Origin: Candidatus Omnitrophota bacterium
GTDB taxonomy: Bacteria; Hinthialibacterota; Hinthialibacteria; Hinthialibacterales; Hinthialibacteraceae
NCBI GenBank assembly: GCA_003598175.1
Contig: QZKN01000181.1
Coordinates: forward strand, 1 to 64,000
Reading direction: 5' to 3'
DNA length: 64,000 bases
In this document: positions 1 to 64,000 of the stretch, piece after piece
Layout of the letters: the number at the start of each line of letters is the position of its first letter
How positions within the stretch are numbered: position 1 is the first letter of the stretch
The notes under the pieces: model-generated
What the model was told of the DNA's origin: nothing
Seen by the model: only the letters and a program-made list of their open reading frames with translations
The model's database searches: none
Translations under genes and position numbers: made by a program

Positions 1-670
1 TATCCCGATACAAAGGTTTTTCCGGCGTCAGGGATTTGAGAGCAATGTCGCTATAACATTTAATGACCATAATTATGTTGTTGAAATCATGCGCCACTCC
101 GCTTGCCAATCTCCCGATGGATTCCATTTTCTGTGCATGAAGAAACTGTTCTTCAAATTTTTTCCGTTCGGCCATCTCCGCGCGTAATTCTTCATTTGCT
201 TTCATAAGAGCCGTTGTTCGTTCACATACCTTTTCTTCCAAAATCAGATTCTGCATGGCCAATTCATTTTGGAGAAGACGGATTTCCAACAGGTTGCGGA
301 TACGGGCGAGCACTTCGGTCTGATCCAAAGGTTTCCCCAGAAAGTCTCGTGCACCTGAACTCAATGCACGCAGACGTGTATCCCGATCAGATTGCGCCGT
401 CAGAACCAAAACCGGCGGATACGTGGCGTGTTCGATCTCCTTAAGTTGTTCCATGACTTGAAAGCCGTCGAGATGAGGCATCCTAATGTCCAACAATATC
501 AAATCGGGTATTAACTCGCGATAAAGCGGGACGACTTGACGCGGATCGGTGGCGCTTGTCACGGAGGTATAGCCCGCGGTCATCAACATTTTTTCCAGCA
601 TCCGAACATTGCTCGGCTGATCGTCGACAATCAGGATTCTGGCGCGAAGGAGGTGTTGTTGGGTGAGCAT
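1..670 (-). CDS. Response regulator-histidine kinase, partial (3' end beyond left edge)
   Basis: About 223 codons are visible, reading leftwards off the window edge. Residues ~11-130 form a receiver domain with acidic pair D16-D17, phosphoacceptor D61 and the conserved K113. A coiled-coil linker (~135-180) is followed by a HisKA start with the H-box GRLASGVAHDFNNI (H194), of the type seen in hybrid or NtrB-like kinases; the ATPase domain would lie outside the window. The ATG is preceded by AGGAAAAGGA at good spacing and overlaps the end of the HD-GYP gene by 40 bases, so the two are probably translationally coupled. It likely relays phosphate downstream of the large hybrid kinase at 1806-5909. 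The receiver half is very similar to that of its HD-GYP neighbour. Confidence 0.85.
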   Translation of the reverse strand, partial: MLTQQHLLRARILIVDDQPSNVRMLEKMLMTAGYTSVTSATDPRQVVPLYRELIPDLILLDIRMPHLDGFQVMEQLKEIEHATYPPVLVLTAQSDRDTRLRALSSGARDFLGKPLDQTEVLARIRNLLEIRLLQNELAMQNLILEEKVCERTTALMKANEELRAEMAERKKFEEQFLHAQKMESIGRLASGVAHDFNNIIMVIKCYSDIALKSLTPEKPLYRD

Positions 671-1764
671 GACGGTTCCTTTTCCTGAAATGCGTGGCTG
701 TTTTTCTTTTCCATACACTCCCGTCTGATTTCCAAAATCATGGGGAGAATTTCAAAAAAAATATCGACCAACCGTGGATCGAAGTGGTTTTCCCGGCAAC
801 ATTTTATTTCTTCCACTGCATCTTCAAGCGGCCAGGATTTTTTGTACGGACGTTCGGAAAGCAAGGCGTCAAAAACGTCGGCCAGGGCGCATATCCGACC
901 AAATAATGGAATTTCTTCTCCTTTCAAACCATGCGGATAGCCGGCGCCGTCCCACTTTTCATGATGCGTGAGAGCGATTTCTTCGGAAGTTTTTAAGAGT
1001 TCGGAATTTCCATCACACAGCAGCGCCGCGCCGATTGTCGTGTGACTTTTCATGGTAATCCATTCCTCCGGCGTCAGTTTACCCGGTTTTAGCATGATCC
1101 TGTCGGGTATGCCAATTTTCCCGATGTCATGCATCGGGCTGGCATGCAATATCAAATCACATTCCTGGTCCGACATACCGGCGGCCCGCGCGAGTACAGC
1201 GCAATAACGGCTTATACGGATTATGTGCTCGCCGGTTTCGTCGTCGCGATATTCCGCCGCGCGTCCTAGTCGGCGGATCACTTCCAGACGAGTGTCGTGT
1301 AATTCTTTTGTCCGTATGCGGACCTTTTCCTCGAGAATCTGATTTTGGTTGCTCAGTTCATTATATAACAAGCGTATTTCAAGAATATTGTGGATCCGCG
1401 CGAGCACTTCCGCTTGATCCAAAGGTTTGTCCAGAAAATCCTTGGCGCCGGATTCCAACGCCCGGAGACGGGTATCGCGGTCGGATTGCGCCGTCAGAAC
1501 CAGAATCGGCAAATAGGAATTCCCTTCGATTTCCCGCAGTTGCTCCATAACCTGAAAGCCGTCCATATGCGGCATTCGCAGGTCCAACAAAACCAGATCC
1601 GGCTTATATTCCTGGTACAGATCGACGGCGCGCCGGGAGTCGGTTGTGCTGTTAACAGAGGCGTATTGCGCCGCTTTTAACATTTTTTCGAGCAGGAGGA
1701 TATTCTGAGGCTGGTCATCGATTATAAGAATTTTGCCGGCAGTCAATTGTTCGGGATTGATCAT
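631..1764 (-). CDS. Response regulator with HD-GYP phosphodiesterase domain
   Basis: 377 residues. The N-terminal receiver domain (~11-130) has D16-D17, phosphoacceptor D61 and K113. A short helical linker leads to an HD-GYP domain (~160-345) with H180, the HD pair H212-D213 in MHDIGKIGIPD, and HHEKWDGAGYP at 267-277, so the metal ligands and the GYP signature are intact. Family knowledge: HD-GYP proteins hydrolyse cyclic di-GMP, and REC-HD-GYP fusions are switched by phosphorylation. The gene starts 41 bases after the large hybrid kinase and overlaps the next kinase, which suggests one signalling operon controlling c-di-GMP. The substrate is inferred from the family only. Confidence 0.93.
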   Translation of the reverse strand: MINPEQLTAGKILIIDDQPQNILLLEKMLKAAQYASVNSTTDSRRAVDLYQEYKPDLVLLDLRMPHMDGFQVMEQLREIEGNSYLPILVLTAQSDRDTRLRALESGAKDFLDKPLDQAEVLARIHNILEIRLLYNELSNQNQILEEKVRIRTKELHDTRLEVIRRLGRAAEYRDDETGEHIIRISRYCAVLARAAGMSDQECDLILHASPMHDIGKIGIPDRIMLKPGKLTPEEWITMKSHTTIGAALLCDGNSELLKTSEEIALTHHEKWDGAGYPHGLKGEEIPLFGRICALADVFDALLSERPYKKSWPLEDAVEEIKCCRENHFDPRLVDIFFEILPMILEIRRECMEKKNSHAFQEKEPSCSPNNTSFAPES

Positions 1765-1805
1765 CTTAGTATTTCCACTTCCGTCTCATTGTCGTTACTA
1801 AAGGT

Positions 1806-4800
1806 TTAATTTTTAATGTCGAATAAAATGTTGATTGTGTTCAATACCTGAGAAATATTAAAGGGTTTGGTAAGATAATCGTGAAAACCGGCTTCTCGCC
1901 CTTTTCTAATATCGCTCTCCATGGCGGCGGCGCTAACCGCCACCACCGGGATATTTTGAGTTTCCGCATGCGTTTGCAGGGAGTTTAATACGGCGTAACC
2001 ATTCATTCCGGGAAGATTGATATCAAGAAAGATCAAGTCCGGTTGATAGGCGCGGGCCACTTCAATTCCGATATATCCATCCGGCGCGGACAACATTCTG
2101 ATGTCGGGTCTTCGCGATAGTATCTTGCTCATTAATTTCAGGTTGGCGGGATTGTCCTCGATATAAAGGAGCGTGCGATTTGCGGGACATGTATTCTTTA
2201 CATCCTCTGTCGGGAGTGATAACGGCTTCATTGCTGTTATTTCCCTTTCGGCTGACACCAGATCAACGAAGAAAGTGCTTCCTTTCCCCGGTTTGCTATC
2301 CACTCCGATATTTCCCCCCATAGCGTCTATTAAATGTTTGGCAATCGCAAGTCCGATTCCCGTGCCTTCGATTTCCGTAGTCTCGGCTCCCAGGCGTTCG
2401 AACGGTTTAAACAATTCTTTTTGTTTTTCCGGTGAAATGCCGGTTCCCGTATCCGTGATGTTCACTCGCACTTTCTCTCCTTCACCCGCTTTACATTTTA
2501 CCATTACGAAACCATTTTTCCTATTGTATTTGATAGCGTTTGATATGATATTGAGGAAGACTTGTTTCAAGCGTAAGTGGTCAGCTAGAACGATGTGATC
2601 ACGGAAATCCGCCAGGTTCGCATCGATATGAATAGCATACCGGTCTGTTATTGGTTCCATCAAGGTCAGAACTTCTTCAAGAACCGTGTCCAGCCTGATC
2701 GGTTCCAGAGAGAGCATGAGTTTTCCGGATTCGATCTGGGCTAGATCCAGAACCTCGTTGATCAAATTGAGCAGATAGTTCCCGGCTTTGAGGATTTGTG
2801 TCACATTTTCAAGTTGAGATTCCGTTAGCGGTTCGGTTGGATCGCTTTCCAACAGTTGAGCAAAGCCCAGGACGGAATTCATCGGAGTGCGCAACTCATG
2901 GCTCATGCGGGACAGGAATTCCGATTTGGCGCGGTTGGCGGATTCAGCTTCTTCCTTCGCTTTAACAAGATAGTTGTGAAGATTTTTTAATTCCTCTTCC
3001 GTTTTTTTGCGAGTGGTGATGTCTTGAGCGATGGAGAATGTGATGCCTTTATCCGGATCCGGACAAGCCGTCCAATCCAACCATACGTATGTTCCATCCC
3101 GGCGGCGGTATCGGTTTTCAAAATTGATCACCTTTTCCCCGATTTTCAATTTTTTGCGAATGACGGCAAGGGTTGGTTGAAGGTCGTCCGAATGGACGAA
3201 TTCGGTGAAGGGCTTTGCAAGCAATTCTTCTTTGGTATATCCCAGAACAGTCATGAATGCCGAATTGATTTTGAGAAATGTCGCCGTATTGATATCGGCG
3301 ATACAAATCAGGTGAACAGACAATTCAAAAATCTGAGCAAGTTCCTTCTCTGCTTCCATGCGTTCTTCGAATTCTTTTCGAAATGCGATCGTTTTTTCAT
3401 CGACCAGAAGTTCAAGATGTTCTTTATGGAGCAATAACTCCTTCTCCATCCGCTTCCGTTCGGAAACATCCCGGGCTATTCCGACCAATTCCGCTAATTG
3501 TCCGTTGGAATCATAGAACGGTGAAACTCTGACTTCCGCAAAAATATCTGCACCATCCTTTCGGAGCATGACAAGGTCCAAACTGACGCTTTCCTTTTTC
3601 AATTTGCCTTCCCGCCAACTCTTCAAATAGTGTTTTGCCGTCTCGAAAGAATCCGTCGAAAGAAAGGGCTGAATGGATTTCCCTATCCATTCCTCCGGCT
3701 CGTAACCGAGGGTGTTTCGGAAAGCGTTGCTCGCAAAAGTCAGATGTCCCTGAGTATCAATGCGAAAGACAATATCCTCCACAGAAGAGATAAGACTGCG
3801 ATATTGTTCTTCGCTTTGCTTCAGCGCTTTCTGCGTGTGCTTGTGATATAACACTTCGACAAAAATGATCCCCAGACTGTTCACGTGATGCTGATCACTC
3901 TCCACATAGCCGTTTTTTTTGTTGGCCAGTCCGATCATGCCGATGGTTTTATCTCCGTGATGCAATGGACAGCCGATGAAGGTCTTTATGGGAGGGTGCC
4001 CTTCCGGCATTGTTACTGTCTCATCATCGAATTCCACGTCGTTGATGATTTGTGTTTCTCCCTTTTGAATCACTTTTCCCAATATTCCCCGGCTCTCCAG
4101 TTCTTTGCGATGCATCACGGATTCTGAATTCGGGATATTACATGCCTCCTTTACGGAATCGTTTATGGCTGCCCAGGAAACCGGTTGATTTTCTTTACTC
4201 AAATAAATAAATCCGAATTCACTTTCGGTTAATCGCACCGCTTCGTTTACACAGATATCCACCAATTCTTTTTCGTCTTCTTTGAGGATTCCCTTCTCAT
4301 AGAGAGCGCTGATACTTTTCATCAGGTCGCGTTTCTTGCGAAGGTCATTTTCTATCAATTGTCGATGAGTCACATCACGAAAACTCCACACTCGCCCTTC
4401 ATTTTTTCCATTCACAAAGCGGGGTTTGGAGTAGCATTCGAGAATTCTTCCATTTTTAAATTGTACAATGTCAAAAGAATTCTCTTCCTTCCGTGATGAG
4501 ATTTCCTGAATACTTTTCCTGAATGATTCCGGCTCAACCAGTTGATCCAAAACATGGACAATCGCTTCCTTCCAGGAGAGTGCAAAAATAGTTGATTTCG
4601 AAATCTGACATAGTTCAAGAAAGTTTTGATTACAGAATTGCACTTCATTGTTGAGATTCACGACAAGAATTCCGTCCGCAGTCGATTCGAGCGTCGCGTC
4701 GAGAATGGAAAGAGAATTTTTTAGGGATTGTTCGTAATCGCGGCGGACCTGAATTTCGTTGCGTAAATTGTTGGAAAGGGTACGGAGCTCCGCGGTTCTC

Positions 4801-5909
4801 TCCTCCACTTTTCGTTCCAGGTTCTGGGTAAAATCGTGAAGTTTCTTTTCCATTTTTTTGCGCGCGGTAATATCTCGCGCGACTCCCGCATAAAGACAGC
4901 GTCTGTTGATGAAAAAGGCGCTGAGGGACAGATCCAGTGGAATCGTGGCTCCATTTTCATGTTGCCCTTGAATTCCCATACTATTTTTGTCGTCGTTTCC
5001 TTCGTCTTTCATAAGGAAGCGTTTCGAAACGTATTTCTCCTTATCCGTCGGAAAGCCCGGTAATAATACATTGATGCTTTTCCCGACAAGTTCTTCCTTG
5101 CGATAGCCGAAAATTCGTTCCGTCGACGGATTGCACGATTCGATGATTCCCTGCTCATCGATGATAAATAAGACGTCTACTATATTGTTCATAATGGTTT
5201 GCATTCGCGCCTGATTACTTTCCAACTTTACGAGGAGGGGATTGCTTATCATGAAAATAACAATTGTGCCAACGATGATAAAAACCAAAGAGGTGATTCC
5301 GCCCCATACGGCGGATCGAAGATAGGTTTTTCGAATTTCCGCCAATTCAACCTTGGCCACGAAGCCGAATCCCAGCTGCTCCAGGTAATCATAAGCGGCA
5401 AGAACGGGGACGCCGCGATAATCCGGACCGCTGACAATTCCTGATTGTTGTGAAAGAGAATGTCGGATTCCCACTCCTGTTGTTTCGTACGGAAATAATA
5501 GGTGTTTTGGATCTCCATTTCCATGGAATTGACTTGTCAGGAATACGATATTCCCATCTTTTCGATAAGAGACGATCAACTCTGCCGTCTCATAGACCGG
5601 AACATACGCTGCAAACGCCTCTTTGATTAGTTGCAGGATTTCTTCTTGCATGATTTCCGGTGAATCCGAGAAATGCTTCTTACTTTGATTCAGAGCCACT
5701 GTGACAAAGCATTTTTTATATTCGACAAGGTCTCGCAGTTTTTTTTTAATATTTTCTATAGAAGTGTTATAGAGGTAAACGTAAGAAGTACCTATGCTCA
5801 ATCCGGTCACAACGAACATTGTAGCGATCAGTGCAATAATTATTCCGAACTTGCGTGAGAAAATGTTTCTCCGTTTTATTGTTGGCAATTTGAAGGGAGA
5901 ATAGACCAT
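1806..5909 (-). CDS. Large membrane hybrid sensor histidine kinase (sensor, PAS, PAS, GAF, PAS, PAS, HisKA, ATPase, REC)
   Basis: 1367 residues. TM1 is at ~21-45, an extracytoplasmic sensor region at ~47-198 resembles a Cache-type domain, and TM2 is at ~201-226. Then come PAS (~235-350), coiled coil (~352-400), PAS (~400-515), GAF (~535-690), PAS (~700-820), coiled coil, PAS (~855-968), and HisKA with H1004 in FLSRMSHELRTPMNSVLGFA. The HATPase has DTGTGISPE and GTGIGLAIAKHL. A C-terminal receiver carries D1296 in LIFLDINLPGMNGY. AAGGA lies 9 bases before the ATG. It is first in an operon with the HD-GYP protein and a second kinase. Ligand unknown; four PAS and one GAF suggest integration of several cytoplasmic cues. 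Confidence 0.93.
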   Translation of the reverse strand: MVYSPFKLPTIKRRNIFSRKFGIIIALIATMFVVTGLSIGTSYVYLYNTSIENIKKKLRDLVEYKKCFVTVALNQSKKHFSDSPEIMQEEILQLIKEAFAAYVPVYETAELIVSYRKDGNIVFLTSQFHGNGDPKHLLFPYETTGVGIRHSLSQQSGIVSGPDYRGVPVLAAYDYLEQLGFGFVAKVELAEIRKTYLRSAVWGGITSLVFIIVGTIVIFMISNPLLVKLESNQARMQTIMNNIVDVLFIIDEQGIIESCNPSTERIFGYRKEELVGKSINVLLPGFPTDKEKYVSKRFLMKDEGNDDKNSMGIQGQHENGATIPLDLSLSAFFINRRCLYAGVARDITARKKMEKKLHDFTQNLERKVEERTAELRTLSNNLRNEIQVRRDYEQSLKNSLSILDATLESTADGILVVNLNNEVQFCNQNFLELCQISKSTIFALSWKEAIVHVLDQLVEPESFRKSIQEISSRKEENSFDIVQFKNGRILECYSKPRFVNGKNEGRVWSFRDVTHRQLIENDLRKKRDLMKSISALYEKGILKEDEKELVDICVNEAVRLTESEFGFIYLSKENQPVSWAAINDSVKEACNIPNSESVMHRKELESRGILGKVIQKGETQIINDVEFDDETVTMPEGHPPIKTFIGCPLHHGDKTIGMIGLANKKNGYVESDQHHVNSLGIIFVEVLYHKHTQKALKQSEEQYRSLISSVEDIVFRIDTQGHLTFASNAFRNTLGYEPEEWIGKSIQPFLSTDSFETAKHYLKSWREGKLKKESVSLDLVMLRKDGADIFAEVRVSPFYDSNGQLAELVGIARDVSERKRMEKELLLHKEHLELLVDEKTIAFRKEFEERMEAEKELAQIFELSVHLICIADINTATFLKINSAFMTVLGYTKEELLAKPFTEFVHSDDLQPTLAVIRKKLKIGEKVINFENRYRRRDGTYVWLDWTACPDPDKGITFSIAQDITTRKKTEEELKNLHNYLVKAKEEAESANRAKSEFLSRMSHELRTPMNSVLGFAQLLESDPTEPLTESQLENVTQILKAGNYLLNLINEVLDLAQIESGKLMLSLEPIRLDTVLEEVLTLMEPITDRYAIHIDANLADFRDHIVLADHLRLKQVFLNIISNAIKYNRKNGFVMVKCKAGEGEKVRVNITDTGTGISPEKQKELFKPFERLGAETTEIEGTGIGLAIAKHLIDAMGGNIGVDSKPGKGSTFFVDLVSAEREITAMKPLSLPTEDVKNTCPANRTLLYIEDNPANLKLMSKILSRRPDIRMLSAPDGYIGIEVARAYQPDLIFLDINLPGMNGYAVLNSLQTHAETQNIPVVAVSAAAMESDIRKGREAGFHDYLTKPFNISQVLNTINILFDIKN

Positions 5910-6257
5910 GGCCTGCCATCCTTACAGGTAAAATGTTACGATTCCTTGTTATTATAAAGCAAAATAGAGTGAAAGCAATAATGTAAATTATATACATTAT
6001 ATATATACATTATAATATAATGACAAAAAACCATCTGAATCCGTAACTGTATAGCGCGTTTCAAAATATTTGCACAAATGCAGCATGATGAAAGACCTTG
6101 TTTGCGCCTTTTTTTAATAAAACTATATTGCAGATTTTTTGCACCAGGCTAAATATTGCGCAGACAGGATGTCCATGCTTCAACGTATTACTTTTTTTCA
6201 ATGAGGATTCAGGCTGCGATGCGGATTCGATTGGATGATTATCGGGTGGTATCATGG
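5910..6257. other. Intergenic region with A+T-rich direct repeats
   Basis: 348 bases without a credible gene. It holds the kinase promoter candidate (5951-5978) and, just upstream of it, a run of nearly pure A/T with the 11-mer TATACATTATA twice (5991-6001 and 6004-6014, 13-base period). The rest (6060-6257) shows no clear structure. Confidence 0.5.
5951..5978 (-). promoter_or_regulatory. Candidate sigma-70 promoter for the hybrid-kinase operon
   Basis: On the minus strand TTGCTT (5978-5973) and TATAAT (5956-5951) are separated by 16 bases, about 40 bases upstream of the kinase start. The region just upstream is extremely A+T-rich. Confidence 0.45.
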
Positions 6258-6917
6258 TTAATCCGACTTTTTTTCCTGTTCTTCCAGCGTGATTTTGCTT
6301 TTGGGATCGACGATGACGTAATCCTCGCCGGCGACTTTGTAGGGAGGTTTCAGGATCACCTGCGATTCGCCGCGGGCGCGGATGGCGATGCCGCCGGCTC
6401 CGCCGCTGATCATGCCGCTAAAAATCACGGAAGCGCCGTCGGCGGCTTCGATGCAGACGCCGTCATTGTTGGCGACGATGTGGCAGTTTTCCATTTTCAA
6501 TTCCCCGTTTGTGCATTGCACCGCGCCTTCCACGCGCATCCCTTCGATCATGCAGTTTTTGGTATTTTGGATGCGAATCGCCGGTTGTTTCCCTTTGGCG
6601 ACGATTTTGGTTTGATTGACGCCTTCGCCGTGCAATTGCACCGGCTCGGAAATATTCAATTCGTTTTCCAGCGTGTAGGATATGTTGCGGAGGCGAACGA
6701 TTTTCTGGCCGGACGAGCTGGTTTCTTCGGTTGCGTCGATCAGATCCTGCAAGGAAGAATCCGTTTCCCATTTCGTCGCGCGGGGTGGGGACGTGATTTT
6801 GGATTTGCGCCGGATCAGGAAATACCCGACAACGATGATCAGAACGATGACCGTTATCTCGATCGCAAGAATGGTGGGTCCTGTCCAGAACGAGGGTACA
6901 GTCGTCATGGATTCCAT
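6258..6917 (-). CDS. Membrane-anchored right-handed beta-helix protein
   Basis: About 219 residues from the second Met (6917), chosen because AGAGGG lies 9 bases before it but directly abuts the first ATG (6926). One N-terminal TM segment (~13-34: ILAIEITVIVLIIVVGYFLI) is followed by basic residues, so the bulk probably lies on the cytoplasmic side by the positive-inside rule. Residues ~60-200 show short hydrophobic beta-strand coils with N/G turns typical of pectate-lyase-like parallel beta helices. No polysaccharide-lyase catalytic motif is recognisable. It follows the XRE regulator by about 40 bases in the same direction, so the two are probably co-transcribed. Function unknown. Confidence 0.65.
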   Translation of the reverse strand: MESMTTVPSFWTGPTILAIEITVIVLIIVVGYFLIRRKSKITSPPRATKWETDSSLQDLIDATEETSSSGQKIVRLRNISYTLENELNISEPVQLHGEGVNQTKIVAKGKQPAIRIQNTKNCMIEGMRVEGAVQCTNGELKMENCHIVANNDGVCIEAADGASVIFSGMISGGAGGIAIRARGESQVILKPPYKVAGEDYVIVDPKSKITLEEQEKKSD

Positions 6918-6965
6918 ATTTTTCATCCCTCTATTTGTTCGTGCATGATTTGCTACATTGCAGCA

Positions 6966-8153
6966 TCAATGTTGTTTGATATCCTTGAATCGAGACACCA
7001 ATTCCCTCACAACCCCAATCACTCGGACGGACGATTCCGCTTTGGAAACACGAATCGGTTTCGCCATCGGACCTCCCTGCAACAACATTTCTTCGCCGAG
7101 ATCGAAATATTTCCGAACGTAACGGCGATCTCCGATTTGCACCACCGCCAAATCCTCATTTTCGATTTGACTGTTCAATTCGTAAACCGCTTTGACGCCC
7201 GGCCAGACGCCCAGCGCCAGGTATGCGTCCGATTGCACGAAAAACGCCTCATATTCCGCATTCAACGAAAACCAGGTTCGCGGCAATCCCAAATTTCCAA
7301 GCGCTTCCTGATGTTCCAACTCTTCCGAGCCGGGTTGAATGATGCTCACGATGGGAATATTGCGGATTGCGCCGTTTTCACCTGAATCGGCGGAAAGATT
7401 CTGTTGTTTCGATTTTGCCGCGCCCAGCGTCTGGTCGATCTTTTTCCATGCTTCATGCGGAGCAATGACGTCGGGTAATTTTTGTTCGGCGGCCAACGCT
7501 TTGGCCGCTTCGATGATACTGCGGAATAATTTGAAAAAAAGCCCGACTTCACGCGCGTGTTTCACGATTTCCTGACGGCGGTCGGACGGCTGGCGGCATA
7601 ACAGGCGTCCGTCAGGCGTCAACAGGATGACATCGTGCAATTGGCCGAGAAAGGTCAGCCAGACGGACGGCTGGTCGCCTAATTCGGACAACGCCCATGA
7701 CCGCAGATCGTCGAGGGTTCGTAATCCGCCGGCTCGTTCCTCGGAATACCATTTTTTTCGCTCCGGCTCCAACAGGTCGATCACGAACTCGGTTTCTTTG
7801 GGAATGGTTTCGACCAATGCATCGATTTCGTGTTGCGTACGAAAAGAAATGGCCTTTTGCGGGACGCAGACTTTGTTTCCCGCCAGGACATAGCCGATTT
7901 TGCGGGTGGCTTTGACCAGACTTTGCAACTCGCGTTCCGTTTCCGCCGATTCCGAAAAAATCCGCTTTTCCTCGAAACCGAGCTGCATGATGCGCGCCAT
8001 TTTTTCGACGATCGATTCCGGCGGAGGCGGTTTGAAGCCGCTTTCGATTTGAGCGATATACGGGGAAGAAAGGCCGAGGCGGTCGGCCATTTCTTGCTGA
8101 GTCATCCTTCGATTGCGGCGATAATCACGAAGATATTCCCCAAAGGATTTCAA
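6966..8153 (-). CDS. XRE-family regulator with C-terminal S24-like domain
   Basis: 395 residues from a TTG start with AAGGAG 8 bases upstream. Residues ~1-62 form a classic helix-turn-helix (YRRNRRMTQQEMADRLGLSS). A middle part (~65-250) is not recognised. The C-terminal ~120 residues resemble the LexA/cI S24 fold: FVQSDAYLALGV looks like the serine region, and RYVRKYFDLGEEMLLQ like the catalytic-lysine strand, but the Lys is displaced by one position relative to the usual V-K-R order. It could be a sensor-repressor, with or without self-cleavage. Palindromes overlap its own promoter (8171-8228), suggesting autoregulation. It probably controls the beta-helix gene behind it. Confidence 0.8.
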   Translation of the reverse strand: MKSFGEYLRDYRRNRRMTQQEMADRLGLSSPYIAQIESGFKPPPPESIVEKMARIMQLGFEEKRIFSESAETERELQSLVKATRKIGYVLAGNKVCVPQKAISFRTQHEIDALVETIPKETEFVIDLLEPERKKWYSEERAGGLRTLDDLRSWALSELGDQPSVWLTFLGQLHDVILLTPDGRLLCRQPSDRRQEIVKHAREVGLFFKLFRSIIEAAKALAAEQKLPDVIAPHEAWKKIDQTLGAAKSKQQNLSADSGENGAIRNIPIVSIIQPGSEELEHQEALGNLGLPRTWFSLNAEYEAFFVQSDAYLALGVWPGVKAVYELNSQIENEDLAVVQIGDRRYVRKYFDLGEEMLLQGGPMAKPIRVSKAESSVRVIGVVRELVSRFKDIKQH

Positions 8154-8170
8154 GGTGTTTTCTCCTTGCC

Positions 8171-8185
8171 TTTGTTAGTAACAAA
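8171..8185. promoter_or_regulatory. Perfect palindrome, candidate XRE operator
   Basis: TTTGTTA-G-TAACAAA is a perfect 7+1+7 inverted repeat just upstream of the regulator's start and just downstream of its candidate -10 box. The core TTAGTAAC recurs at 8408-8415. Confidence 0.5.
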
Positions 8186-8188
8186 TTT

Positions 8189-8216
8189 ATTCTACAAGGT
8201 TTTTCCTGAATTACAA
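8189..8216 (-). promoter_or_regulatory. Candidate promoter of the XRE gene
   Basis: On the minus strand TTGTAA (8216-8211), 16 bases, then TAGAAT (8194-8189). The -35 box sits inside the palindrome at 8208-8228, and the 15-base palindrome at 8171-8185 covers the expected transcription start. Confidence 0.4.
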
Positions 8217-8250
8217 ATTCTGTAATTCTTTTCGGTGCAAATTCTGTAAT
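8208..8250. promoter_or_regulatory. Second palindrome plus direct repeat upstream of the XRE gene
   Basis: GAATTACA-AATTC-TGTAATTC (8208-8228) is a perfect 8-base inverted repeat. The 13-mer CAAATTCTGTAAT occurs at 8214-8226 and again at 8238-8250, a 24-base spacing close to two helical turns. This looks like a cooperative protein-binding array. Confidence 0.4.
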
Positions 8251-8396
8251 ACTTGGGCATTCGGTACATTATGATTTCGATGGGTAAATAGGTTATTTAA
8301 AAACCAGAAGTCTTTCTACATGATTCAATGGAATCAGTAACAGAAAAATCTTTAAAAAAAGTTCAAAAAAAAACTTGACTTTGGCGAAAAATGTGA

Positions 8397-8425
8397 TTTA
8401 CTTACATTAGTAACTGAGTTATACT
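8397..8425 (+). promoter_or_regulatory. Weak candidate rightward promoter in the gene-poor region
   Basis: TTTACT (8397-8402), 17 bases, TATACT (8420-8425). Its spacer contains TTAGTAAC, the core of the palindrome at 8171-8185, so the same regulator could act here. It would drive transcription toward the structured element at 8734-8824. Confidence 0.25.
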
Positions 8426-8733
8426 ATCGTGTGTAAAATATGTCGAGCATTTGGAAAGAGTTGAGCCTTTAAAAATATCCATTGTGTAATGTAACTTGAT
8501 TTAAGTTGTTCACACCGACTTACTTGCTAATGGTAGCATGAGATGGGTGGTTTTGTAAACACCTTTTTCGAGGAAAAGATCATTTTTATTTGAATGCTGT
8601 GTAATTTAATGCGTAATAGGTTCATTTAAAAGGCTTTATGATTAACGACCGGTGATTCTTTCTCATTAAAGAAATGAGAATGTAAATAAAAACAAAAGAG
8701 ATTACGCACAGAAGGAGAGTGCTCAACACACTG

Positions 8734-8824
8734 GAGGGAAAACATTCAGGGATCGAGACCCTTCCCCAAAAAGGAAACAAGCATTGCCTGCGTCTAGAAT
8801 TGAATGTTTTCCCTCATTTTTTTT
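8734..8824 (+). ncRNA. Candidate small structured RNA ending in a T-run
   Basis: GAGGGAAAACATTCA (8734-8748) pairs perfectly over 15 bp with TGAATGTTTTCCCTC (8801-8815), followed by A and eight T (8817-8824), as in a Rho-independent 3' end. The 52-base interior contains smaller hairpins: GGG/CCC around 8749-8761 and TTCC/GGAA around 8762-8776. An internal loop this large is unusual for a plain terminator, and no gene lies upstream on this strand for it to terminate, so an independent RNA is plausible. I could not match it to a known family. Confidence 0.4.
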
Positions 8825-8984
8825 CTGTGTTTTGTTTATCGTCGATGATCACTTGTCAGCGGGGATCGGATTGAAGGCCGGATTTCAGATTGAATCCCCG
8901 CAATGCAACAAAGAATCCTGCTTTTCCAACCTCGTCGGACAAACTCGAACCACCGTACCAATGAATAAATAAAAAAAAGAATCA

Positions 8985-10427
8985 TCATATATCTCCGTCC
9001 GTATCATCCGCCGGAACGTGTTTGTACAGCGTGGAGCGCAAAAGGGCCAAACCGTTGCGCGCATCCCGCCCTAATTCGTAGACGCTACGCCAACCGGTCG
9101 CCTTGCGCCAGAGATAGGATGGGCGCAAGTGGAATTCGCGGATGGCCTGATTGCGCAGTTCGCGAATGCGTTCGCCGGAAAGCGTGCCGATTTCCATTTG
9201 TGGAAAGGCGATGGAATTGTCGATGGCGTCGGCGTCTTTTGAGGTCCAGCCCTCGCGGATGGCTTTTTCCCGCAGATCGGTGCCCATGCGCGGCGCGGCG
9301 ACGTTGAAGGACGCGTAGTCGGGCTCGATTTCTTTGGCAAACTCGATTGTGGCGCGGGCGGTTTCTTCGGTTTCACCGGGCAGTCCGATGATGAAGTGGG
9401 CCAGCGTGCGAATGTTCAGTTTGCGGCAGAGAGCGAAGGTATCCCGCACTCGCTGCGGTTCGATTTGTTTTTCAATGGAATTTAAAATTCCTTGATCCGC
9501 GGATTCGACGCCGAATTGGATGGTATGGCAACCCGCCTGCGACATCAGCGTGAGCATCTCTTCATCCATGACGTCCACGCGCGAAAGAGTGATCCAATCC
9601 AGTTGCAGGTTTTCGTTGATCAAGCGGTGCAGAAATTCGGTGGAATGGCTGCGATTGACGCCGAAAGTCAAATCCTTGATCCACAATTCGCGAATGCCGA
9701 GACGTTTGACGTGATGTAGTTCCTGCATGGCGTTGTCGAGGTCGCGCAGTTTGTGCGGCCATTTGCCGTTGAAACAGAAATGGCAGGCATAGGGGCAGCC
9801 GAAGTCGGTTAAAAACGAGGCAAAGACGCGATGTTTGGCGTGAGGCAGGCGATATTTCCGCAACGGCAGGAGATCGTAACGTGGAATCGGAAACGAATAA
9901 TAACGATTGCCGGGATCGACGCCCTTCACGAATTGATCGCCCACGCGATACAGCAGGTTGGCCAGCGGAGCATTCGTCCCTTTATAACCTTCCCGTGGAT
10001 GCCATCCGTCCAGGAAATCGACAATGCTGTGCGATGTGAAATCAAGCAAAATGGCGGAAAGCCACGGATACAATCCCATAATTTGCCGCCCTTTGCTGAC
10101 CAACACGTCGCCGGTGCCGATTACCGGCGTGGAGGGAGGTATACGCAGGCTTTCCAAAAAAGCAAAATCCTGTTTCCAGCAAACACCGCCGGTCAAAAAA
10201 ACGATGGCATGCGGATTAAAATCGCTGACATGTCTTGCCGCCTGTTCAAAAGTCAGACCGAACAGATTGGCGTCGATAAAACCGACTTCATGCTTTTGCG
10301 AAAGGATGCCGCTTTGCACGACCAGATCGTAAGGATGCCAATAATACTTTGCCTTGGCCGAATGGCTGCAATAGTAGTCGCGCAAATAAGGCTTGTCGCC
10401 GGGCGGATTGAGGAGTAATACACGCAT
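8985..10427 (-). CDS. Radical SAM protein with N-terminal cobalamin-binding-like domain (BchE-like)
   Basis: 480 residues from MRVLLLNPPGD. The open frame runs 24 codons further, but that part is translated from a palindromic repeat (10440-10500), so it was excluded. Residues ~1-145 form a Rossmann-like B12-binding domain without the classical DxHxxG histidine, as in many BchE-type enzymes. The radical SAM barrel follows with C211-x3-C215-x2-C218 (CPYACHFC), a GVESADQG strand and the IIGLPGETEE motif. The C-terminal ~80 residues are helical. It is likely an AdoMet radical enzyme for a methylation or cyclisation. A second radical SAM protein, an amine-oxidase-like protein and a GT2 enzyme lie upstream on the same strand, suggesting a lipid or glycan modification pathway. 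Confidence 0.85.
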   Translation of the reverse strand: MRVLLLNPPGDKPYLRDYYCSHSAKAKYYWHPYDLVVQSGILSQKHEVGFIDANLFGLTFEQAARHVSDFNPHAIVFLTGGVCWKQDFAFLESLRIPPSTPVIGTGDVLVSKGRQIMGLYPWLSAILLDFTSHSIVDFLDGWHPREGYKGTNAPLANLLYRVGDQFVKGVDPGNRYYSFPIPRYDLLPLRKYRLPHAKHRVFASFLTDFGCPYACHFCFNGKWPHKLRDLDNAMQELHHVKRLGIRELWIKDLTFGVNRSHSTEFLHRLINENLQLDWITLSRVDVMDEEMLTLMSQAGCHTIQFGVESADQGILNSIEKQIEPQRVRDTFALCRKLNIRTLAHFIIGLPGETEETARATIEFAKEIEPDYASFNVAAPRMGTDLREKAIREGWTSKDADAIDNSIAFPQMEIGTLSGERIRELRNQAIREFHLRPSYLWRKATGWRSVYELGRDARNGLALLRSTLYKHVPADDTDGDI

Positions 10428-10439
10428 GGTTTTATCATT

Positions 10440-10500
10440 CGGTAGAGCAGGCGTCTCGCCTGCATCGTTCATGCAAGCGGGGACGCTTGCTTTACCCACG
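10440..10500. repeat. Cloverleaf-like palindromic repeat, family A copy 1
   Basis: Outer arms GGTAGAGCA / TGCTTTACCC enclose two perfect 7-bp hairpins, GCAGGCG-TCT-CGCCTGC and GCAAGCG-GGGA-CGCTTGC. The same design recurs at 20439, 44278 and 48162. It lies immediately upstream of the radical SAM gene and falsely extends its reading frame. Confidence 0.8.
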
Positions 10501-10506
10501 TTGAAG

Positions 10507-10534
10507 GTAGGGGCGGTTCGCGAACCGCCCTTAC
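10507..10534. repeat. Palindrome GTAGGGGCGGTTCG/CGAACCGCCCTTAC
   Basis: A 14-bp inverted repeat with one G:T-type mismatch and no loop, directly beside family A copy 1. It could form a hairpin in either transcript. Confidence 0.6.
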
Positions 10535-10587
10535 GATTAAATTTAATTATTCATTGTGATCATCCGGTCACGTCAGTCTATGTAAAA

Positions 10588-10636
10588 ATGCCGGAGCACG
10601 GGCATCCTGCCCGCAAGTGCAGACCGGAGGTCTGCG
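10588..10636. repeat. Palindromic repeat, family B copy 1
   Basis: CGGGCATCCTGCCCG is followed by the hairpin GCAGAC-CGGAG-GTCTGC (10619-10635). The ATGCCGGAGC-x-CGGGCATCCTGCCCGC core is shared with 53896-53930. Confidence 0.6.
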
Positions 10637-10656
10637 CCACAACATATTCGTTCATC

Positions 10657-12081
10657 TCAACGAATCAAATCATACAACTGTCGCAATCCATAAATTATAT
10701 AATTCTTCAGCATTTTCGGCGAGCGGGTGCGCGCCAGCGTTTTTAGAATATAGCCGGGCCGAAGATAAAAGGCGCGTAACGCTTCCCGTCGCAGAGGCAT
10801 CAATTCTTCCTTGCTGAGATATTTCGTCGCAATTGCAGGTAGATTATACGCTTCTTTCGGCAGTTCTCCATCTTGTAAAAGCCTTTCTTTTACCGCTTCC
10901 GCGTAAAATTCTGTGCCGTAAAAAGGATAACTGTAAAAATATTCGATAAAATCGGGATTGAGCCGCACTGCAAAGCGTTTGGTATTTTCGAACGTTTCCC
11001 GATTTTCCCACGGCAGGCCGATCAAAAAATACACGCTGCTTTTTATGCCTACTCTACGGCAGAGACGCACGGCCGGTTCGATATTCTCAAACTTGACTTG
11101 CTTGCGCATCTTTTCCAACATGCCGGGATCGCCGCTTTCGACGCCGAAGGAAACCAGCCAGCAGCCGGCCGCTTTCATCTCACGGAGCATTTCTTCGTTG
11201 ACGGTGTCGACGCGGCTGTTGCAGGACCACGTGATTCCCAATTTTTCCTGCTGGATGGTTTTGCACAAGTCGAGAACCCATTTTTTATTGGCGGTAAAGA
11301 GATCGGAGCGGAACAAAAAATTACGAATGCCATGATGATCAATGCAATCGCGCAGTTCCACGACGACGTTTTGCGGGGAACGATTACGGCTTTTTGCGCC
11401 TGAGACCGCCGGCGCGAGACAAAAAATGCAGGGAAAAGGACAACCACGGCTGGTTACGATGGTGGTCTGCAATTCGCCGGTGTCGGGACGAACGTAGAGA
11501 GCATTGTCGATGAGATGCCGGGCGGGAAACGGGATAGTATCGATATCTTGAATGTAGCCGCGATTGGTGTTGCGTATGATTTCAGCCCCGTTTCGATAGG
11601 TGATTCCGGAAATTTCACTCCAATTCGTTCCTGCCGCCAATTCTTTTATGGTTTCCTCATATTCCCCGCGCATGACCAGGTCGAGTTGGGGATATTGTTG
11701 TAACGCGGTCTGATCCAGATGAAGGAAATGCGCGCCTTTGCTGATGGTGATGATTGCCGCATCGATTTCTTTGGCCAGAGTCGCCGCTTTCATGTCCTCA
11801 TCCAGCGAGGGCGTGGTAATGGAAAGAATCAATGCGTTTGGTTGAAACTCCAGCAGATCGTTTTTCAAATCTTCCCAGCTCAAATCCTGCGCCGGATAAT
11901 CCTTGATTTGGCACTCCACGCCGACCTGTTCGAGACTAGCGGCCATATAAAGCAAATCCATCGGCGGGCGCAGAGCGACCGTGTGTAATTGATCGATGGG
12001 AGTCTGGCATCGTTCCTCGCGGATGTATTTTCCCGTCGGCGGGACGATGAGATAGGCTTTATTCCAACAGTTTTCCTGCAC
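10657..12081 (-). CDS. Radical SAM protein with cobalamin-binding-like domain
   Basis: About 474 residues from a GTG at 12081, preceded by AAAAGGAA at 9-base spacing. The open frame continues 38 codons upstream, but that part is translated from a palindromic repeat. Residues ~10-150 form the B12-binding-like Rossmann domain. The radical SAM motif CPFPCIFC gives C214, C218 and C221, with SFGVESGDPGML and the FLIGLPWENRETF strand behind it. Its domain order matches the neighbour at 8985-10427, but the sequences are clearly different, so they probably act at two steps of one pathway rather than being a recent duplication. Substrate unknown. Confidence 0.82.
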   Translation of the reverse strand: MQENCWNKAYLIVPPTGKYIREERCQTPIDQLHTVALRPPMDLLYMAASLEQVGVECQIKDYPAQDLSWEDLKNDLLEFQPNALILSITTPSLDEDMKAATLAKEIDAAIITISKGAHFLHLDQTALQQYPQLDLVMRGEYEETIKELAAGTNWSEISGITYRNGAEIIRNTNRGYIQDIDTIPFPARHLIDNALYVRPDTGELQTTIVTSRGCPFPCIFCLAPAVSGAKSRNRSPQNVVVELRDCIDHHGIRNFLFRSDLFTANKKWVLDLCKTIQQEKLGITWSCNSRVDTVNEEMLREMKAAGCWLVSFGVESGDPGMLEKMRKQVKFENIEPAVRLCRRVGIKSSVYFLIGLPWENRETFENTKRFAVRLNPDFIEYFYSYPFYGTEFYAEAVKERLLQDGELPKEAYNLPAIATKYLSKEELMPLRREALRAFYLRPGYILKTLARTRSPKMLKNYIIYGLRQLYDLIR

Positions 12082-12098
12082 GAATGAGTTCCTTTTAA

Positions 12099-12187
12099 TG
12101 CTGTCACGCTGCTGTCTCGGCAGCATTCTGAAATGCGGACGGGACGTCCGCGCTCCTACAAATTGCCGCCGAGATGGCAGCGATACG
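12099..12187. repeat. Palindromic repeat, family C
   Basis: Contains GCTGC-tgtctc-GGCAGC, then the hairpin GCGGAC-GGGAC-GTCCGC (around 12134-12151), then a GCCGCCGAGATGGCAGC arm. Translated in the leftward frame it gives the GARTSRPHF-type peptide that spuriously extends the radical SAM protein. Confidence 0.65.
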
Positions 12188-12191
12188 GTTT

Positions 12192-13595
12192 TCAATCGAC
12201 TATGCGATATTCGTTGAATTGGTCAACGTTTTTATACCAATCGGAAAAGTCGTTTGGCTGTTTGATGATTTCTTCCGCCGCCAAAAGTCCCATTTGCATT
12301 CCCTGGTCGATGTTATTGTGGCGAAAAAGTCCTTGCCGGCCCACGGTGAGACAATTTTTCGTCGTGTTCAGCCAATTTACAATCGCTTTTAACGATTGTT
12401 CATATCCCACCGCATAAAGAGGATAGCCTTCCTCGATGCGGACCGCGAGAGCGTCGACGGGTTCTGTATCGATCAGGCCGGATTCCCGCAAAATACGGAC
12501 GGCGGGGGTGGCTAAATCCTCGATTTGCGCCGTCCATATTTTGTCCCCGGTCTCGCAGGGAAACTCAAGGCAGAGACAGGTTTTTCCCTGATTTTCTCGA
12601 GTATTGGCAAAATTATCGGGAACATAAATCCGTGAGAAAGGGACATGCTTTTCAGGATAATATAACCACGTGTCCTGGATGCCGAAATCGTGATAAAACA
12701 GGAGATAAACCAAAACCAGCGCGCGAAAGTGAAGCCGGCGAGATGCGTCGAGTATTTCGTCCGGCGCGGAAGGAGAAATGAGGTTCGTAAACGTGGGGAG
12801 AGGAATGGTGTTGACGAGATAATCGCAGGGATACTCGCGCTCGCCTCCCATTCCCGATGTCTGAATGTGTTTTATTTGTCCGTGATCAACCTGCACGGCA
12901 TCCACATTTTTGCCGATGGCGATGTGGCCGCCGCGAGAAATAATTTCCTGGGAAAATTTGCGCGCGATTTCACCGATACCGCCGCGCGGGTACAGAAATT
13001 CGGAAACGTACGTTTCCTCGCGGGCGAGAAGACTGTCCTTCAGTGCGTGCCAGATGTTTTCTCCGCGCAGGCGCACGCGAGCGGTTTCTTCGGAAATCTG
13101 TGACGCCTCCACGCCCCAGACTTTTTGGGCGAATGGTTTGAAGATGGTTTGATAGAGCGCATTACCATAATATCGCTGGACATATTCTTCGTATGATGGG
13201 GCAATCGCATCATGTTTTTCGAAAAGAATTTTGACGGCGGATAAAAGAAATGTGGCGGTGGAGCGGATACCCAGCGACTTGAGCGTCTGCAATGGGCTGA
13301 TGGGATAGGGAATATAACATCCGTTGAGATACATGCGGCTGCGGCGTTTTACCCGCGCCATCTTTTCTTCGCAGAACGAATGCACGAAATCGCGGATTTC
13401 CTGAATTTCCGTGTGAAACCGATGGGGACCAAGATCGAGATGATATCCTTTCCAATCGATGCTTTTTGCCAGACCGCCGGGAATTGGTTCGCGCTCGATC
13501 ACAGTTACATCGAGGTCGGCGTCTGCTTGAACCAGTTTCCACGCGGTAGTCAGGCCGGTGATTCCCGCGCCCAATATGACGATTTGTTTAGTCAT
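12192..13595 (-). CDS. FAD-dependent amine-oxidase/protoporphyrinogen-oxidase-like protein
   Basis: 467 residues from MTKQIVILGAGITGL. The dinucleotide-binding GxGxxG is at residues ~7-14, followed by an acidic strand end (TVIEREP) and the GGLAKS motif typical of NAD(P)-binding amine-oxidase-like proteins. PHRFHTE at ~50 resembles UDP-galactopyranose-mutase and protoporphyrinogen-oxidase-like enzymes. The C terminus has the expected FAD-contact segment (GRQGLFRHNNIDQGMQMGL). The start overlaps the stop of the upstream GT2 gene by 8 bases, implying coupling; the 42 extra codons upstream in frame are discarded for that reason. Association with a GT2 and radical SAM genes suggests modification of a sugar or isoprenoid. 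Exact reaction unknown. Confidence 0.82.
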   Translation of the reverse strand: MTKQIVILGAGITGLTTAWKLVQADADLDVTVIEREPIPGGLAKSIDWKGYHLDLGPHRFHTEIQEIRDFVHSFCEEKMARVKRRSRMYLNGCYIPYPISPLQTLKSLGIRSTATFLLSAVKILFEKHDAIAPSYEEYVQRYYGNALYQTIFKPFAQKVWGVEASQISEETARVRLRGENIWHALKDSLLAREETYVSEFLYPRGGIGEIARKFSQEIISRGGHIAIGKNVDAVQVDHGQIKHIQTSGMGGEREYPCDYLVNTIPLPTFTNLISPSAPDEILDASRRLHFRALVLVYLLFYHDFGIQDTWLYYPEKHVPFSRIYVPDNFANTRENQGKTCLCLEFPCETGDKIWTAQIEDLATPAVRILRESGLIDTEPVDALAVRIEEGYPLYAVGYEQSLKAIVNWLNTTKNCLTVGRQGLFRHNNIDQGMQMGLLAAEEIIKQPNDFSDWYKNVDQFNEYRIVD

Positions 13596-14364
13596 GGTAT
13601 TGTTTATTGATCTTGATAACCTGAGGAGTAGCTTTTTTTGTGCTCCAAAACAGACGAATTTTGAGGATCGTCCAAACAGCGATGACGAAATCCCACCACC
13701 CGATTTTTTTCCCTTCCGCAATCGTGCGCGCTTTGAAATGAACGGGCACTTCTTTGATGCTGTAACCCAATTTCAGCACTTTTCCGGTCACTTCCGGGCA
13801 AAATTCAAATCCGTGGCATTCCAGCGGGATGCGGTCGATGACGGAGCGATGGAACGCTTTGTACGCAGTGGCTTCGTCGGTGATGGTTTGGCCGTACAGC
13901 AGCGAGATCATTTTTGCCAGAATCCAATTGGCGACGCGATTGGGCAGCCGCATCGCTTCCACACTGCCGAGAAACCGTGAACCGTAACAGACCTGGGTTT
14001 CGTTCCTGGCGATCGGTTCGACGACGTGGATGATTTCGTCGGGATTGTATTCCAAATCGGCGTCCTGAATGATCACGATGTCGCCGGCGGCGTATCGCAG
14101 CCCAGTGCGAATGGCCGCGCCTTTGCCTAGATTGCAGTTGTGGGTGAGTACGATCGTGTCCGGCTGTTTTTTTTCCGGTTCGAGAATGGACGCGGTCGTG
14201 TCGGTGGAACAATCGTTCACCAGGATGATTTCGTAATGTTTCCACGCGATCGTGCGCACGCGCCGTAACACTTCCGACAACGAATCTTCTTCGTTGTAAA
14301 TCGGAATGATGATGGATAATTTTGGTTGTGCGGCCGGGCGCCCGGCATGCGTCGCTTGGTTCAA
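13588..14364 (-). CDS. GT2-family glycosyltransferase (dolichol-phosphate-mannose-synthase type)
   Basis: About 258 residues from a TTG at 14364 with AGGAAAAAGGAA 8 bases upstream; an ATG at 14403 is possible but lacks a ribosome site. The protein opens with LSIIIPIYNEEDSLSEVLRR, has DCSTDTTASIL and the DxD-type motif IIQDADLEYNPDEI (UDP/GDP-sugar and metal binding), then a GSRFLG strand. There is no long C-terminal TM region, only a hydrophobic patch (WWDFVIAVWTILKIRLFW). Family knowledge: such enzymes transfer sugar to polyprenyl phosphate. It sits upstream of the amine-oxidase-like gene and divergent from the membrane glycosyltransferase at 14693, which could use the lipid-linked sugar. 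Confidence 0.88.
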   Translation of the reverse strand: MNQATHAGRPAAQPKLSIIIPIYNEEDSLSEVLRRVRTIAWKHYEIILVNDCSTDTTASILEPEKKQPDTIVLTHNCNLGKGAAIRTGLRYAAGDIVIIQDADLEYNPDEIIHVVEPIARNETQVCYGSRFLGSVEAMRLPNRVANWILAKMISLLYGQTITDEATAYKAFHRSVIDRIPLECHGFEFCPEVTGKVLKLGYSIKEVPVHFKARTIAEGKKIGWWDFVIAVWTILKIRLFWSTKKATPQVIKINKQYHD

Positions 14365-14692
14365 AAGAAGTTCCTTTTTCCTGCTTTTGTTGTGCGCTAT
14401 CATGAAAAGCAAGAGAGTAGTGTGATTTCTCGCCATGAACAAGGCTTGATTTGGCGATGAGATCCTGAACCGGATGCAAAAATCGGTTGCTATAAGATTA
14501 TGGTTGCATCGATTCCTTTTTACAGCGATGGAATCGTAAAAAAGTGTAAATCTTAAGAGGATTGGGATCAATTCATGATGGTTCGAATTCATTCGTTTTG
14601 TTTCTACCGCTCTCAACGGTTTTCTTTTAATCCATATGCAATACAATTGATTTTCATCATGATCACACGGATGGAATGAACTCGGAAATTGG
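14365..14692. other. Divergent intergenic region
   Basis: 328 bases between the GT2 gene (leftward) and the membrane glycosyltransferase (rightward). Promoters for both should lie here. I see no convincing -35/-10 pair or palindrome. Confidence 0.4.
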
Positions 14693-16663
14693 ATGAAACG
14701 GATTAATGAAAGAATGAATACTCAATGTGATTTTCGCTCCTCTCATGAAATCGAAACAAGATATGCGGCGCACTTGCTTTTTTTTACTGTCGGGTGGTGG
14801 TTCTGTTTTATTTTGTATCCGCTTTGGTATGTTCCCCAACCGGTGGAATCTCGGTCAACCATTTTTTTCGTGGTTGTGATCGTGTGGATCGTTTGCACGT
14901 ATTTGTTCCGTTTTCTGATGCGATGCAGTCAGGTTCTCGATTCCGCGCAGGATCCGTTTCCTGCCGATCGACGGTTCTTTGGGCTTTTATTTTCCGTGGC
15001 ATTTGTTTTGCATCTGCCGTTTTTGAATAAGCCGATTCTGGCCGGTCTGGATACGATCGATCACGCCGCCATACCCGCCGTGGTGGCACACCGTTTTGTA
15101 TACTGGATTTCCAAAACCGTTGGATTTTCAATTCAGCCGGTTCTGATGGTTTTATTTTGGATTGCAATTCTTGGTATTGTGTTGATTCCGTCCTGGCGCG
15201 CGCGATTGGTGGATGGCGGGAACAAACTGTCTTTGTGGTTTGTCCGCCATGTAAAATTGATTTTTGTTTTTCTGATTCTATTATCGTCGTTTTATTGTAT
15301 CGTTCTCATGGAATTCGCTGTTCCCGAGCGGTTCGGCGACTTAAGTCCGATTTCTCGCTATCCGCCGGCGTCGAAAATCATACTGATTCCGCTTTATATG
15401 ATTTTGGGATTGCAGGAATGGATATTGCGTGTTTTGCAGATTCTCATGACCTTCGCGGGCGCTTTTTACCTGTATCATCTCATTTACCTGTTCGCGGCGC
15501 GGACGGCGGCGCGTATCGGCGCGATCATGTTTGTTTTTCTCCCGCCGATCTTTCATTATGGCAATACCAATATGATCGATTGCGGCACGTTGTTTTTCGT
15601 CGCGGCTTCTTTTTATCATTGGGTTCGCTATGTCGAGAAGAAAACCGCTGACGATTTGATCATGGGGATGCTTTTTTGCACGTTTGGCGGTTTATATAAA
15701 CATCCGCTGGTCAGCGTCATTCCGGCATTTACGTTGATGGTCATGATCGATTTTATTTTTCCCAAAGTGGGACAGCGCCGATATTGGCTGCAGCCCGCCC
15801 TTGCCTGCGCCATCCCCACGACGGCGATTCTGCTGTATATGAAATTGTCTGCGTTCAACACTGATGTTCCCAATGAACTCGGTCCGTTGACGATGGAAAG
15901 GCTCCTGGCCAATCTGCAGGCGATACCGCTGGGAGTGACGTGGCCCGTGGCCATTGCCTTCGCGCTGGGATTCGTTTATCTGGCTGCCTGGCGTTATCGT
16001 AGATTGTTTATTTTACTGGTATGTTGGATCGGTGTGCATTATTTGTTGACCTGCATATCGATGGTTTACGAAAACGTCCGCCAAGCGCTGCCTTATTACG
16101 TCGGATTGATGATCGGCGCTGCGATTTTGCTTGCGGATATTGCTCCGAAACGCAACGAGGTTCGCGCGATGTTGATTTATCTCGTCCTTCCCGCCTATCT
16201 CATATGGGCGTGTCTGTTTATGGATCGCGCGCAGGATCACCGCGTGGTGGGGCGTCCGATGGGGGATCGGTCCTACGTGAATTTTAGCAATTGGCGGGAC
16301 GCGTATATTCCCTATGACGCCGCCATGAAGGATTTGCAGACGCGCACCTCCCCCGGCGACGTGATTTATGCGCCGATGACCAACGAACCCAGCCACTTTT
16401 ACCTCGCAAAATATAACCTGATGGACCGTACCTATATCCGTAAAATTTGGCTGCCGCCGCTGGAAGAAACGCTGGAGAACCTGAATGATTTTTGCCGGGA
16501 AAACGAGTGCGATTGGCTGATGGTTGTGCGTGGAAAATGGCTTTACTCCTACGCCGATGTGGAATTGCTCGAACAGTTATTCGTTTCGCCGCCCGAATCC
16601 TTCGAACCGGCGACGGTGTATGCTTGCGGCAACGTTCAGCTTGGCCTTTGGAGAATTCGATGA
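14693..16663 (+). CDS. Polytopic membrane glycosyltransferase-like protein (GT39/ArnT type)
   Basis: 656 residues with about 11-13 TM segments. The first extracytoplasmic loop contains NKPILAGLDTIDHAAIPAVV, placed like the acidic catalytic loop of GT-C transferases that use lipid-phosphate sugars. The hydrophobic part ends at ~525, and a soluble C-terminal domain (~530-656) follows. Family knowledge: such proteins transfer sugars from polyprenyl-phosphate donors on the outer face of the membrane. Divergent pairing with a DPM1-like GT2 gene, the usual maker of such donors, supports this. Donor and acceptor are unknown. Confidence 0.75.
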   Translation: MKRINERMNTQCDFRSSHEIETRYAAHLLFFTVGWWFCFILYPLWYVPQPVESRSTIFFVVVIVWIVCTYLFRFLMRCSQVLDSAQDPFPADRRFFGLLFSVAFVLHLPFLNKPILAGLDTIDHAAIPAVVAHRFVYWISKTVGFSIQPVLMVLFWIAILGIVLIPSWRARLVDGGNKLSLWFVRHVKLIFVFLILLSSFYCIVLMEFAVPERFGDLSPISRYPPASKIILIPLYMILGLQEWILRVLQILMTFAGAFYLYHLIYLFAARTAARIGAIMFVFLPPIFHYGNTNMIDCGTLFFVAASFYHWVRYVEKKTADDLIMGMLFCTFGGLYKHPLVSVIPAFTLMVMIDFIFPKVGQRRYWLQPALACAIPTTAILLYMKLSAFNTDVPNELGPLTMERLLANLQAIPLGVTWPVAIAFALGFVYLAAWRYRRLFILLVCWIGVHYLLTCISMVYENVRQALPYYVGLMIGAAILLADIAPKRNEVRAMLIYLVLPAYLIWACLFMDRAQDHRVVGRPMGDRSYVNFSNWRDAYIPYDAAMKDLQTRTSPGDVIYAPMTNEPSHFYLAKYNLMDRTYIRKIWLPPLEETLENLNDFCRENECDWLMVVRGKWLYSYADVELLEQLFVSPPESFEPATVYACGNVQLGLWRIR

Positions 16664-16908
16664 ATGGTTACGGCTTTGGATGGGAGCGCCGGAAGCCGGA
16701 TTTTTCCCCTGAAACATACAACCATGATTGTCCCGAATGGATTCCTGCCTGTTTCCCCTTTCCGCTTTGATGCATGAACTTGTCGTGACGAAAAGAACGT
16801 GTGTATGCTTGATAAGTGTACGCAGATGACAGACGAGATTTTGCATTTTGAACTATAATTGGATATACGTTCTTAACGCGGGTGGATGGCGAGGAGGTAA
16901 GCGGCAAA

Positions 16909-19542
16909 GTGCTTCGATCTCACGAATGGATGCCGTATTTTTTTCGCGGGAGACGCGATTGGTTGGTTTTTTTCGCGGGGTTGATGTTGTGGATAGGGAT
17001 TGGTATTGATAGTCATGCGCAAATTCAATATCAATCCGCGCCGCCGGAAGCGTATCGCGAAGTTTGGGCGAAGGGGGATACGCGGCGCGCGTTGGCGATG
17101 ATCAACCGGCTTATCGAAGAACGGCCGGAATTGGAAAGGATTCGCGCATTTCGTTATTTGTTGTGGTTATCCGACCGGGCGGCGTTGCAGATGCAGATGG
17201 GGCAGGTGGATCAGGCCATTGCCGATCTCGAAGCGGTGACGGAAATGATACCCGAACCGGCGTTTCTATTGCGGTTGATCGAAGCGTACCGTTATCGTGG
17301 ACGAAAAGATGAGTATCAGGAAACCCTGAAACGAGCGACCGACTCGACCAATCGGCGTTGGTCGATTCATACGTTGGAAATGAATCTCCTGGCGATGGGG
17401 AGAATCGCCGAATGGAACGGCGAAAATCCCAAAATGCTGTTGTCATCCCTTTACACCAGTGTGATGGAGAATCGGCCGGAATTTGCGCCTGGTTTTGTCG
17501 CTGCGGGAGATTTGTCCTTTCGCAAAGGGGCGTATGATCTGGCGGAAACGTATTATCAACAGGCGTTGAATGTGGATGCCGTTCATGAGGAGGCGCTGGC
17601 GGGATTGGCGGAAACGTATTGGAAAAGCGGCGACCCGCGTTTGGAAGAGATTTTGAAACCGCTGATTGAGATTCACCCGCATCATCCACGCGCGATTGCC
17701 ATTCAAGTCGAACAACATCTCGATTTAGGGGACGCGGAAAAGGCGCTGGAGTTGATCGAGCCGATTTTGCAGACAAATCCGAACGAATTGCATTTTCGTT
17801 CGCTGCAGGCCGCGGCCTATTTTTTGTTGGATGATTTGGACGCGCTGAAAACCATTCAGGAACAAACGCTGCAATTCAATCCGTATTGCTCGGAAGTGTA
17901 TCGAATTCCCGGCCGCGTGGCTTCGCGGCATTATCGTTTTACGGAAGCGGCGGCGTTGCAACGGTGGGCGTTGGAGATCGATCCGGACGATTATGAAGCC
18001 CGAGCGCTGTATGCGCGGGATTTGTTGCGTCTGGGCGAAGACGAAGCAGGGCGGAAGGAACTGGAGCAGGCGTTTGCCGCCGATCCGTTCGACGTGCAGG
18101 TTTTCAACATGCTCAACCTGCTGGATGCACTGGCCTCGTTCGATGTGGTGAAACAATATCCGTTTGTTCTTCGTCTGCCGAAAGAAGAAACGCCGGTTTG
18201 GGCGGACGAGGCGCTTGCCCTGCTGCGGCGCGCATACGAACTGTATCGCGAGAAATATAAAATCGAATTGAACGCGCCGATTCAGGTGCAGATTTTCGAC
18301 GATCACGACGACTTTATGGTGCGTTCCGTCGGTCTTCCCGGCAGCATCGGATTTATGGGGATTTGTTTCGGCCAATTGATCACGATGGATTCGCCCACCG
18401 CGCGCACCAAACACTCGATGAATTGGCGCTCGGTGTTGTGGCACGAATTTGTACACGTGATCACCCTGCAAAAAACGAAGAATCGGATGCCCCGTTGGCT
18501 GTCGGAAGGAATTTCGGTGTACGAAGAATTGGAATTTTCTCCCGCCTGCGGTCAGAAGATGGAATTGCAGTACAAACCGCTGATCGCAGAGGAAGGATTG
18601 CCCGGCGTGGCCGAATTGGAACGGTATTTTACCCAACCGGCGAGTGCCACGCACGTGATGCTCGGGTATTTTTTCTCGGCGGAATTCATTAAATATTACG
18701 TGAATGAGTTTGGTACAGATCGTCTGGTGAACGCATTGGAGCGGATTGGCGAGGGAGCGAAGGCGGTGGATTCATTGGCAGCCGCATGTGAACGAACGGT
18801 GGAGGAGATCGACAAGCACTTTAAACAATATTTGGAAGAACGACTGGTTGTTTACAATCATTTGCCTGATATTCCACGAGACAAGAATGCGCTGGTGAAA
18901 TGGTGGGAGAAAGTAACCGATGAAAAACCGGATATGGAGCCATGGCTGCAGAAAAACTCGCCGTTTACGGATGCATTGCGCAAAGGAACACAGGCGCTGA
19001 AGGAAGAGCAATGGGAGGAAGCGGAAACGGAACTGAAAAAGGCTCACGAGTTGTTTCCCGATTACACCGCCGACAATGCGCCTTTGCAACAGCTTTGTCT
19101 GTTGTATGAAAAATGGGGAAAACGGGAGAAATGGAAGCAGGCGCTGAAGCAGGAAATCGAATGGAATGCAACGGATTTCGACGCCTGCCGCAAACTGGTC
19201 GCTGTGCTGCGGGAAGATGAGGAGTGGGACGCAATGGTACGCGCAGCAGAATGGGGTTTGGGCATCGATCCGTTCGATGTTGCGCTGAGAAAAGCGGTTT
19301 ATGAAGGATTAGTAAAAAAGGAAGAGTATGCGCGGGCGTTGGATGCGTTGCGGCGGGTGCTTGCGCTCGATTCGGCGCGTCGCGTCGATTATCAATGTGA
19401 GAGCGTCGGGCTGCTCATGAAGTTGCAGCGATGGGAGCAGGCGAAGAAAGAGACGGTGGCTTTGCTCGAAGACATGCCGCATTATTGGCGGGCGCAGGAG
19501 TTGTTGCTGCGCATCGTCGAGCGGGAGAAGCGCGATGAATAA
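16909..19542 (+). CDS. Exported TPR protein with gluzincin-type metallopeptidase domain
   Basis: About 877 residues from a GTG at 16909, chosen because AGGAGGT (16892-16898) lies upstream; the in-frame ATG at 16882 precedes that site. An N-terminal hydrophobic signal (FFAGLMLWIGIGI) ends before SHAQ. TPR repeats fill ~60-420. A peptidase domain follows with LWHEFVHVITL (HExxH) and WLSEGISVYEE, giving the third ligand Glu, as in peptidase MA-like gluzincins. More TPR-like helices fill ~640-870. It overlaps the DUF4159 gene by 8 bases and probably heads the MoxR-type cluster. Likely envelope-located; substrate unknown. Confidence 0.85.
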   Translation: MLRSHEWMPYFFRGRRDWLVFFAGLMLWIGIGIDSHAQIQYQSAPPEAYREVWAKGDTRRALAMINRLIEERPELERIRAFRYLLWLSDRAALQMQMGQVDQAIADLEAVTEMIPEPAFLLRLIEAYRYRGRKDEYQETLKRATDSTNRRWSIHTLEMNLLAMGRIAEWNGENPKMLLSSLYTSVMENRPEFAPGFVAAGDLSFRKGAYDLAETYYQQALNVDAVHEEALAGLAETYWKSGDPRLEEILKPLIEIHPHHPRAIAIQVEQHLDLGDAEKALELIEPILQTNPNELHFRSLQAAAYFLLDDLDALKTIQEQTLQFNPYCSEVYRIPGRVASRHYRFTEAAALQRWALEIDPDDYEARALYARDLLRLGEDEAGRKELEQAFAADPFDVQVFNMLNLLDALASFDVVKQYPFVLRLPKEETPVWADEALALLRRAYELYREKYKIELNAPIQVQIFDDHDDFMVRSVGLPGSIGFMGICFGQLITMDSPTARTKHSMNWRSVLWHEFVHVITLQKTKNRMPRWLSEGISVYEELEFSPACGQKMELQYKPLIAEEGLPGVAELERYFTQPASATHVMLGYFFSAEFIKYYVNEFGTDRLVNALERIGEGAKAVDSLAAACERTVEEIDKHFKQYLEERLVVYNHLPDIPRDKNALVKWWEKVTDEKPDMEPWLQKNSPFTDALRKGTQALKEEQWEEAETELKKAHELFPDYTADNAPLQQLCLLYEKWGKREKWKQALKQEIEWNATDFDACRKLVAVLREDEEWDAMVRAAEWGLGIDPFDVALRKAVYEGLVKKEEYARALDALRRVLALDSARRVDYQCESVGLLMKLQRWEQAKKETVALLEDMPHYWRAQELLLRIVEREKRDE

Positions 19543-20371
19543 ATGGCTGCCTGTTATTCTAATCACGATGATTATCGATATATGCATCGCGCCGCCGCAA
19601 TCTGCTCATGCGCAATACTGGGGAAGACGCGGACGGTTGCCGTTGCCGGAGCGCGAAATTTTTCCGAGCAATTGTTTCACCTTCTGCCGCGTTCAATATG
19701 ACAGTTATCAGGGCCGCGGCCGCGACTGGGGTGGGGGATGGGCGACGGATTATGACGATTCGGACCTGAATTTTTCACAACGCCTGTCGGAATTGACCTC
19801 GATTCAGGTCAATCGGGACGTGCAAGGGAACATCAAACATGCCGTGGTTCGACTCACGGATGATGCGTTGTTCCATTATCCGTTTATTTATATGTTGGAA
19901 GTGGGCCGATTGGTTTTCAGCGCGGAGGAAGCCGAACGGCTGCGGAATTATTTGGAGCGGGGCGGCTTTTTATTGGTGGATGATTTCTGGGGATCGCGGG
20001 CATGGGAAAATTGGGTGTACGAAATTGCGAAAGTGTTTCCGCCGGAAGAGTTTCCGATGATCGATATTCCGCCGGAGCATGAGATTTTTCATATTGTTTT
20101 CGAGATCGACGAAGTGCCGCAGATTCCCGGAATCGGGCATTGGTATCAATATGGCGGAAGCACCTCCGAACGATTTGAAGACAGTGAAATCCCCAGCTGC
20201 AAAGGGATTTTCGACAAAAACGGACGCCTGATGGTGGTGGTGTTGCATAACACGGATTTGGGCGACGGATGGGAAGAGGAGGCGGTGAATCCGGTTTATT
20301 TCGACCAATTTTCAAAGAGAAAAGCGTATCCGCTGGGCATCAACATTGTCGTGTATGCCATGACGCATTGA
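19535..20371 (+). CDS. Exported DUF4159 protein
   Basis: 278 residues with a signal peptide (~5-25, ending SAHAQ). The mature part matches DUF4159: a CRVQYDS segment, SDLNFSQRLSELTSI, FHYPFIYMLEVG, then LRNYLERGGFLLVDDFWG and a C-terminal INIVVYAMTH. The fold is related to class I glutamine-amidotransferase-like domains but lacks an obvious catalytic Cys. Family knowledge: it often sits beside MoxR/DUF58 genes. GGGAG precedes the ATG, and the start overlaps the TPR-peptidase stop by 8 bases. Function unknown; likely part of the same envelope complex. Confidence 0.85.
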   Translation: MNKWLPVILITMIIDICIAPPQSAHAQYWGRRGRLPLPEREIFPSNCFTFCRVQYDSYQGRGRDWGGGWATDYDDSDLNFSQRLSELTSIQVNRDVQGNIKHAVVRLTDDALFHYPFIYMLEVGRLVFSAEEAERLRNYLERGGFLLVDDFWGSRAWENWVYEIAKVFPPEEFPMIDIPPEHEIFHIVFEIDEVPQIPGIGHWYQYGGSTSERFEDSEIPSCKGIFDKNGRLMVVVLHNTDLGDGWEEEAVNPVYFDQFSKRKAYPLGINIVVYAMTH

Positions 20372-20438
20372 TTTTATGAGGAATCATGATCGATTGATCA
20401 CAACAGATGATGAAAAATAACGAGTATTTGTTTCTACA

Positions 20439-20500
20439 TGGGTAGAGCAAGCGTCCCCGCTTGCCCAGACGACGCAGGCGAGACGCCTGCTCTACCCGCG
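20439..20500. repeat. Cloverleaf-like palindromic repeat, family A copy 2
   Basis: GGTAGAGCAAGCG-TCC-CCGCTTGC and GCAGGCG-AGA-CGCCTGC hairpins lie inside outer arms GGTAGAGCA / TGCTCTACCC. It is inverted relative to copy 1 and sits in the leader region of the MoxR gene. Confidence 0.8.
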
Positions 20501-20560
20501 TTTTTTGCATAAATATCGCATGAAAAATGTGTAAAAAAATTATGGTTATAGAGGTTTCTA

Positions 20561-21592
20561 TTGCAAAGCGAACTTGAAATTCAATCCATTTCGTCAGAAA
20601 AGGAAGCGCTGGAGAAATTGCAGGATGGGCGGGAAAAATTACTGCGGGAAATCCGGCGCGTGATCGTGGGGCAGGATGCGGTGATCGAACAGCTGCTGAT
20701 CGTGTTGTTTTCCGGCAGCCACTGCCTGATCACCGGCGCGCCCGGCCTGGCAAAAACCCGTTTGATTCGGTCCATTGCCCAGATTTTGGATTTGCAATTC
20801 AAGCGGATTCAGTTTACGCCGGATTTGATGCCGTCTGACATCATCGGGACGGAAATCATCGATGAGAACCGAGTCAGCGGGCATCGGGAAATGCGTTTCA
20901 TTCCCGGTCCGGTGTTCACCGGCATTTTACTGGCGGACGAAATCAATCGTACGCCGCCGAAAACGCAGGCGGCGTTGCTGGAAGCGATGGAGGAAAAGCA
21001 GGTGACGGTGGCGGGAGAGGTTCGTTTGCTTCCTTCCCCGTTTTACGTATTTGCGACGCAGAATCCGATTGAATTGGAAGGGACGTATCCGCTGCCGGAA
21101 GCGCAGTTGGACCGCTTCATGTTCAACATCCTGATCGATTATTTGAACGAGGATGAGGAATTGGAAGTGGTGACGCGAACGACGACCGCGCAGCAGGTCG
21201 AATTGCAGCACGTGTTTACCGGCGATGATATGCTGGAATTCATGCGGTTGGTTCGCATGGTGCCTGTCGCCGAACCGGTGGCGCGGTATGCGGTGCAGTT
21301 GGCGCAATCCAGCCGGCCCGGTTTTCCGCGGGCGCACGCATCCATTCAAAAATGGGTGAGTTGGGGCGCGGGGACGCGCGCCTCACAGAATTTGATTCTT
21401 GCAGCCAAGGCGCGGGCGCTGTTGCGGGGGCATTACCATGTTTCCTGCGCCGACATCCGCGCGGTGGCGGCGTCGACGCTACGGCATCGGATTTTAACCA
21501 ATTTTCGCGCGGAGGCGGACCGTGTGAGCGTTGAAAATATCATCGAGCAGCTCCTCGGGTCCACCCCGGAGCCGCGTTCGGGATTGTCATAA
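20561..21592 (+). CDS. MoxR-family AAA+ ATPase
   Basis: 343 residues from a TTG start preceded by GAGG at proper spacing. Walker A is GAPGLAKT (~66), Walker B is GILLADEINR (~130), and FATQNPIELEGTYPLPEAQ is the sensor and MoxR signature. A C-terminal helical lid follows. Family knowledge: MoxR ATPases act as chaperones for vWA-domain proteins and are nearly always next to DUF58. Here DUF58 and two vWA proteins follow directly, so the ATPase is probably the motor of the cluster. An independent promoter upstream is plausible, since a 189-base gap with a repeat precedes it. Confidence 0.95.
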   Translation: MQSELEIQSISSEKEALEKLQDGREKLLREIRRVIVGQDAVIEQLLIVLFSGSHCLITGAPGLAKTRLIRSIAQILDLQFKRIQFTPDLMPSDIIGTEIIDENRVSGHREMRFIPGPVFTGILLADEINRTPPKTQAALLEAMEEKQVTVAGEVRLLPSPFYVFATQNPIELEGTYPLPEAQLDRFMFNILIDYLNEDEELEVVTRTTTAQQVELQHVFTGDDMLEFMRLVRMVPVAEPVARYAVQLAQSSRPGFPRAHASIQKWVSWGAGTRASQNLILAAKARALLRGHYHVSCADIRAVAASTLRHRILTNFRAEADRVSVENIIEQLLGSTPEPRSGLS

Positions 21593-21602
21593 CCATCATG
21601 GA

Positions 21603-22553
21603 ATGAGATTGGCGATGCAGAACGAGTATAACTTTATCGATCCGGATGTGCTGTTGCGGATGAACGATCTGTTGCTGATGGCGCGAACGGTCGTGGACGG
21701 ATTTACGACGGGTCTGCATCGCAGCGCCGGATTCGGTTCCTCTATCGAGTTTGCGCAATACCGCGCATATGTGCAGGGGGACGATCCGCGGTTCGTCGAT
21801 TGGGATCTTTATGCGCGCACGGACCGGCTGCACACGAAACAATATCAGGAAGAGACGAATTTGCGCTGCACGCTGCTGGTGGATTGCAGCGCATCGATGG
21901 GATATGCGTCCGGCGCGGTGACGAAATTCGATTATGCGCGAATGCTGGCCGCTTGTCTGGCGATGATGCTTTATCGCCAGAAGGATGCGGTTGGATTATT
22001 GGGATTCGAGCGGGAATTGAAATTGTTCATTTCACCGCGATATTCTTCGCAACAACTGCGACGCATTTTTGTGGAATTGAATGATCTGGTTCCATCCGGC
22101 GAGACGGATATTCCCGCTGCCTTGCATTATGCGGGCGACGTATTGCCGTTGCGCGGTGTGATCATTTTGATTTCCGATTTATTTCAACCGCCGGAAGAGT
22201 TGCTCCATTTTTTAAAATTACTGAAAGCGCGGCGGCATGACGTGTTGATCTTTCAAATCAGCGATCCGGCGGAACAGACGTTTCCGTTCGAGCAATCCAT
22301 GACGTTTCTCGATGCGGAAAATGAGAAGGAACTGTATGTGGTTCCCCATTCCGTGCGTGAAGAGTATCTCAAAAATCGGGAACAACATTTTTCCGGAATA
22401 CAACGGGAATGCCTGGCGACGGAAATTGATTTGGAGGAATTTTGTTCAGCCGAACCGCTGGATCGGGCGCTGCATTATTTCCTGATGCGGCGCAATCGCA
22501 CCGTCTACGCCGCCGCCGGCAGACGCAATCGCATGGCGATCGGAGGCCGATGA
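21603..22553 (+). CDS. DUF58 protein with vWA-like fold
   Basis: 316 residues from ATG 21603 (or Met at 21615). The DUF58 signature GFGSSIEFAQYRAYVQGDDP leads into VDWDLYARTDRLHTKQYQ. LLVDCSASMGY supplies the DxSxS metal-ion-dependent adhesion motif. The C-terminal half completes the vWA fold. No TM segment is seen, so it is likely cytoplasmic or membrane-associated through partners. An open frame 24 codons longer overlaps the MoxR gene but has no start signals. Its TGA overlaps the next gene's ATG. Family role: partner or substrate of the MoxR ATPase. Confidence 0.93.
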   Translation: MRLAMQNEYNFIDPDVLLRMNDLLLMARTVVDGFTTGLHRSAGFGSSIEFAQYRAYVQGDDPRFVDWDLYARTDRLHTKQYQEETNLRCTLLVDCSASMGYASGAVTKFDYARMLAACLAMMLYRQKDAVGLLGFERELKLFISPRYSSQQLRRIFVELNDLVPSGETDIPAALHYAGDVLPLRGVIILISDLFQPPEELLHFLKLLKARRHDVLIFQISDPAEQTFPFEQSMTFLDAENEKELYVVPHSVREEYLKNREQHFSGIQRECLATEIDLEEFCSAEPLDRALHYFLMRRNRTVYAAAGRRNRMAIGGR

Positions 22554-24730
22554 TGGGATTTTCCTTTCTCGCGCCCTATTTGCTTTCCGGCTTGGCTCTA
22601 CTCGCGGCGCCGTGGCTGATTCACCAAATCCGCCGGCCGGAACGCGAAACCATGCGGTTTGGCAGCTTGATGTTTTTGCCGAAGGTGAAGCGGGAAGTGA
22701 TCGAACGGCGAAACCTGCAGCACCTCCTGCTCATGCTGCTGCGCATGTCGTTAATCGCGTTGCCGGCGCTGGCGTTTTCTCGTCCCTATCAACGTCAGGT
22801 GGTTCTGCCGAACGCATCCGACGGGCAGGCGCGCCATGTAATCCTTTTTGATACGTCCTATAGTATGGGCGTGGAGGAGCGATGGAAGGAAGCGCAAAGC
22901 AAGGCGTTGGAATTGCTGCGTTCGATCCCTCCCGACGAGCGGGTTGCCGTTGTTGCTTTCGCCGACTCTCCCGCTGTGCTCGAGCCGCTGTTTGCAGACG
23001 GCGTTTCGACTGCGCAGCACCGCACTCACGTCGAGCAGGCGGTCAAGTCATTGCGTTTGAGCGAAGGCGGCACGGCGTATCTACCGGCTTTGCAGACGGC
23101 GCAGGAACTGTTGATGCAGAATCAGGAGAACACGGATGAGTTACAAACGGAAATGATCGTTCATCTCATTTCCGATTTTCAATCGCGGGGGATGCCGGCG
23201 GAGGAAACAGGATGGAAACTTTCACCGCGGATTACTCTGAATTCGATTGTGATCGGAAATGAGGCGATTGGGCGCGGCGCGATCGCCGCTATTTATTTAC
23301 AGGAAACCATGAATCAGGAACTGCGCATCGTGGGGCAGGTCAAAAGCCTGTGGGCTGATGATCGTCCCTCCTGTCCGGTGAAATTGTTTCTGAATGAGCA
23401 GGAAATTGCGCAAAAGACCGTGTATGTGCAGGCGGGGAACTCGACAAACGTATCATTCTCTGTGCCCATTCAAACGGATCAAATAGTTCAAGGCCGATTG
23501 GAAATCGGCGACGATGCGTTGCTGCTGGATAATAAACGATATTTTGCGTGGAATCCTCGCCGGAAGAAAGAATTGCTATTGGCGGCGACGGAACGAACGG
23601 ATCGGACCTGGACGGCGTCCTGGCTTCTCCGTCGCGCCCTGCACAACGATCCTCATCGACGGTGGACAATACGGCAGCATCCGATGGATGCGTTGGTAAG
23701 TGAATGGATGGCGCGGAACGAACGGCCCGATCTGGTTGTACTCTGCGATGTGGGAGACATTCCGTCGTCAATGCGTGCTCTGCTGCATGAGTATATGCGT
23801 GAGGGTGGGAAGGTTTTATTGATGCTGGGCGATAGGGCTGATCCCGACTCTCTCAATACTGATTTTTTTGATAATTATGGTTTGAAACTTGGCGGAGTTC
23901 GTTTTGCAGAAATGCGGGAAAGTCAATTTGAAATGCTGTCGTGGATTGATTTCGCGCATCCCGTGTTTTCTTCGTTTCAGACGTCGGAATTTAACGATTT
24001 TTCGCAGATTCGGTTTATGAACTATATGATCCTCGAAAGGATGGATGCCGCAACGGATGCGAAGGTGAAACCGCTGGCGCGATTTGAAAGGGATGAGAAC
24101 GGCGCGGAGGCTCTCGCCATGGCCGAAATCGACGTGGGAAACGGGCGCATGATAGTGTGGCCGTTCTCGCCTGATTTGCTGTGGACCAATTTGCCCAGAA
24201 ATACAAAATTCGTACCGTTATTGTTTGAAACGCTGCGTTATCTTGACGGCGCGGATGAGGAATCGCCCCGTTTTCAGGTGGGGGAACGCATCATCCATTG
24301 GCCGAATCGCCTGTCCACACATCAACGCGGGATTGTCCAACTTCCCGAAGAATCCGCGGAGACCATCGTAGAACGGGATCAGCTGCGTTTGCATCCGATC
24401 CTGTTGAAACAAGCGGGATTCCTTCGATGGCGGGGTGAGGAGGCGGACACGTGGGAAAGCGTATATGCGGTGAACATCGATGCGGACGAATCGGATCTGA
24501 CCCGCATTCCTCTCGATGAATTTGAGCGAAAACTTTGTTCAACATCGTATCTCGAACGCGAGGCGTTTTTGCTTGCGCAGACGAATGCGGTCGATGCAAG
24601 TGATTCGATACAGAAAAATGAATTTGGATATCATTTCATCATTCTGTTGATGATCGGTTTTATGGTGGAAAGCGGGTATGCATCCTGGCTGGCGCGGAAA
24701 AAATCCGAAGCGACGCGTACGGAAGAGTAA
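22550..24730 (+). CDS. Membrane protein with N-terminal double-TM (BatA-like) and vWA domain
   Basis: About 726 residues. It starts with MMGFSFLAPYLLSGLALLAAPWLIH, the double-transmembrane N terminus of BatA-type proteins: TM1 ~6-24, then RRPERETMRFGSLMFL, TM2 ~58-76. A vWA domain follows with VILFDTSYSMGVEERW (MIDAS). A large region with a GATase-like core comes after it (~370-560), and a C-terminal TM lies at ~700-718. It overlaps DUF58 by ATGA; CGGAGG precedes the second ATG (22553). Likely a membrane-embedded scaffold for the MoxR machine. Substrate unknown. Confidence 0.88.
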   Translation: MMGFSFLAPYLLSGLALLAAPWLIHQIRRPERETMRFGSLMFLPKVKREVIERRNLQHLLLMLLRMSLIALPALAFSRPYQRQVVLPNASDGQARHVILFDTSYSMGVEERWKEAQSKALELLRSIPPDERVAVVAFADSPAVLEPLFADGVSTAQHRTHVEQAVKSLRLSEGGTAYLPALQTAQELLMQNQENTDELQTEMIVHLISDFQSRGMPAEETGWKLSPRITLNSIVIGNEAIGRGAIAAIYLQETMNQELRIVGQVKSLWADDRPSCPVKLFLNEQEIAQKTVYVQAGNSTNVSFSVPIQTDQIVQGRLEIGDDALLLDNKRYFAWNPRRKKELLLAATERTDRTWTASWLLRRALHNDPHRRWTIRQHPMDALVSEWMARNERPDLVVLCDVGDIPSSMRALLHEYMREGGKVLLMLGDRADPDSLNTDFFDNYGLKLGGVRFAEMRESQFEMLSWIDFAHPVFSSFQTSEFNDFSQIRFMNYMILERMDAATDAKVKPLARFERDENGAEALAMAEIDVGNGRMIVWPFSPDLLWTNLPRNTKFVPLLFETLRYLDGADEESPRFQVGERIIHWPNRLSTHQRGIVQLPEESAETIVERDQLRLHPILLKQAGFLRWRGEEADTWESVYAVNIDADESDLTRIPLDEFERKLCSTSYLEREAFLLAQTNAVDASDSIQKNEFGYHFIILLMIGFMVESGYASWLARKKSEATRTEE

Positions 24731-24742
24731 GGAGCAGACGTC

Positions 24743-27700
24743 ATGAATACCGACCTTCCTATATCCAAGGAATTGAATTACAAAATTCATTTGGTTGCCC
24801 ATCAATATCAACGCGCTTTGTTGTTGCGCCGCTGGCTGCGGTTCGGTTTGATTTCATTGGGGTGCATTCTTCTGTTCACGCTGTTTTTGTTTCTGTTTCA
24901 TGAATTCGGATGGCCGCGGGTTGGATTGTTACTGCTATTTCTATTGACGGAAAGCATCGCGTTTTGGTTTACGTTGATCGCGCCGTCTCGAAAATCCGTC
25001 ACGTTGGAACAGATTGCTTTCTATATCGAAGAACATCATCCGGAATTGGAAAATCGCATTGTGACGGCGGTTTCGTTGAACGACGGACGCCGGGAGGGAA
25101 CGTCCGCGGAAATCATCGAGCGCTTTTTTCAGGAATCCAAAGACCATATCCATCGATTCACGTTTTTTGAGTTGTTGGACACAGGTGTTATCTTTCGTAT
25201 GTCGTGGATACTCGCTCTGTTTGTGCTGATTTCGTTGTCCGTTTTCATTTGGTTTCGTAACCTTTGGACGCCGGATTCGATGCGGTTCTCATGGCGGGAA
25301 AGCGTCGGCCCGGTGATCGGAGATTTTACCGTCAAGCCGGGCAATATACGTGTCCGTAAGGGATATCGGCAGGTGATTCTATGTGAATTCGGACGAATGG
25401 ATGAAAAAGCGACGATTCATTGGCGGACGCAGGAGGGCAATTGGAATAGCGACGATATGAAAAAGAGTCTGTCAGACCATATATTCCATCATACGTTCGA
25501 AACCATTCAAAATACGATCCCGTATCGCGTCCATGTCGGTCGATGGCAATCGGAAACCTATACCATCACCGTCCGGATTCCACCGCGCGTCGATTCGATT
25601 GATGTAACGTATCATTATCCCGCCTATCTCGGTCTCGAGGCGAAAGAAACCCCGAATGGGGGAAACCTCACGGTGATCGAGGGAACTCGCGTCGTGTTGC
25701 ACGTGTGGGTCAACAAAAAATTGGAGAAAGCCGAACTGAGGTTGGGAGAGGGGGAGAGGTTTCTGATGGACGAACGGGCGGACCATTTGTGGGAATTCTC
25801 CTTTATCCCCGTTTCTCATGATTCCTATTCCATTCATTTGACGGATTTGGAGGGAGAAGCCAGCGAATTCGATGCGAAATATGACATTCGCGTGCAGCCG
25901 GACAAACTGCCGGAAATCCAAATCGATTTCCCGCGGCAGGATTATGAAGTGACATTGTTGGAGGAAGTTCCTTTCGACTTTCGCGTGCGGGATGATTTCG
26001 GCGTGACGAAATTCGGCATTCAATATGAAATCGTGGGGAAAGAGCCTGTCCGATTGGCGATTTCTTCCCCGGGAGAAAACGAAACGGAAATTCATGGCGA
26101 GTATTTATTGTATTTGGAAGAGCAAGAACTCGAGGTGGGCGATGTGATCACCTGGTCGATCTGGGCGAATGACGGGAAGCCGGACCGATCCGAATATGAA
26201 CAGCTGGGCGATCCATATTTTCTGGAAATTCGCCCGTTTCGTCGCATGTTTGAGGAAGCCATATCCAATGCCGGCGCGAACCGGCGGCAAAACGACGGAA
26301 GGCAGGGAGGGGAAGGAAGAGAGGCCGCCGATCAGAAAGATATCATTATCGCCATATGGAATTTGCGGCGTGAATTCAGGCAAATGGAAGTGGACAAATA
26401 CGTCGAAACGCGTTCGAATATCATCGAGGCGCAGCAACAGGCGCTGACGAATATGTCCGAGTCCGGTTCGCTGACGGATGGTGAAAATCAGTTTTTGCTG
26501 GTGCAGATCAGGCAGGCAATGAAAGATACACTGGACGCACTGCGAGCATCGGAGCCGCCGGATCCGAGCGAGAAACTGACTGAGGCAAGTCGACATGCAC
26601 AGAAGGCCTATCAGCTGATCCAAAAGCGAGAGCCGGATCGGTCGCAAATCCAGCAACAACGGGGGCAGAGGGGGCAGGCGGGAAATCAGGGGCGTCCGGA
26701 AATCAGCGAATTGGAACTCAATCGGCGGCGCAATTTTTATGAACAGGAACGCAATACACAATCGCAGCTGGAAGAAACCCACGAATCGTTGAATAAGATC
26801 AAAGAACTGGCGCAGCGACAAAAGAATATCAACGAGGAAATTTCCAAATTGATTTCGGAACTGCAGAAAGAGGAAGCGGAAGAGGAAAGGAAACGCCGTT
26901 TGGAGCAGTTGCAGGAAGAAGAACAACGTAATCTTGAAAATCTGGACGAACTCGAACGCGATCTGGCGATGGGAAATCTACAGGATCCGCAAATTCGCGA
27001 ATCCTTGCGACGTTTGCAGGATGCGCGCGAACAGATGAATCGCAGTCTGGAAAATCTCGAAAAGCAGGAATTGCAACCGGCACGCATGTCCGGCGCGCGC
27101 GCGATGAATGCGCTGAACGACATGCAGGATCAGTTGCGGCAATATTCCCGCCATGCCGCCGCCCAACGCATGGCGGAATTGCAGCAGCGGATGAATGTGA
27201 TGGTGGAAAAGCAACAATCGATCCGTGATCGAGTGACGGTATTGAAAGAGGAAGAAGATTTGCCTTCGATGACGTTGAATCCGGAAATGGATGCGGAAAA
27301 GGAAGCGATTCGAGAGGAGAAAAATGAATTGTCACAGGAGTTTCTCGATGCCATCACGATGGCGAACGACCTGGCGGAGCGTTCGGATCAAAGCCAAAAC
27401 CTGTTATCGAGCAAGTTGAGTGATTGGGTGCGGCAGACCAGCCAAAAGGGAATCGTGGAGGATATCAATCAGGAAGAACGGCTTCCGTTGATTCATTATG
27501 GGATTTGGGAGCGAGCCATTGAGCAGGAAAACATTATTCTTGACAAAATAAGGGAAGCAGCGACGGATTTGAATCGACTCTCGAATTTCATGATCGAGAA
27601 CGATTTGGAAGCCATGCGGATGGCGTTGGAGCAATTGCGGGAAGTGATTCCTGCCGATGCGGAGCGCGGACAAATCGCACGGGCGGACGTTGATTCCGCC

Positions 27701-28327
27701 AGTATTGCGCAAACATCGCGGCAGGCAGGATTGATGTCCGAACTTCGTGAGAATGCTACGGAACGCGAAGGAAATGCGTCTGTAGCTGAGGCGCAGGGAA
27801 CGATCCGTGCGGGGAACCGTCCTTCGGAGCAAGAATCGCAGGATACCTCACGACAACAGGGCAATCCGGAGCGAGATGCCAATCCCCGATCGGCGCCGAG
27901 TTTACAGGCCGGTGAACGTGGGGAAGAATATCGAAACGGAGAGCGCTTTGAAGGGAGTGGCGGCCCCCCATCGATGCAACGCTTCATCGAATCGGATTAT
28001 CGGGAATGGCTGGAGTCGCTGCGCAATGCGGAGCAACTGCTGCCGGGTGAAAGGCCTTATAGACAACATTTATCGGAAATACGCGAAGAGATCGAGGCCA
28101 TGCGGCTGGGATTTCGCCAAACCCGGCAACCGCCCAAATATGATTTATTTTTGGAACACGTCGAGCGTCCCGCCGTGGCTATCGCAAGACAGTTGGAACA
28201 GGAAATCGAACGATTGGTATCCGAACAGGAATTCGTGTTGATGGACGAAGACCGCGTCCCTGTCAGTTATCAGAAATCCGTCGCCGATTATTTCAAATCG
28301 CTGACCGAAGATGAAACGTCGCATTGA
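24743..28327 (+). CDS. Giant membrane protein with C-terminal coiled coils (DUF4175-like)
   Basis: 1194 residues. TM segments lie at ~30-53, ~58-76 and ~150-170. An extracytoplasmic part (~190-500) has Ig-like beta repeats (VDSIDVTYHYPAYLGLEAKE). From ~530 to ~1010 it is rich in Q/E/R heptads forming very long coiled coils, with a low-complexity Q/G/R stretch around 640-655 and a polar linker at ~1010-1075. Resemblance to DUF4175 proteins of MoxR loci is by architecture and context. It begins 12 bases after the vWA gene and its TGA overlaps the next ATG. Probably a long envelope-spanning structural component. Confidence 0.8.
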   Translation: MNTDLPISKELNYKIHLVAHQYQRALLLRRWLRFGLISLGCILLFTLFLFLFHEFGWPRVGLLLLFLLTESIAFWFTLIAPSRKSVTLEQIAFYIEEHHPELENRIVTAVSLNDGRREGTSAEIIERFFQESKDHIHRFTFFELLDTGVIFRMSWILALFVLISLSVFIWFRNLWTPDSMRFSWRESVGPVIGDFTVKPGNIRVRKGYRQVILCEFGRMDEKATIHWRTQEGNWNSDDMKKSLSDHIFHHTFETIQNTIPYRVHVGRWQSETYTITVRIPPRVDSIDVTYHYPAYLGLEAKETPNGGNLTVIEGTRVVLHVWVNKKLEKAELRLGEGERFLMDERADHLWEFSFIPVSHDSYSIHLTDLEGEASEFDAKYDIRVQPDKLPEIQIDFPRQDYEVTLLEEVPFDFRVRDDFGVTKFGIQYEIVGKEPVRLAISSPGENETEIHGEYLLYLEEQELEVGDVITWSIWANDGKPDRSEYEQLGDPYFLEIRPFRRMFEEAISNAGANRRQNDGRQGGEGREAADQKDIIIAIWNLRREFRQMEVDKYVETRSNIIEAQQQALTNMSESGSLTDGENQFLLVQIRQAMKDTLDALRASEPPDPSEKLTEASRHAQKAYQLIQKREPDRSQIQQQRGQRGQAGNQGRPEISELELNRRRNFYEQERNTQSQLEETHESLNKIKELAQRQKNINEEISKLISELQKEEAEEERKRRLEQLQEEEQRNLENLDELERDLAMGNLQDPQIRESLRRLQDAREQMNRSLENLEKQELQPARMSGARAMNALNDMQDQLRQYSRHAAAQRMAELQQRMNVMVEKQQSIRDRVTVLKEEEDLPSMTLNPEMDAEKEAIREEKNELSQEFLDAITMANDLAERSDQSQNLLSSKLSDWVRQTSQKGIVEDINQEERLPLIHYGIWERAIEQENIILDKIREAATDLNRLSNFMIENDLEAMRMALEQLREVIPADAERGQIARADVDSASIAQTSRQAGLMSELRENATEREGNASVAEAQGTIRAGNRPSEQESQDTSRQQGNPERDANPRSAPSLQAGERGEEYRNGERFEGSGGPPSMQRFIESDYREWLESLRNAEQLLPGERPYRQHLSEIREEIEAMRLGFRQTRQPPKYDLFLEHVERPAVAIARQLEQEIERLVSEQEFVLMDEDRVPVSYQKSVADYFKSLTEDETSH

Positions 28328-30771
28328 TGATGAACAATCATTTCAAAGAATGGATGGCGGGCAGCCGCATCGATGAACTGGTCGATACGCATTTCATCGT
28401 GAATGCGCCGTTGGGTATTTTTACGTATTTGATGGTTGTCGTGGTGGGCGGGTTGCTGTTATTTTTGTATTATCGTCCACGCTTGACCGGCTTGAAACCG
28501 GCGATGCGTGTTTGGCTGATGGTTTCTCGCGCCGCGATCTTTGGGATTCTTTTCCTGTTGCTGCTGGATGTTTGCCTTGTCGGCTATCGGATCGAGCCCG
28601 GCGACCGGTATGTGATTCTGCTATTTGATGATTCAAAGAGTATGCGCGTATTCGGCGACGACGGCCGCTCGCGGGGAGAACGGTTGCTCGATGTGTATGA
28701 AAATAGTAAATCTGCGTTTGAAGAACGATTGCAGAAAAAATTCAAACTGGCTCGCTATCGATTTGGGGAAAGTCTCGAAATTCTCGAGGCGATAACGAAA
28801 TTGGATTTCTCACAAACCGAAACGGATTTGATTCATGCCGTGCGGGAATCCTTGCAAGAATTCGAAGGAATCGACCTAGCCGGTATCGTTTTGTTTTCGG
28901 ATGGAATTCAACAAACAACGAGGCTGTCGCTTTCTCTCGATTCTGATTTGTTTAATAATGTTCCCACTTTTGTAGTAGGAACGGACAACGAATCGAATTG
29001 GCAGGATCTGCGCATCCATCGCATCGGCGTCAAACGTTCCCATTTCGATCGCAGTCCGGTTCTACTCGATGTGGAACTGCAGGCGGATGGTTTGAAGGGA
29101 GAATCCGCGATGATCGAAGTGATCGAACAGAATAAAATCGTTGTGTCGAAGATGCGGGAAATCACGGAAGATGCGCAACTCAGTCAAGTCCGTCTCGAGT
29201 TTGTACCGGAAAAAAGCGGTTGGATCGATTATGAAGTGCGCGTCCGTGTGGCGGAGCCTGGAAGCGATACCAATGAGGAATTGGTGAAAACCGACTTGAA
29301 TCCGAACAAAGAACGAGTACTCGAAAATAATTGTAAATCCTTTCTGATCGATAACACGGAAAAAACATATCGTATTCTTTTTTACAGCGGCAGGCCGAAT
29401 TGGGAACATAAATTTGTTCGGCGTTCGCTGCTGGAAGACAAGCAATTGGAGGTAAGAAGTTTGATTCTCCTGTCGCGCGCCGAGCGACAATTCGTCTATC
29501 GCGGCGCGCGCACGACGGTCACAAATCCTTTATATGATGGATTCGAGAGCGACCAGGAAAAATACGGACGGTATGACGAGCCCATCTTTTTACGATTGGG
29601 CGTTGAGGAAAGCGAATTGGTGAAGGGATACCCCAAACAGGCGGAGGAATTGTTTTCCTATCATCTCATTATCATGAACGAAATGGAGCCGCAGGATTTT
29701 ACGACCGGTCAGTTGGAATTGACTCGCGATTTTGTGGACAAACGCGGAGGAGCGCTGTTGCTGCTTGGCGGGAAACGAGCATTCATCCAGGGACGCTTTG
29801 CCGGCAGCGTGTTCGAGTCAATGTTTCCCGTCCTGCTTTTGAGTTCATCCGGCAATACAAATTTCAACAGTTTACAGGAACTTTTTTCAGTCAGGCCGAC
29901 AGTCGAAGGCGAAATTTCCGGCGCATGGACGCTTTCATCCGATCCGGCGGATGATCGAAATCTTTGGCAGGAAATGCCGGAATTATTTGGTTTGAATCGG
30001 TTCGCATTGACGCGGCCGGGCGCATCGGTTTGGGCGCGCGCGCGAATCGACGATTCGGATGGAGATGACGCTCCCGTGTTTATTCTGCAGCGGTATGGCA
30101 ATGGCAAATGCGCGATCCTGGCTACAGGAGAAACCTGGCAGTGGCAAATGCAACGGGAGACAGAGGACAACGCGCACGAACGCTTGTGGCGGCAGATGGT
30201 TCGCAGTCTGGTTGCGGATGTTCCCGCGCCGATCATGTTGCGCGAACGAAAAGATGAATATCGTTTGGATGCGCGCGATACCATCAATTTGTATATCCGC
30301 GACCGCTTTTTCGATGAGGGGGAAGGAGCGCGGGTGGATGTGACGATTACAACGCCATCCGGGCAAAGACTTCCACTCGATGTGGAGGAATCCATTCAGG
30401 AAATCGGTGTGTTTGCAGCGGAGTGGAACCCAGCGGAAGTGGGAATGCATCAATTAACCATGCAAGCAATGGATGCGGAAGGCAATGAACTGGGTTCGCT
30501 GGAGGAAGCGTTTATGGTGAATCCCGATCATCGGGAGTTTGATAACGCTCGTTATGATCCGGCATTTTTACGAGAACTGGCTGAGAAATCCGGTGGGAAA
30601 TTTTTTTCCTTGTCGCAGCTGGCTGACGTCGCCGATCAAATTCCCTTTTCGCCGGGACGGGAATCGGAAGTTGTTCGTCTACAGATTTGGCATAATCCTG
30701 CTTTTCTCATCCTGCTGTTCATTTTCATGACATCGGAATGGTATTTAAGGCGACGGCGAGGATTGCCATGA
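28327..30771 (+). CDS. Membrane vWA/glutamine-amidotransferase-like protein
   Basis: 814 residues from the ATG that shares one base with the preceding TGA. TM segments lie at ~32-52 and ~60-83. A vWA-like domain has VILLFDDSKSMRVFG (MIDAS D-x-S-x-S with one change: DDSKS). A middle domain resembles the class I glutamine-amidotransferase fold seen in such loci (ILFYSGRPNWEHKFVRR), without a clear catalytic triad. Ig-like strands precede a final TM (NPAFLILLFIFMTSEWYL) and a basic tail. It is the second vWA membrane protein of the block, arranged like BatA/BatB pairs in Bacteroidetes. Its stop overlaps the next gene by ATGA. Confidence 0.85.
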   Translation: MMNNHFKEWMAGSRIDELVDTHFIVNAPLGIFTYLMVVVVGGLLLFLYYRPRLTGLKPAMRVWLMVSRAAIFGILFLLLLDVCLVGYRIEPGDRYVILLFDDSKSMRVFGDDGRSRGERLLDVYENSKSAFEERLQKKFKLARYRFGESLEILEAITKLDFSQTETDLIHAVRESLQEFEGIDLAGIVLFSDGIQQTTRLSLSLDSDLFNNVPTFVVGTDNESNWQDLRIHRIGVKRSHFDRSPVLLDVELQADGLKGESAMIEVIEQNKIVVSKMREITEDAQLSQVRLEFVPEKSGWIDYEVRVRVAEPGSDTNEELVKTDLNPNKERVLENNCKSFLIDNTEKTYRILFYSGRPNWEHKFVRRSLLEDKQLEVRSLILLSRAERQFVYRGARTTVTNPLYDGFESDQEKYGRYDEPIFLRLGVEESELVKGYPKQAEELFSYHLIIMNEMEPQDFTTGQLELTRDFVDKRGGALLLLGGKRAFIQGRFAGSVFESMFPVLLLSSSGNTNFNSLQELFSVRPTVEGEISGAWTLSSDPADDRNLWQEMPELFGLNRFALTRPGASVWARARIDDSDGDDAPVFILQRYGNGKCAILATGETWQWQMQRETEDNAHERLWRQMVRSLVADVPAPIMLRERKDEYRLDARDTINLYIRDRFFDEGEGARVDVTITTPSGQRLPLDVEESIQEIGVFAAEWNPAEVGMHQLTMQAMDAEGNELGSLEEAFMVNPDHREFDNARYDPAFLRELAEKSGGKFFSLSQLADVADQIPFSPGRESEVVRLQIWHNPAFLILLFIFMTSEWYLRRRRGLP

Positions 30772-31823
30772 AACGATGGTTCGATTCATCAAGGTATTCA
30801 ATGAGGCTTGTTGTTGTCATTTTGCTTTGTTTTGTCGCAATTGGGAACACATGTGCAGACTCCTATGCGTTAATCGTTGGCGGAAGCGGAGGAGACGCGG
30901 CGTATCAAAGTAAATTCGAGGATTGGGGAACTCGCCTGCAGCGAGCATTGATCGATATTGCGGAATTTCGTGAAACTCATGTTGTCAGGATGATGGAGAA
31001 TATCAAGCATGGCACGCAAACTCATTGTGTAAGCACAATCGAGAATCTGAAAACCTATTTTGATCAAACAGCGCAAAAAATTACTAACGATGATATATTT
31101 TTTGTTTTTCTGATCGGTCATGGCAGTTATTTGCGTGAAATCTCGAAATTTCATCTTCCCGGACCGGATTTAACCGCCGCTGAATTGAATACGTTTCTTG
31201 CGAATGTGAATGCGAAGCTCATTGTAGTTGTGAACGCCTCGTCAAGCAGCGCCGGATTTATCAACGAACTCAGCGGTTTGCGACGAGTCATTTGTACCGC
31301 CACGCACAACGTCAACGAGATCAATGCGACCGAGTTTATGGAGTTTTTTCTGTGTGGATTGGAAGAGGGGAGTGCGGATCAAAATCGGGACGAACGCGTC
31401 TCGGTGCTGGAAGCGTGCCGCCAGGCGGCTCTCTTAACGGAACAATGGTATGGTGAGCAGGGGCTGCTTGCAACCGAACACGCGATTTTGGACGACAACG
31501 GCGACGGTCTTGGTACAAGGCTGTTCGTTCAGGAAGAAGACAGGGATCCGTCCGCGCTTGCAAGCCATTCCAATTTGAACGAGGATGGAGCGATTGCAGA
31601 TCGATGTTTCATAAAAGAATTTTCCTTCCCGCCTGCCGTACCGCGTGAATTGATCGATACGTATCTTTCCCTGATGAATCAAATCGATGATTGGAAGCGG
31701 AAAAAGAGTTCGATGGAGGTCGATCCGTATTATCAGGAGTTGGAGACGTTGTTGATCGAGGCGGCCAAAACCAATCGTGCAATCAAGCGACATTTCGCGA
31801 ATCATGAAACATCCGCCCAATAA
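30768..31823 (+). CDS. Exported caspase/C13-like protein, apparently lacking the catalytic Cys
   Basis: 351 residues with a signal peptide (~12-31, ending TCADSYALIVGG). The domain begins with the ALIVGG strand typical of caspase-like and legumain-like hydrolases. The catalytic His is present in FFVFLIGHGSY. The strand that normally ends DACxSG reads VVVNASSSSAGF, so the expected Cys is Ser and the preceding Asp is Asn. A Ca-binding-like DDNGDGLGT loop follows. It is probably a pseudopeptidase that binds a partner rather than cutting. It is the last gene of the MoxR block (ATGA overlap), 52 bases before a convergent gene. Confidence 0.75.
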   Translation: MKRWFDSSRYSMRLVVVILLCFVAIGNTCADSYALIVGGSGGDAAYQSKFEDWGTRLQRALIDIAEFRETHVVRMMENIKHGTQTHCVSTIENLKTYFDQTAQKITNDDIFFVFLIGHGSYLREISKFHLPGPDLTAAELNTFLANVNAKLIVVVNASSSSAGFINELSGLRRVICTATHNVNEINATEFMEFFLCGLEEGSADQNRDERVSVLEACRQAALLTEQWYGEQGLLATEHAILDDNGDGLGTRLFVQEEDRDPSALASHSNLNEDGAIADRCFIKEFSFPPAVPRELIDTYLSLMNQIDDWKRKKSSMEVDPYYQELETLLIEAAKTNRAIKRHFANHETSAQ

Positions 31824-31875
31824 AAAGTACGGCATCGATGATTTGATCACGTATAGACAGATACTTCGCTTGGAT

Positions 31876-34410
31876 TCAATGGGATTCGGCGACCGTCAAA
31901 CGAAAAGTCCGGATTTGCTGTTTTTCGAAATTGGCGGAGAGGCCGGCTGCATGAACCGGTTGTTTTTCTTCATCCGTTTCCAAATGTGTCACGGCATATG
32001 CGCTTTTTATGGGAAATGCATTCAGCTGAATTTCAGACGTCTGATTGGCGTCCGATACGTTCCATAATCGAGTGATCATTCCCGTATGGATTCCCTCTTC
32101 CGCGGGTTTGATCGCCCATAACAATAGATTTGGATTGGAAACGGAGATGAGCGAATACTTCGTTTGCGAAAGTCTGGGTTTATTGCCAGTCACCTTGCCG
32201 CAGAGAAGAGGATTTTGGTGTTCCAGGCTGAATTTCATGGCGGAAACCGGATCGTATTTTGTATGGGTGCGCAATGCGAATCGATGAAGAAAATGTTGAT
32301 CCCCGCCTTGATCGTGAATTCCCAAATTTCTGCCGTCGATTTGCCCGCCGATCAACGCATACATGATGGGAGTATTGCCATCCAACAATTTCACTTTGCT
32401 GTTTCCCAGTTTGAAATAAAAACTATCCGCGTTGGAGAGAGTGACGCCGGCGTTTCTCTCGCCGGTCATATCGGCGAAATGATTCAGCGTCAGCCAATCG
32501 TAACGGGCGCTTCGCGTTGCATACTGCCCACCGTCCGTCGTCAGCCTTGCCTTTGCAATCGCTCCGACTTCTTCGTGATGCACGACGGGTGAATCAAGGT
32601 TGAAGGCGAATCCGTACGTATACACATCGCTGAAGTTTTGGATGATTTCGTTTTTAATGTCGATGCGGTCGCTGTCACGGAAAAGTGTGATGCTTGAAAC
32701 ACGTTGCAATGGGGCGGAGGATAGGGCTTTGATCGACGCGGAAACCGGTCCGGCGTGTTCGATCTGCAAAGCGCCGGTGGCGGAACCGATATCGTTGATC
32801 CAGCGATCATTGACCTGTCTGGCGTATTCTCGATTTGCCTGTCTTTTGTCGATGAGGCTGGTTATGGCGCCGCTCGGTGATAATTCGATGCGGTATACAT
32901 CGTTTTCGATCCTATGGTTTTGTATTGTAATGGTGTCCTTGAATTCTTTTCCTTTCCCATTTCGTATTTCATAGATTTTATAACCAATCGGGGGAATGTC
33001 TTTGGCCAGGATCCGTAAATGGGTTTGTTTGTTGGCGGTAATGAGTTGTGAAGGAACCTCTTTGCCGTTATCCACATCCACCACATGAACGAATTTCGGT
33101 GATGAAAAGGAGAAATCCGCATAATCGGTGCGACTCCAGCTTAACGGATTGAAGACGAAAAAGCGTTCTTTCGCTTCGGGATTCGCAATCATTTCGCCAA
33201 ATCGCCGCATTCCGTCGTTGTAGAGTGTATTGACATAGGAATGGATGCCGTCCGCAATTTTTCGTTGCCAGGCGGCGCGATCTTCCCGTGGAACCGGGCC
33301 GTCGCCGGTCCAACTATGTTCCACGTAAAGGCCGAGATTGATAAAGCACCGTTCCCTTTGTTCTTCGCGGCCATTCATGAAGGTCGGATCGTGGAGGCTG
33401 ATGATGGCGGCCAACGCCTCGGCGGCGCGAAGGGTTTCGACGGAGCGTTTCACACTGGCCGAGACTTCCGCCATCGATGCCCATAACAGTTCCCATTCGT
33501 TTCCATAACTATAATCGACAGCAGGAAGCGTTTTTCCATAGTGCTGTTCGAAATCTTCAAAAAAATCGAGCATATTGCTGACAATGACGCGATGGTTGTC
33601 GTCGGAAAGATGTTGGGCGGCAAATACGAATTCATCGTTTCTCGTTTCCAGATCGTCCCATCCTTTGCCAAAACAGCCAATAATAGGGAAAGGGTACCTC
33701 TTTTGAAATTCGGGATCGAACGAAACGTAATTGACGATTCCCCAGGGATCGCGCGCTTCCGCGTAACCGCCCATGCTTTGGTTGTTTTTCAGCATGGAAT
33801 TCCATTTGACCAGAATTTTTTGGCCGTCCGGACCGGTCCAGTCATAGATTTCGTGTTCGCGGTTTGCCGCATCGGGAATCCGCGACGCGCATTGGCAGAT
33901 TCCTTTCCAACTGTATTTCGCTCCCGCCCCCGCGAAGAGTGATGCGAGTCCCCACGGCAGCGTCTGGTTTTCCATCGACTGCGCCATGCGAAAGCGGATA
34001 CCGTAACGACGCTCCAACGAGCCTGCATAGTACAGGCTGCGCAGGATCGCTTCTGTCGGTAATCCGCCATAACAACAGCATAAGGTGTTCATCGGCGCAG
34101 AAATGTGTCCACTTTTAATCTGGCCAATGAGATGTGCGAATTCATCTTCTGATTTATATTGTTCATAAACCCATAGCCAATAGCTGCCGTCGCAGACAAA
34201 GCGGCTTTGGAAATCAGGAGGGTTGTCTTTTGTTTTTTCGGCCAGGTCCAAATAATAATCCTGCATGCGAACAAACGCGTCATGATAGGTTTTTTCATCC
34301 GCTGACCACAGCATGTCGGTGTGATCGTCGCAGGCGATGTAAATCCTTTTCGGTTGCGCATGCGCGAAAAGGGGCAGACATAAAATAAGCAAGAAGCAAA
34401 GTTTTTTCAT
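31876..34410 (-). CDS. Exported GH38-like glycoside hydrolase
   Basis: 844 residues from the ATG with GAGG 6 bases upstream. A signal peptide (~1-19) ends FAHAQ. The N-terminal domain starts IYIACDDHTDMLWSADE, equivalent to the H-x-D zinc motif of GH38 alpha-mannosidases. The C-terminal half (~440-840) has the beta-sandwich of GH38 proteins. The segment where the nucleophile Asp normally sits (PDSFG-like) reads QSMENQTLPWG here, so activity or specificity may differ. Probably periplasmic or secreted. It is convergent with the MoxR block and near other carbohydrate genes. Confidence 0.75.
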   Translation of the reverse strand: MKKLCFLLILCLPLFAHAQPKRIYIACDDHTDMLWSADEKTYHDAFVRMQDYYLDLAEKTKDNPPDFQSRFVCDGSYWLWVYEQYKSEDEFAHLIGQIKSGHISAPMNTLCCCYGGLPTEAILRSLYYAGSLERRYGIRFRMAQSMENQTLPWGLASLFAGAGAKYSWKGICQCASRIPDAANREHEIYDWTGPDGQKILVKWNSMLKNNQSMGGYAEARDPWGIVNYVSFDPEFQKRYPFPIIGCFGKGWDDLETRNDEFVFAAQHLSDDNHRVIVSNMLDFFEDFEQHYGKTLPAVDYSYGNEWELLWASMAEVSASVKRSVETLRAAEALAAIISLHDPTFMNGREEQRERCFINLGLYVEHSWTGDGPVPREDRAAWQRKIADGIHSYVNTLYNDGMRRFGEMIANPEAKERFFVFNPLSWSRTDYADFSFSSPKFVHVVDVDNGKEVPSQLITANKQTHLRILAKDIPPIGYKIYEIRNGKGKEFKDTITIQNHRIENDVYRIELSPSGAITSLIDKRQANREYARQVNDRWINDIGSATGALQIEHAGPVSASIKALSSAPLQRVSSITLFRDSDRIDIKNEIIQNFSDVYTYGFAFNLDSPVVHHEEVGAIAKARLTTDGGQYATRSARYDWLTLNHFADMTGERNAGVTLSNADSFYFKLGNSKVKLLDGNTPIMYALIGGQIDGRNLGIHDQGGDQHFLHRFALRTHTKYDPVSAMKFSLEHQNPLLCGKVTGNKPRLSQTKYSLISVSNPNLLLWAIKPAEEGIHTGMITRLWNVSDANQTSEIQLNAFPIKSAYAVTHLETDEEKQPVHAAGLSANFEKQQIRTFRLTVAESH

Positions 34411-34546
34411 AGGATGCCTCACAGCACGTTAGTGTTTGTGTATTGCGATTACAATACTGAAAAATGGGGGAAAAAGAAATGGGGGGAAAGAGGATTGTAT
34501 TAATTAAATCGGTTCCGGAATTGTGGAATGAATAGGAAATGGATGG

Positions 34547-35074
34547 TCAAAGGAGCCTGTCACCATCTTGAAAACCACTCGTGGTAAATTTTGATATCAG
34601 GCATTTCGAAATCTTTCCATTTTCGAAACAGATGATCCCGTACCCGAATATATTCGTATTGTCGATTTTGTTTTTCTGCGAAGAGATTTCCTGCGCCCTT
34701 TCGCTTCCCGGCCAATAAAACGTGATACGATCGTCGTAGGCCATAAACTCATTCATCACCATTGTGTAGTTGGGGATGCTTGTGAACAGTTCCAATAATT
34801 TTGTTCGCAAGGATTCCCGCCCTACCAAAGATTCCTTTTGTTCCGAATCGGTGTAAATCCGGCAATCACCGCTCACAAATTCGGAGAGGCGCTCCACTTT
34901 TCCTTTTAACAAAATTTCACTGACGAAAAGATCAAATCGTTCTTTTGTTTCCCGCGCATGTTCACCGAAATATTGTTGCGTCTCGGGTTCCGTGGTTTCC
35001 ATGCCGGTTATGATCAGAACGATGAACAGCATTGCGAGAATGCTCATCACGAGTAAGAGGATGAGTTCTTTCAT
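34547..35074 (-). CDS. Membrane-anchored NTF2/SnoaL-like protein
   Basis: 175 residues from MKELILLLV; AAAGGAG lies 8 bases upstream of this ATG. The TM helix (~4-24: ILLLVMSILAMLFIVLIIT) is followed by an exported domain. The domain has the cone-shaped NTF2-like pattern: helices (ERFDLFVSEILLKGKVERLSEFV), then strands (RIYTDSEQKE, YTMVMNEFMAYDDRITFYWPG, GYGIICFENGKISKCL). No catalytic dyad is recognisable. Function unknown; it is transcribed alone and divergent from the sugar-isomerase-like gene. Confidence 0.65.
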   Translation of the reverse strand: MKELILLLVMSILAMLFIVLIITGMETTEPETQQYFGEHARETKERFDLFVSEILLKGKVERLSEFVSGDCRIYTDSEQKESLVGRESLRTKLLELFTSIPNYTMVMNEFMAYDDRITFYWPGSERAQEISSQKNKIDNTNIFGYGIICFENGKISKCLISKFTTSGFQDGDRLL

Positions 35075-35441
35075 TGGATGGACTCCTTTGCAATAGTACC
35101 GCGTTGGTTTGAGGATTTTTCCGGTCATTCAAAAAATCGAATGACAATAGGATCCCCATCGTATTACACGAAACAGAATGAAAACAAGAATCCTCCCAAC
35201 AAAACTGCAACGTAGCCGTACCAAATCCGGTTATCCGTGGTTGATTAGGTTTGATGAGAATCGGCTATCGATTCAAGATTCAAATGATTCGAACGATTTC
35301 ACTCCAATCAATCGGTTTTGATTTTACAATAGGAAAATAGGGAAAAATTGTCAACAAAAAATGATTTCGATTGAAAACTTCCACCCCGACAGGAACCGTG
35401 ATATCGTGTAGTATCCGATTTTATCTGAGGTGAAAAGAATA
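35075..35441. other. Divergent intergenic region
   Basis: 367 bases, A+T-rich, between the NTF2-like and sugar-isomerase-like genes. Promoters for both directions are expected. I see no convincing -35/-10 pair and no strong palindrome. Confidence 0.4.
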
Positions 35442-36413
35442 ATGACAAAATCAAAAATACAACGACGTGAGTTTTTAGGACGAGGGACTCTGGCCGCCGC
35501 CGGATTGTCGCTGGGCGCGGTAACCGCCGCGAATGCCGCGCAATCCGGAAAACAGGCGGATGCTTCCGGCATGAAAGTGGGGATTAACCTGCTTTTGTGG
35601 ACGGCGAATCCGACTGTTGAAAACTTCGCTTTGTTGGATACGTTGAAAGCCTGGGGGTTCGACGGCGCGGAGTTCCCCATGTTTGACCCCAGCGGCCGGC
35701 ATTGGGCAGAATTGGGAAAGCATTGTGACGAAGTGGGGTTGGGACGGACAGTTTGCCTATGTGTTCCCGCTGACGCCAATCCGGTCAGTCCGGATGCTGC
35801 CGTGCGGAAAGCGGCAATTGATTTTTTGAAGAAAGGAATCGATTGTGCGCACGAACTGGGCGCGAGATTGATATGCGGGCCGTTTTATGCGCCGGTCGGT
35901 CATCTGGTTGGGCGTGGACGAACGGATGACGAGTTCCACTATGCGGTTGAAGTAATTCGGGAAGCGGCCGAGTATGCGGCGAAGGCGAAGATCGATCTGG
36001 CGCACGAACCGCTCAATCGATTTGAAACGTATGTCATCAATAGCCAGGAAGACGGATGCAAACTGGTCGATGCGGTGGGAAAGCCGAATTTCGGTTTGCA
36101 TTTCGATACCTTCCATTCGCATATCGAAGAAAAAAATATCGGAAAAGCGATTCGCAATGCAGGAAAACGCATTCTTCACGTGCATATTTCCGAAAACGAC
36201 CGTAGTACCCCAGGTACGGGTCTGGTTCATTGGGCCGAAACGTTTTCGGCGTTGAAAGCAATCGGCTATAACCGCTGGATGACAATCGAAGCCTTCGGCC
36301 GCGCCTTGCCGGAAGTGGCCGCGGCGACTTGTATTTGGCGGAAAATGTTTGAAAACGAGGAACAATTGGCGAAAGACGGTTTAAAATTTATCCGCAAGAG
36401 TTGGGCGGAGTAA
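35442..36413 (+). CDS. Tat-exported sugar-phosphate isomerase/epimerase-like TIM barrel
   Basis: 323 residues. A Tat signal (QRREFLGRGTLAAAGLSLGA) ends near NAAQS. The mature part is the xylose-isomerase/AP-endonuclease-2 type TIM barrel: GINLLLWTANPTVEN, WGFDGAEFPMF, ID-LAHEPLNRFETY (metal Glu), GLHFDTFHSHIEEK (metal Asp/His), HVHISENDRSTPGTG and WMTIEAFG. Metal ligands look intact, so an epimerase or isomerase on free sugars is likely. GAGGT precedes the ATG by about 10 bases. It is convergent with the DUF4091 gene, 8 bases apart. Confidence 0.88.
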   Translation: MTKSKIQRREFLGRGTLAAAGLSLGAVTAANAAQSGKQADASGMKVGINLLLWTANPTVENFALLDTLKAWGFDGAEFPMFDPSGRHWAELGKHCDEVGLGRTVCLCVPADANPVSPDAAVRKAAIDFLKKGIDCAHELGARLICGPFYAPVGHLVGRGRTDDEFHYAVEVIREAAEYAAKAKIDLAHEPLNRFETYVINSQEDGCKLVDAVGKPNFGLHFDTFHSHIEEKNIGKAIRNAGKRILHVHISENDRSTPGTGLVHWAETFSALKAIGYNRWMTIEAFGRALPEVAAATCIWRKMFENEEQLAKDGLKFIRKSWAE

Positions 36414-36420
36414 GGACAGC

Positions 36421-38136
36421 TCAATTGCGTTTCACAATTTCCTCGGCCAGTCGTTTGCGCAGCGTCGGCAGACATGCGGAATCCTGATTCCAGCTTCCCC
36501 ATGTGGGTACGGCTTCACGAACAATCGCATTCACGATCTCGTTCCCGCCTTTTTGTTCTAGAATTGTAAAATATTCATAATCCTCCATCCCGTCGCGGAG
36601 ATTCTTCAGGCGAATGCTGGCAATCGGTCCATCGATCCCCGCCTCGTTGCCCGGATAAAAGAGAAAACCGTCCCCGTTGAAGCGAATACGAAATCCCGGA
36701 TCATCCCACGGATTGCGTTTGGGAGACAACCAAAATACGGTTGACCAATACAGCAATCCTGTGACGTTATAACGCCGGTTCAACCACGGCGCGATGCGAT
36801 AGGCAGTGACGGGAAAGTCAATTTGCCAATACGGCGGATTGTCGTTTTTAACATTATCGTAATCGGGATGATAGCGCGGCGCGGATTGAACCAGGGCGGA
36901 ATAACTCCATACCTCATCCCCCTGATCCTGTACTTGTTCGATGCTGGGTTGGTGGATGAATCCGAAAAGCGGGCACCAGATATCAATGGCGTCGTCCAGC
37001 GGTCCCCAATTCGGATCCTGCAGATAGGGTTGTTCGACGACGAGGCAGCGGATGCGCGCATCCGCTTCATGAACCATAGCGCCCAGCTGTCGCACCCGTT
37101 CGTAGGCGTCAGCGTCGTTCGGTTCATCAAGCATGTAAAGATAGGCTCGCTTTTCCCATCCTTTCTTTTGCAAATAGGCGTACCACGATCGATAATAGTG
37201 AATGGCTTTTTCACGATCGGCATTGATCACGTCGCGGAAAGGCGCGCGGGGAATTTCGATATTAGTCATGTGATACTTCTGCACGAATTCGCTGAGTTGG
37301 CGATCAAACGAGTCCGTGGCTTGAATGGAACCGTCTTCATCGATGGCGGGATGGAATCGCGAGGGCAGGGGAGGATTCAAACGATGAGCCGCCATCATCG
37401 CGATGTATTTTTCTTCCAGCGATTCGTACTCCTTCGAATCGGTTTTCAGATCATGATAACGCGCCACGTAACCGAAACCGCCGAAGTGATTTTCGTGCGT
37501 GGGGCCGTCGGGAAGAGTGAAATCCCAAACGGTGAGTCGGATCGGCATTTCCACCGGCCTGCTGTTTCTCGCCGAGACGCGAATAGAACCCTTATAAACG
37601 CCGGTTTTTGCATTTTCGGGAACATGAATATCGATCCAGAGCGGCTGATGATGATTTTCCCACAGATCGAATCCCCCTCCGCCGAATCGTCCGCCTTCCA
37701 AATTTCGTTCCGTCCAACGAGGACCTTTGACCGGTTCGCCGGTGTAGGGATTGAGGAAGGGAACGAGTGGATCCGGATACCATCCGGGTGGAAGAGTGGC
37801 GCGCGGGGAGGAATAACGCACCGGCACGAAGATTTCGCGAAACAGAGTGATATGGTTGGCTCCGATTTCACCTTGATCCGGGCCGATCAGGGGGAGGAAT
37901 TCCGCATCGACTTGTTGCAGATTGCCGCCTTTTGCGGTGACGACGATTTGCATGGATTCAAATTCATTTTTCGCGCATTCCATTTCGACGATTTCCTTAC
38001 CATCGAAAGGTTCTGTCGGTCCGATTCGAATGGTGGGAGAGATGGCGTTTAATTGAATCGACGACTCCACCCAACCGTTTTGCGAAATCATGACGAAAAA
38101 AAACAGATGGATCGCACTACTCCATTTTACGCGCAT
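36421..38136 (-). CDS. Exported DUF4091 glycoside-hydrolase-like protein
   Basis: 571 residues. A hydrophobic signal lies at ~8-22. An N-terminal beta-sandwich (~25-210) contains CAKNEFESMQIVV, an element common before DUF4091. A TIM-barrel-like part carries YLYMLDEPNDADAYERV, where the Glu after DEP is the expected catalytic region. The DUF4091 C terminus has LLYWSTVFW, DGFLFYPGNEAG and IASIRLKNLRDGMEDYEYF. Family knowledge: DUF4091 proteins are glycan-active (GH-A-like) enzymes of gut and environmental anaerobes. A palindrome lies 28 bases upstream of the start. Substrate unknown. Confidence 0.85.
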   Translation of the reverse strand: MRVKWSSAIHLFFFVMISQNGWVESSIQLNAISPTIRIGPTEPFDGKEIVEMECAKNEFESMQIVVTAKGGNLQQVDAEFLPLIGPDQGEIGANHITLFREIFVPVRYSSPRATLPPGWYPDPLVPFLNPYTGEPVKGPRWTERNLEGGRFGGGGFDLWENHHQPLWIDIHVPENAKTGVYKGSIRVSARNSRPVEMPIRLTVWDFTLPDGPTHENHFGGFGYVARYHDLKTDSKEYESLEEKYIAMMAAHRLNPPLPSRFHPAIDEDGSIQATDSFDRQLSEFVQKYHMTNIEIPRAPFRDVINADREKAIHYYRSWYAYLQKKGWEKRAYLYMLDEPNDADAYERVRQLGAMVHEADARIRCLVVEQPYLQDPNWGPLDDAIDIWCPLFGFIHQPSIEQVQDQGDEVWSYSALVQSAPRYHPDYDNVKNDNPPYWQIDFPVTAYRIAPWLNRRYNVTGLLYWSTVFWLSPKRNPWDDPGFRIRFNGDGFLFYPGNEAGIDGPIASIRLKNLRDGMEDYEYFTILEQKGGNEIVNAIVREAVPTWGSWNQDSACLPTLRKRLAEEIVKRN

Positions 38137-38163
38137 GATGATAGACCTCCATAGATTTATGAT

Positions 38164-38193
38164 TTGTAGGTATTCGTGTACTGTATCCTACAA
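38164..38193. promoter_or_regulatory. Inverted repeat upstream of the DUF4091 gene
   Basis: TTGTAGG (38164-38170) and CCTACAA (38187-38193) are perfect 7-base arms separated by 16 bases, with imperfect pairing inside. They lie 28-57 bases upstream of the leftward start, a position suited to an operator or leader hairpin. A TATAAT at 38311-38316 could serve the rightward sialidase-like gene. Confidence 0.3.
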
Positions 38194-38392
38194 CAAATTT
38201 TGCTGGTAAAACAGCGGAAATAGGATCAACCGCAGCGCCTCGATAGCAATGACGGATAAGGAGGATGCCGTGATGATTCATTTCCGATAAGAAAAAAAGT
38301 AATTTTGGGGTATAATGAAATCGTTTTTACATGAATCTGTTTGTGACTTTCTGTATGATTGACATGCGTGATTCAATGGAATGGAGTGTAAT

Positions 38393-40147
38393 ATGGGGAA
38401 CCATTTTTTGTTGAGAATGATTGTTTTTCATGGCATTATGTTTTCTTGTTTGGTTGCCATTGCCGCGAATCCCGATCCACGGAACATTCGCAACAGCCAT
38501 ACCATTCCCGATCAAGGTTACTGTGACCAGCCGTACATTGTCATCACAAATGACGGCAATTGGCTTTGCACTTTAACCACCGGCAAGGGAAGGGAAGGCG
38601 ATCCCGGTCAACACGTCGTCGCGACGATCAGTGCAGATCAAGGCAAGACATGGAGCGATTTGATCGACATCGAGCCAGAGGACGGACCGGAAGCGTCGTG
38701 GGTGGTCCCGCTGGTGGTTCCGTCCGGGCGGGTGTATGCGTTTTATGATTATAATGGAGATCGCATCGGCGGCAGGCGCGCCGATATGTTGGGGTGGTAT
38801 GTTTATAAATTTTCCGATGACCACGGTCGGACGTGGTCGCAGGATCGATATCGATTGCCGGTGCGAAGGACGGCTTGTGATCGTGATAACGGACTGGATG
38901 GCGATATGCAGATTTTTTGGGGAATCGACAAGCCGATGATCCACGACGGCGTCGCCTATTTTGCCTTTACGAAATTGGGAAAATATATGCTCGATCTGGG
39001 GGAAGGATGGTTGTTTCGCTCGGACAACATCGTAGCGGAAACGGATCCTGCCGCCATTCGCTGGGAGATGCTGCCGGAGGGGGAACACGGCATTCGCCAT
39101 GAACCATTCGGCTCAATTCAGGAAGAACACAACCTCGTGGCGTTGAGCGACGGTACGCTTTATTGCATGTATCGCACCACCACCGGCCATCCCTGTCATG
39201 CCTACAGCGTGGATGGCGGCCGGACCTGGTCAACTCCCGAATTTGCCACATATGCACCGGGTGGGAGACGCTTCAAACACAATCGCGCCTGTCCGGCGAT
39301 TTGGAGAACGACAGACGGCAAGTTTCTATTCTGGTTCAACCATCATGGGGGAACCTCTTTTGAAGAACGCAATCCGGTTTGGATTAGCGGCGGAATCGAA
39401 AAAGACGGGAATATCCATTGGTCACAGCCGGAAATTCTGCTGTACGATCCGGATGAGAATATTCGTATCAGTTATCCCGATCTTATCGAAGCCAACGGAC
39501 GTTTTTGGATATCCGAAACGCAAAAAACCATTGCCCGCGTACACGAAATCGATCCCGCGTTGTTGCAGGGATTGTGGACGCAGGGACAAAAACGCGAGAG
39601 AATCGAAAATGGATTGCTGCTCTCACGCGATGGGGAAAGAATTCAAAATGAGAAGCTAAAAATACCGGCATTGCCCAATCTTGCGGAGGGCGGAGGATTT
39701 ACCATCGAATTGTTGCTGCGGTTCGATATGATTTCAACTGATCAATCGTTGTTGGATACTCGCGATGAAAATGGTAAAGGTATTAGGATACGCACCGCCG
39801 ATAAGAATAATATTGAATTCATTATGAATGATGGCGCTCGTGAATTTGCATGGGATTGTGATGCGAATTTGCTGGTTCCCGAAACGTGGCATCATATTGC
39901 CGTCGTCGTCAATGGAGGACCGAAAATCGTATCGTACGTCATTGACGGAATCGTTGGTGATGGAGGCGAAGAACGGCAAAAAGGGTGGCAACGGTTTTCA
40001 TCCGAATTTGCGGATATCAATGGCGGGAAGGATGCCCAGGTTGTTTTTTCCTTTCATGGTCAAATGAATCAATTGTATATCTACAATCGCTGTTTGCGAG
40101 TATCTGAAATTATTAGTAATTATAATTCGTTATTCCGTGAAAAATGA
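38393..40147 (+). CDS. Exported sialidase-like (BNR) protein with C-terminal LamG domain
   Basis: 584 residues from the ATG with GGAG 7 bases upstream. A signal peptide (~4-26) ends AIAANP. Three Asp boxes mark a six-bladed beta propeller: SADQGKTWSD, SDDHGRTWSQ and SVDGGRTWST. Residues ~430-580 form a concanavalin-like LamG domain (GGGFTIELLLRFDM, ETWHHIAVVVNGGPKIVSYVIDG). The FRIP-like Arg motif of true sialidases is not obvious, so it may be a hydrolase of another sugar or a binding protein. It is followed 8 bases later by an HpaI-type aldolase, a linkage that suggests use of the released sugar. Confidence 0.8.
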   Translation: MGNHFLLRMIVFHGIMFSCLVAIAANPDPRNIRNSHTIPDQGYCDQPYIVITNDGNWLCTLTTGKGREGDPGQHVVATISADQGKTWSDLIDIEPEDGPEASWVVPLVVPSGRVYAFYDYNGDRIGGRRADMLGWYVYKFSDDHGRTWSQDRYRLPVRRTACDRDNGLDGDMQIFWGIDKPMIHDGVAYFAFTKLGKYMLDLGEGWLFRSDNIVAETDPAAIRWEMLPEGEHGIRHEPFGSIQEEHNLVALSDGTLYCMYRTTTGHPCHAYSVDGGRTWSTPEFATYAPGGRRFKHNRACPAIWRTTDGKFLFWFNHHGGTSFEERNPVWISGGIEKDGNIHWSQPEILLYDPDENIRISYPDLIEANGRFWISETQKTIARVHEIDPALLQGLWTQGQKRERIENGLLLSRDGERIQNEKLKIPALPNLAEGGGFTIELLLRFDMISTDQSLLDTRDENGKGIRIRTADKNNIEFIMNDGAREFAWDCDANLLVPETWHHIAVVVNGGPKIVSYVIDGIVGDGGEERQKGWQRFSSEFADINGGKDAQVVFSFHGQMNQLYIYNRCLRVSEIISNYNSLFREK

Positions 40148-40155
40148 GGCGACGC

Positions 40156-40947
40156 ATGAAAGGGGAATCGATCAGGGAAAAATTACACAATGGCGAGCGG
40201 GTGGTGGGAACCTGCATTACGCAGGAAGGCGGGACGGTGACAATGACGCGTTGTGCGGCGCTAGATTTGGATTTTGTGTTTATCGACACGGAGCACACCC
40301 CGCTGGACCGGTCAGAAGTGAGTAGGATGTGCCGTTTTCTGTCGGCCTATGGGATTTCGCCGATCGTGCGGATTTCGCATCCCTGCGGCCATCTGGCGCG
40401 CATGGCGATGGATGGCGGAGCAGATGGGATCGTCGCACCGTATGTCGAAACGGTCGAAGAAGTCAAGGAATTAACGGGCGCGGTTCTGTATCGGCCGATC
40501 AAAGGCAAATTTTTGCAGGAAATTTTGGATGGAAAACGGGAATTGAATCCAAAAATGCGGGATTACCTGCGCGAATTCAATCGGAATGCGTATTTGATAA
40601 TCGGCATCGAAAGTGTGACCGCTTATGAACGTCTGGATTCGCTGGTCGCGGTAAACGGCGTGGACGGTGTGTTTATCGGACCGCACGATCTGACGCTTTC
40701 GATGGAGATTCCCGAAGAGTATTTTCATGCGGATTATTTGCGGGTGGTGACGGATATTATTCGCCGGTCGCGCATGGCGGGGAAGGGCGTGGGACTGCAT
40801 CAATTCGAGAAAAATATCCAACCGGAAGTGACGCGAAGATTCATCGGCGCGGGAATGAATTGGATTTTGCACTCAACCGATTTAAATGTAATGACAACGG
40901 CGATGGCGCGGCAACTTTCCGAATTGCGAAGTCTGAAATTGGAGTAG
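40156..40947 (+). CDS. HpcH/HpaI-family aldolase
   Basis: 263 residues from Met 40156 (GAGG 6 bases upstream); an ATG at 40144 that overlaps the previous stop is possible. The barrel has the family motifs: FVFIDTEHTPLD with the catalytic His, a metal-binding IGIES strand, and GVFIGPHDLTLSM in place of the usual GPNDLS. Family knowledge: class II aldolases that cleave 2-keto-3-deoxy acids to pyruvate plus an aldehyde. No signal peptide, so cytoplasmic. Coupled to the sialidase-like gene, it may act on a keto-deoxy sugar derived from its substrate. Specificity unknown. Confidence 0.88.
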   Translation: MKGESIREKLHNGERVVGTCITQEGGTVTMTRCAALDLDFVFIDTEHTPLDRSEVSRMCRFLSAYGISPIVRISHPCGHLARMAMDGGADGIVAPYVETVEEVKELTGAVLYRPIKGKFLQEILDGKRELNPKMRDYLREFNRNAYLIIGIESVTAYERLDSLVAVNGVDGVFIGPHDLTLSMEIPEEYFHADYLRVVTDIIRRSRMAGKGVGLHQFEKNIQPEVTRRFIGAGMNWILHSTDLNVMTTAMARQLSELRSLKLE

Positions 40948-41109
40948 GATTGGATTCCGCCATGCGCTGATTGTGTGCTGTTTTGGATCGTATGTGATGA
41001 CAAGTTTTTGCAGGGACGTTGCTTACATGATTCGCATGAACGGATATACTTTTTGTGAGACGAATCATGGTGTCAGGTCAAATACAATTTTATATGATGG
41101 AGTTGTTTG

Positions 41110-41682
41110 ATGAGAACAAGCGCTTTTACGTTGATTGAATTACTAATTGTCGTCGCCATCATCGGCATACTCGCCGCCATCGCCGTGCCGAATTTTATCA
41201 ACGCGCAAATCAAAGCGAAAATCGCCGGCGCGCAGGCAGACATGCGCAATATAGGAACTGCGATTGAAAGTTATCGAATCGACAACAACAATCCGCCGCG
41301 CAGTTATACGGAAGGGTGTTATACCGGCCAATGCGTGGGAAGCCAGATGTCCCGCTATACCCGGTTATCGAAACTGACAACGCCGGTGTCCTATATGTCT
41401 TCCGTGCCCGTCGACAAATTCAACACGACAGAATTGCAAATGGCTACCTCTGATCCACATAATACCTATCCCTATTGGGAACCTGTTATGGCGGATGGCT
41501 ATCGAACTCCCGCCGGACTGGGGAGGCATTTTCCCAATCAGGCGCGGCCGAATCGGCAGTGGGCGCTGATGAGTTTCGGCCCCGACGGCGATTTCGAAGC
41601 GGCGGGCGGCGGTGATCTGGCGCCGTACGAAGTATCGAATGGGCTGGTGTCGAATGGCGATATTATGCGGTTCGGATTTTGA
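41110..41682 (+). CDS. Type IV prepilin-like / pseudopilin protein
   Basis: 190 residues. MRTSA^FTLIELLIVVAIIGILAAIA is the class III prepilin signal, with a very short leader, Ala rather than the usual Gly at -1, and the conserved Glu at +5. A long N-terminal helix continues through AKIAGAQADMRNIGTAIESY, followed by a globular domain with YPYWEPVMADG and a SFGPDGD turn as in GspG-like pseudopilins. The tail ends GDIMRFGF. No secretion or pilus machinery is nearby, so it is an orphan that must rely on a distant assembly system. ATG chosen over the preceding TTG. Confidence 0.85.
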   Translation: MRTSAFTLIELLIVVAIIGILAAIAVPNFINAQIKAKIAGAQADMRNIGTAIESYRIDNNNPPRSYTEGCYTGQCVGSQMSRYTRLSKLTTPVSYMSSVPVDKFNTTELQMATSDPHNTYPYWEPVMADGYRTPAGLGRHFPNQARPNRQWALMSFGPDGDFEAAGGGDLAPYEVSNGLVSNGDIMRFGF

Positions 41683-41697
41683 CCTCACTTCCCTTTT

Positions 41698-43155
41698 CTA
41701 TTGATTTGGGCTTGGAAGTTGGGCGTTGACGTTTACGCGCCAAGCAATGAGCTGATCCTGTAATTCGTTCGCTTTGTCCGGCATGGTTTCCGCCAGATCG
41801 TTCTTCTCACCGAGATCGTTTTCGAGATCGAACAATTCCAACCGGTTGTCCTCGAAATGTTCCAATAATTTCCAATTCCCTTTACGGATGGCGCTGACCG
41901 GCGTGGTGGCGGGATAAAAGTAATAATGCGGATAATGCCAACACAACACGTCTCTGTCCCATTGGGCTTCGGCATTTCGCAAGAGCGGAGTCAAATTGAC
42001 TCCATCCAAATCCGCATTGTGAACGGCATCCCCTTCCGCATTCGCCATCGATAAGATCGTTGGGTAGAAGTCGGTGGAACAGACCGGTTGCCGACAAATA
42101 CTTCCCGCCGTGGTGACGCCCGGCCAACGAATCATGAGTGGCGCTCGAATTCCACCTTCGTATAACGACCCTTTGCCGGATCGGAGCGGATGGTTGCTGG
42201 TGACCGGCGCGGGATCGTCGCGGTAGCGATTGATGTAGCCTCCGTTGTCGGAAAAAAAGAAAATGACGGTGTTTTCGGCTACTCCAAGTTCTTCGATTTT
42301 TGATAGAATTCGTCCAACATTCTCGTCCAAGCTGTGCACCATGGCGGCAAACCCGGCGTTTTGGTGGTTCATCCCCGGTTGTATTTTGTTTTTGTAATAA
42401 CGAACCAATTCGGGTTTTCCTTCAATGGGGGTATGGACAGTGTGATAAGCAAGATGGAGAAAAAATGGTCTGTCGTGAACCCGGTTCAGGATGCGTATCG
42501 CTTCATCGGTAAGTCGATCGGTCAAATATTCGCCGGGTTGTCCGAATTCCAGATGGGGAACGTAGCGAAATTCGTCGGGAGTTCTCCAGCCGCTGTATGG
42601 GTGGAAGAATGAATAGGGCGCGCCCCATAACGTCCCGCCGATATTGACGTCGAATCCCTGGGTTTCGGGATAATGTTCGGCGCCACCGAGATGCCATTTG
42701 CCGACGTGCGCGGTAAAGTATCCCGCTTGTTTCAACGCTTCGGCAATCGTGAACTGATCATGCGGCAGGTTGTTTTGTGTGACGGGAGGGATCAGTTGGC
42801 GATCCCGCGGAGGATCCAGCGAATTTTCTCGCCAGACGGTCATGTGCAGGCGCGCCGGGTGTTTGCCGGTCATGATCGAAGCGCGCGTGGGCGTACAGAC
42901 CGGGCTGGCGGCGTAGGCGTCGGTGAACTTCATGCTTTGCCGGGCCAAACGGTCGATGTTGGGGGTTTCGTGCAAGTCCGCGCCATAACACCCCAAATCG
43001 CTCCACCCCAGATCGTCGACCAGAATAAAAATGATATTGAGTTTTTGATCGGACGTTGCGCCTGCGGGGTACAATATGCCTGGCGCGCTGATACAGGCGG
43101 AACCGAGACCGATTGTTTGTAGAAAATTACGGCGTTTCATTTTTGGGTCATTCAT
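41698..43155 (-). CDS. Tat-exported arylsulfatase
   Basis: 485 residues; GGAGGT lies 6 bases before the ATG. A Tat-like signal (MKRRNFLQTIGLGSACIS) precedes the sulfatase domain. Metal ligands are seen in ILVDDLGWSDLGCYG, and the formylglycine motif CTPTRASIMTG has Cys as the modified residue, so a maturase must exist elsewhere. HVGKWHLGG and FFFSDNGGYIN supply further active-site residues. Family role: removes sulfate from sugars or aromatics in the periplasm or outside. It overlaps the alpha/alpha-toroid gene by 8 bases, so the two probably share a transcript. Confidence 0.93.
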   Translation of the reverse strand: MNDPKMKRRNFLQTIGLGSACISAPGILYPAGATSDQKLNIIFILVDDLGWSDLGCYGADLHETPNIDRLARQSMKFTDAYAASPVCTPTRASIMTGKHPARLHMTVWRENSLDPPRDRQLIPPVTQNNLPHDQFTIAEALKQAGYFTAHVGKWHLGGAEHYPETQGFDVNIGGTLWGAPYSFFHPYSGWRTPDEFRYVPHLEFGQPGEYLTDRLTDEAIRILNRVHDRPFFLHLAYHTVHTPIEGKPELVRYYKNKIQPGMNHQNAGFAAMVHSLDENVGRILSKIEELGVAENTVIFFFSDNGGYINRYRDDPAPVTSNHPLRSGKGSLYEGGIRAPLMIRWPGVTTAGSICRQPVCSTDFYPTILSMANAEGDAVHNADLDGVNLTPLLRNAEAQWDRDVLCWHYPHYYFYPATTPVSAIRKGNWKLLEHFEDNRLELFDLENDLGEKNDLAETMPDKANELQDQLIAWRVNVNAQLPSPNQ

Positions 43156-44110
43156 GGTTCACCTCCGGATCACTATTCTGCATGGCTGTCATAAGATAAT
43201 CGATGGTCAACGGCAGGCAGTAACGGTCGTCCATCCAGGCGGGATTGAGCGCTTCGTTGTTTGCCAATCCATGACGATGACGGGCGAGCAAATCCCATTG
43301 CTCGAATGCAAAAAAACCGTAGGGGTAGAAATACTGCGTCTTGCGACTGGTTTGATGGTAATCGTAAGTTCCATTTTCACGAATTTTATCGTCGAGAAAG
43401 CGAAACGCGCAGAAGGCGGCATCTCGCACGCGATGATTTTGTGTCAACCGCGCATAACGAGCCAGATAGGAAAGATTGATGGTGAGATAACCAATGTCAT
43501 ACCCGCCATATTCTTCAAAATACCCGTCCGGCGACTGATGGGAAAGCAGGCATTGCATCTTCTCCGCGGCTTTTTGCAGCCATTGTTCCTCCTGCAGGAC
43601 CGCACCGCAGGTTGCCAGCGCCAGCGACGCTCCCGCCATTTGATTCAGGACGAGTGTATTGTCATGAAGAGATAACCACTGGCAAGCCTTCTGCATGGCG
43701 TCAACCGGTGGAGGGCAGGAGAGCAACCGGCATGTTTCCGCCACGGCGGCAAGCGAGAACGCGGTCGCAACAAAAGAACGTTCGAAGGGCCAGTATTCGT
43801 CAAAACTGCCGTCTTTTCGTTGAAGCTGTTCCCAAAATTGCATGGCCGCAATGGCCCACTCGCGAATGCAGTTATTTTTATAAAATTGGTTTTCCGGACA
43901 ATGGTATTGATAAAGACAGGCGAGAAAATGGCAGACTTCCTGAAAACGAGCGTTGACGAAATCCGTTTGTCGATAATGCCAGTAATAACGATCAAAGCAG
44001 CCATATGTTTTCGAGTCGGATTCACGGTCGCCGAATCCCAGCAGACGATGCGCCTGCGAAAGTGCGATTTTTCCATAGAGGGAGGTATCGAAAGTAGGAT
44101 GCGTATTCAC
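43148..44110 (-). CDS. Alpha/alpha-toroid protein (terpene-cyclase / lyase-like fold)
   Basis: 320 residues without a signal peptide. Repeating helices with aromatic and Gly motifs (RKDGSFDEYWPFERSFVATAF, SPDGYFEEYGGYDIGYLTINLSYLARY) match the alpha/alpha toroid of prenyltransferase/squalene-cyclase-like and heparinase-like proteins. No DxDD or other catalytic signature is recognisable. Its end overlaps the sulfatase start by 8 bases. Coupling with a sulfatase suggests a role on sulfated glycan or its products. Function not recognised. Confidence 0.6.
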   Translation of the reverse strand: MNTHPTFDTSLYGKIALSQAHRLLGFGDRESDSKTYGCFDRYYWHYRQTDFVNARFQEVCHFLACLYQYHCPENQFYKNNCIREWAIAAMQFWEQLQRKDGSFDEYWPFERSFVATAFSLAAVAETCRLLSCPPPVDAMQKACQWLSLHDNTLVLNQMAGASLALATCGAVLQEEQWLQKAAEKMQCLLSHQSPDGYFEEYGGYDIGYLTINLSYLARYARLTQNHRVRDAAFCAFRFLDDKIRENGTYDYHQTSRKTQYFYPYGFFAFEQWDLLARHRHGLANNEALNPAWMDDRYCLPLTIDYLMTAMQNSDPEVNHE

Positions 44111-44135
44111 GTTTTACGTACCTTTTTATATGAAA

Positions 44136-44256
44136 ATGTCCCCCTCCCCAACCCTTTCCGTCAACGGGGCGGGAGCCCATTTCTCCCCGTTGACGGGGGG
44201 ATTAAGGAGGGAAAGGAGCGTATATTTTCATACTTCGTTGTGACCAAGCAGTCATG
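44136..44256. repeat. CCGTCAACGGGG inverted-repeat element, copy 1
   Basis: CCGTCAACGGGG (44158-44169) and CCCCGTTGACGG (44185-44196) are perfect 12-base arms with a 15-base loop. The unit is bounded by AAAATGTCCCC on the left and a TTCGTTGTGACCAA(N)nTCATG tail on the right. Similar units at 49581 and 57366. Confidence 0.7.
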
Positions 44257-44277
44257 ACGGTTTATATGAAGATAAAC

Positions 44278-44340
44278 GCGGGTAGAGCCGGCGTCCCCGC
44301 CTGCGTCGTTTGGCAAGCGAGGACGCTTGCTTTACCCACG
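44278..44340. repeat. Cloverleaf-like palindromic repeat, family A copy 3
   Basis: GGTAGAGC / GCTTTACCC outer arms with GCAAGCG-AGGA-CGCTTGC inside; the other arm is imperfect (GCCGGCGTCCCCGCCTGC). The stop codon of the FrhB-like gene (44332-44334) falls inside it. Confidence 0.75.
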
Positions 44341-45648
44341 TGTGAACGAACGGTGTTTCCCTGTTTTTTTCATCCATATGCGTCTGATTTTCGCCATCAG
44401 GATTTCGTGAATGAATGTCGGAATCCAATGCATGACCGCGCGAAACCAGCGGGTTCTTCCCATTCTCATCACGGCTTCGATCAGGCGTTCTTTATGCCAT
44501 TGCCATCGGGTGTACGACGGAGAGGGAACGTTATAGTCAGGAACGGCGATCCCTCGTTGATTGCGTTGCTCCATGCGAATGTAAGCGCCTTTTTTCTTGT
44601 TGTCCAGATGATGCGAATGCATGTCGGCGGCGGTTTCATAATCGATTTCATGGCCGGTGATCACGCCGGCGTCGAAACCCGATTGCATTACACTTTCACC
44701 GATTTCGGTGCGCGAGATCACCACCGACCATCCGTTGCCTCGGTCGCGATCTTCATAATACCAACCGTCGCCGACGGCGAGATCCGCGAATTCGGCGGTG
44801 TAATCGGTGCAGGTGAAACAGCGATCGACGGTATAGAGAAAGGAGAGATAATTCGAACCTTCTTTGGAAATGGAACGCGCGTCGCCGTTTATCCCCCGCA
44901 CTTCGATTTTTCCCGGCCATGCGCCGGCGCGGTATTGGATTTCCTGAATGGCGTCGAGGTCTTTGAATCCCAGTTTTTTGATGATGGCGGTGGTGGCTTC
45001 CGGCTCCCACAAATTGCCACAATAAAGGCCGATCATTAATTTGATATTCTTCATGAGGCGAGGCCGCTCGATTTGCATCTTGCGCAACGCATGGGCCTGG
45101 CAGGGAAGCACCGCGAGCGCGTATTTTTTCTTTTCTTTGACGATGTCCCAAAGCGGCGTCAGGATAGGATTGGCGATGTATTTGCTTTGCCGCGCGGCGA
45201 TGACGACTTCCGGATCGTCGGTAAGGATGGGAAGCGCCTGATAGGGTTTTTGCGGATCCATTCCCAACACGAGCACGCCGTCCACCCAGCCGCTCTCCAA
45301 CAGATGCACGAAGAGTGATGTAATTACCCCGCCACTGGCGCTGTTATCGCGAATGCGGGGATTGGTGGAGTGCGCCAGACGAATCTTGCGGGTGTATCCC
45401 AGAATGGAATCCTGCGCTTTTTTTTCTTCGGCGGGATAGAGAAATTTCCATAACTCCGGATAATCGACCCGTTCGCCGGGACAGGTTTCCACACACAGAT
45501 TGCAGTCCGTACATCCCGGACCGAGCGTCGGCAGACCGATTTCCTTGTCCCAGCCGATACAGTCGTGCGGACAGAAGCCGACACAGGCGCCACAACGTGT
45601 ACACAGCCCTCTATCGACGATGTCGCGAAAAAGGTCATCGATGATCAT
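44332..45648 (-). CDS. FrhB-like (coenzyme F420 dehydrogenase beta-type) iron-sulfur protein
   Basis: 438 residues; AGGAAAAGGA lies just upstream of the ATG. The N terminus has two 4Fe-4S motifs, CTRCGACVGFCPHDC (~16) and CTDCNLCVETCPG (~45). The FrhB domain follows (SASGGVITSL, CQAHALRKM, GLYCGN, FTCTDYTAEFADLAVGDGWY). Family knowledge: such proteins carry electrons to flavin- or F420-linked partners and also occur next to polysaccharide pyruvyltransferases. No partner hydrogenase is nearby. The C-terminal residues lie close to a palindromic repeat, and the stop lies inside it, so the last few codons may derive from it. Confidence 0.85.
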   Translation of the reverse strand: MIIDDLFRDIVDRGLCTRCGACVGFCPHDCIGWDKEIGLPTLGPGCTDCNLCVETCPGERVDYPELWKFLYPAEEKKAQDSILGYTRKIRLAHSTNPRIRDNSASGGVITSLFVHLLESGWVDGVLVLGMDPQKPYQALPILTDDPEVVIAARQSKYIANPILTPLWDIVKEKKKYALAVLPCQAHALRKMQIERPRLMKNIKLMIGLYCGNLWEPEATTAIIKKLGFKDLDAIQEIQYRAGAWPGKIEVRGINGDARSISKEGSNYLSFLYTVDRCFTCTDYTAEFADLAVGDGWYYEDRDRGNGWSVVISRTEIGESVMQSGFDAGVITGHEIDYETAADMHSHHLDNKKKGAYIRMEQRNQRGIAVPDYNVPSPSYTRWQWHKERLIEAVMRMGRTRWFRAVMHWIPTFIHEILMAKIRRIWMKKTGKHRSFTRG

Positions 45649-45878
45649 GGTTTTCCTTTTCCTGCAGATGATCGTACAACGGTTTTCATCTCAACAAAAT
45701 GTGATCACACATTATCACGCCGTATTACTCATCATTTTATCGGTAGACGTGATGAGGATTACACCCCCAGGAGCGAAGGAGAGTAAATCCGGTCTGGCTC
45801 GTTGGGGCGGAATCAACTTCCATACAGGTTTCGTGTTGGAAACGACTGCCGTGTTATTCTAGCCGCGTATTTTCCGAA

Positions 45879-46598
45879 TCACAAAGAAGGTACGCTGGAT
45901 AGGGAAGATTCAGCGCGTAGAAGGGGACGATAAAAACAATACCAATACGCCATCCGCACCATCGTATTGTGAAGCCCCAGCAATTGTTTGCGTAAAATGT
46001 GCCGCCCTTGATAAGGACGGATGATGGCTTTGACGTCGCCGTTCGGGAACGTGTGATCGTGCAGGATTTTTGTGATGCGTGATGTTTGTGCGCCGGGAAA
46101 ACAGAGGTAGGAACGGATGTGATGGGCGTACATCCAATCTCGCAGGATCTGGCGGGTTTCCAGCATGGTTTTGCCTTCGCGTTCGAGATGAAATACGTCC
46201 GCATCGGGAATTCCGGCTTTTCGCAAATCTTCGCGAATGAAGTGATAGGGAAATATGGGCTTGTCGATATGTTTATAGGATTCCGGAACGGCTTGCGTGA
46301 TGAGAATCGCTTTCGCATACCCGTTCCGATAATACTCGACAGCGGTATCCAACGCGCCGCCCGTTCCTCCCAAAAGCACGACATCCGCCGGCTCCAGCGG
46401 CGTTTCATAATAGAAAAGCAGATGCAAAAGCCACGGCAGCGTTATGGCGTAGAAAAACGTGATTCCGGCGACCAGCAAAATCGTGGCAACCGACACAATT
46501 CGAATTCGGGTCCGGATTTTTCCAGGCCGGGATTTCTTTGTTTCATCGGATTGATGGGAAATGGTGGTTGCCATATCGTTTTTTATGGAATGATTCAA
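45879..46598 (-). CDS. YdcF/SanA-like DUF218 membrane protein
   Basis: 239 residues. One TM helix is at ~37-60 (VATILLVAGITFFYAITLP), followed by the DUF218 domain: ADVVLLGGTGGALDTAVEYYRNGYAKAIL, an ETRQILRDW helix and the FPGAQTSRITKIL segment. Family knowledge: SanA/YdcF proteins are envelope proteins of unclear activity linked to barrier function. No strong ribosome site is seen; Met at 46574 is an alternative start. It stands alone upstream of the FrhB-like gene. Confidence 0.75.
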   Translation of the reverse strand: MNHSIKNDMATTISHQSDETKKSRPGKIRTRIRIVSVATILLVAGITFFYAITLPWLLHLLFYYETPLEPADVVLLGGTGGALDTAVEYYRNGYAKAILITQAVPESYKHIDKPIFPYHFIREDLRKAGIPDADVFHLEREGKTMLETRQILRDWMYAHHIRSYLCFPGAQTSRITKILHDHTFPNGDVKAIIRPYQGRHILRKQLLGLHNTMVRMAYWYCFYRPLLRAESSLSSVPSL

Positions 46599-46813
46599 AA
46601 ATAGATTGTTTTGCGTTCAAAGTGTAATGGTAGCGCAGGTCTGATCCGAGTGGTATGTGCATCGACGGAATGAATCATTTCCATGTTGGAACGATGGTAT
46701 CGCTGTGGGGATAAAGAACGGACAAATAAGATGAAAAATGAATTTTCTTCCGACTTTTTAATCAGGAAGTTCGTAATAATGATTGTACGATCAAACGAAA
46801 ATTGGATTCCGCG

Positions 46814-47404
46814 ATGCTTTTGACGGACGAAATGTTAATGATGGAAACCTGCAATGGCTCGCTGCCCGCATTTGAACTGCTGGTTCAGCGTTGGGATAAG
46901 CGAATGCTGAATTATTTGTATCGATGCGTCGGCGACCGCGCCGAAGCGGAAGATTTGCGGCAGGAATTGTTTTTAAAACTGTATAACAACCGCAAATCCT
47001 TCGATGGAAAACGAAATTTTCAACCCTGGCTGTATCGCATCGCCGCCAACCTGGTGATCGATAAGATTGCCAGAAAAAAAAAGCCGGTGATGGAAGCGAT
47101 TCATGAACAAAACGGCGATTCCGTGCCAGTCTTGCAGGAAACGCAGGAAAAACATTCCCGAGGACGCGCGATGATGAATGAAATTGCCGATCGGATCAAA
47201 ACGGCGCTGGAAACAATTCCCGGCGAGGAACGGATTGTCTTGATCATGCGGCATTATGAAAATTTAACCTTTAAAGAAATTGCACAAGTTCTTGATACGC
47301 CGGAAAGCACGGTTAAAACGCGTTTGTATCACGGACTACGTCTCCTGCGGGATCAATTGAAGCGGATGGGAATCGTTGGGATGGAATGTATGCAACCGAA
47401 TTAA
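46814..47404 (+). CDS. ECF-type RNA polymerase sigma factor
   Basis: 196 residues from ATG 46814 (a TTG at 46802 is possible). Region 2 shows FELLVQRWDKRMLNYLYRCVGDRAEAEDLRQELFLKLY and KRNFQPWLYRIAANLVID. Region 4 shows ALETIPGEERIVLIMRHYENLTFKEIAQVL with the DNA-binding helix STVKTRLYHGLRLLRDQL. It is adjacent to an anti-sigma-like gene whose ATG lies 18 bases after its stop, the usual arrangement. It probably responds to an envelope signal and may drive the exported Met/Gly-rich protein further on. Confidence 0.93.
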   Translation: MLLTDEMLMMETCNGSLPAFELLVQRWDKRMLNYLYRCVGDRAEAEDLRQELFLKLYNNRKSFDGKRNFQPWLYRIAANLVIDKIARKKKPVMEAIHEQNGDSVPVLQETQEKHSRGRAMMNEIADRIKTALETIPGEERIVLIMRHYENLTFKEIAQVLDTPESTVKTRLYHGLRLLRDQLKRMGIVGMECMQPN

Positions 47405-47422
47405 GTCGGAATGGAGAATACG

Positions 47423-48091
47423 ATGAAACGAGAAGAATTTGAAGAACTCGTCGTTGCCATGTTATATGCGGAAATCTCCGAGGGCGAACGCAATCGATTG
47501 GAGGAGTGGTTGAAGGATCATCCCCACGACCGCAACGAGTTTGAGGAACTGAAAAAAACTCACAAACTCATGCATTGCTTGAATGAGATGGAAATTGCCT
47601 CGACCGATCAACCGTTGCAGTTGCCTGTCGGATATTCTCCGAATCGTTTGCGAAAGCGTTGGCGGCGCTGGTTCGGAGCGGCGGCGGCTTGCCTTGCCTT
47701 TGTTTTGCTGGCATCGACGCAAGGAGTGGAAGTACAAATCGGAAAGGTTCGAATGGCGCTGGGGGCGGTCAACAATTTGGCAATCGACCGAGATGAAATC
47801 AAAAAGGAATTGATTACAACCTATTTACCGGTGATGGAACAACTGGTGAAAGCGGTTGAAAAAGTGCAAACGGCGGGCGAATTGTCGGTGGAACGCCTGG
47901 ATTCGTTGGAACGATCGATGCAATACCTGACATATTATCGCCAGGCGAACCAGAAACTCAACGATCAGAAAATCGAGAAATATGTGGTGGGTTTGGCGCG
48001 GGAAGTGGATAAGCGATTGAATCATCTGTACAACATTTCTTACAATCCGGCGCTCAAAAATCAAATGGATCAATCCCAGAACGATGGCTGA
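47423..48091 (+). CDS. Anti-sigma-factor-like membrane protein
   Basis: 222 residues from Met 47423 (GGAG 6 bases upstream). A cytoplasmic N-terminal part (~1-75) has an acidic amphipathic helix but no HxxxCxxC zinc motif (only HDRNEFEELKKTHKLMHCL). A single TM segment (~88-104: FGAAAACLAFVLLAS) precedes a periplasmic coiled-coil domain (~115-215). The topology fits an anti-sigma factor for the ECF sigma just upstream. The absence of the zinc signature means binding would be by another helical mode. Function inferred from position and topology. Confidence 0.65.
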   Translation: MKREEFEELVVAMLYAEISEGERNRLEEWLKDHPHDRNEFEELKKTHKLMHCLNEMEIASTDQPLQLPVGYSPNRLRKRWRRWFGAAAACLAFVLLASTQGVEVQIGKVRMALGAVNNLAIDRDEIKKELITTYLPVMEQLVKAVEKVQTAGELSVERLDSLERSMQYLTYYRQANQKLNDQKIEKYVVGLAREVDKRLNHLYNISYNPALKNQMDQSQNDG

Positions 48092-48161
48092 GGATTCTCA
48101 ACCTTGCAGTCATGACTGATTTCTTACCGGAGAGAATGAAAATGAACATGGTTTGTTCATC

Positions 48162-48225
48162 CGTGGGTAAAGCAAGCGTCCTCGCTTGCATGTTCTATGC
48201 AGGTGAGACATGTACTCTACCCACG
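48162..48225. repeat. Cloverleaf-like palindromic repeat, family A copy 4
   Basis: Outer arms CGTGGGTA (48162-48169) and TACCCACG (48218-48225) enclose GCAAGCG-TCCT-CGCTTGC and an imperfect GCAGGTGAGACATG arm. It sits between the anti-sigma-like gene and the Met/Gly-rich gene. Confidence 0.75.
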
Positions 48226-48340
48226 TGTATTTTCAAAAAACATTGCAAACTCGAATCAGTGATTTATATAAATTCAAAGGCGAAAACAAATCCCGGAGTT
48301 GAAAATCTCCGGCTGCATTAAAAAAGAAAGGACAATGATC

Positions 48341-49546
48341 ATGAAAAAGTATGGTCGCATTACCGCAACACTGGTTTGGATTGGAATTGCTGGTTGGCTG
48401 GGATTTTACGCATGGGCGCAAGACGATTATCACATGGGGCTGCTTGAATTCGCACAGGCTGCCGATCTTCCCGGCGGACAGGGATCTCTTCTTGCTCAAT
48501 TTGCAGCGGAATCTCAACCGCCTGCTGAAAAAAGTGATAAGCAGCAATGGATTCAAGAAACCCAAAAATCCATCGCCATTTTCTGCAGGATCGTCGATGA
48601 ACTGCTTGCGGAAAAATTTGGCGAGGGACGGCAATTTCTGGGATTCGATCCCTATGGCGGCTCTCAGGATTTGTTTGTGGGGGAGAAACAGGAATGCCTT
48701 GGTTTTTGGATTCCGGATACGGGATTGCTGTTTACGTTGCCAACCAAATTATCTCTATCGAGTAAAATCGAGAAGAAAGTCGAAAAAGAGGGAGATCGCG
48801 AGAACAAAGATTTGTGGGAACAATACGAAAATCAGATGAATGAAAAAGTTTCTCCGAAACCGGATTCGATGATGTTAGGAGGATTTCCACACGGAGTTTA
48901 TTTTGGCGTCAATAAAAAACGAATGGATTTGAATGAGAAAAATGTAAAACTTTTACGCGAAACCATATTGGAAGCAATCGCGAAATATGGGTGGCGGATA
49001 AAAGGTTTTAAAAATGATGAAAAAATAACTTTTCTCATCACGGGAACGTCAGGGGACGAGATGTTTGTAGCCGGAATGGGAGGAATGGGCATGATGGGAA
49101 GTATGGGTATGGGGGGATATGGAGGCGCTTCTATGCCGTCGCAGGAAAAACAGGAAGCCGGAAAGGCGCTGAATGAAGCAAAAAAGAATCTGGATCGGGT
49201 ACAGAAAAAATTAAAAGAATCCGAAGACGGATTCGGCGATGACGAATCACCACAACCCGGCGCCCGAAAATCTTCCGGCGTCAATAGCAAAATGATGGGA
49301 GGCATGGGCATGATGGGGGGTATGGGAGGAGGTATGGGTGGAATGATGGGAATGGCAGGAATGGGCGGCGGCGGCATGATGAGCGGAATGGGGATAGGGA
49401 TGGGTCCCTTCGGCAACGCGCAACAGATTTTAGGAGAAAAATTGCCTGGTTCGACGATGGTGATCCAAATCGCCTTTAAAGATATTCCGGCGCGGGAAGG
49501 AACGATGGAAGATATCGAGAGTAAGGTAAATATAATTACTTATTAA
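48341..49546 (+). CDS. Exported Met/Gly-rich protein of unknown function
   Basis: 401 residues from ATG 48341 (AAAGGA 8 bases upstream). A signal peptide (~7-27: TATLVWIGIAGWLGFYAWAQ) is followed by a mature domain (~30-230) with aromatic and acidic residues. Two low-complexity blocks follow: GMGGMGMMGSMGMGGYGG (~242) and a longer M/G repeat (~322-355: MMGGMGMMGGMGGGMGGMMG and onward), separated by an acidic coiled coil (~265-300). Met-rich blocks suggest metal (Cu) binding or a surface-exposed elastic linker. The gene lies about 250 bases after the sigma/anti-sigma pair with a palindrome between, and may be its target. No family recognised. Confidence 0.65.
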   Translation: MKKYGRITATLVWIGIAGWLGFYAWAQDDYHMGLLEFAQAADLPGGQGSLLAQFAAESQPPAEKSDKQQWIQETQKSIAIFCRIVDELLAEKFGEGRQFLGFDPYGGSQDLFVGEKQECLGFWIPDTGLLFTLPTKLSLSSKIEKKVEKEGDRENKDLWEQYENQMNEKVSPKPDSMMLGGFPHGVYFGVNKKRMDLNEKNVKLLRETILEAIAKYGWRIKGFKNDEKITFLITGTSGDEMFVAGMGGMGMMGSMGMGGYGGASMPSQEKQEAGKALNEAKKNLDRVQKKLKESEDGFGDDESPQPGARKSSGVNSKMMGGMGMMGGMGGGMGGMMGMAGMGGGGMMSGMGIGMGPFGNAQQILGEKLPGSTMVIQIAFKDIPAREGTMEDIESKVNIITY

Positions 49547-49580
49547 CTCACTCTATGCAGAAGTTTCAAAACGAACCGGA

Positions 49581-49645
49581 ATTTCCCTTCCCCAATCCTC
49601 CCCGTCAACGGGGAGGGCGTGTTTATCCACCCGTTGACGGGGGGA
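49581..49645. repeat. CCGTCAACGGGG inverted-repeat element, copy 2
   Basis: CCGTCAACGGGG (49602-49613) and CCCGTTGACGG (49630-49640), with the same internal plan as the copies at 44136 and 57366. It lies between the Met/Gly-rich gene and the convergent ABC permease gene and may act as a bidirectional terminator. Confidence 0.65.
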
Positions 49646-49725
49646 TGCGTAAAGCGAGTTATTAAATAAACTTTGTAGCGGCGGATCACTATTTCCGCCC
49701 CTTTATGAATTCTGTCAGGTGCTAT

Positions 49726-50676
49726 TCACTTTCTCCTGCGCACATCCATATAAACCGCCGCTAAGATCACGAATCCTTTCACAATATCCTGAATGGAGAA
49801 GTGTACTCCCGCCTGATTGAGGCCTTTGTCTAAAATTCCGATGATGATCGCGCCGATCAGCGTGCCGTTCATCGTGCCAATGCCGCCGGTAAAACTGGTT
49901 CCGCCCACCACGGCGGCGGCGATGGCGTCCAACTCGAAGCCAATACCCGCCGCCGGTTCGGCGGAATAGAGTTGGGATACGTTGATCATCCCTGCGATTC
50001 CCGTAAACACTGCGCACAGGATATAGACGATAATCTGCGTCCGCGCCAGCGGAATGCCGGTGAAGCGCGCCGCCTCGCGATTCCCTCCGATCGCGTACAA
50101 ATGTTGTCCGAAACGGGTTCGATGCAGAAGAATGCCGGCGACGGCGAACAAAACGAGCATGATAAGAACCGGAATGGGAATGACGCCAAACAACCGGCCA
50201 TTGCCGATGGTCAGAAAAACGGTTTGATGATCCGCGATGGGAATCGGTCTGGCCTGATTGAAGCAATAGGCGGAGCCGCGGGCGATCATCATCGTCGCCA
50301 GCGTGATGATGAAGGGCGGCATTTTCGTTTTGGCGGCGCAAACGCCGTTAAACGCGCCGAACGCACCCGCGACGCCCAATCCGGTGAGTATCGCCAGGAC
50401 AAAATGTAAAAGACTTTGTGTTTCCGCGTCACCGAATGAGAGAACATAAATCGTCGATGTGCCCACCAGCGCCAACACCGCACCCACGGAAAGATCGATG
50501 CCGCCGATCATGATGGTGAGGGTCATGCCGAAAGCGATAATCGCGTTGACGGAAATCTGCTGCAACAGGTCGAGCAGGTTTTCCCGCGTCAAAAAATTTG
50601 GAACCATAACGCCGAATAAAATCAGCAAAATGATCATGGCCGCGAACAGCGGCCCCAATCCTTTAATCCGTCTCAT
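49726..50676 (-). CDS. Ribose-type ABC transporter permease (RbsC family)
   Basis: 316 residues with about 9-10 TM segments and the family signature GMTLTIMIGGIDLSVGAVLAL. The end has FVILAAVYMDVRRRK. AGGAG lies 9 bases upstream of the start, which overlaps the ATP-binding gene by 14 bases. Family knowledge: membrane channel of a CUT2-type sugar importer. It is last in the order YhcH, binding protein, ATPase, permease. Confidence 0.94.
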   Translation of the reverse strand: MRRIKGLGPLFAAMIILLILFGVMVPNFLTRENLLDLLQQISVNAIIAFGMTLTIMIGGIDLSVGAVLALVGTSTIYVLSFGDAETQSLLHFVLAILTGLGVAGAFGAFNGVCAAKTKMPPFIITLATMMIARGSAYCFNQARPIPIADHQTVFLTIGNGRLFGVIPIPVLIMLVLFAVAGILLHRTRFGQHLYAIGGNREAARFTGIPLARTQIIVYILCAVFTGIAGMINVSQLYSAEPAAGIGFELDAIAAAVVGGTSFTGGIGTMNGTLIGAIIIGILDKGLNQAGVHFSIQDIVKGFVILAAVYMDVRRRK

Positions 50677-52186
50677 GAATTCGTGCTCCTGTCAGCTGTT
50701 CCATGATGGTTTCCAGTGAAATCGCGTCGGGTGTGACGGTTTTGAGGATGTGACCGTCGCGATACAACGCGACGTGGTGGCAGACGTTGATCACTTCGGC
50801 CAGGTCGGAGGAGATGAACAGAATTGCCACTCCCTGTTCCACCAGATCGCTGATGAAATTGAACATCTCTTCTCGCGCACCGACGTCGATCCCGCGCGTG
50901 GGCTCGTCCAGAATCAATATTTTGGGAAGATGCTCCATCCAACGACCAACCAACACTTTTTGTTGATTGCCGCCGGACAATCCGTCGATGCATTGATTGA
51001 TATGATCCAGTTTGATTTCAAAATTATTCACTGCATGATCGATGATTTCAATGCGTTTTCTCTCGTTTGGCGTACAGAATGAAATCCATTCCGCCGTCCA
51101 GGGCAGCGAAATATTGAATCCGACGGACTGAATCATCACCAATCCCTCTTTGCGTCGATCTTCGGGCACAAGCACGATGCCCGCGTCGAGCGCCGCGCGC
51201 GGCGACGTAAGAACAATCGGTTTGCCGTCAATACGAATCTCCCCCGCCGTGAAGGGGTCGATGCCGAAAATGGCTCGCGCCAGCTCGGAGCGGCCGGAAC
51301 CGACCAAACCCGCCAGCCCGAGAATTTCGCCGTAATGGAGTTGAAAACTGACGTCGTGAATTTTTGAACTCACGAGTCCGTTCACTTCCAACGCGACGTT
51401 GCCCGGTTTGTGCGGCGGGCGATGGAAGTGATCGACGATATCGCGCCCGACCATCCATTTGATGAGTTCCCGTTGATGAATATGGGCGGTGGTTTGCGTT
51501 CCCATCGAACGTCCATCGCGCAGAACGGTGATACGATCGGCGAGACGGGTGATTTCTTCGAGTCGATGCGAGATATAAATGATCCCCACGCTCTGCGAAC
51601 GCAACCGTTTTAACGTGGAAAACAACGCTTCCGTTTCCGCCTCGGCCAGGGAGGATGTCGGTTCGTCAAGAACGAGGATTTTTGCCTGACATGATAATGC
51701 GCGAGCGATCTCAACCAATTGCCGCTGTGCGACGCTCAAATCCGAAACGGTTGCGCCGACGTCTCGAATCTCACTCATCCCCAATTGCTCGATGAGAATT
51801 TGCGCATCTTCATCCATCTTTCGCCGATCAAGCCACCCGCAGCGAGTCGGCTCACGCCCGAGATAGATATTTTCCGCCGCGGACAGATTCGGCGCCAGCG
51901 ATAATTCCTGGTGAATCACGCGAATGCCGAACCGGTCCGCATCTGCCACATCGCGAATGTGCACAATCTGATCGTCGATGCGAATGATTCCGGCGTCCGG
52001 TGTATACACGCCGGCGAGAATTTTGATTAACGTGGATTTCCCCGCGCCGTTCTCTCCCAGCAGAGCATGGATTTCGCCTTGCCGCAGATCAAACGCCACG
52101 TTATCCAGCGCCGTGACGCCGCCGAATCGTTTGGTGATGCGCTCCAATACAAGCAAGGATGTGTGGGAACCGGTTGGTTTGATCAT
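50663..52186 (-). CDS. Sugar ABC transporter ATP-binding protein (RbsA family)
   Basis: 507 residues with two fused ATPase halves. Half one: Walker A GENGAGKSTL, signature LSVAQRQLVEIARAL, Walker B LVLDEPTSSL. Half two: GLVGSGRSELAR (degenerate Walker A, normal for RbsA), signature LSGGNQQKVLVGRWM, Walker B LILDEPTRGID. Family role: energises a CUT2-type importer with the RbsC-like and RbsB-like neighbours. It follows the binding-protein gene by 37 bases. Confidence 0.96.
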   Translation of the reverse strand: MIKPTGSHTSLLVLERITKRFGGVTALDNVAFDLRQGEIHALLGENGAGKSTLIKILAGVYTPDAGIIRIDDQIVHIRDVADADRFGIRVIHQELSLAPNLSAAENIYLGREPTRCGWLDRRKMDEDAQILIEQLGMSEIRDVGATVSDLSVAQRQLVEIARALSCQAKILVLDEPTSSLAEAETEALFSTLKRLRSQSVGIIYISHRLEEITRLADRITVLRDGRSMGTQTTAHIHQRELIKWMVGRDIVDHFHRPPHKPGNVALEVNGLVSSKIHDVSFQLHYGEILGLAGLVGSGRSELARAIFGIDPFTAGEIRIDGKPIVLTSPRAALDAGIVLVPEDRRKEGLVMIQSVGFNISLPWTAEWISFCTPNERKRIEIIDHAVNNFEIKLDHINQCIDGLSGGNQQKVLVGRWMEHLPKILILDEPTRGIDVGAREEMFNFISDLVEQGVAILFISSDLAEVINVCHHVALYRDGHILKTVTPDAISLETIMEQLTGARIHETD

Positions 52187-52223
52187 GATGTCAAATCACA
52201 CAGGATGAAAAGAGAAATATCGT

Positions 52224-53141
52224 TCATTCTTTTTTGAGAAACTGCGCGGCGTTTTCCGCAGTGATCAGTGCGACGCGCACTTTGATATCCGGCTCAACCG
52301 TCTCTCCGTCAAAATGGTTGAAAATCGTTTCCGCCGCGATTTTACCGATTTCGAAGGGAAATTGCGCGGAAGTGGAATGCAACTTGCCGCTTTGAATGGC
52401 GGCAATCGCTTCCTGTGAACCATCCACCGAGACGATTTTGACGTTATCCAGCTTCCCGGCGGATTCCAGCGCGGAGATGACGCCGAACGCAGAAGGATCG
52501 TTGATGGGGAAAACGGCGTTGATGTCCGGAAATCGCCCGATCATATCGCGCATGACCGGTCGGGCGCTTTCGGTATTGCCTTTCACTTCCTGCACGTCCA
52601 CGATTTCCATGGTGAGATATTGTTCGATGATTTCACGAAAACCGGCGACGCGGTCAATGCAGGCCTTGTTGACCGACATTTGCAATATCCCAATTTTCGC
52701 GGAACTGCATGCGGCAACCAATGCTTTGCCTGCCAGACGTCCGGCTTCGACGTTGTCGGACGCTACCGTGCTGAGCGCCAGCTCCTTATCCTTCACCGGC
52801 ACGTCGACGATGATGCAGGGAATCCCTTTCTTTTTGGCTTCCAGCAGGCTGCCGCGAATGCCTTCCCAATTCACGGGATTGATGAAAATCGCCGACGCGC
52901 CTTGCAAAATCAAATCGGAAATGTCGTTTTTCTGTTTCAAACTGTTCCATTGCGCATCCATTGTAACCAGTTCGTAGCCCTTCGTTTCGATCACGGAACG
53001 CAGCCCTTGATCGAGATCGACGAAGAACGGATTGTTCATGGTTTGAAAACTGACGCCCATGATTTTTTTATCGCTCTTGCCGCAGCCGGTGAGGAAACCG
53101 CATAGAAGGAACGCAATGAGTAATGTCGATTTGGTTTTCAT
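52224..53141 (-). CDS. Periplasmic sugar-binding lipoprotein (RbsB family)
   Basis: 305 residues. A lipoprotein signal (LLIAFLLCGFLTGC) gives a lipobox Cys at ~20, so the mature protein is lipid-anchored rather than free. The domain is a class I periplasmic binding fold (IMGVSFQTMNNPFFVDLDQGL, ASDNVEAGRLAGKAL, IVSVDGSQEAIAAIQSGKL). GGAGG precedes the ATG. It lies between YhcH (24 bases) and the ATPase gene. Ligand likely a pentose or hexose, not identifiable from sequence alone. Confidence 0.93.
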   Translation of the reverse strand: MKTKSTLLIAFLLCGFLTGCGKSDKKIMGVSFQTMNNPFFVDLDQGLRSVIETKGYELVTMDAQWNSLKQKNDISDLILQGASAIFINPVNWEGIRGSLLEAKKKGIPCIIVDVPVKDKELALSTVASDNVEAGRLAGKALVAACSSAKIGILQMSVNKACIDRVAGFREIIEQYLTMEIVDVQEVKGNTESARPVMRDMIGRFPDINAVFPINDPSAFGVISALESAGKLDNVKIVSVDGSQEAIAAIQSGKLHSTSAQFPFEIGKIAAETIFNHFDGETVEPDIKVRVALITAENAAQFLKKE

Positions 53142-53165
53142 GGCTGACCTCCGTCTCCAAAATTT

Positions 53166-53636
53166 TCATCCGCGAAGAAGATCGACGCGTACTTTTAAAA
53201 CTACTTTTTTCACAGTCTCCGCAACATCCCCCACCCGCAATTGCGGCATATGGGCGTCCTGCGGATAGAGCAATGCGAAATTCCCTGCAACCAGTTCCAC
53301 CCGGGCCGATGATGGAACCGAGTGTTGATAAAACTCAACGTCTTTCACCGCGTCATATGATGTTTTCACTTCGAGTCTGTTGACCGGATACCAATCGATG
53401 TACTCGTGTCCGCGCACAATGGCCTGGATATCCACGTAATTGCGGTGCGCTTCCAGCACGGCCTCCTCCATCGATTTGGTTTGATAACTCATCACGCGCG
53501 CGAATATGTCCTCTCCCCGCAACGGATATTTCTTCTCTTCCGCATCCTCATCGAGAGAGGCCAGAAATTCGAAGGCGCAATGGCAAACAGCCGGAAACGC
53601 GTAGAACGTCCAATGATCAATGAGATCGACAATCAT
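53166..53636 (-). CDS. YhcH/YjgK/YiaL-family protein
   Basis: 156 residues from MIVDLIDHW (GAGG 6 bases upstream); the open frame's 105 extra codons have no start signal. Cupin-like YhcH pattern: EAHRNYVDIQAIVRGHEYIDW (conserved His/Asp/Glu) and FALLYPQDAHMPQLRVGD with the metal-site His. Family knowledge: YhcH-type proteins are linked to sugar catabolism; the E. coli member NanQ acts as a sialic-acid anomerase. It heads the ABC operon, so it may open or epimerise the transported sugar. Confidence 0.88.
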   Translation of the reverse strand: MIVDLIDHWTFYAFPAVCHCAFEFLASLDEDAEEKKYPLRGEDIFARVMSYQTKSMEEAVLEAHRNYVDIQAIVRGHEYIDWYPVNRLEVKTSYDAVKDVEFYQHSVPSSARVELVAGNFALLYPQDAHMPQLRVGDVAETVKKVVLKVRVDLLRG

Positions 53637-53837
53637 TATTTTCCTCATTTCTTTCATAATACGGATTGTGTGAAAATCCATATAATTATAATTCTGTTTT
53701 CCTGATTCCACACCCGACGGCGTAAAATCCAACCGGTTCATTGCTGAAAACGCCTTCGAATAAAGGGATTTTAAAAAACGAATTTCCTTGGTTTCCCAAC
53801 CGATTGCTACTTGCATGATTATTTTGACTCTCTCTCG

Positions 53838-53866
53838 TTGACAATTCACTTTTCTTTCCAAATAAT
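53838..53866 (+). promoter_or_regulatory. Strong sigma-70 promoter for the symporter-kinase operon
   Basis: TTGACA (53838-53843), 17 bases, AATAAT (53861-53866). It is the best promoter match seen in the window. Transcription would start near 53873 and leave a leader of about 145 bases before the symporter, which contains a family B palindrome. Confidence 0.65.
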
Positions 53867-53895
53867 GCCTAAATACGGATGAGAATGTGTTGATG

Positions 53896-53930
53896 ACAAT
53901 GCCGGAGCGCGGGCATCCTGCCCGCATTGT
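53896..53930. repeat. Palindromic repeat, family B copy 2
   Basis: Outer arms ACAATGC / GCATTGT enclose GCGGG-CATCCTG-CCCGC. It lies within the leader of the symporter transcript. Confidence 0.7.
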
Positions 53931-54016
53931 ACAACGCGCGTCGGGCGGCAAGGGCAGCGTTGTTCCTTTACTTGTTGGAATCTTGTTCGAGCATAAATTT
54001 GAGATATCGGGAGTGA

Positions 54017-55804
54017 ATGCACATGCAATTAAATGGAATGGACTGGAGCATTATCGTACTGTATTTCATCGTAGTCCTGACGATTGGATTGATTTATGCG
54101 CGCCGGGCGGGGAAGAGCATCGACGAATACTTCGCTTCCGGCCGTTCGTTGCCGTGGTGGATCGTAGGAACCTCGATGGTGGCGACGACGTTCTCCACCG
54201 ACACCCCCAATCTTGTCACCGACATCGTCCGCACCGGCGGCGTGAGTGGAAACTGGGTATGGTGGGCGTTCCTTCTCACCGGGATGTTTACGGTGTTTCT
54301 CTACGCCAAACTGTGGCGGCGTTCCGGCGCACTCACCGATATCGGATTTTACGAATTGCGGTATTCCGGCAAAGAGGCGGCCTTTCTTCGCGGCTTTCGC
54401 TCGCTGTATTTGGGCGTTTTTTTCAACGTGATCGTCATGGCGTCGGTCACGTTGGCGGCGATTAAAATCGGCCATATTCTGTTGGGTGTGGATAAATACG
54501 TCACCGTCATGACCTGCGGTTTGATCACCGTGATTTATTCCTGCACCTCCGGTTTGTGGGGAGTGGTGGTCACCGATTTGTTGCTGTTTATCATTGCAAT
54601 GGTCGGTTCGATCGGCGCCGCTTATTTTTCGTTGTCTCTGCCGCAAGTCGGTGGGCTCTCCGGCCTGTTGAGCCATCCCGAGTTACAGGGGAAATTGAGT
54701 ATCCTGCCCGATTTTTCCAATATGAGCAACGCCATGTACGTCTTTATCGTGCCCTTCGCGGTGCAATGGTGGAGCGTATGGTATCCGGGCGCGGAGCCGG
54801 GCGGCGGCGGGTATATTGCCCAGCGAATGCTCTCGTCGAAAGACGAAAAAAATTCGCTCTTGGCAACTCTTTGGTTCAATGTCGCCCATTATGCCATTCG
54901 GCCTTGGCCATGGATTATTGTCGCTCTCTGTTCGATGGTTGTTTATCCCGAACTGGCTGATCTGAAACAAAAATTCCCGAACGTCGACGATGCGCTCATT
55001 AAAAACGACATGGGCTATCCTGCCATGTTGGTTTTTCTCCCGCATGGGTTTTTGGGATTGGTGATTGCCTCGCTGGCCGCGGCGTATATGTCCACGATCA
55101 GCACCCATTTGAATTGGGGCGCGTCATACGTCATCGACGATTTTTATAAACGATTCCTGAATAAAAACGCAACGGATCATCATTACGTCACCGCGGCGCG
55201 GGTCGTAACATTTTCCTTGATGGTTCTGGCCTGCCTGTTGTCGTTGTGGTTGGAAAATGCGCTGCAGGCCTTCAACATCCTCCTGCAAATCGGCGCCGGG
55301 ACCGGTTTGATCTTTCTCCTGCGCTGGTTCTGGTGGCGGATCAACGCCTGGAGCGAAATTTCCGCCATGATCATTTCGTTTTGCGTCGCGCTTTATTTTG
55401 AATTCTTGCACGTGAAATTTTTCGGATTCGAGCCGTTTGGTCAGCTCGAATCGTGGAAACCGCTGGTGATCGGCGTCTTCATCACGACCGTCACGTGGCT
55501 GCTCGTTACCTTCCTGACCGCGCCCACGGATCGCAAGGTATTGCAGCGATTTTACGATAAAATTCAACCAATGGGCAAAGGCTGGGCGAAAGTAGTCCAA
55601 ACGGGTGATGAAGTCGGAAAAGAAAACCTCTCCGCTTCTTTTCTCTGCATCTTTCTCGGCTGCCTGGCCGTGTACAGCGCCTTGTTCAGCACCGGATTTT
55701 TCCTGTACGGAAATATGCTGCCGGCAATCGTTTTGGCCATAACCTGCATCGTCTCCACCACCGCCATTGTCAAACTTCTCCCCCAAATTCAATGGCGAGG
55801 ATAA
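54017..55804 (+). CDS. Sodium:solute symporter (SSS family)
   Basis: 595 residues with about 13-14 TM helices. The SSS signature is seen in SIDEYFASGRSLPWWIVGTSMVATTFSTDTP (helix 1 to 2, sodium site) and further in GFLGLVIASLAAAYMSTISTHLNWGASYV. The start is ATG 54017 or 54023, with GGGAG just before. Family role: uptake of a sugar or other small solute driven by sodium. It is followed after 31 bases by an FGGY kinase, so the solute is likely a sugar or polyol. Confidence 0.93.
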   Translation: MHMQLNGMDWSIIVLYFIVVLTIGLIYARRAGKSIDEYFASGRSLPWWIVGTSMVATTFSTDTPNLVTDIVRTGGVSGNWVWWAFLLTGMFTVFLYAKLWRRSGALTDIGFYELRYSGKEAAFLRGFRSLYLGVFFNVIVMASVTLAAIKIGHILLGVDKYVTVMTCGLITVIYSCTSGLWGVVVTDLLLFIIAMVGSIGAAYFSLSLPQVGGLSGLLSHPELQGKLSILPDFSNMSNAMYVFIVPFAVQWWSVWYPGAEPGGGGYIAQRMLSSKDEKNSLLATLWFNVAHYAIRPWPWIIVALCSMVVYPELADLKQKFPNVDDALIKNDMGYPAMLVFLPHGFLGLVIASLAAAYMSTISTHLNWGASYVIDDFYKRFLNKNATDHHYVTAARVVTFSLMVLACLLSLWLENALQAFNILLQIGAGTGLIFLLRWFWWRINAWSEISAMIISFCVALYFEFLHVKFFGFEPFGQLESWKPLVIGVFITTVTWLLVTFLTAPTDRKVLQRFYDKIQPMGKGWAKVVQTGDEVGKENLSASFLCIFLGCLAVYSALFSTGFFLYGNMLPAIVLAITCIVSTTAIVKLLPQIQWRG

Positions 55805-55835
55805 AATAAGAGAAATTTTCTCGGAGGTTTCCATC

Positions 55836-57344
55836 ATGAGTTTGTTAGGCATCGACGTCGGCACCACCGGCTGCAAAGCCGTGGCTTTTAATAAAGAAGG
55901 CAAAATTCTATCGTCCGATTACCGCGAGTATCCTCTTCACAGCCCGCAGCCCGGCTGGGCCGAGCTCGACGGCAATCGCGTATGGAACGATATCAAGGCG
56001 TGTCTCGGAAAAGTGGCGGCGGAAACGAAAAACGATCCCATCACCGCTCTCGCCGTCTCCTGCCAGGGCGAGGCGGTTTCCCCCCTCGACGAAAACGGCG
56101 AAATCCTGCACAACGCCCTCGTCAGTTTCGACAACCGCACCGAATCCTACGTCCCGCAATGGGAGGAACGCTTCGGCCGCAAAAAAGTATTCGAAGTGAC
56201 CGGCCAGCCGCTGGCGGCGCTCTTTACCGCACAAAAATTGCAGTGGATCAGGGACAACCGACCGCAGGTTTTACAAAAAGCAAAAGCGATTTTGGGCTTC
56301 GAAGATCTGGTGATGTTCCGTTTGGGAATGCCGCCCACCACCGATTACACCCTCGCTGCGCGCACATTGCTTTTTGACGTGCGTAAAGCGGATTGGTGCG
56401 ACGAGTTTCTGGAATTCGTCGGCATCGATCGCGCCGTGATGCCCGTACCCAAACCTTCGGGAACGGTGGTTGGAACGATTCCCGACAAAATCGCGGACGA
56501 AATCGGCCTGCCCCGTGGCGTGCAGGTCGTGACCGGCGGACATGACCAGCCCTGCCAGACCCTCGGCGCGGGCGTCACCGAAGCCAACGAAGCGTCCTAT
56601 GGCATCGGCACCGTCGAGTGCATCGCTCCCGCCTTTGAAGAACTCCTGCTCAACGACGTGATGCTGTCGAACAATATTTGCTGCTATCATCACACCTGCC
56701 CCGGCTTTTACATCGCGCTGACCTATAATTTAACCGGCGGCAGCCTCTTTCGCTGGTATCGCGATAACTTCGCGCAGGACGAAAACCGCCGCGCGCGGGA
56801 AACCGGCCGCGATGTGTACGATATTCTGACCAGCGAAGCGGCGCAGCAGCCGACCAAGCTGCTCGTCCTGCCCCACTTCACCACCACCGGCGTTCCCCAT
56901 TTCGACACCCATTCGCGCGGCGCGATTCTCGGGCTCACGTTGGGAACCACCAAAGCGGAAGTCACGCGGGCATTATTGGAAGGATTGACATACGAAATGC
57001 GCATGTGTATTGATTTGCTTTATAAAGCCGGCGGCCGAGTGAACAATCTGCGCGCGACCGGCGGCGGCGCGAAATCTCCCTACTGGCTGCAAATCAAAGC
57101 CGATATCATGGGCCTTCCCATCTCCGTTCCCGCCGTTTCCGAAGCCGGCTGCCTCGGCTGCGCCATCCTCGCCGGCTCCGCCACCGGCGTATATGCCTCC
57201 ATCCGCGAAGCCGCCCGCCAACTGGCCCGGATTGAACGCACGTATGAACCACAACCCGAAAATCATAAAATCTACAATGACCGCTTCGTGTTGTATAAAG
57301 AAATCTATCCCAAACTGAACGATCTGTTTCACCGAATGCCCTGA
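55836..57344 (+). CDS. FGGY-family carbohydrate kinase (xylulokinase-like)
   Basis: 502 residues from the ATG preceded by GGAGG at 8 bases. Nucleotide-binding MSLLGIDVGTTGCKAVAF at the N terminus, the catalytic-Asp segment GGHDQPCQTLGAGV at ~235, and GGGAKSPYWLQIKADIMGLPI near the C terminus. Family role: ATP-dependent phosphorylation of a sugar or polyol in the cytoplasm. It shares a transcript with the symporter. Exact substrate unclear. Confidence 0.92.
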   Translation: MSLLGIDVGTTGCKAVAFNKEGKILSSDYREYPLHSPQPGWAELDGNRVWNDIKACLGKVAAETKNDPITALAVSCQGEAVSPLDENGEILHNALVSFDNRTESYVPQWEERFGRKKVFEVTGQPLAALFTAQKLQWIRDNRPQVLQKAKAILGFEDLVMFRLGMPPTTDYTLAARTLLFDVRKADWCDEFLEFVGIDRAVMPVPKPSGTVVGTIPDKIADEIGLPRGVQVVTGGHDQPCQTLGAGVTEANEASYGIGTVECIAPAFEELLLNDVMLSNNICCYHHTCPGFYIALTYNLTGGSLFRWYRDNFAQDENRRARETGRDVYDILTSEAAQQPTKLLVLPHFTTTGVPHFDTHSRGAILGLTLGTTKAEVTRALLEGLTYEMRMCIDLLYKAGGRVNNLRATGGGAKSPYWLQIKADIMGLPISVPAVSEAGCLGCAILAGSATGVYASIREAARQLARIERTYEPQPENHKIYNDRFVLYKEIYPKLNDLFHRMP

Positions 57345-57365
57345 TTGGTTTTTATTTCCTTACAA

Positions 57366-57475
57366 AATGTCCCCTCATCGTCAACGGGGAGGAACCTATT
57401 TCCACCCGTTGACGGGGGGATTAAGGGGGGAGTGAAGCGCACATTTACATTCTTCGTTGTGACCAATTGGTCATG
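57366..57475. repeat. CCGTCAACGGGG inverted-repeat element, copy 3
   Basis: CGTCAACGGGG (57379-57389) and CCCGTTGACGG (57405-57415), followed by GGGGGGATTAAGGGGGGAG and the tail TTCGTTGTGACCAATTGGTC, closely matching the copy at 44136 (its tail differs in the last bases). It ends just before the ribosome site of the YgiT-like gene. Confidence 0.7.
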
Positions 57476-57501
57476 TGGGGAAATAAGTTAACGGAGGACG
57501 C

Positions 57502-57723
57502 ATGATTTGTGAGTTTTGTGGCGGTAATACCTTTAAAAAGAAAGTTAAAAAACAGCATTGGCTTCGTGGAGAACTTTATATCGTGGAAAATGTCGAGGCC
57601 GAAGTTTGCGCGGAATGTGGAGAACGCTACTTTCATGCATCAATTCTTGACGAACTGGATGGCTATCTTTCAGCCGAACATGACGTCAAAGAAAAGATTC
57701 AAGTGGAGATTGTGAATTTGTAA
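57502..57723 (+). CDS. YgiT-type zinc-finger protein (MqsA-like antitoxin half)
   Basis: 73 residues; GGAGG lies 5 bases before the ATG. Two CxxC pairs, CEFCGG at ~3-6 and CAECGE at ~37-40, form the YgiT zinc ribbon. Residues ~50-73 are acidic and helical. The C-terminal HTH of full MqsA is missing, which is usual for the stand-alone YgiT family. No companion toxin (MqsR or DUF4258-type) is adjacent; the upstream sequence is a palindromic repeat. It may be an orphan antitoxin or a regulator. Confidence 0.75.
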   Translation: MICEFCGGNTFKKKVKKQHWLRGELYIVENVEAEVCAECGERYFHASILDELDGYLSAEHDVKEKIQVEIVNL

Positions 57724-57735
57724 CGTGGAAAACCG

Positions 57736-59193
57736 TTATGACAGTTTCCTTTTTAATGTTTGTAGCGCATTCAAAGCCCGATGACGCGCGAAACTGTGAT
57801 CCACAATCGGAAAAGGGTAATCCTTCCCCAAATTAATTCCCGCGTGCGTCAATACGTCAGCGGAAGCAGTCCAAGGCTCGTGAATCCATTTGTTCGGCAG
57901 CTCGGAAAGTTCCGGAATCCAGCGACGAATATACGATCCATTCGCATCGAATTTCCTGCTTTGTAAAACCGGATTGAAAATACGAAAGAAAGGTGCGGCG
58001 TCCGCGCCACAGCCTGCCGACCATTGCCATCCCATCGTGTTGTTGGCCAAATCCGCATCCACCAGTGTGTCCCAAAACCAGGCGGCGCCTTCCTGCCACG
58101 GGATTAACAAATCTTTGACTAAAAAAGAGGCGACGATCATGCGTACGCGATTGTGCATCCATCCCGTATGCCACAATTCCCTCATTCCCGCATCGACGAT
58201 GGGGTAGCCGGTCAATCCTTTTTGCCATGCCCGTAGGTTTTGGGTTTCATTTTTCCACGGAAACCGCTCGAAATCGGTGCGCAGTGGTTTGTCGGGAGTA
58301 TGGGGAAAATGAAAGAGAAGATGATGGGCAAATTCCCGCCAACCGATTTCGCGTAAATACGCCCATATCTCGTTTGAACGCTGCGCCGCTGAATGCAAAC
58401 GCTCGGATTCTCGCAATGCATACCAGATTTGCCGCGGGCTGATTTCCCCTGCATGAAGATGCGGGGACAAACGCGAAGTTCCGATGACCGCGGGGAAATC
58501 ACGATCTTTCGAATAAGCATCGATGGCGGAGGATATAAACCGTTGTAGATGTGTTTGTGCTCCTTTTTCTCCTGGTTGCCAGGTCTCCCGAATCCCATCC
58601 GTCCAATCCACTTTTGGCAACAGTCTCAATTCATGAACATCCAATGAATGCGGCCATTGTAATGGGGGAGGCAGGATTTTTGGAACGGGCAACGGCTTGG
58701 ACGGTTCGGGAAACAATTTGCAGGCTTCCCAAAAGCGAGTGAACACTTGAAAAGGAGTTCCCGATTTGGTTTTGACCTCCCACGGCTCGTAAAGTAAGGA
58801 GCCATTAAAGGTTTTGACTTCGATTCCGGTTTCGCGCAGAGCCGTTTTTATGGCTGTATCGTGTTGGATAGAGTCCGGCTCATATCGTCGGTTCCAATAA
58901 ACGGAGTCGGCGTTGGTTTCCTCGATCAGTTGTTTCAGGACGGACAGCGCCTGGCCGCGACGTATGATCAGTTGTGATTTTTTTGCGGCAAGTTCCTTTT
59001 GCATTTGGATGAGGGAGTGATGAAGCCAAACGCGGCTTGCCGCGCCGGGATTCCAAACTCCCTTTTTTTCCACTTCCCAAATAAAGACGGGAATAATGGA
59101 TTTCCCGCGTTCGATGGCGTGATGGAGGGGAGGATGATCCTCTAACCGCATATCCTGACGGAACCAAACGAGCGTTGTATGATGATTATCCAT
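57736..59193 (-). CDS. phr: Deoxyribodipyrimidine photolyase
   Basis: 485 residues from [19 protein letters not shown] (AGGAAAG upstream); the 38 extra codons in frame cover a small hairpin repeat. Antenna domain ~7-160. The FAD domain has [24 protein letters not shown] and [25 protein letters not shown], the class I CPD-photolyase motifs. Role: light-dependent repair of pyrimidine dimers, so the organism or its relatives meet light. It is convergent with YgiT, 12 bases apart. Confidence 0.95.
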
Positions 59194-59286
59194 TGCTTTC
59201 CTGTTGTTCGTTTTCCGGAAGTGTACTTTTTGTTTGGAGAAACAACAGGGAATACAGAAATTGGACGGAAATCCATCATTCGAAAT

Positions 59287-59303
59287 GCAAGCGGGATGCT
59301 TGC
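59287..59303. repeat. Small hairpin GCAAGC-GGGAT-GCTTGC
   Basis: A perfect 6-base stem with a 5-base loop, between photolyase and csaA, resembling one arm of the family A repeats. Confidence 0.5.
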
Positions 59304-59337
59304 TCAACCTTTATTTTTTAATGTGGAGACGGTTTTT

Positions 59338-59673
59338 ATGAGCACGATCAGTTGGAACGATTTTGAACAAGTGGAAATACGCGTGGGCACAATAGTCAAA
59401 GTCGAGGAATTTTCCAAGGCGCGAAAGCCTGCCTATAAAATTTGGGTGGATTTCGGTGAAATCGGTGTAAAACAATCGAGCGCGCAGATAACGAAATTAT
59501 ATACAAAAGAGGAATTGTTTGATCGGCAGGTGATTTGCGTCGTCAACTTCCCGCCGAAAAAGGTTGCCGATTTTGTTTCGGAGATATTAATCACCGGTTT
59601 TGTGTTGGAAAATGAGGAAGTTGTGTTGGCGCAGCCGGAACGTCGGGTTCCGAATGGGCTGCGATTGGCTTGA
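59338..59673 (+). CDS. csaA: CsaA-type tRNA-binding/chaperone protein
   Basis: 111 residues from [20 protein letters not shown] (GGAG 9 bases upstream). OB-fold tRNA-binding domain: [32 protein letters not shown] and [24 protein letters not shown]. The length equals the family norm. Family knowledge: small secretion-linked chaperone with tRNA-binding fold. The longer open frame covers the promoter side of photolyase and is not credible. Confidence 0.9.
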
Positions 59674-59681
59674 GCGGAATT

Positions 59682-59739
59682 GTAACGCCGGCATCCTGCC
59701 GGCTTTACCTAACAAACACCGCCGAGACGGCGGCGTTAC
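59682..59739. repeat. Cloverleaf-like palindromic repeat, family D
   Basis: GTAACGCCG (59682-59690) and CGGCGTTAC (59731-59739) are perfect outer arms. Inside are GCCGG-CATCCTG-CCGGC and CCGCC-GAGAC-GGCGG hairpins. The same three-arm plan as family A, different sequence. Confidence 0.75.
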
Positions 59740-59780
59740 CTTCTCATCCTTCGTTATGCTCTTTTGATCATGTCGGTTTT

Positions 59781-59823
59781 AAGAAAAACAGTCTTTCCCC
59801 AACCCTCGAGGAAAGACCGTTTT
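59781..59823 (-). terminator. Rho-independent terminator of the exported-protein gene
   Basis: Read leftwards: AAAACGGTCTTTCC, an 11-base loop, GGAAAGACTGTTTT and then a T-rich tail (TTTTTC). The 14-base stem has one mismatch. It lies 24 bases after the stop of the gene at 59847-60380, in the right orientation. Confidence 0.75.
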
Positions 59824-59846
59824 GATCGAATGTGGATTGTCGGCAA

Positions 59847-60380
59847 TTATTCCGACTCTGATGCAACCTTCAAATTCTTGATCTCGTCGGGCAATTCCAC
59901 GAATTGATCCACCAATCCCAGGCTTTGAATGACGTGGCCGGCGAGTTGTATGAGTCCGCGCGGCAGGCATACATCCACTTCATGGCCCTGTTCTTGCCCT
60001 TCCTTGACATGGACTTTGAAGAAATCCAGATCTTCCACATTTTCGGGTTTGGCTTCTTCGATCCAGATTCGTACGTTGTCCCGACCCGACACCCGAACCA
60101 GATCCTTGCCTTCCATTTTTTTCAGTTCGGCGAGAATCTGTTCCGGTTTCAACTTCAGTTCCTTGCACAATTCCTTGATTTCTTTCGGCATCACGTTGTA
60201 CAACGTGTCCAGCAGTGTGAGCGGCGCGGTGACTTGCACGTGTTCTCCATGTTCGGTTTTGACTTCCACCCGCAGAAAACTGTTCTCTGCGACGGGCTCC
60301 GCCGACACATCGTACATTACGATACAAATCAGAAACGCCAATAGTCCCAATAATACTCCTGCCTTTGTGATTTTCATCAT
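59847..60380 (-). CDS. Exported protein of unknown function
   Basis: 177 residues from Met 60380 (GGAGG 8 bases upstream). A signal peptide (~9-26, LLGLLAFLICIVMYDVSA) ends near AEPVA. The mature part is acidic and helical, with VTAPLTLLDTLYNVMPKEIKELCKEL and paired strands (RVSGRDNVRIWIEEAKP, VHVKEGQEQGHEVDVCLPRG). The repeated pattern of basic strand then acidic helix suggests two related halves. No family recognised. It has its own terminator, so it is a single-gene unit. Confidence 0.7.
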   Translation of the reverse strand: MMKITKAGVLLGLLAFLICIVMYDVSAEPVAENSFLRVEVKTEHGEHVQVTAPLTLLDTLYNVMPKEIKELCKELKLKPEQILAELKKMEGKDLVRVSGRDNVRIWIEEAKPENVEDLDFFKVHVKEGQEQGHEVDVCLPRGLIQLAGHVIQSLGLVDQFVELPDEIKNLKVASESE

Positions 60381-60510
60381 CTTACGATCCTCCATCGATT
60401 TGATTGAATCCGGATTCCTGATCTTCTGTTGTTACCTATACGGAAAGCAGGGGGAAAAATTTCAAAAAAAAGCGAGAGATTATTTTGGGAGAATGAGACG
60501 GGATGCGATG

Positions 60511-61221
60511 TCAGAATTCGGATAACGTTTTTTTAAGGCTTTCAACGATTCCCTTTTGAACTTGTTTCCACTGTGAGGATTGATCGAGAACATGCTTTTG
60601 ATTGATTTCCAACTCAATGCCGACGTACTGCTTAGCGGAGAATATTTCTCGTAAATGGCTGGAAAAACCATCCGCTACGCCGAGATAAGGATAATTCCGC
60701 CGAATAGTCCAACTGGGGTACATCGTCTCCAGCACGCTTTTCCACATGTGGCAGAATTGTTTTTCGAGAGGGCGGCGGGGAGAGTAAAGGATTCCGATAT
60801 CGGCTTTTCGCGTGCTTTTGTTCAAAATGGGAGTGAAGGAATGCACGCCGATGTGCAGCGCCGGTTTTTGTGATTCAACCAGTTTGTGAATGGTGGATTC
60901 TACCTGCTGGCGTTGCGGATAATAATACGTATGCAGGATTTTAAATCGTTCGGCGGAGGAAATATCTCTCGTGATGAAGGAAAAAATATCCGGATGGGTG
61001 ATGGAGCGATTCAAATCGATCAGCAAACGACTGATGGTGGAGTGGATGAACGGGGCGTGAAATTCCTTGGCCAGTTTTTTCGCCAATTCGAGTGCGCCGG
61101 CGTCGTAACCCAGATGGCTTTGTAACTCCTCTTCATGTCCGGCGAAATAGGAGGAATAGGGCTCGGGAATTTGATTGCCGCCGTGTTCACAAGTGAAAAT
61201 GAGTTGATAACGTTCAGTCAA
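60511..61221 (-). CDS. N-formylglutamate amidohydrolase family protein
   Basis: 236 residues from a TTG at 61221, preceded by AAGGAAG. This start overlaps the GCS2 stop by 8 bases, consistent with the rest of the operon. FGase motifs: FTCEHGGNQIP, LGYDAGALELA, LLIDLNRS, and GVHSFTPI with the metal His. Family knowledge: hydrolyses N-formyl- or N-acyl-amino acids. Here it probably removes a blocking group or hydrolyses the product made by the two ligases of the operon. Substrate unknown. Confidence 0.88.
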   Translation of the reverse strand: MTERYQLIFTCEHGGNQIPEPYSSYFAGHEEELQSHLGYDAGALELAKKLAKEFHAPFIHSTISRLLIDLNRSITHPDIFSFITRDISSAERFKILHTYYYPQRQQVESTIHKLVESQKPALHIGVHSFTPILNKSTRKADIGILYSPRRPLEKQFCHMWKSVLETMYPSWTIRRNYPYLGVADGFSSHLREIFSAKQYVGIELEINQKHVLDQSSQWKQVQKGIVESLKKTLSEF

Positions 61222-62461
61222 GGTACATTCTTCCTTCTGCCAGGCATGCGCTGAGTTCATCAAGCAGGGCAAACAGTGAAGATTTATTGATTTCACCGTT
61301 TACGCGGCGGAGAATTCGGCGAGATAATGATCCATGCCGTAAAATGATTTGTAAGGGTTGGGCGAAATGACGAACTTCATTGGGCCGCAACTGCTCCATT
61401 TTCTCATAAAGATGATACCACAATTCCGCAGCGGTGCACGATTTTTTTTCGTGGTATCCGAACAGGTTTAAATAGCGATCGTCCCGTACGACCGCAGCGT
61501 CCGCGAGTTGAATGGTTTCCGCCAGAATCGGCTCCAACGATTCGGTCGGCCATGCCTGTTGATCTTTTGTTGAAGTCCATCGCTCTTCGCATAGCGCCTG
61601 CAGTGTGGAGGTAATGAGCCAGAGGATCGCCAAATCCGCCTGTGGACATTCCTGAATATCCAACACTCGAATTTCAATCGCATGACGGTCGAATCGGGCA
61701 ATGGCTCCGCGCGCGTTCAGCCATTCGTGCTGTAAAATCCCGTCCGGATCGAACGGCGCGATATCCGCATACATTCGCTGAAAAATTTCCCGCTCATAAT
61801 CGCGGAATTGAAAGACGGGTTCGGGAATAACCTTGCCGGTGATGGAAGGAATGCGACTGGAGTTGGCGCGATAATAATGCATCCGGTTGTTGTATATGCC
61901 GGTCGCGCGGGATTCCACGATGGGACTGCTTGCCGCCAGCGCGGGCATGATGGGGAGCAGTACGCGAATCGCGGCGTGAAGCCGTCCGAATTCATCCTCG
62001 CCGGCAAAGGGGAGATTCAAATGAACGCTTTGCAGATTCGACCACCCGTGGCCGCGGCAATTGAATATTTTGTTATACATCTCATAAACGATGTTGTAAT
62101 CGTGTGGCCACAAACGGGTTTCCGTGTCGGGATTCATCCACGGGTGCATGGCGGTGGGGAGAAGAAGACCGCCGAGTGGTTTCAAAATGGCGTTGATTTC
62201 ACGGACATGATTGTGGAAGATGTCGGAAAGTCCGATAAAGGATGTTGCCGGGCCGTTGGTTTTCAACTCGACAACATGCAAAACCAATTCATTGGACCAA
62301 CAGAGTTTGCCTCGTTCGATTTCTGATTCGTATGCGCCCGCCACGGCATGGATGAGCCGGTCCGCAATCGGTAGAATGGCAAACGTGTCTCGATCGACAA
62401 TCATATATTCCAATTCGACGCCGAATCCTTTGAAAAGATGCAGGGATGGCGGCGTCTCCAT
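61214..62461 (-). CDS. GCS2-type (YbdK-like) carboxylate-amine ligase
   Basis: 415 residues. Glutamate-cysteine-ligase family 2 features: GVELEYMIVD (metal Glu), ELKTNGP, HVHLN-like SVHLNLPFAGEDEF, and IEIRVLDIQECP. Family knowledge: ATP-dependent formation of an amide bond between an acidic side chain or carboxylate and an amine. It starts on the last base of the RimK-like gene's stop (TGATG). With RimK upstream and FGase downstream it forms a compact peptide or amide synthesis operon. Confidence 0.9.
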   Translation of the reverse strand: METPPSLHLFKGFGVELEYMIVDRDTFAILPIADRLIHAVAGAYESEIERGKLCWSNELVLHVVELKTNGPATSFIGLSDIFHNHVREINAILKPLGGLLLPTAMHPWMNPDTETRLWPHDYNIVYEMYNKIFNCRGHGWSNLQSVHLNLPFAGEDEFGRLHAAIRVLLPIMPALAASSPIVESRATGIYNNRMHYYRANSSRIPSITGKVIPEPVFQFRDYEREIFQRMYADIAPFDPDGILQHEWLNARGAIARFDRHAIEIRVLDIQECPQADLAILWLITSTLQALCEERWTSTKDQQAWPTESLEPILAETIQLADAAVVRDDRYLNLFGYHEKKSCTAAELWYHLYEKMEQLRPNEVRHFAQPLQIILRHGSLSRRILRRVNGEINKSSLFALLDELSACLAEGRMYLD

Positions 62462-63930
62462 CAGAATGATTTCCTCTCTTTGCGTTGTTCGATGCGCTTC
62501 AGGAAGACGGTCATGATTTTCATATAGAGTTCATCTTTCAGCATGGCGTCTTCAAAACCGGCGTCGATGCTGGGATTGTCGTTGATTTCAATGACGAAGA
62601 CTTTGCGTCCAACCTGTTTGAGGTCCACGCCATACAATCCATCGCCGATCGCATTGGCCGCTTTCAACGCGGTTTTCACGACGGCTTCGGGGGCGGCTTC
62701 GACGCGCAGGGTGTCCACATGGCCATATTCCGTATCTCCGTTCGATTCGTGTTTCATGATTTGCCAATGCTCTTTGGCCATATGATATTTGCAGACGTAA
62801 AGCGGATAGCGATCAAAAATGCCGACGCGCCAGTCGAACGGAGTCGGCAAGAATTCCTGGGCAATGATCAGATCGGATTTATCCAATAGTTTTTCCACGT
62901 ATTCGTTCAAATCGGCTTCATTTTCAGCTTTGTAGACGCCTTGTGAAAAATAACTGTCGGGTTTTTTCACGATACAGGGCAAGCCGATCCGCTGCAGGAT
63001 TTGATTGATATTGTCGCGGTGAACAATCAGCGTTTTGGGGCCGGGGATGTGATACCGTTCCATCAATTCGGCCAGAAACACTTTGTTCGTACATTTTTCG
63101 ATGGAGTTTGGATCGTCGACAACGACCAGTCCTTCCGCCGCCGCTCGCCGCGAAAAGCGATAGGTGTGATGGTTGACGTTGGTGGTTTCTCGAATAAATA
63201 ACGCGTCGAACTGTGGCAGACGCCCAAAATCCTCCTTTTTGATCAGCTCCACTCCCATTTCCAGCCGGCGGGCGGCTTTCATGAATTTCTGCAGAGCTTT
63301 TTCATTGGATGGTGGATTCTCGTCCTGTGGATTATACAGGATGGCCATGTCATACCGAGGGATGAATCGTTTGGGGACGTGAAATCGATTGGAAGCGAAG
63401 TATTCTTCGGCTACCTGGATCACAAAAAGATAATGCTCTTCCGGAATCTCCTTTGCGGATATGGGATTGATGGTTTGCAATCGCCACTGCTCGTCGGAAT
63501 AGCGGAATTCGGCGCGCAGAAAAGGCACCTGAAACAAATTGAAAAGATGGCCGGAAAGGCGATCATAACGTTTGGCGAGATTCTTGCCGAAATAAATGCT
63601 GAGAGTGAAACTTTCGGATTGAATGGGCTTCATACTTTTTTGAATCAGTTCATCCAATTCGTCCGAAACCAGCCGGATGATCACATTGGATTTCATATCT
63701 TGAATGTTTTCAACGCTGGGAATCGGTTTGTGGCCTCTCGCCGAAGCCAGGAGCGACACATAATAGCCGATGCTTTGATAACGGTATGAACGGCAGAGAT
63801 TGAAAACCCGCACGTTGCGCATGTCGCTGTATTGCGGATCGGTTAAGTAGGAACGGGCGGAAACCACTTTGACGTCGGCAATATATAAAGGCCAGTATTT
63901 GGGTTGGTTGACAACAATTAACGTGGGCAT
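62461..63930 (-). CDS. RimK-type ATP-grasp ligase with N-terminal domain
   Basis: 489 residues. The N-terminal ~190 residues form a domain of unknown role seen in RimK-like proteins of this type (LIVVNQPKYWPLYIADVKVV). The ATP-grasp part (~200-485) has NKVFLAELMERYHIPGPKTLIV, GLPCIVKKPDSYFSQGVYK (ATP-binding Lys), LIIAQEFLPTPFDWRVGIFD and VFVIEINDNPSIDAG with the Mg-binding Glu-Asn pair. Family role: adds Glu or another amino acid to a carboxylate. It begins at ATG 63930 with AAGGT 8 bases upstream and leads the operon. Confidence 0.9.
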   Translation of the reverse strand: MPTLIVVNQPKYWPLYIADVKVVSARSYLTDPQYSDMRNVRVFNLCRSYRYQSIGYYVSLLASARGHKPIPSVENIQDMKSNVIIRLVSDELDELIQKSMKPIQSESFTLSIYFGKNLAKRYDRLSGHLFNLFQVPFLRAEFRYSDEQWRLQTINPISAKEIPEEHYLFVIQVAEEYFASNRFHVPKRFIPRYDMAILYNPQDENPPSNEKALQKFMKAARRLEMGVELIKKEDFGRLPQFDALFIRETTNVNHHTYRFSRRAAAEGLVVVDDPNSIEKCTNKVFLAELMERYHIPGPKTLIVHRDNINQILQRIGLPCIVKKPDSYFSQGVYKAENEADLNEYVEKLLDKSDLIIAQEFLPTPFDWRVGIFDRYPLYVCKYHMAKEHWQIMKHESNGDTEYGHVDTLRVEAAPEAVVKTALKAANAIGDGLYGVDLKQVGRKVFVIEINDNPSIDAGFEDAMLKDELYMKIMTVFLKRIEQRKERKSF

Positions 63931-64000
63931 GAGATCGACCTTTTTCGAGAAGGGGGGGTAAGTATCAACAAATTCGCGTCGTATGTCAGCACGCCCAACA

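Follow-up and report, generated by a model that had tools for sequence, protein, structure and literature searches.

A recurrent bacterial gene block encoding a C39-like peptidase, an RLAN-RimK ligase, a GCS2-family ligase and an FGase-family hydrolase

At the end of the window, the 64,000-nucleotide stretch of Candidatus Omnitrophota DNA that was analysed, lies a four-gene operon whose carriers span about 13 phyla among the best 80 of at least 545 relatives. The operon encodes two ligases (an RLAN-RimK ATP-grasp protein and a GCS2-family protein) together with a C39-like cysteine peptidase and an FGase-family hydrolase. All four families are already known. Judged from sequence, it is moderately probable that the operon is responsible for the synthesis and turnover of a small cytoplasmic peptide or amide, acidic in nature and probably containing glutamate. 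An uncharacterised block that combines synthetic with hydrolytic enzymes and is carried by about 13 phyla is a clear target in the search for an overlooked bacterial metabolite. Since the carriers include cultured bacteria (Blastopirellula marina, Pontibacter, Adhaeribacter, and Desulfatitalea), the question of what the operon does is directly testable.

Layout and recurrence of the operon

The initial annotation described three open reading frames at this locus, with overlaps of 1 and 8 bases and a TTG start, and all of these are present (Table 1). The RLAN-RimK and GCS2 genes share 1 base (TGATG), the GCS2 stop and the FGase start overlap by 8 bases (TTGACTGA), and a purine-rich GAAGGAAG lies just upstream of the FGase TTG start. 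A GTG start for the FGase gene at 61296 was rejected, as it reflects only the mechanical longest open reading frame and homologues (the Legionella FGase) begin near the TTG. It had been asked whether the set includes a fourth conserved gene. It does: the gene for the C39-like peptidase lies directly upstream of the RLAN-RimK gene and overlaps its start by 13 bases. The peptidase gene was missed earlier because only its last 83 bases (63918-64000) fall within the window, the rest lying beyond the window end.

Table 1. Genes of the operon, with coordinates in the window
Feature	Position	Strand	Details
FGase-family (N-formylglutamate amidohydrolase-like) hydrolase	60511-61221	minus	236 aa, TTG start; Pfam FGase 5.4e-22
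GCS2-family carboxylate-amine ligase, distinct clade	61214-62461	minus	415 aa, ATG start; Pfam GCS2 4.9e-24
RLAN + RimK-like ATP-grasp amidoligase	62461-63930	minus	489 aa, ATG; Pfam RLAN 3.1e-52, RimK 3.7e-08
C39-like (papain-like) cysteine peptidase	63918-64652 window-equivalent (L008 7919-8653)	minus	244 aa; Peptidase_C39_2 3.8e-10

Directly downstream of the FGase gene and on the same strand, positions 59847-60395 (minus) encode a small protein that seems to carry a signal peptide. This protein matched no Pfam family above the cut-off and does not recur near the operon in relatives. The neighbouring genes at 55767-59673 encode an FGGY sugar kinase, a DNA photolyase, and a tRNA-binding-domain protein and are unrelated to the operon.

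Comparison across genomes establishes the order of the genes, their co-occurrence, and their co-inheritance. Relatives were found by using this GCS2 clade to scan 84,980 species genomes and were thus chosen on GCS2 alone. At least 545 were found; neighbourhoods were counted in the best 80, with denominators being the loci that have enough flanking sequence. Among these best 80 of at least 545, the RLAN-RimK gene lies upstream of GCS2 in 69/74 loci (56/61 without Pontibacter), the peptidase gene lies upstream in 67/74 (54/61 without Pontibacter), and the FGase gene lies downstream of GCS2 in 53/70 (40/57 without Pontibacter). In the same sample, 35 of 75 loci have a RimK-to-GCS2 spacing of -4, and 20 of 56 have a GCS2-to-FGase spacing of -7, -8 or -4. 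The phyla represented include Planctomycetota, Thermodesulfobacteriota, Myxococcota, Bacteroidota, Pseudomonadota, Verrucomicrobiota, Acidobacteriota, and Hydrogenedentota. Legionella adelaidensis also has the RimK-GCS2-FGase order, and peptidase homologues occupy the same position in related genomes that carry RimK.

Within the window's phylum, 6 of 14 genomes have RLAN, and the same 6 have this GCS2; the GCS2 of the operon is the sole GCS2-family protein that the window's genome encodes. Of 229 gammaproteobacterial genomes drawn, 50 had RLAN; 13 of those had this GCS2 as well, and the two genes were directly adjacent in 11 of the 13. Chance adjacency was rejected on the counts for RimK and the peptidase, the shared genomes within the phylum, and the adjacency in the Gammaproteobacteria. 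The overlaps and the TTG start had been read as signs of a single stable unit, a claim that would have fallen had the genes rarely been neighbours elsewhere; the order is kept in 69/74 loci and about 13 phyla, so the claim clearly stands.

When Pontibacter is left out, the four proteins have correlated distance matrices (r 0.60-0.79), and 0 of 999 permutations gave values as high. Such correlations are what a jointly inherited unit would give, though shared species history contributes to them. The tree intermixes phyla, which hints at transfer of the block without proving it. When the RimK protein was used as the only query, the scan of species genomes gave no match (the query was too specific). 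No relatives were found in viral contigs, phage records gave weak ATP-grasp-only matches and nothing more, and the operon genes are not among the listed defence genes. No fifth gene recurs near the operon across genera in the loci that were read.

The two ligases

Each of the four proteins belongs to its family and has an intact predicted active site. The GCS2 ligase scores 85.6 bits against Pfam PF04107 (cut-off 21), and its motifs align with those of YbdK and plant glutamate-cysteine ligase. E16, E18, E58, E65, C135, H138, Q144, and H147 are invariant in 46 homologues, as is an F-x-C-x-G-H-G-W motif that is peculiar to this clade. The protein falls far below the NCBIfam models for glutamate-cysteine ligase and YbdK (cut-offs 176-437), none of which it reaches; its best score is 39.5 bits against a cut-off of 371.

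The RLAN-RimK protein is likewise placed by Pfam in the RLAN (PF14401; 176.6 bits, cut-off 25) and RimK-like (33.6 bits, cut-off 21) families. Its best NCBIfam score is 58.8 bits against a cut-off of 350, and it does not reach the RimK subfamily model TIGR00768 (57.4 versus 143.4 bits). The ATP and magnesium residues are kept in 54/54 homologues, in which K283, K322, R247, R368, D436, E448, N450, and N452 are invariant. The structure of the protein, modelled with alignment rows drawn from genome loci only, was predicted with a mean pLDDT of 89, and the predicted ATP-grasp domain best fits ArgX, LysX, and RimK structures (Z 28.6-26.6).

ArgX and LysX, which are amino-group-protecting ligases, are the top matches and the closest solved structures to this domain (Z about 28). 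They raise the possibility of synthesis on a LysW-type carrier, in which RLAN-RimK would act like ArgX or LysX and feed the synthesis of arginine or an amino acid related to it. Arginine genes do adjoin the operon, or its GNAT variant (described below), in Pontibacter and some Gammaproteobacteria; however, no arginine neighbours were seen in the other phyla that carry the four-gene type. The operon ligase also differs from ArgX and LysX in having an RLAN domain and in being encoded in a different operon. This explanation is all but ruled out, as 24 of 25 operon genomes, that of the window included, have no LysW at the cut-off.

In Pseudomonas aeruginosa RimK, poly-glutamate is contacted by S7, R8, S14, R64, S68, R189, and N262 (PMC10092738). 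R64, R189, and N262 align with the invariant R247, R368, and N450 of RLAN-RimK, and K141, which contacts ADP, is also kept. By hand alignment, S14 probably corresponds to S208, and R8 is not kept, its position being N or D in most homologues. The structural fit and the kept RimK residues favour the view that one substrate of the predicted ligase is an acidic amino acid; since R8 is not kept, that substrate is not simply poly-glutamate. The view of the initial annotation that the locus holds two amide-forming ligases is borne out in part, with the RimK domain keeping three poly-glutamate-contacting residues; both ligases may use acidic amino acids, as that annotation also proposed.

The two hydrolases and the proposed pathway

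The peptidase scores 40.9 bits against Peptidase_C39_2 (cut-off 24), which places it among the C39-like enzymes, and Gln13, Cys19, His175, and Asp193 are invariant in 55 homologues. Its structure was predicted with a mean pLDDT of 92. The best fold matches of the model are enzymes that act on glutathione, double-glycine leader peptides, and isopeptides. Among them is the glutathione-bound primitive phytochelatin synthase Alr0975 (Z 17.6 over 161 residues), which is tied with the C39 domains of ComA and PCAT (Z 17.5 and 17.2). The Alr0975 match therefore does not discriminate, and no Phytochelatin Pfam match was listed for the peptidase at E 0.1.

Glutathione synthesis (a GCS2-type GshA with GshB) taken together with Alr0975 is a known case of a GCS2 ligase, an ATP-grasp ligase, and a papain-like enzyme working on one small peptide. 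By the same enzyme logic, the GCS2 ligase of the operon could form a gamma-glutamyl dipeptide and the ATP-grasp ligase a tripeptide, which the peptidase would cleave or transpeptidate in the manner of a primitive phytochelatin synthase. The fit of the peptidase model to Alr0975 is in keeping with such a pathway, as is the lack of a true GshB in the window's genome (59.6 versus 299 bits). We nevertheless consider this pathway quite improbable. The peptidase fits the ComA and PCAT domains equally well, the ATP-grasp domain fits ArgX, LysX, and RimK better than GshB (Z 28.6 versus 22.9), and there is no evidence of cysteine as a substrate. The sequences of the operon are far from the GshA, YbdK, and GshB models, and the FGase is additional to the glutathione enzymes. 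A true GshB is also present in 3 of 25 operon genomes, and the operon is thus not a simple glutathione substitute.

The FGase-family hydrolase scores 79.5 bits against Pfam PF05013 (cut-off 28.9), and H123, H127, R65, N71, R72, R138, R191, E203, and E205 are invariant in 34 homologues. It is closest to 2odf (1.8e-38), a structure deposited as a hypothetical protein. No NCBIfam family, including the HutG-type N-formylglutamate deformylase, matched it at E 0.01. The family names are right; with scores far below the NCBIfam cut-offs or no match at all, no specific enzyme name is justified for these proteins.

In the favoured reading given at the outset, the GCS2 ligase would activate a glutamate-like side-chain carboxylate as an acyl-phosphate and join it to an amine. 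RLAN-RimK would then add an acidic amino acid to the product in the manner of RimK or ArgX. The peptidase may cleave or exchange an unusual amide bond, and the FGase may serve recycling or proofreading by hydrolysing an N-acyl glutamate. This is also the presumed direction of flux through the pathway. More tentatively, and with considerable doubt, the product could be a small bacterial peptide that has so far gone unrecognised, a cofactor, osmolyte or redox buffer of glutathione-like or gamma-glutamyl type that is made in at least a dozen phyla and has its own dedicated hydrolases.

Related systems and variants

Neighbourhoods of this general kind have a history. Iyer et al. 2009 (Mol. BioSyst. 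5:1636) is said to be the founding comparative-genomics study of ATP-grasp/peptidase amidoligase neighbourhoods and reportedly also introduced the RLAN domain. A literature search, whose scope did not include the text of Iyer et al. 2009, found no paper describing the three- or four-gene set.

In many Gammaproteobacteria and Azospirillum, RLAN-RimK is paired with a GNAT-C39 fusion (DUF3335). The RLAN-RimK proteins of such pairs in Azospirillum, Pseudomonas, and Tistrella are homologous to that of the operon (42-50% identity), and in most pairs the C39-like peptidase adjoins RLAN-RimK, as it does in the operon. The pairs differ from the operon in that the peptidase is fused to an acetyltransferase and no GCS2 or FGase gene adjoins. 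The RLAN-RimK ligase therefore does not need GCS2 and FGase, and the C39-like peptidase, being present in both system types, is its steady partner. PMC10318531 cites Iyer et al. 2009 for the idea that GNAT-C39 proteins may be peptide ligases.

A ligase with a peptidase as its steady partner recalls RimK, which extends ribosomal protein S6 and is opposed by the peptidase RimB (PMC10092738, PMC12239564). Both RimK and the operon ligase are ATP-grasp enzymes with common catalytic and glutamate-contacting residues, and both are paired with a peptidase. The operon might thus serve reversible tagging, with RLAN-RimK adding residues to a protein or carrier, the peptidase removing them, and the GCS2 ligase supplying or capping the tag. 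RLAN-RimK adjoins a C39-like peptidase with or without GCS2, and its RLAN domain could recognise a protein. Tagging is nonetheless unlikely. By score RLAN-RimK is not an S6 ligase (20.7 bits against a cut-off of 331 for the equivalog NF007764), and no small conserved precursor or carrier open reading frame was found within 1.5 kb outside single genera. The GCS2 enzymes with established functions are known to use small molecules as substrates, which also counts against tagging. The operon ligase has an N-terminal RLAN domain that RimK lacks, and the operon adds GCS2 and FGase. The two peptidases have unrelated folds, that of the operon being papain-like whereas RimB is a retropepsin.

The gene set of the operon varies among its carriers. 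The core is the peptidase-RimK-GCS2 set, of which GCS2 defines the four-gene type; the FGase gene is absent beside the operon in 17/70 loci and is therefore accessory. GCS2 occurs without RimK nearby in 5/74 loci. Five planctomycete loci (L037, L047, L053, L060, and L093) have a GCS2 of this clade without RimK or peptidase nearby, one of them with FGase only.

In Pontibacter (L046, L049, L070, and others) the operon adjoins the arginine genes argF, argB, argE, and argH. The GNAT-C39/RLAN-RimK variant adjoins argE, with argA or argG in addition, in several Gammaproteobacteria (L121, L123, L124, L127, L128, and L118). This adjacency could hint at acyl-glutamate metabolism, or it could be coincidental and due to vertical inheritance. 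It is not used as an argument here because, outside Pontibacter, only some of the Gammaproteobacteria that carry the GNAT variant show it.

Two loci carry a damaged-looking operon (L012, at G004:C51:24927-26165, and L009, at G010:C101), the signs of damage being an in-frame TAG in GCS2, and a shortened RimK together with a truncated peptidase; the damage reflects either decay or draft-assembly errors. Two further records are filed as plasmids but have the look of chromosomes: one is a Legionella record of 9 kb that carries dapF and fur (L016, NZ_LR134436.1), the other an Aeromonas record of 4.9 Mb (L019, NZ_AP026896.1).
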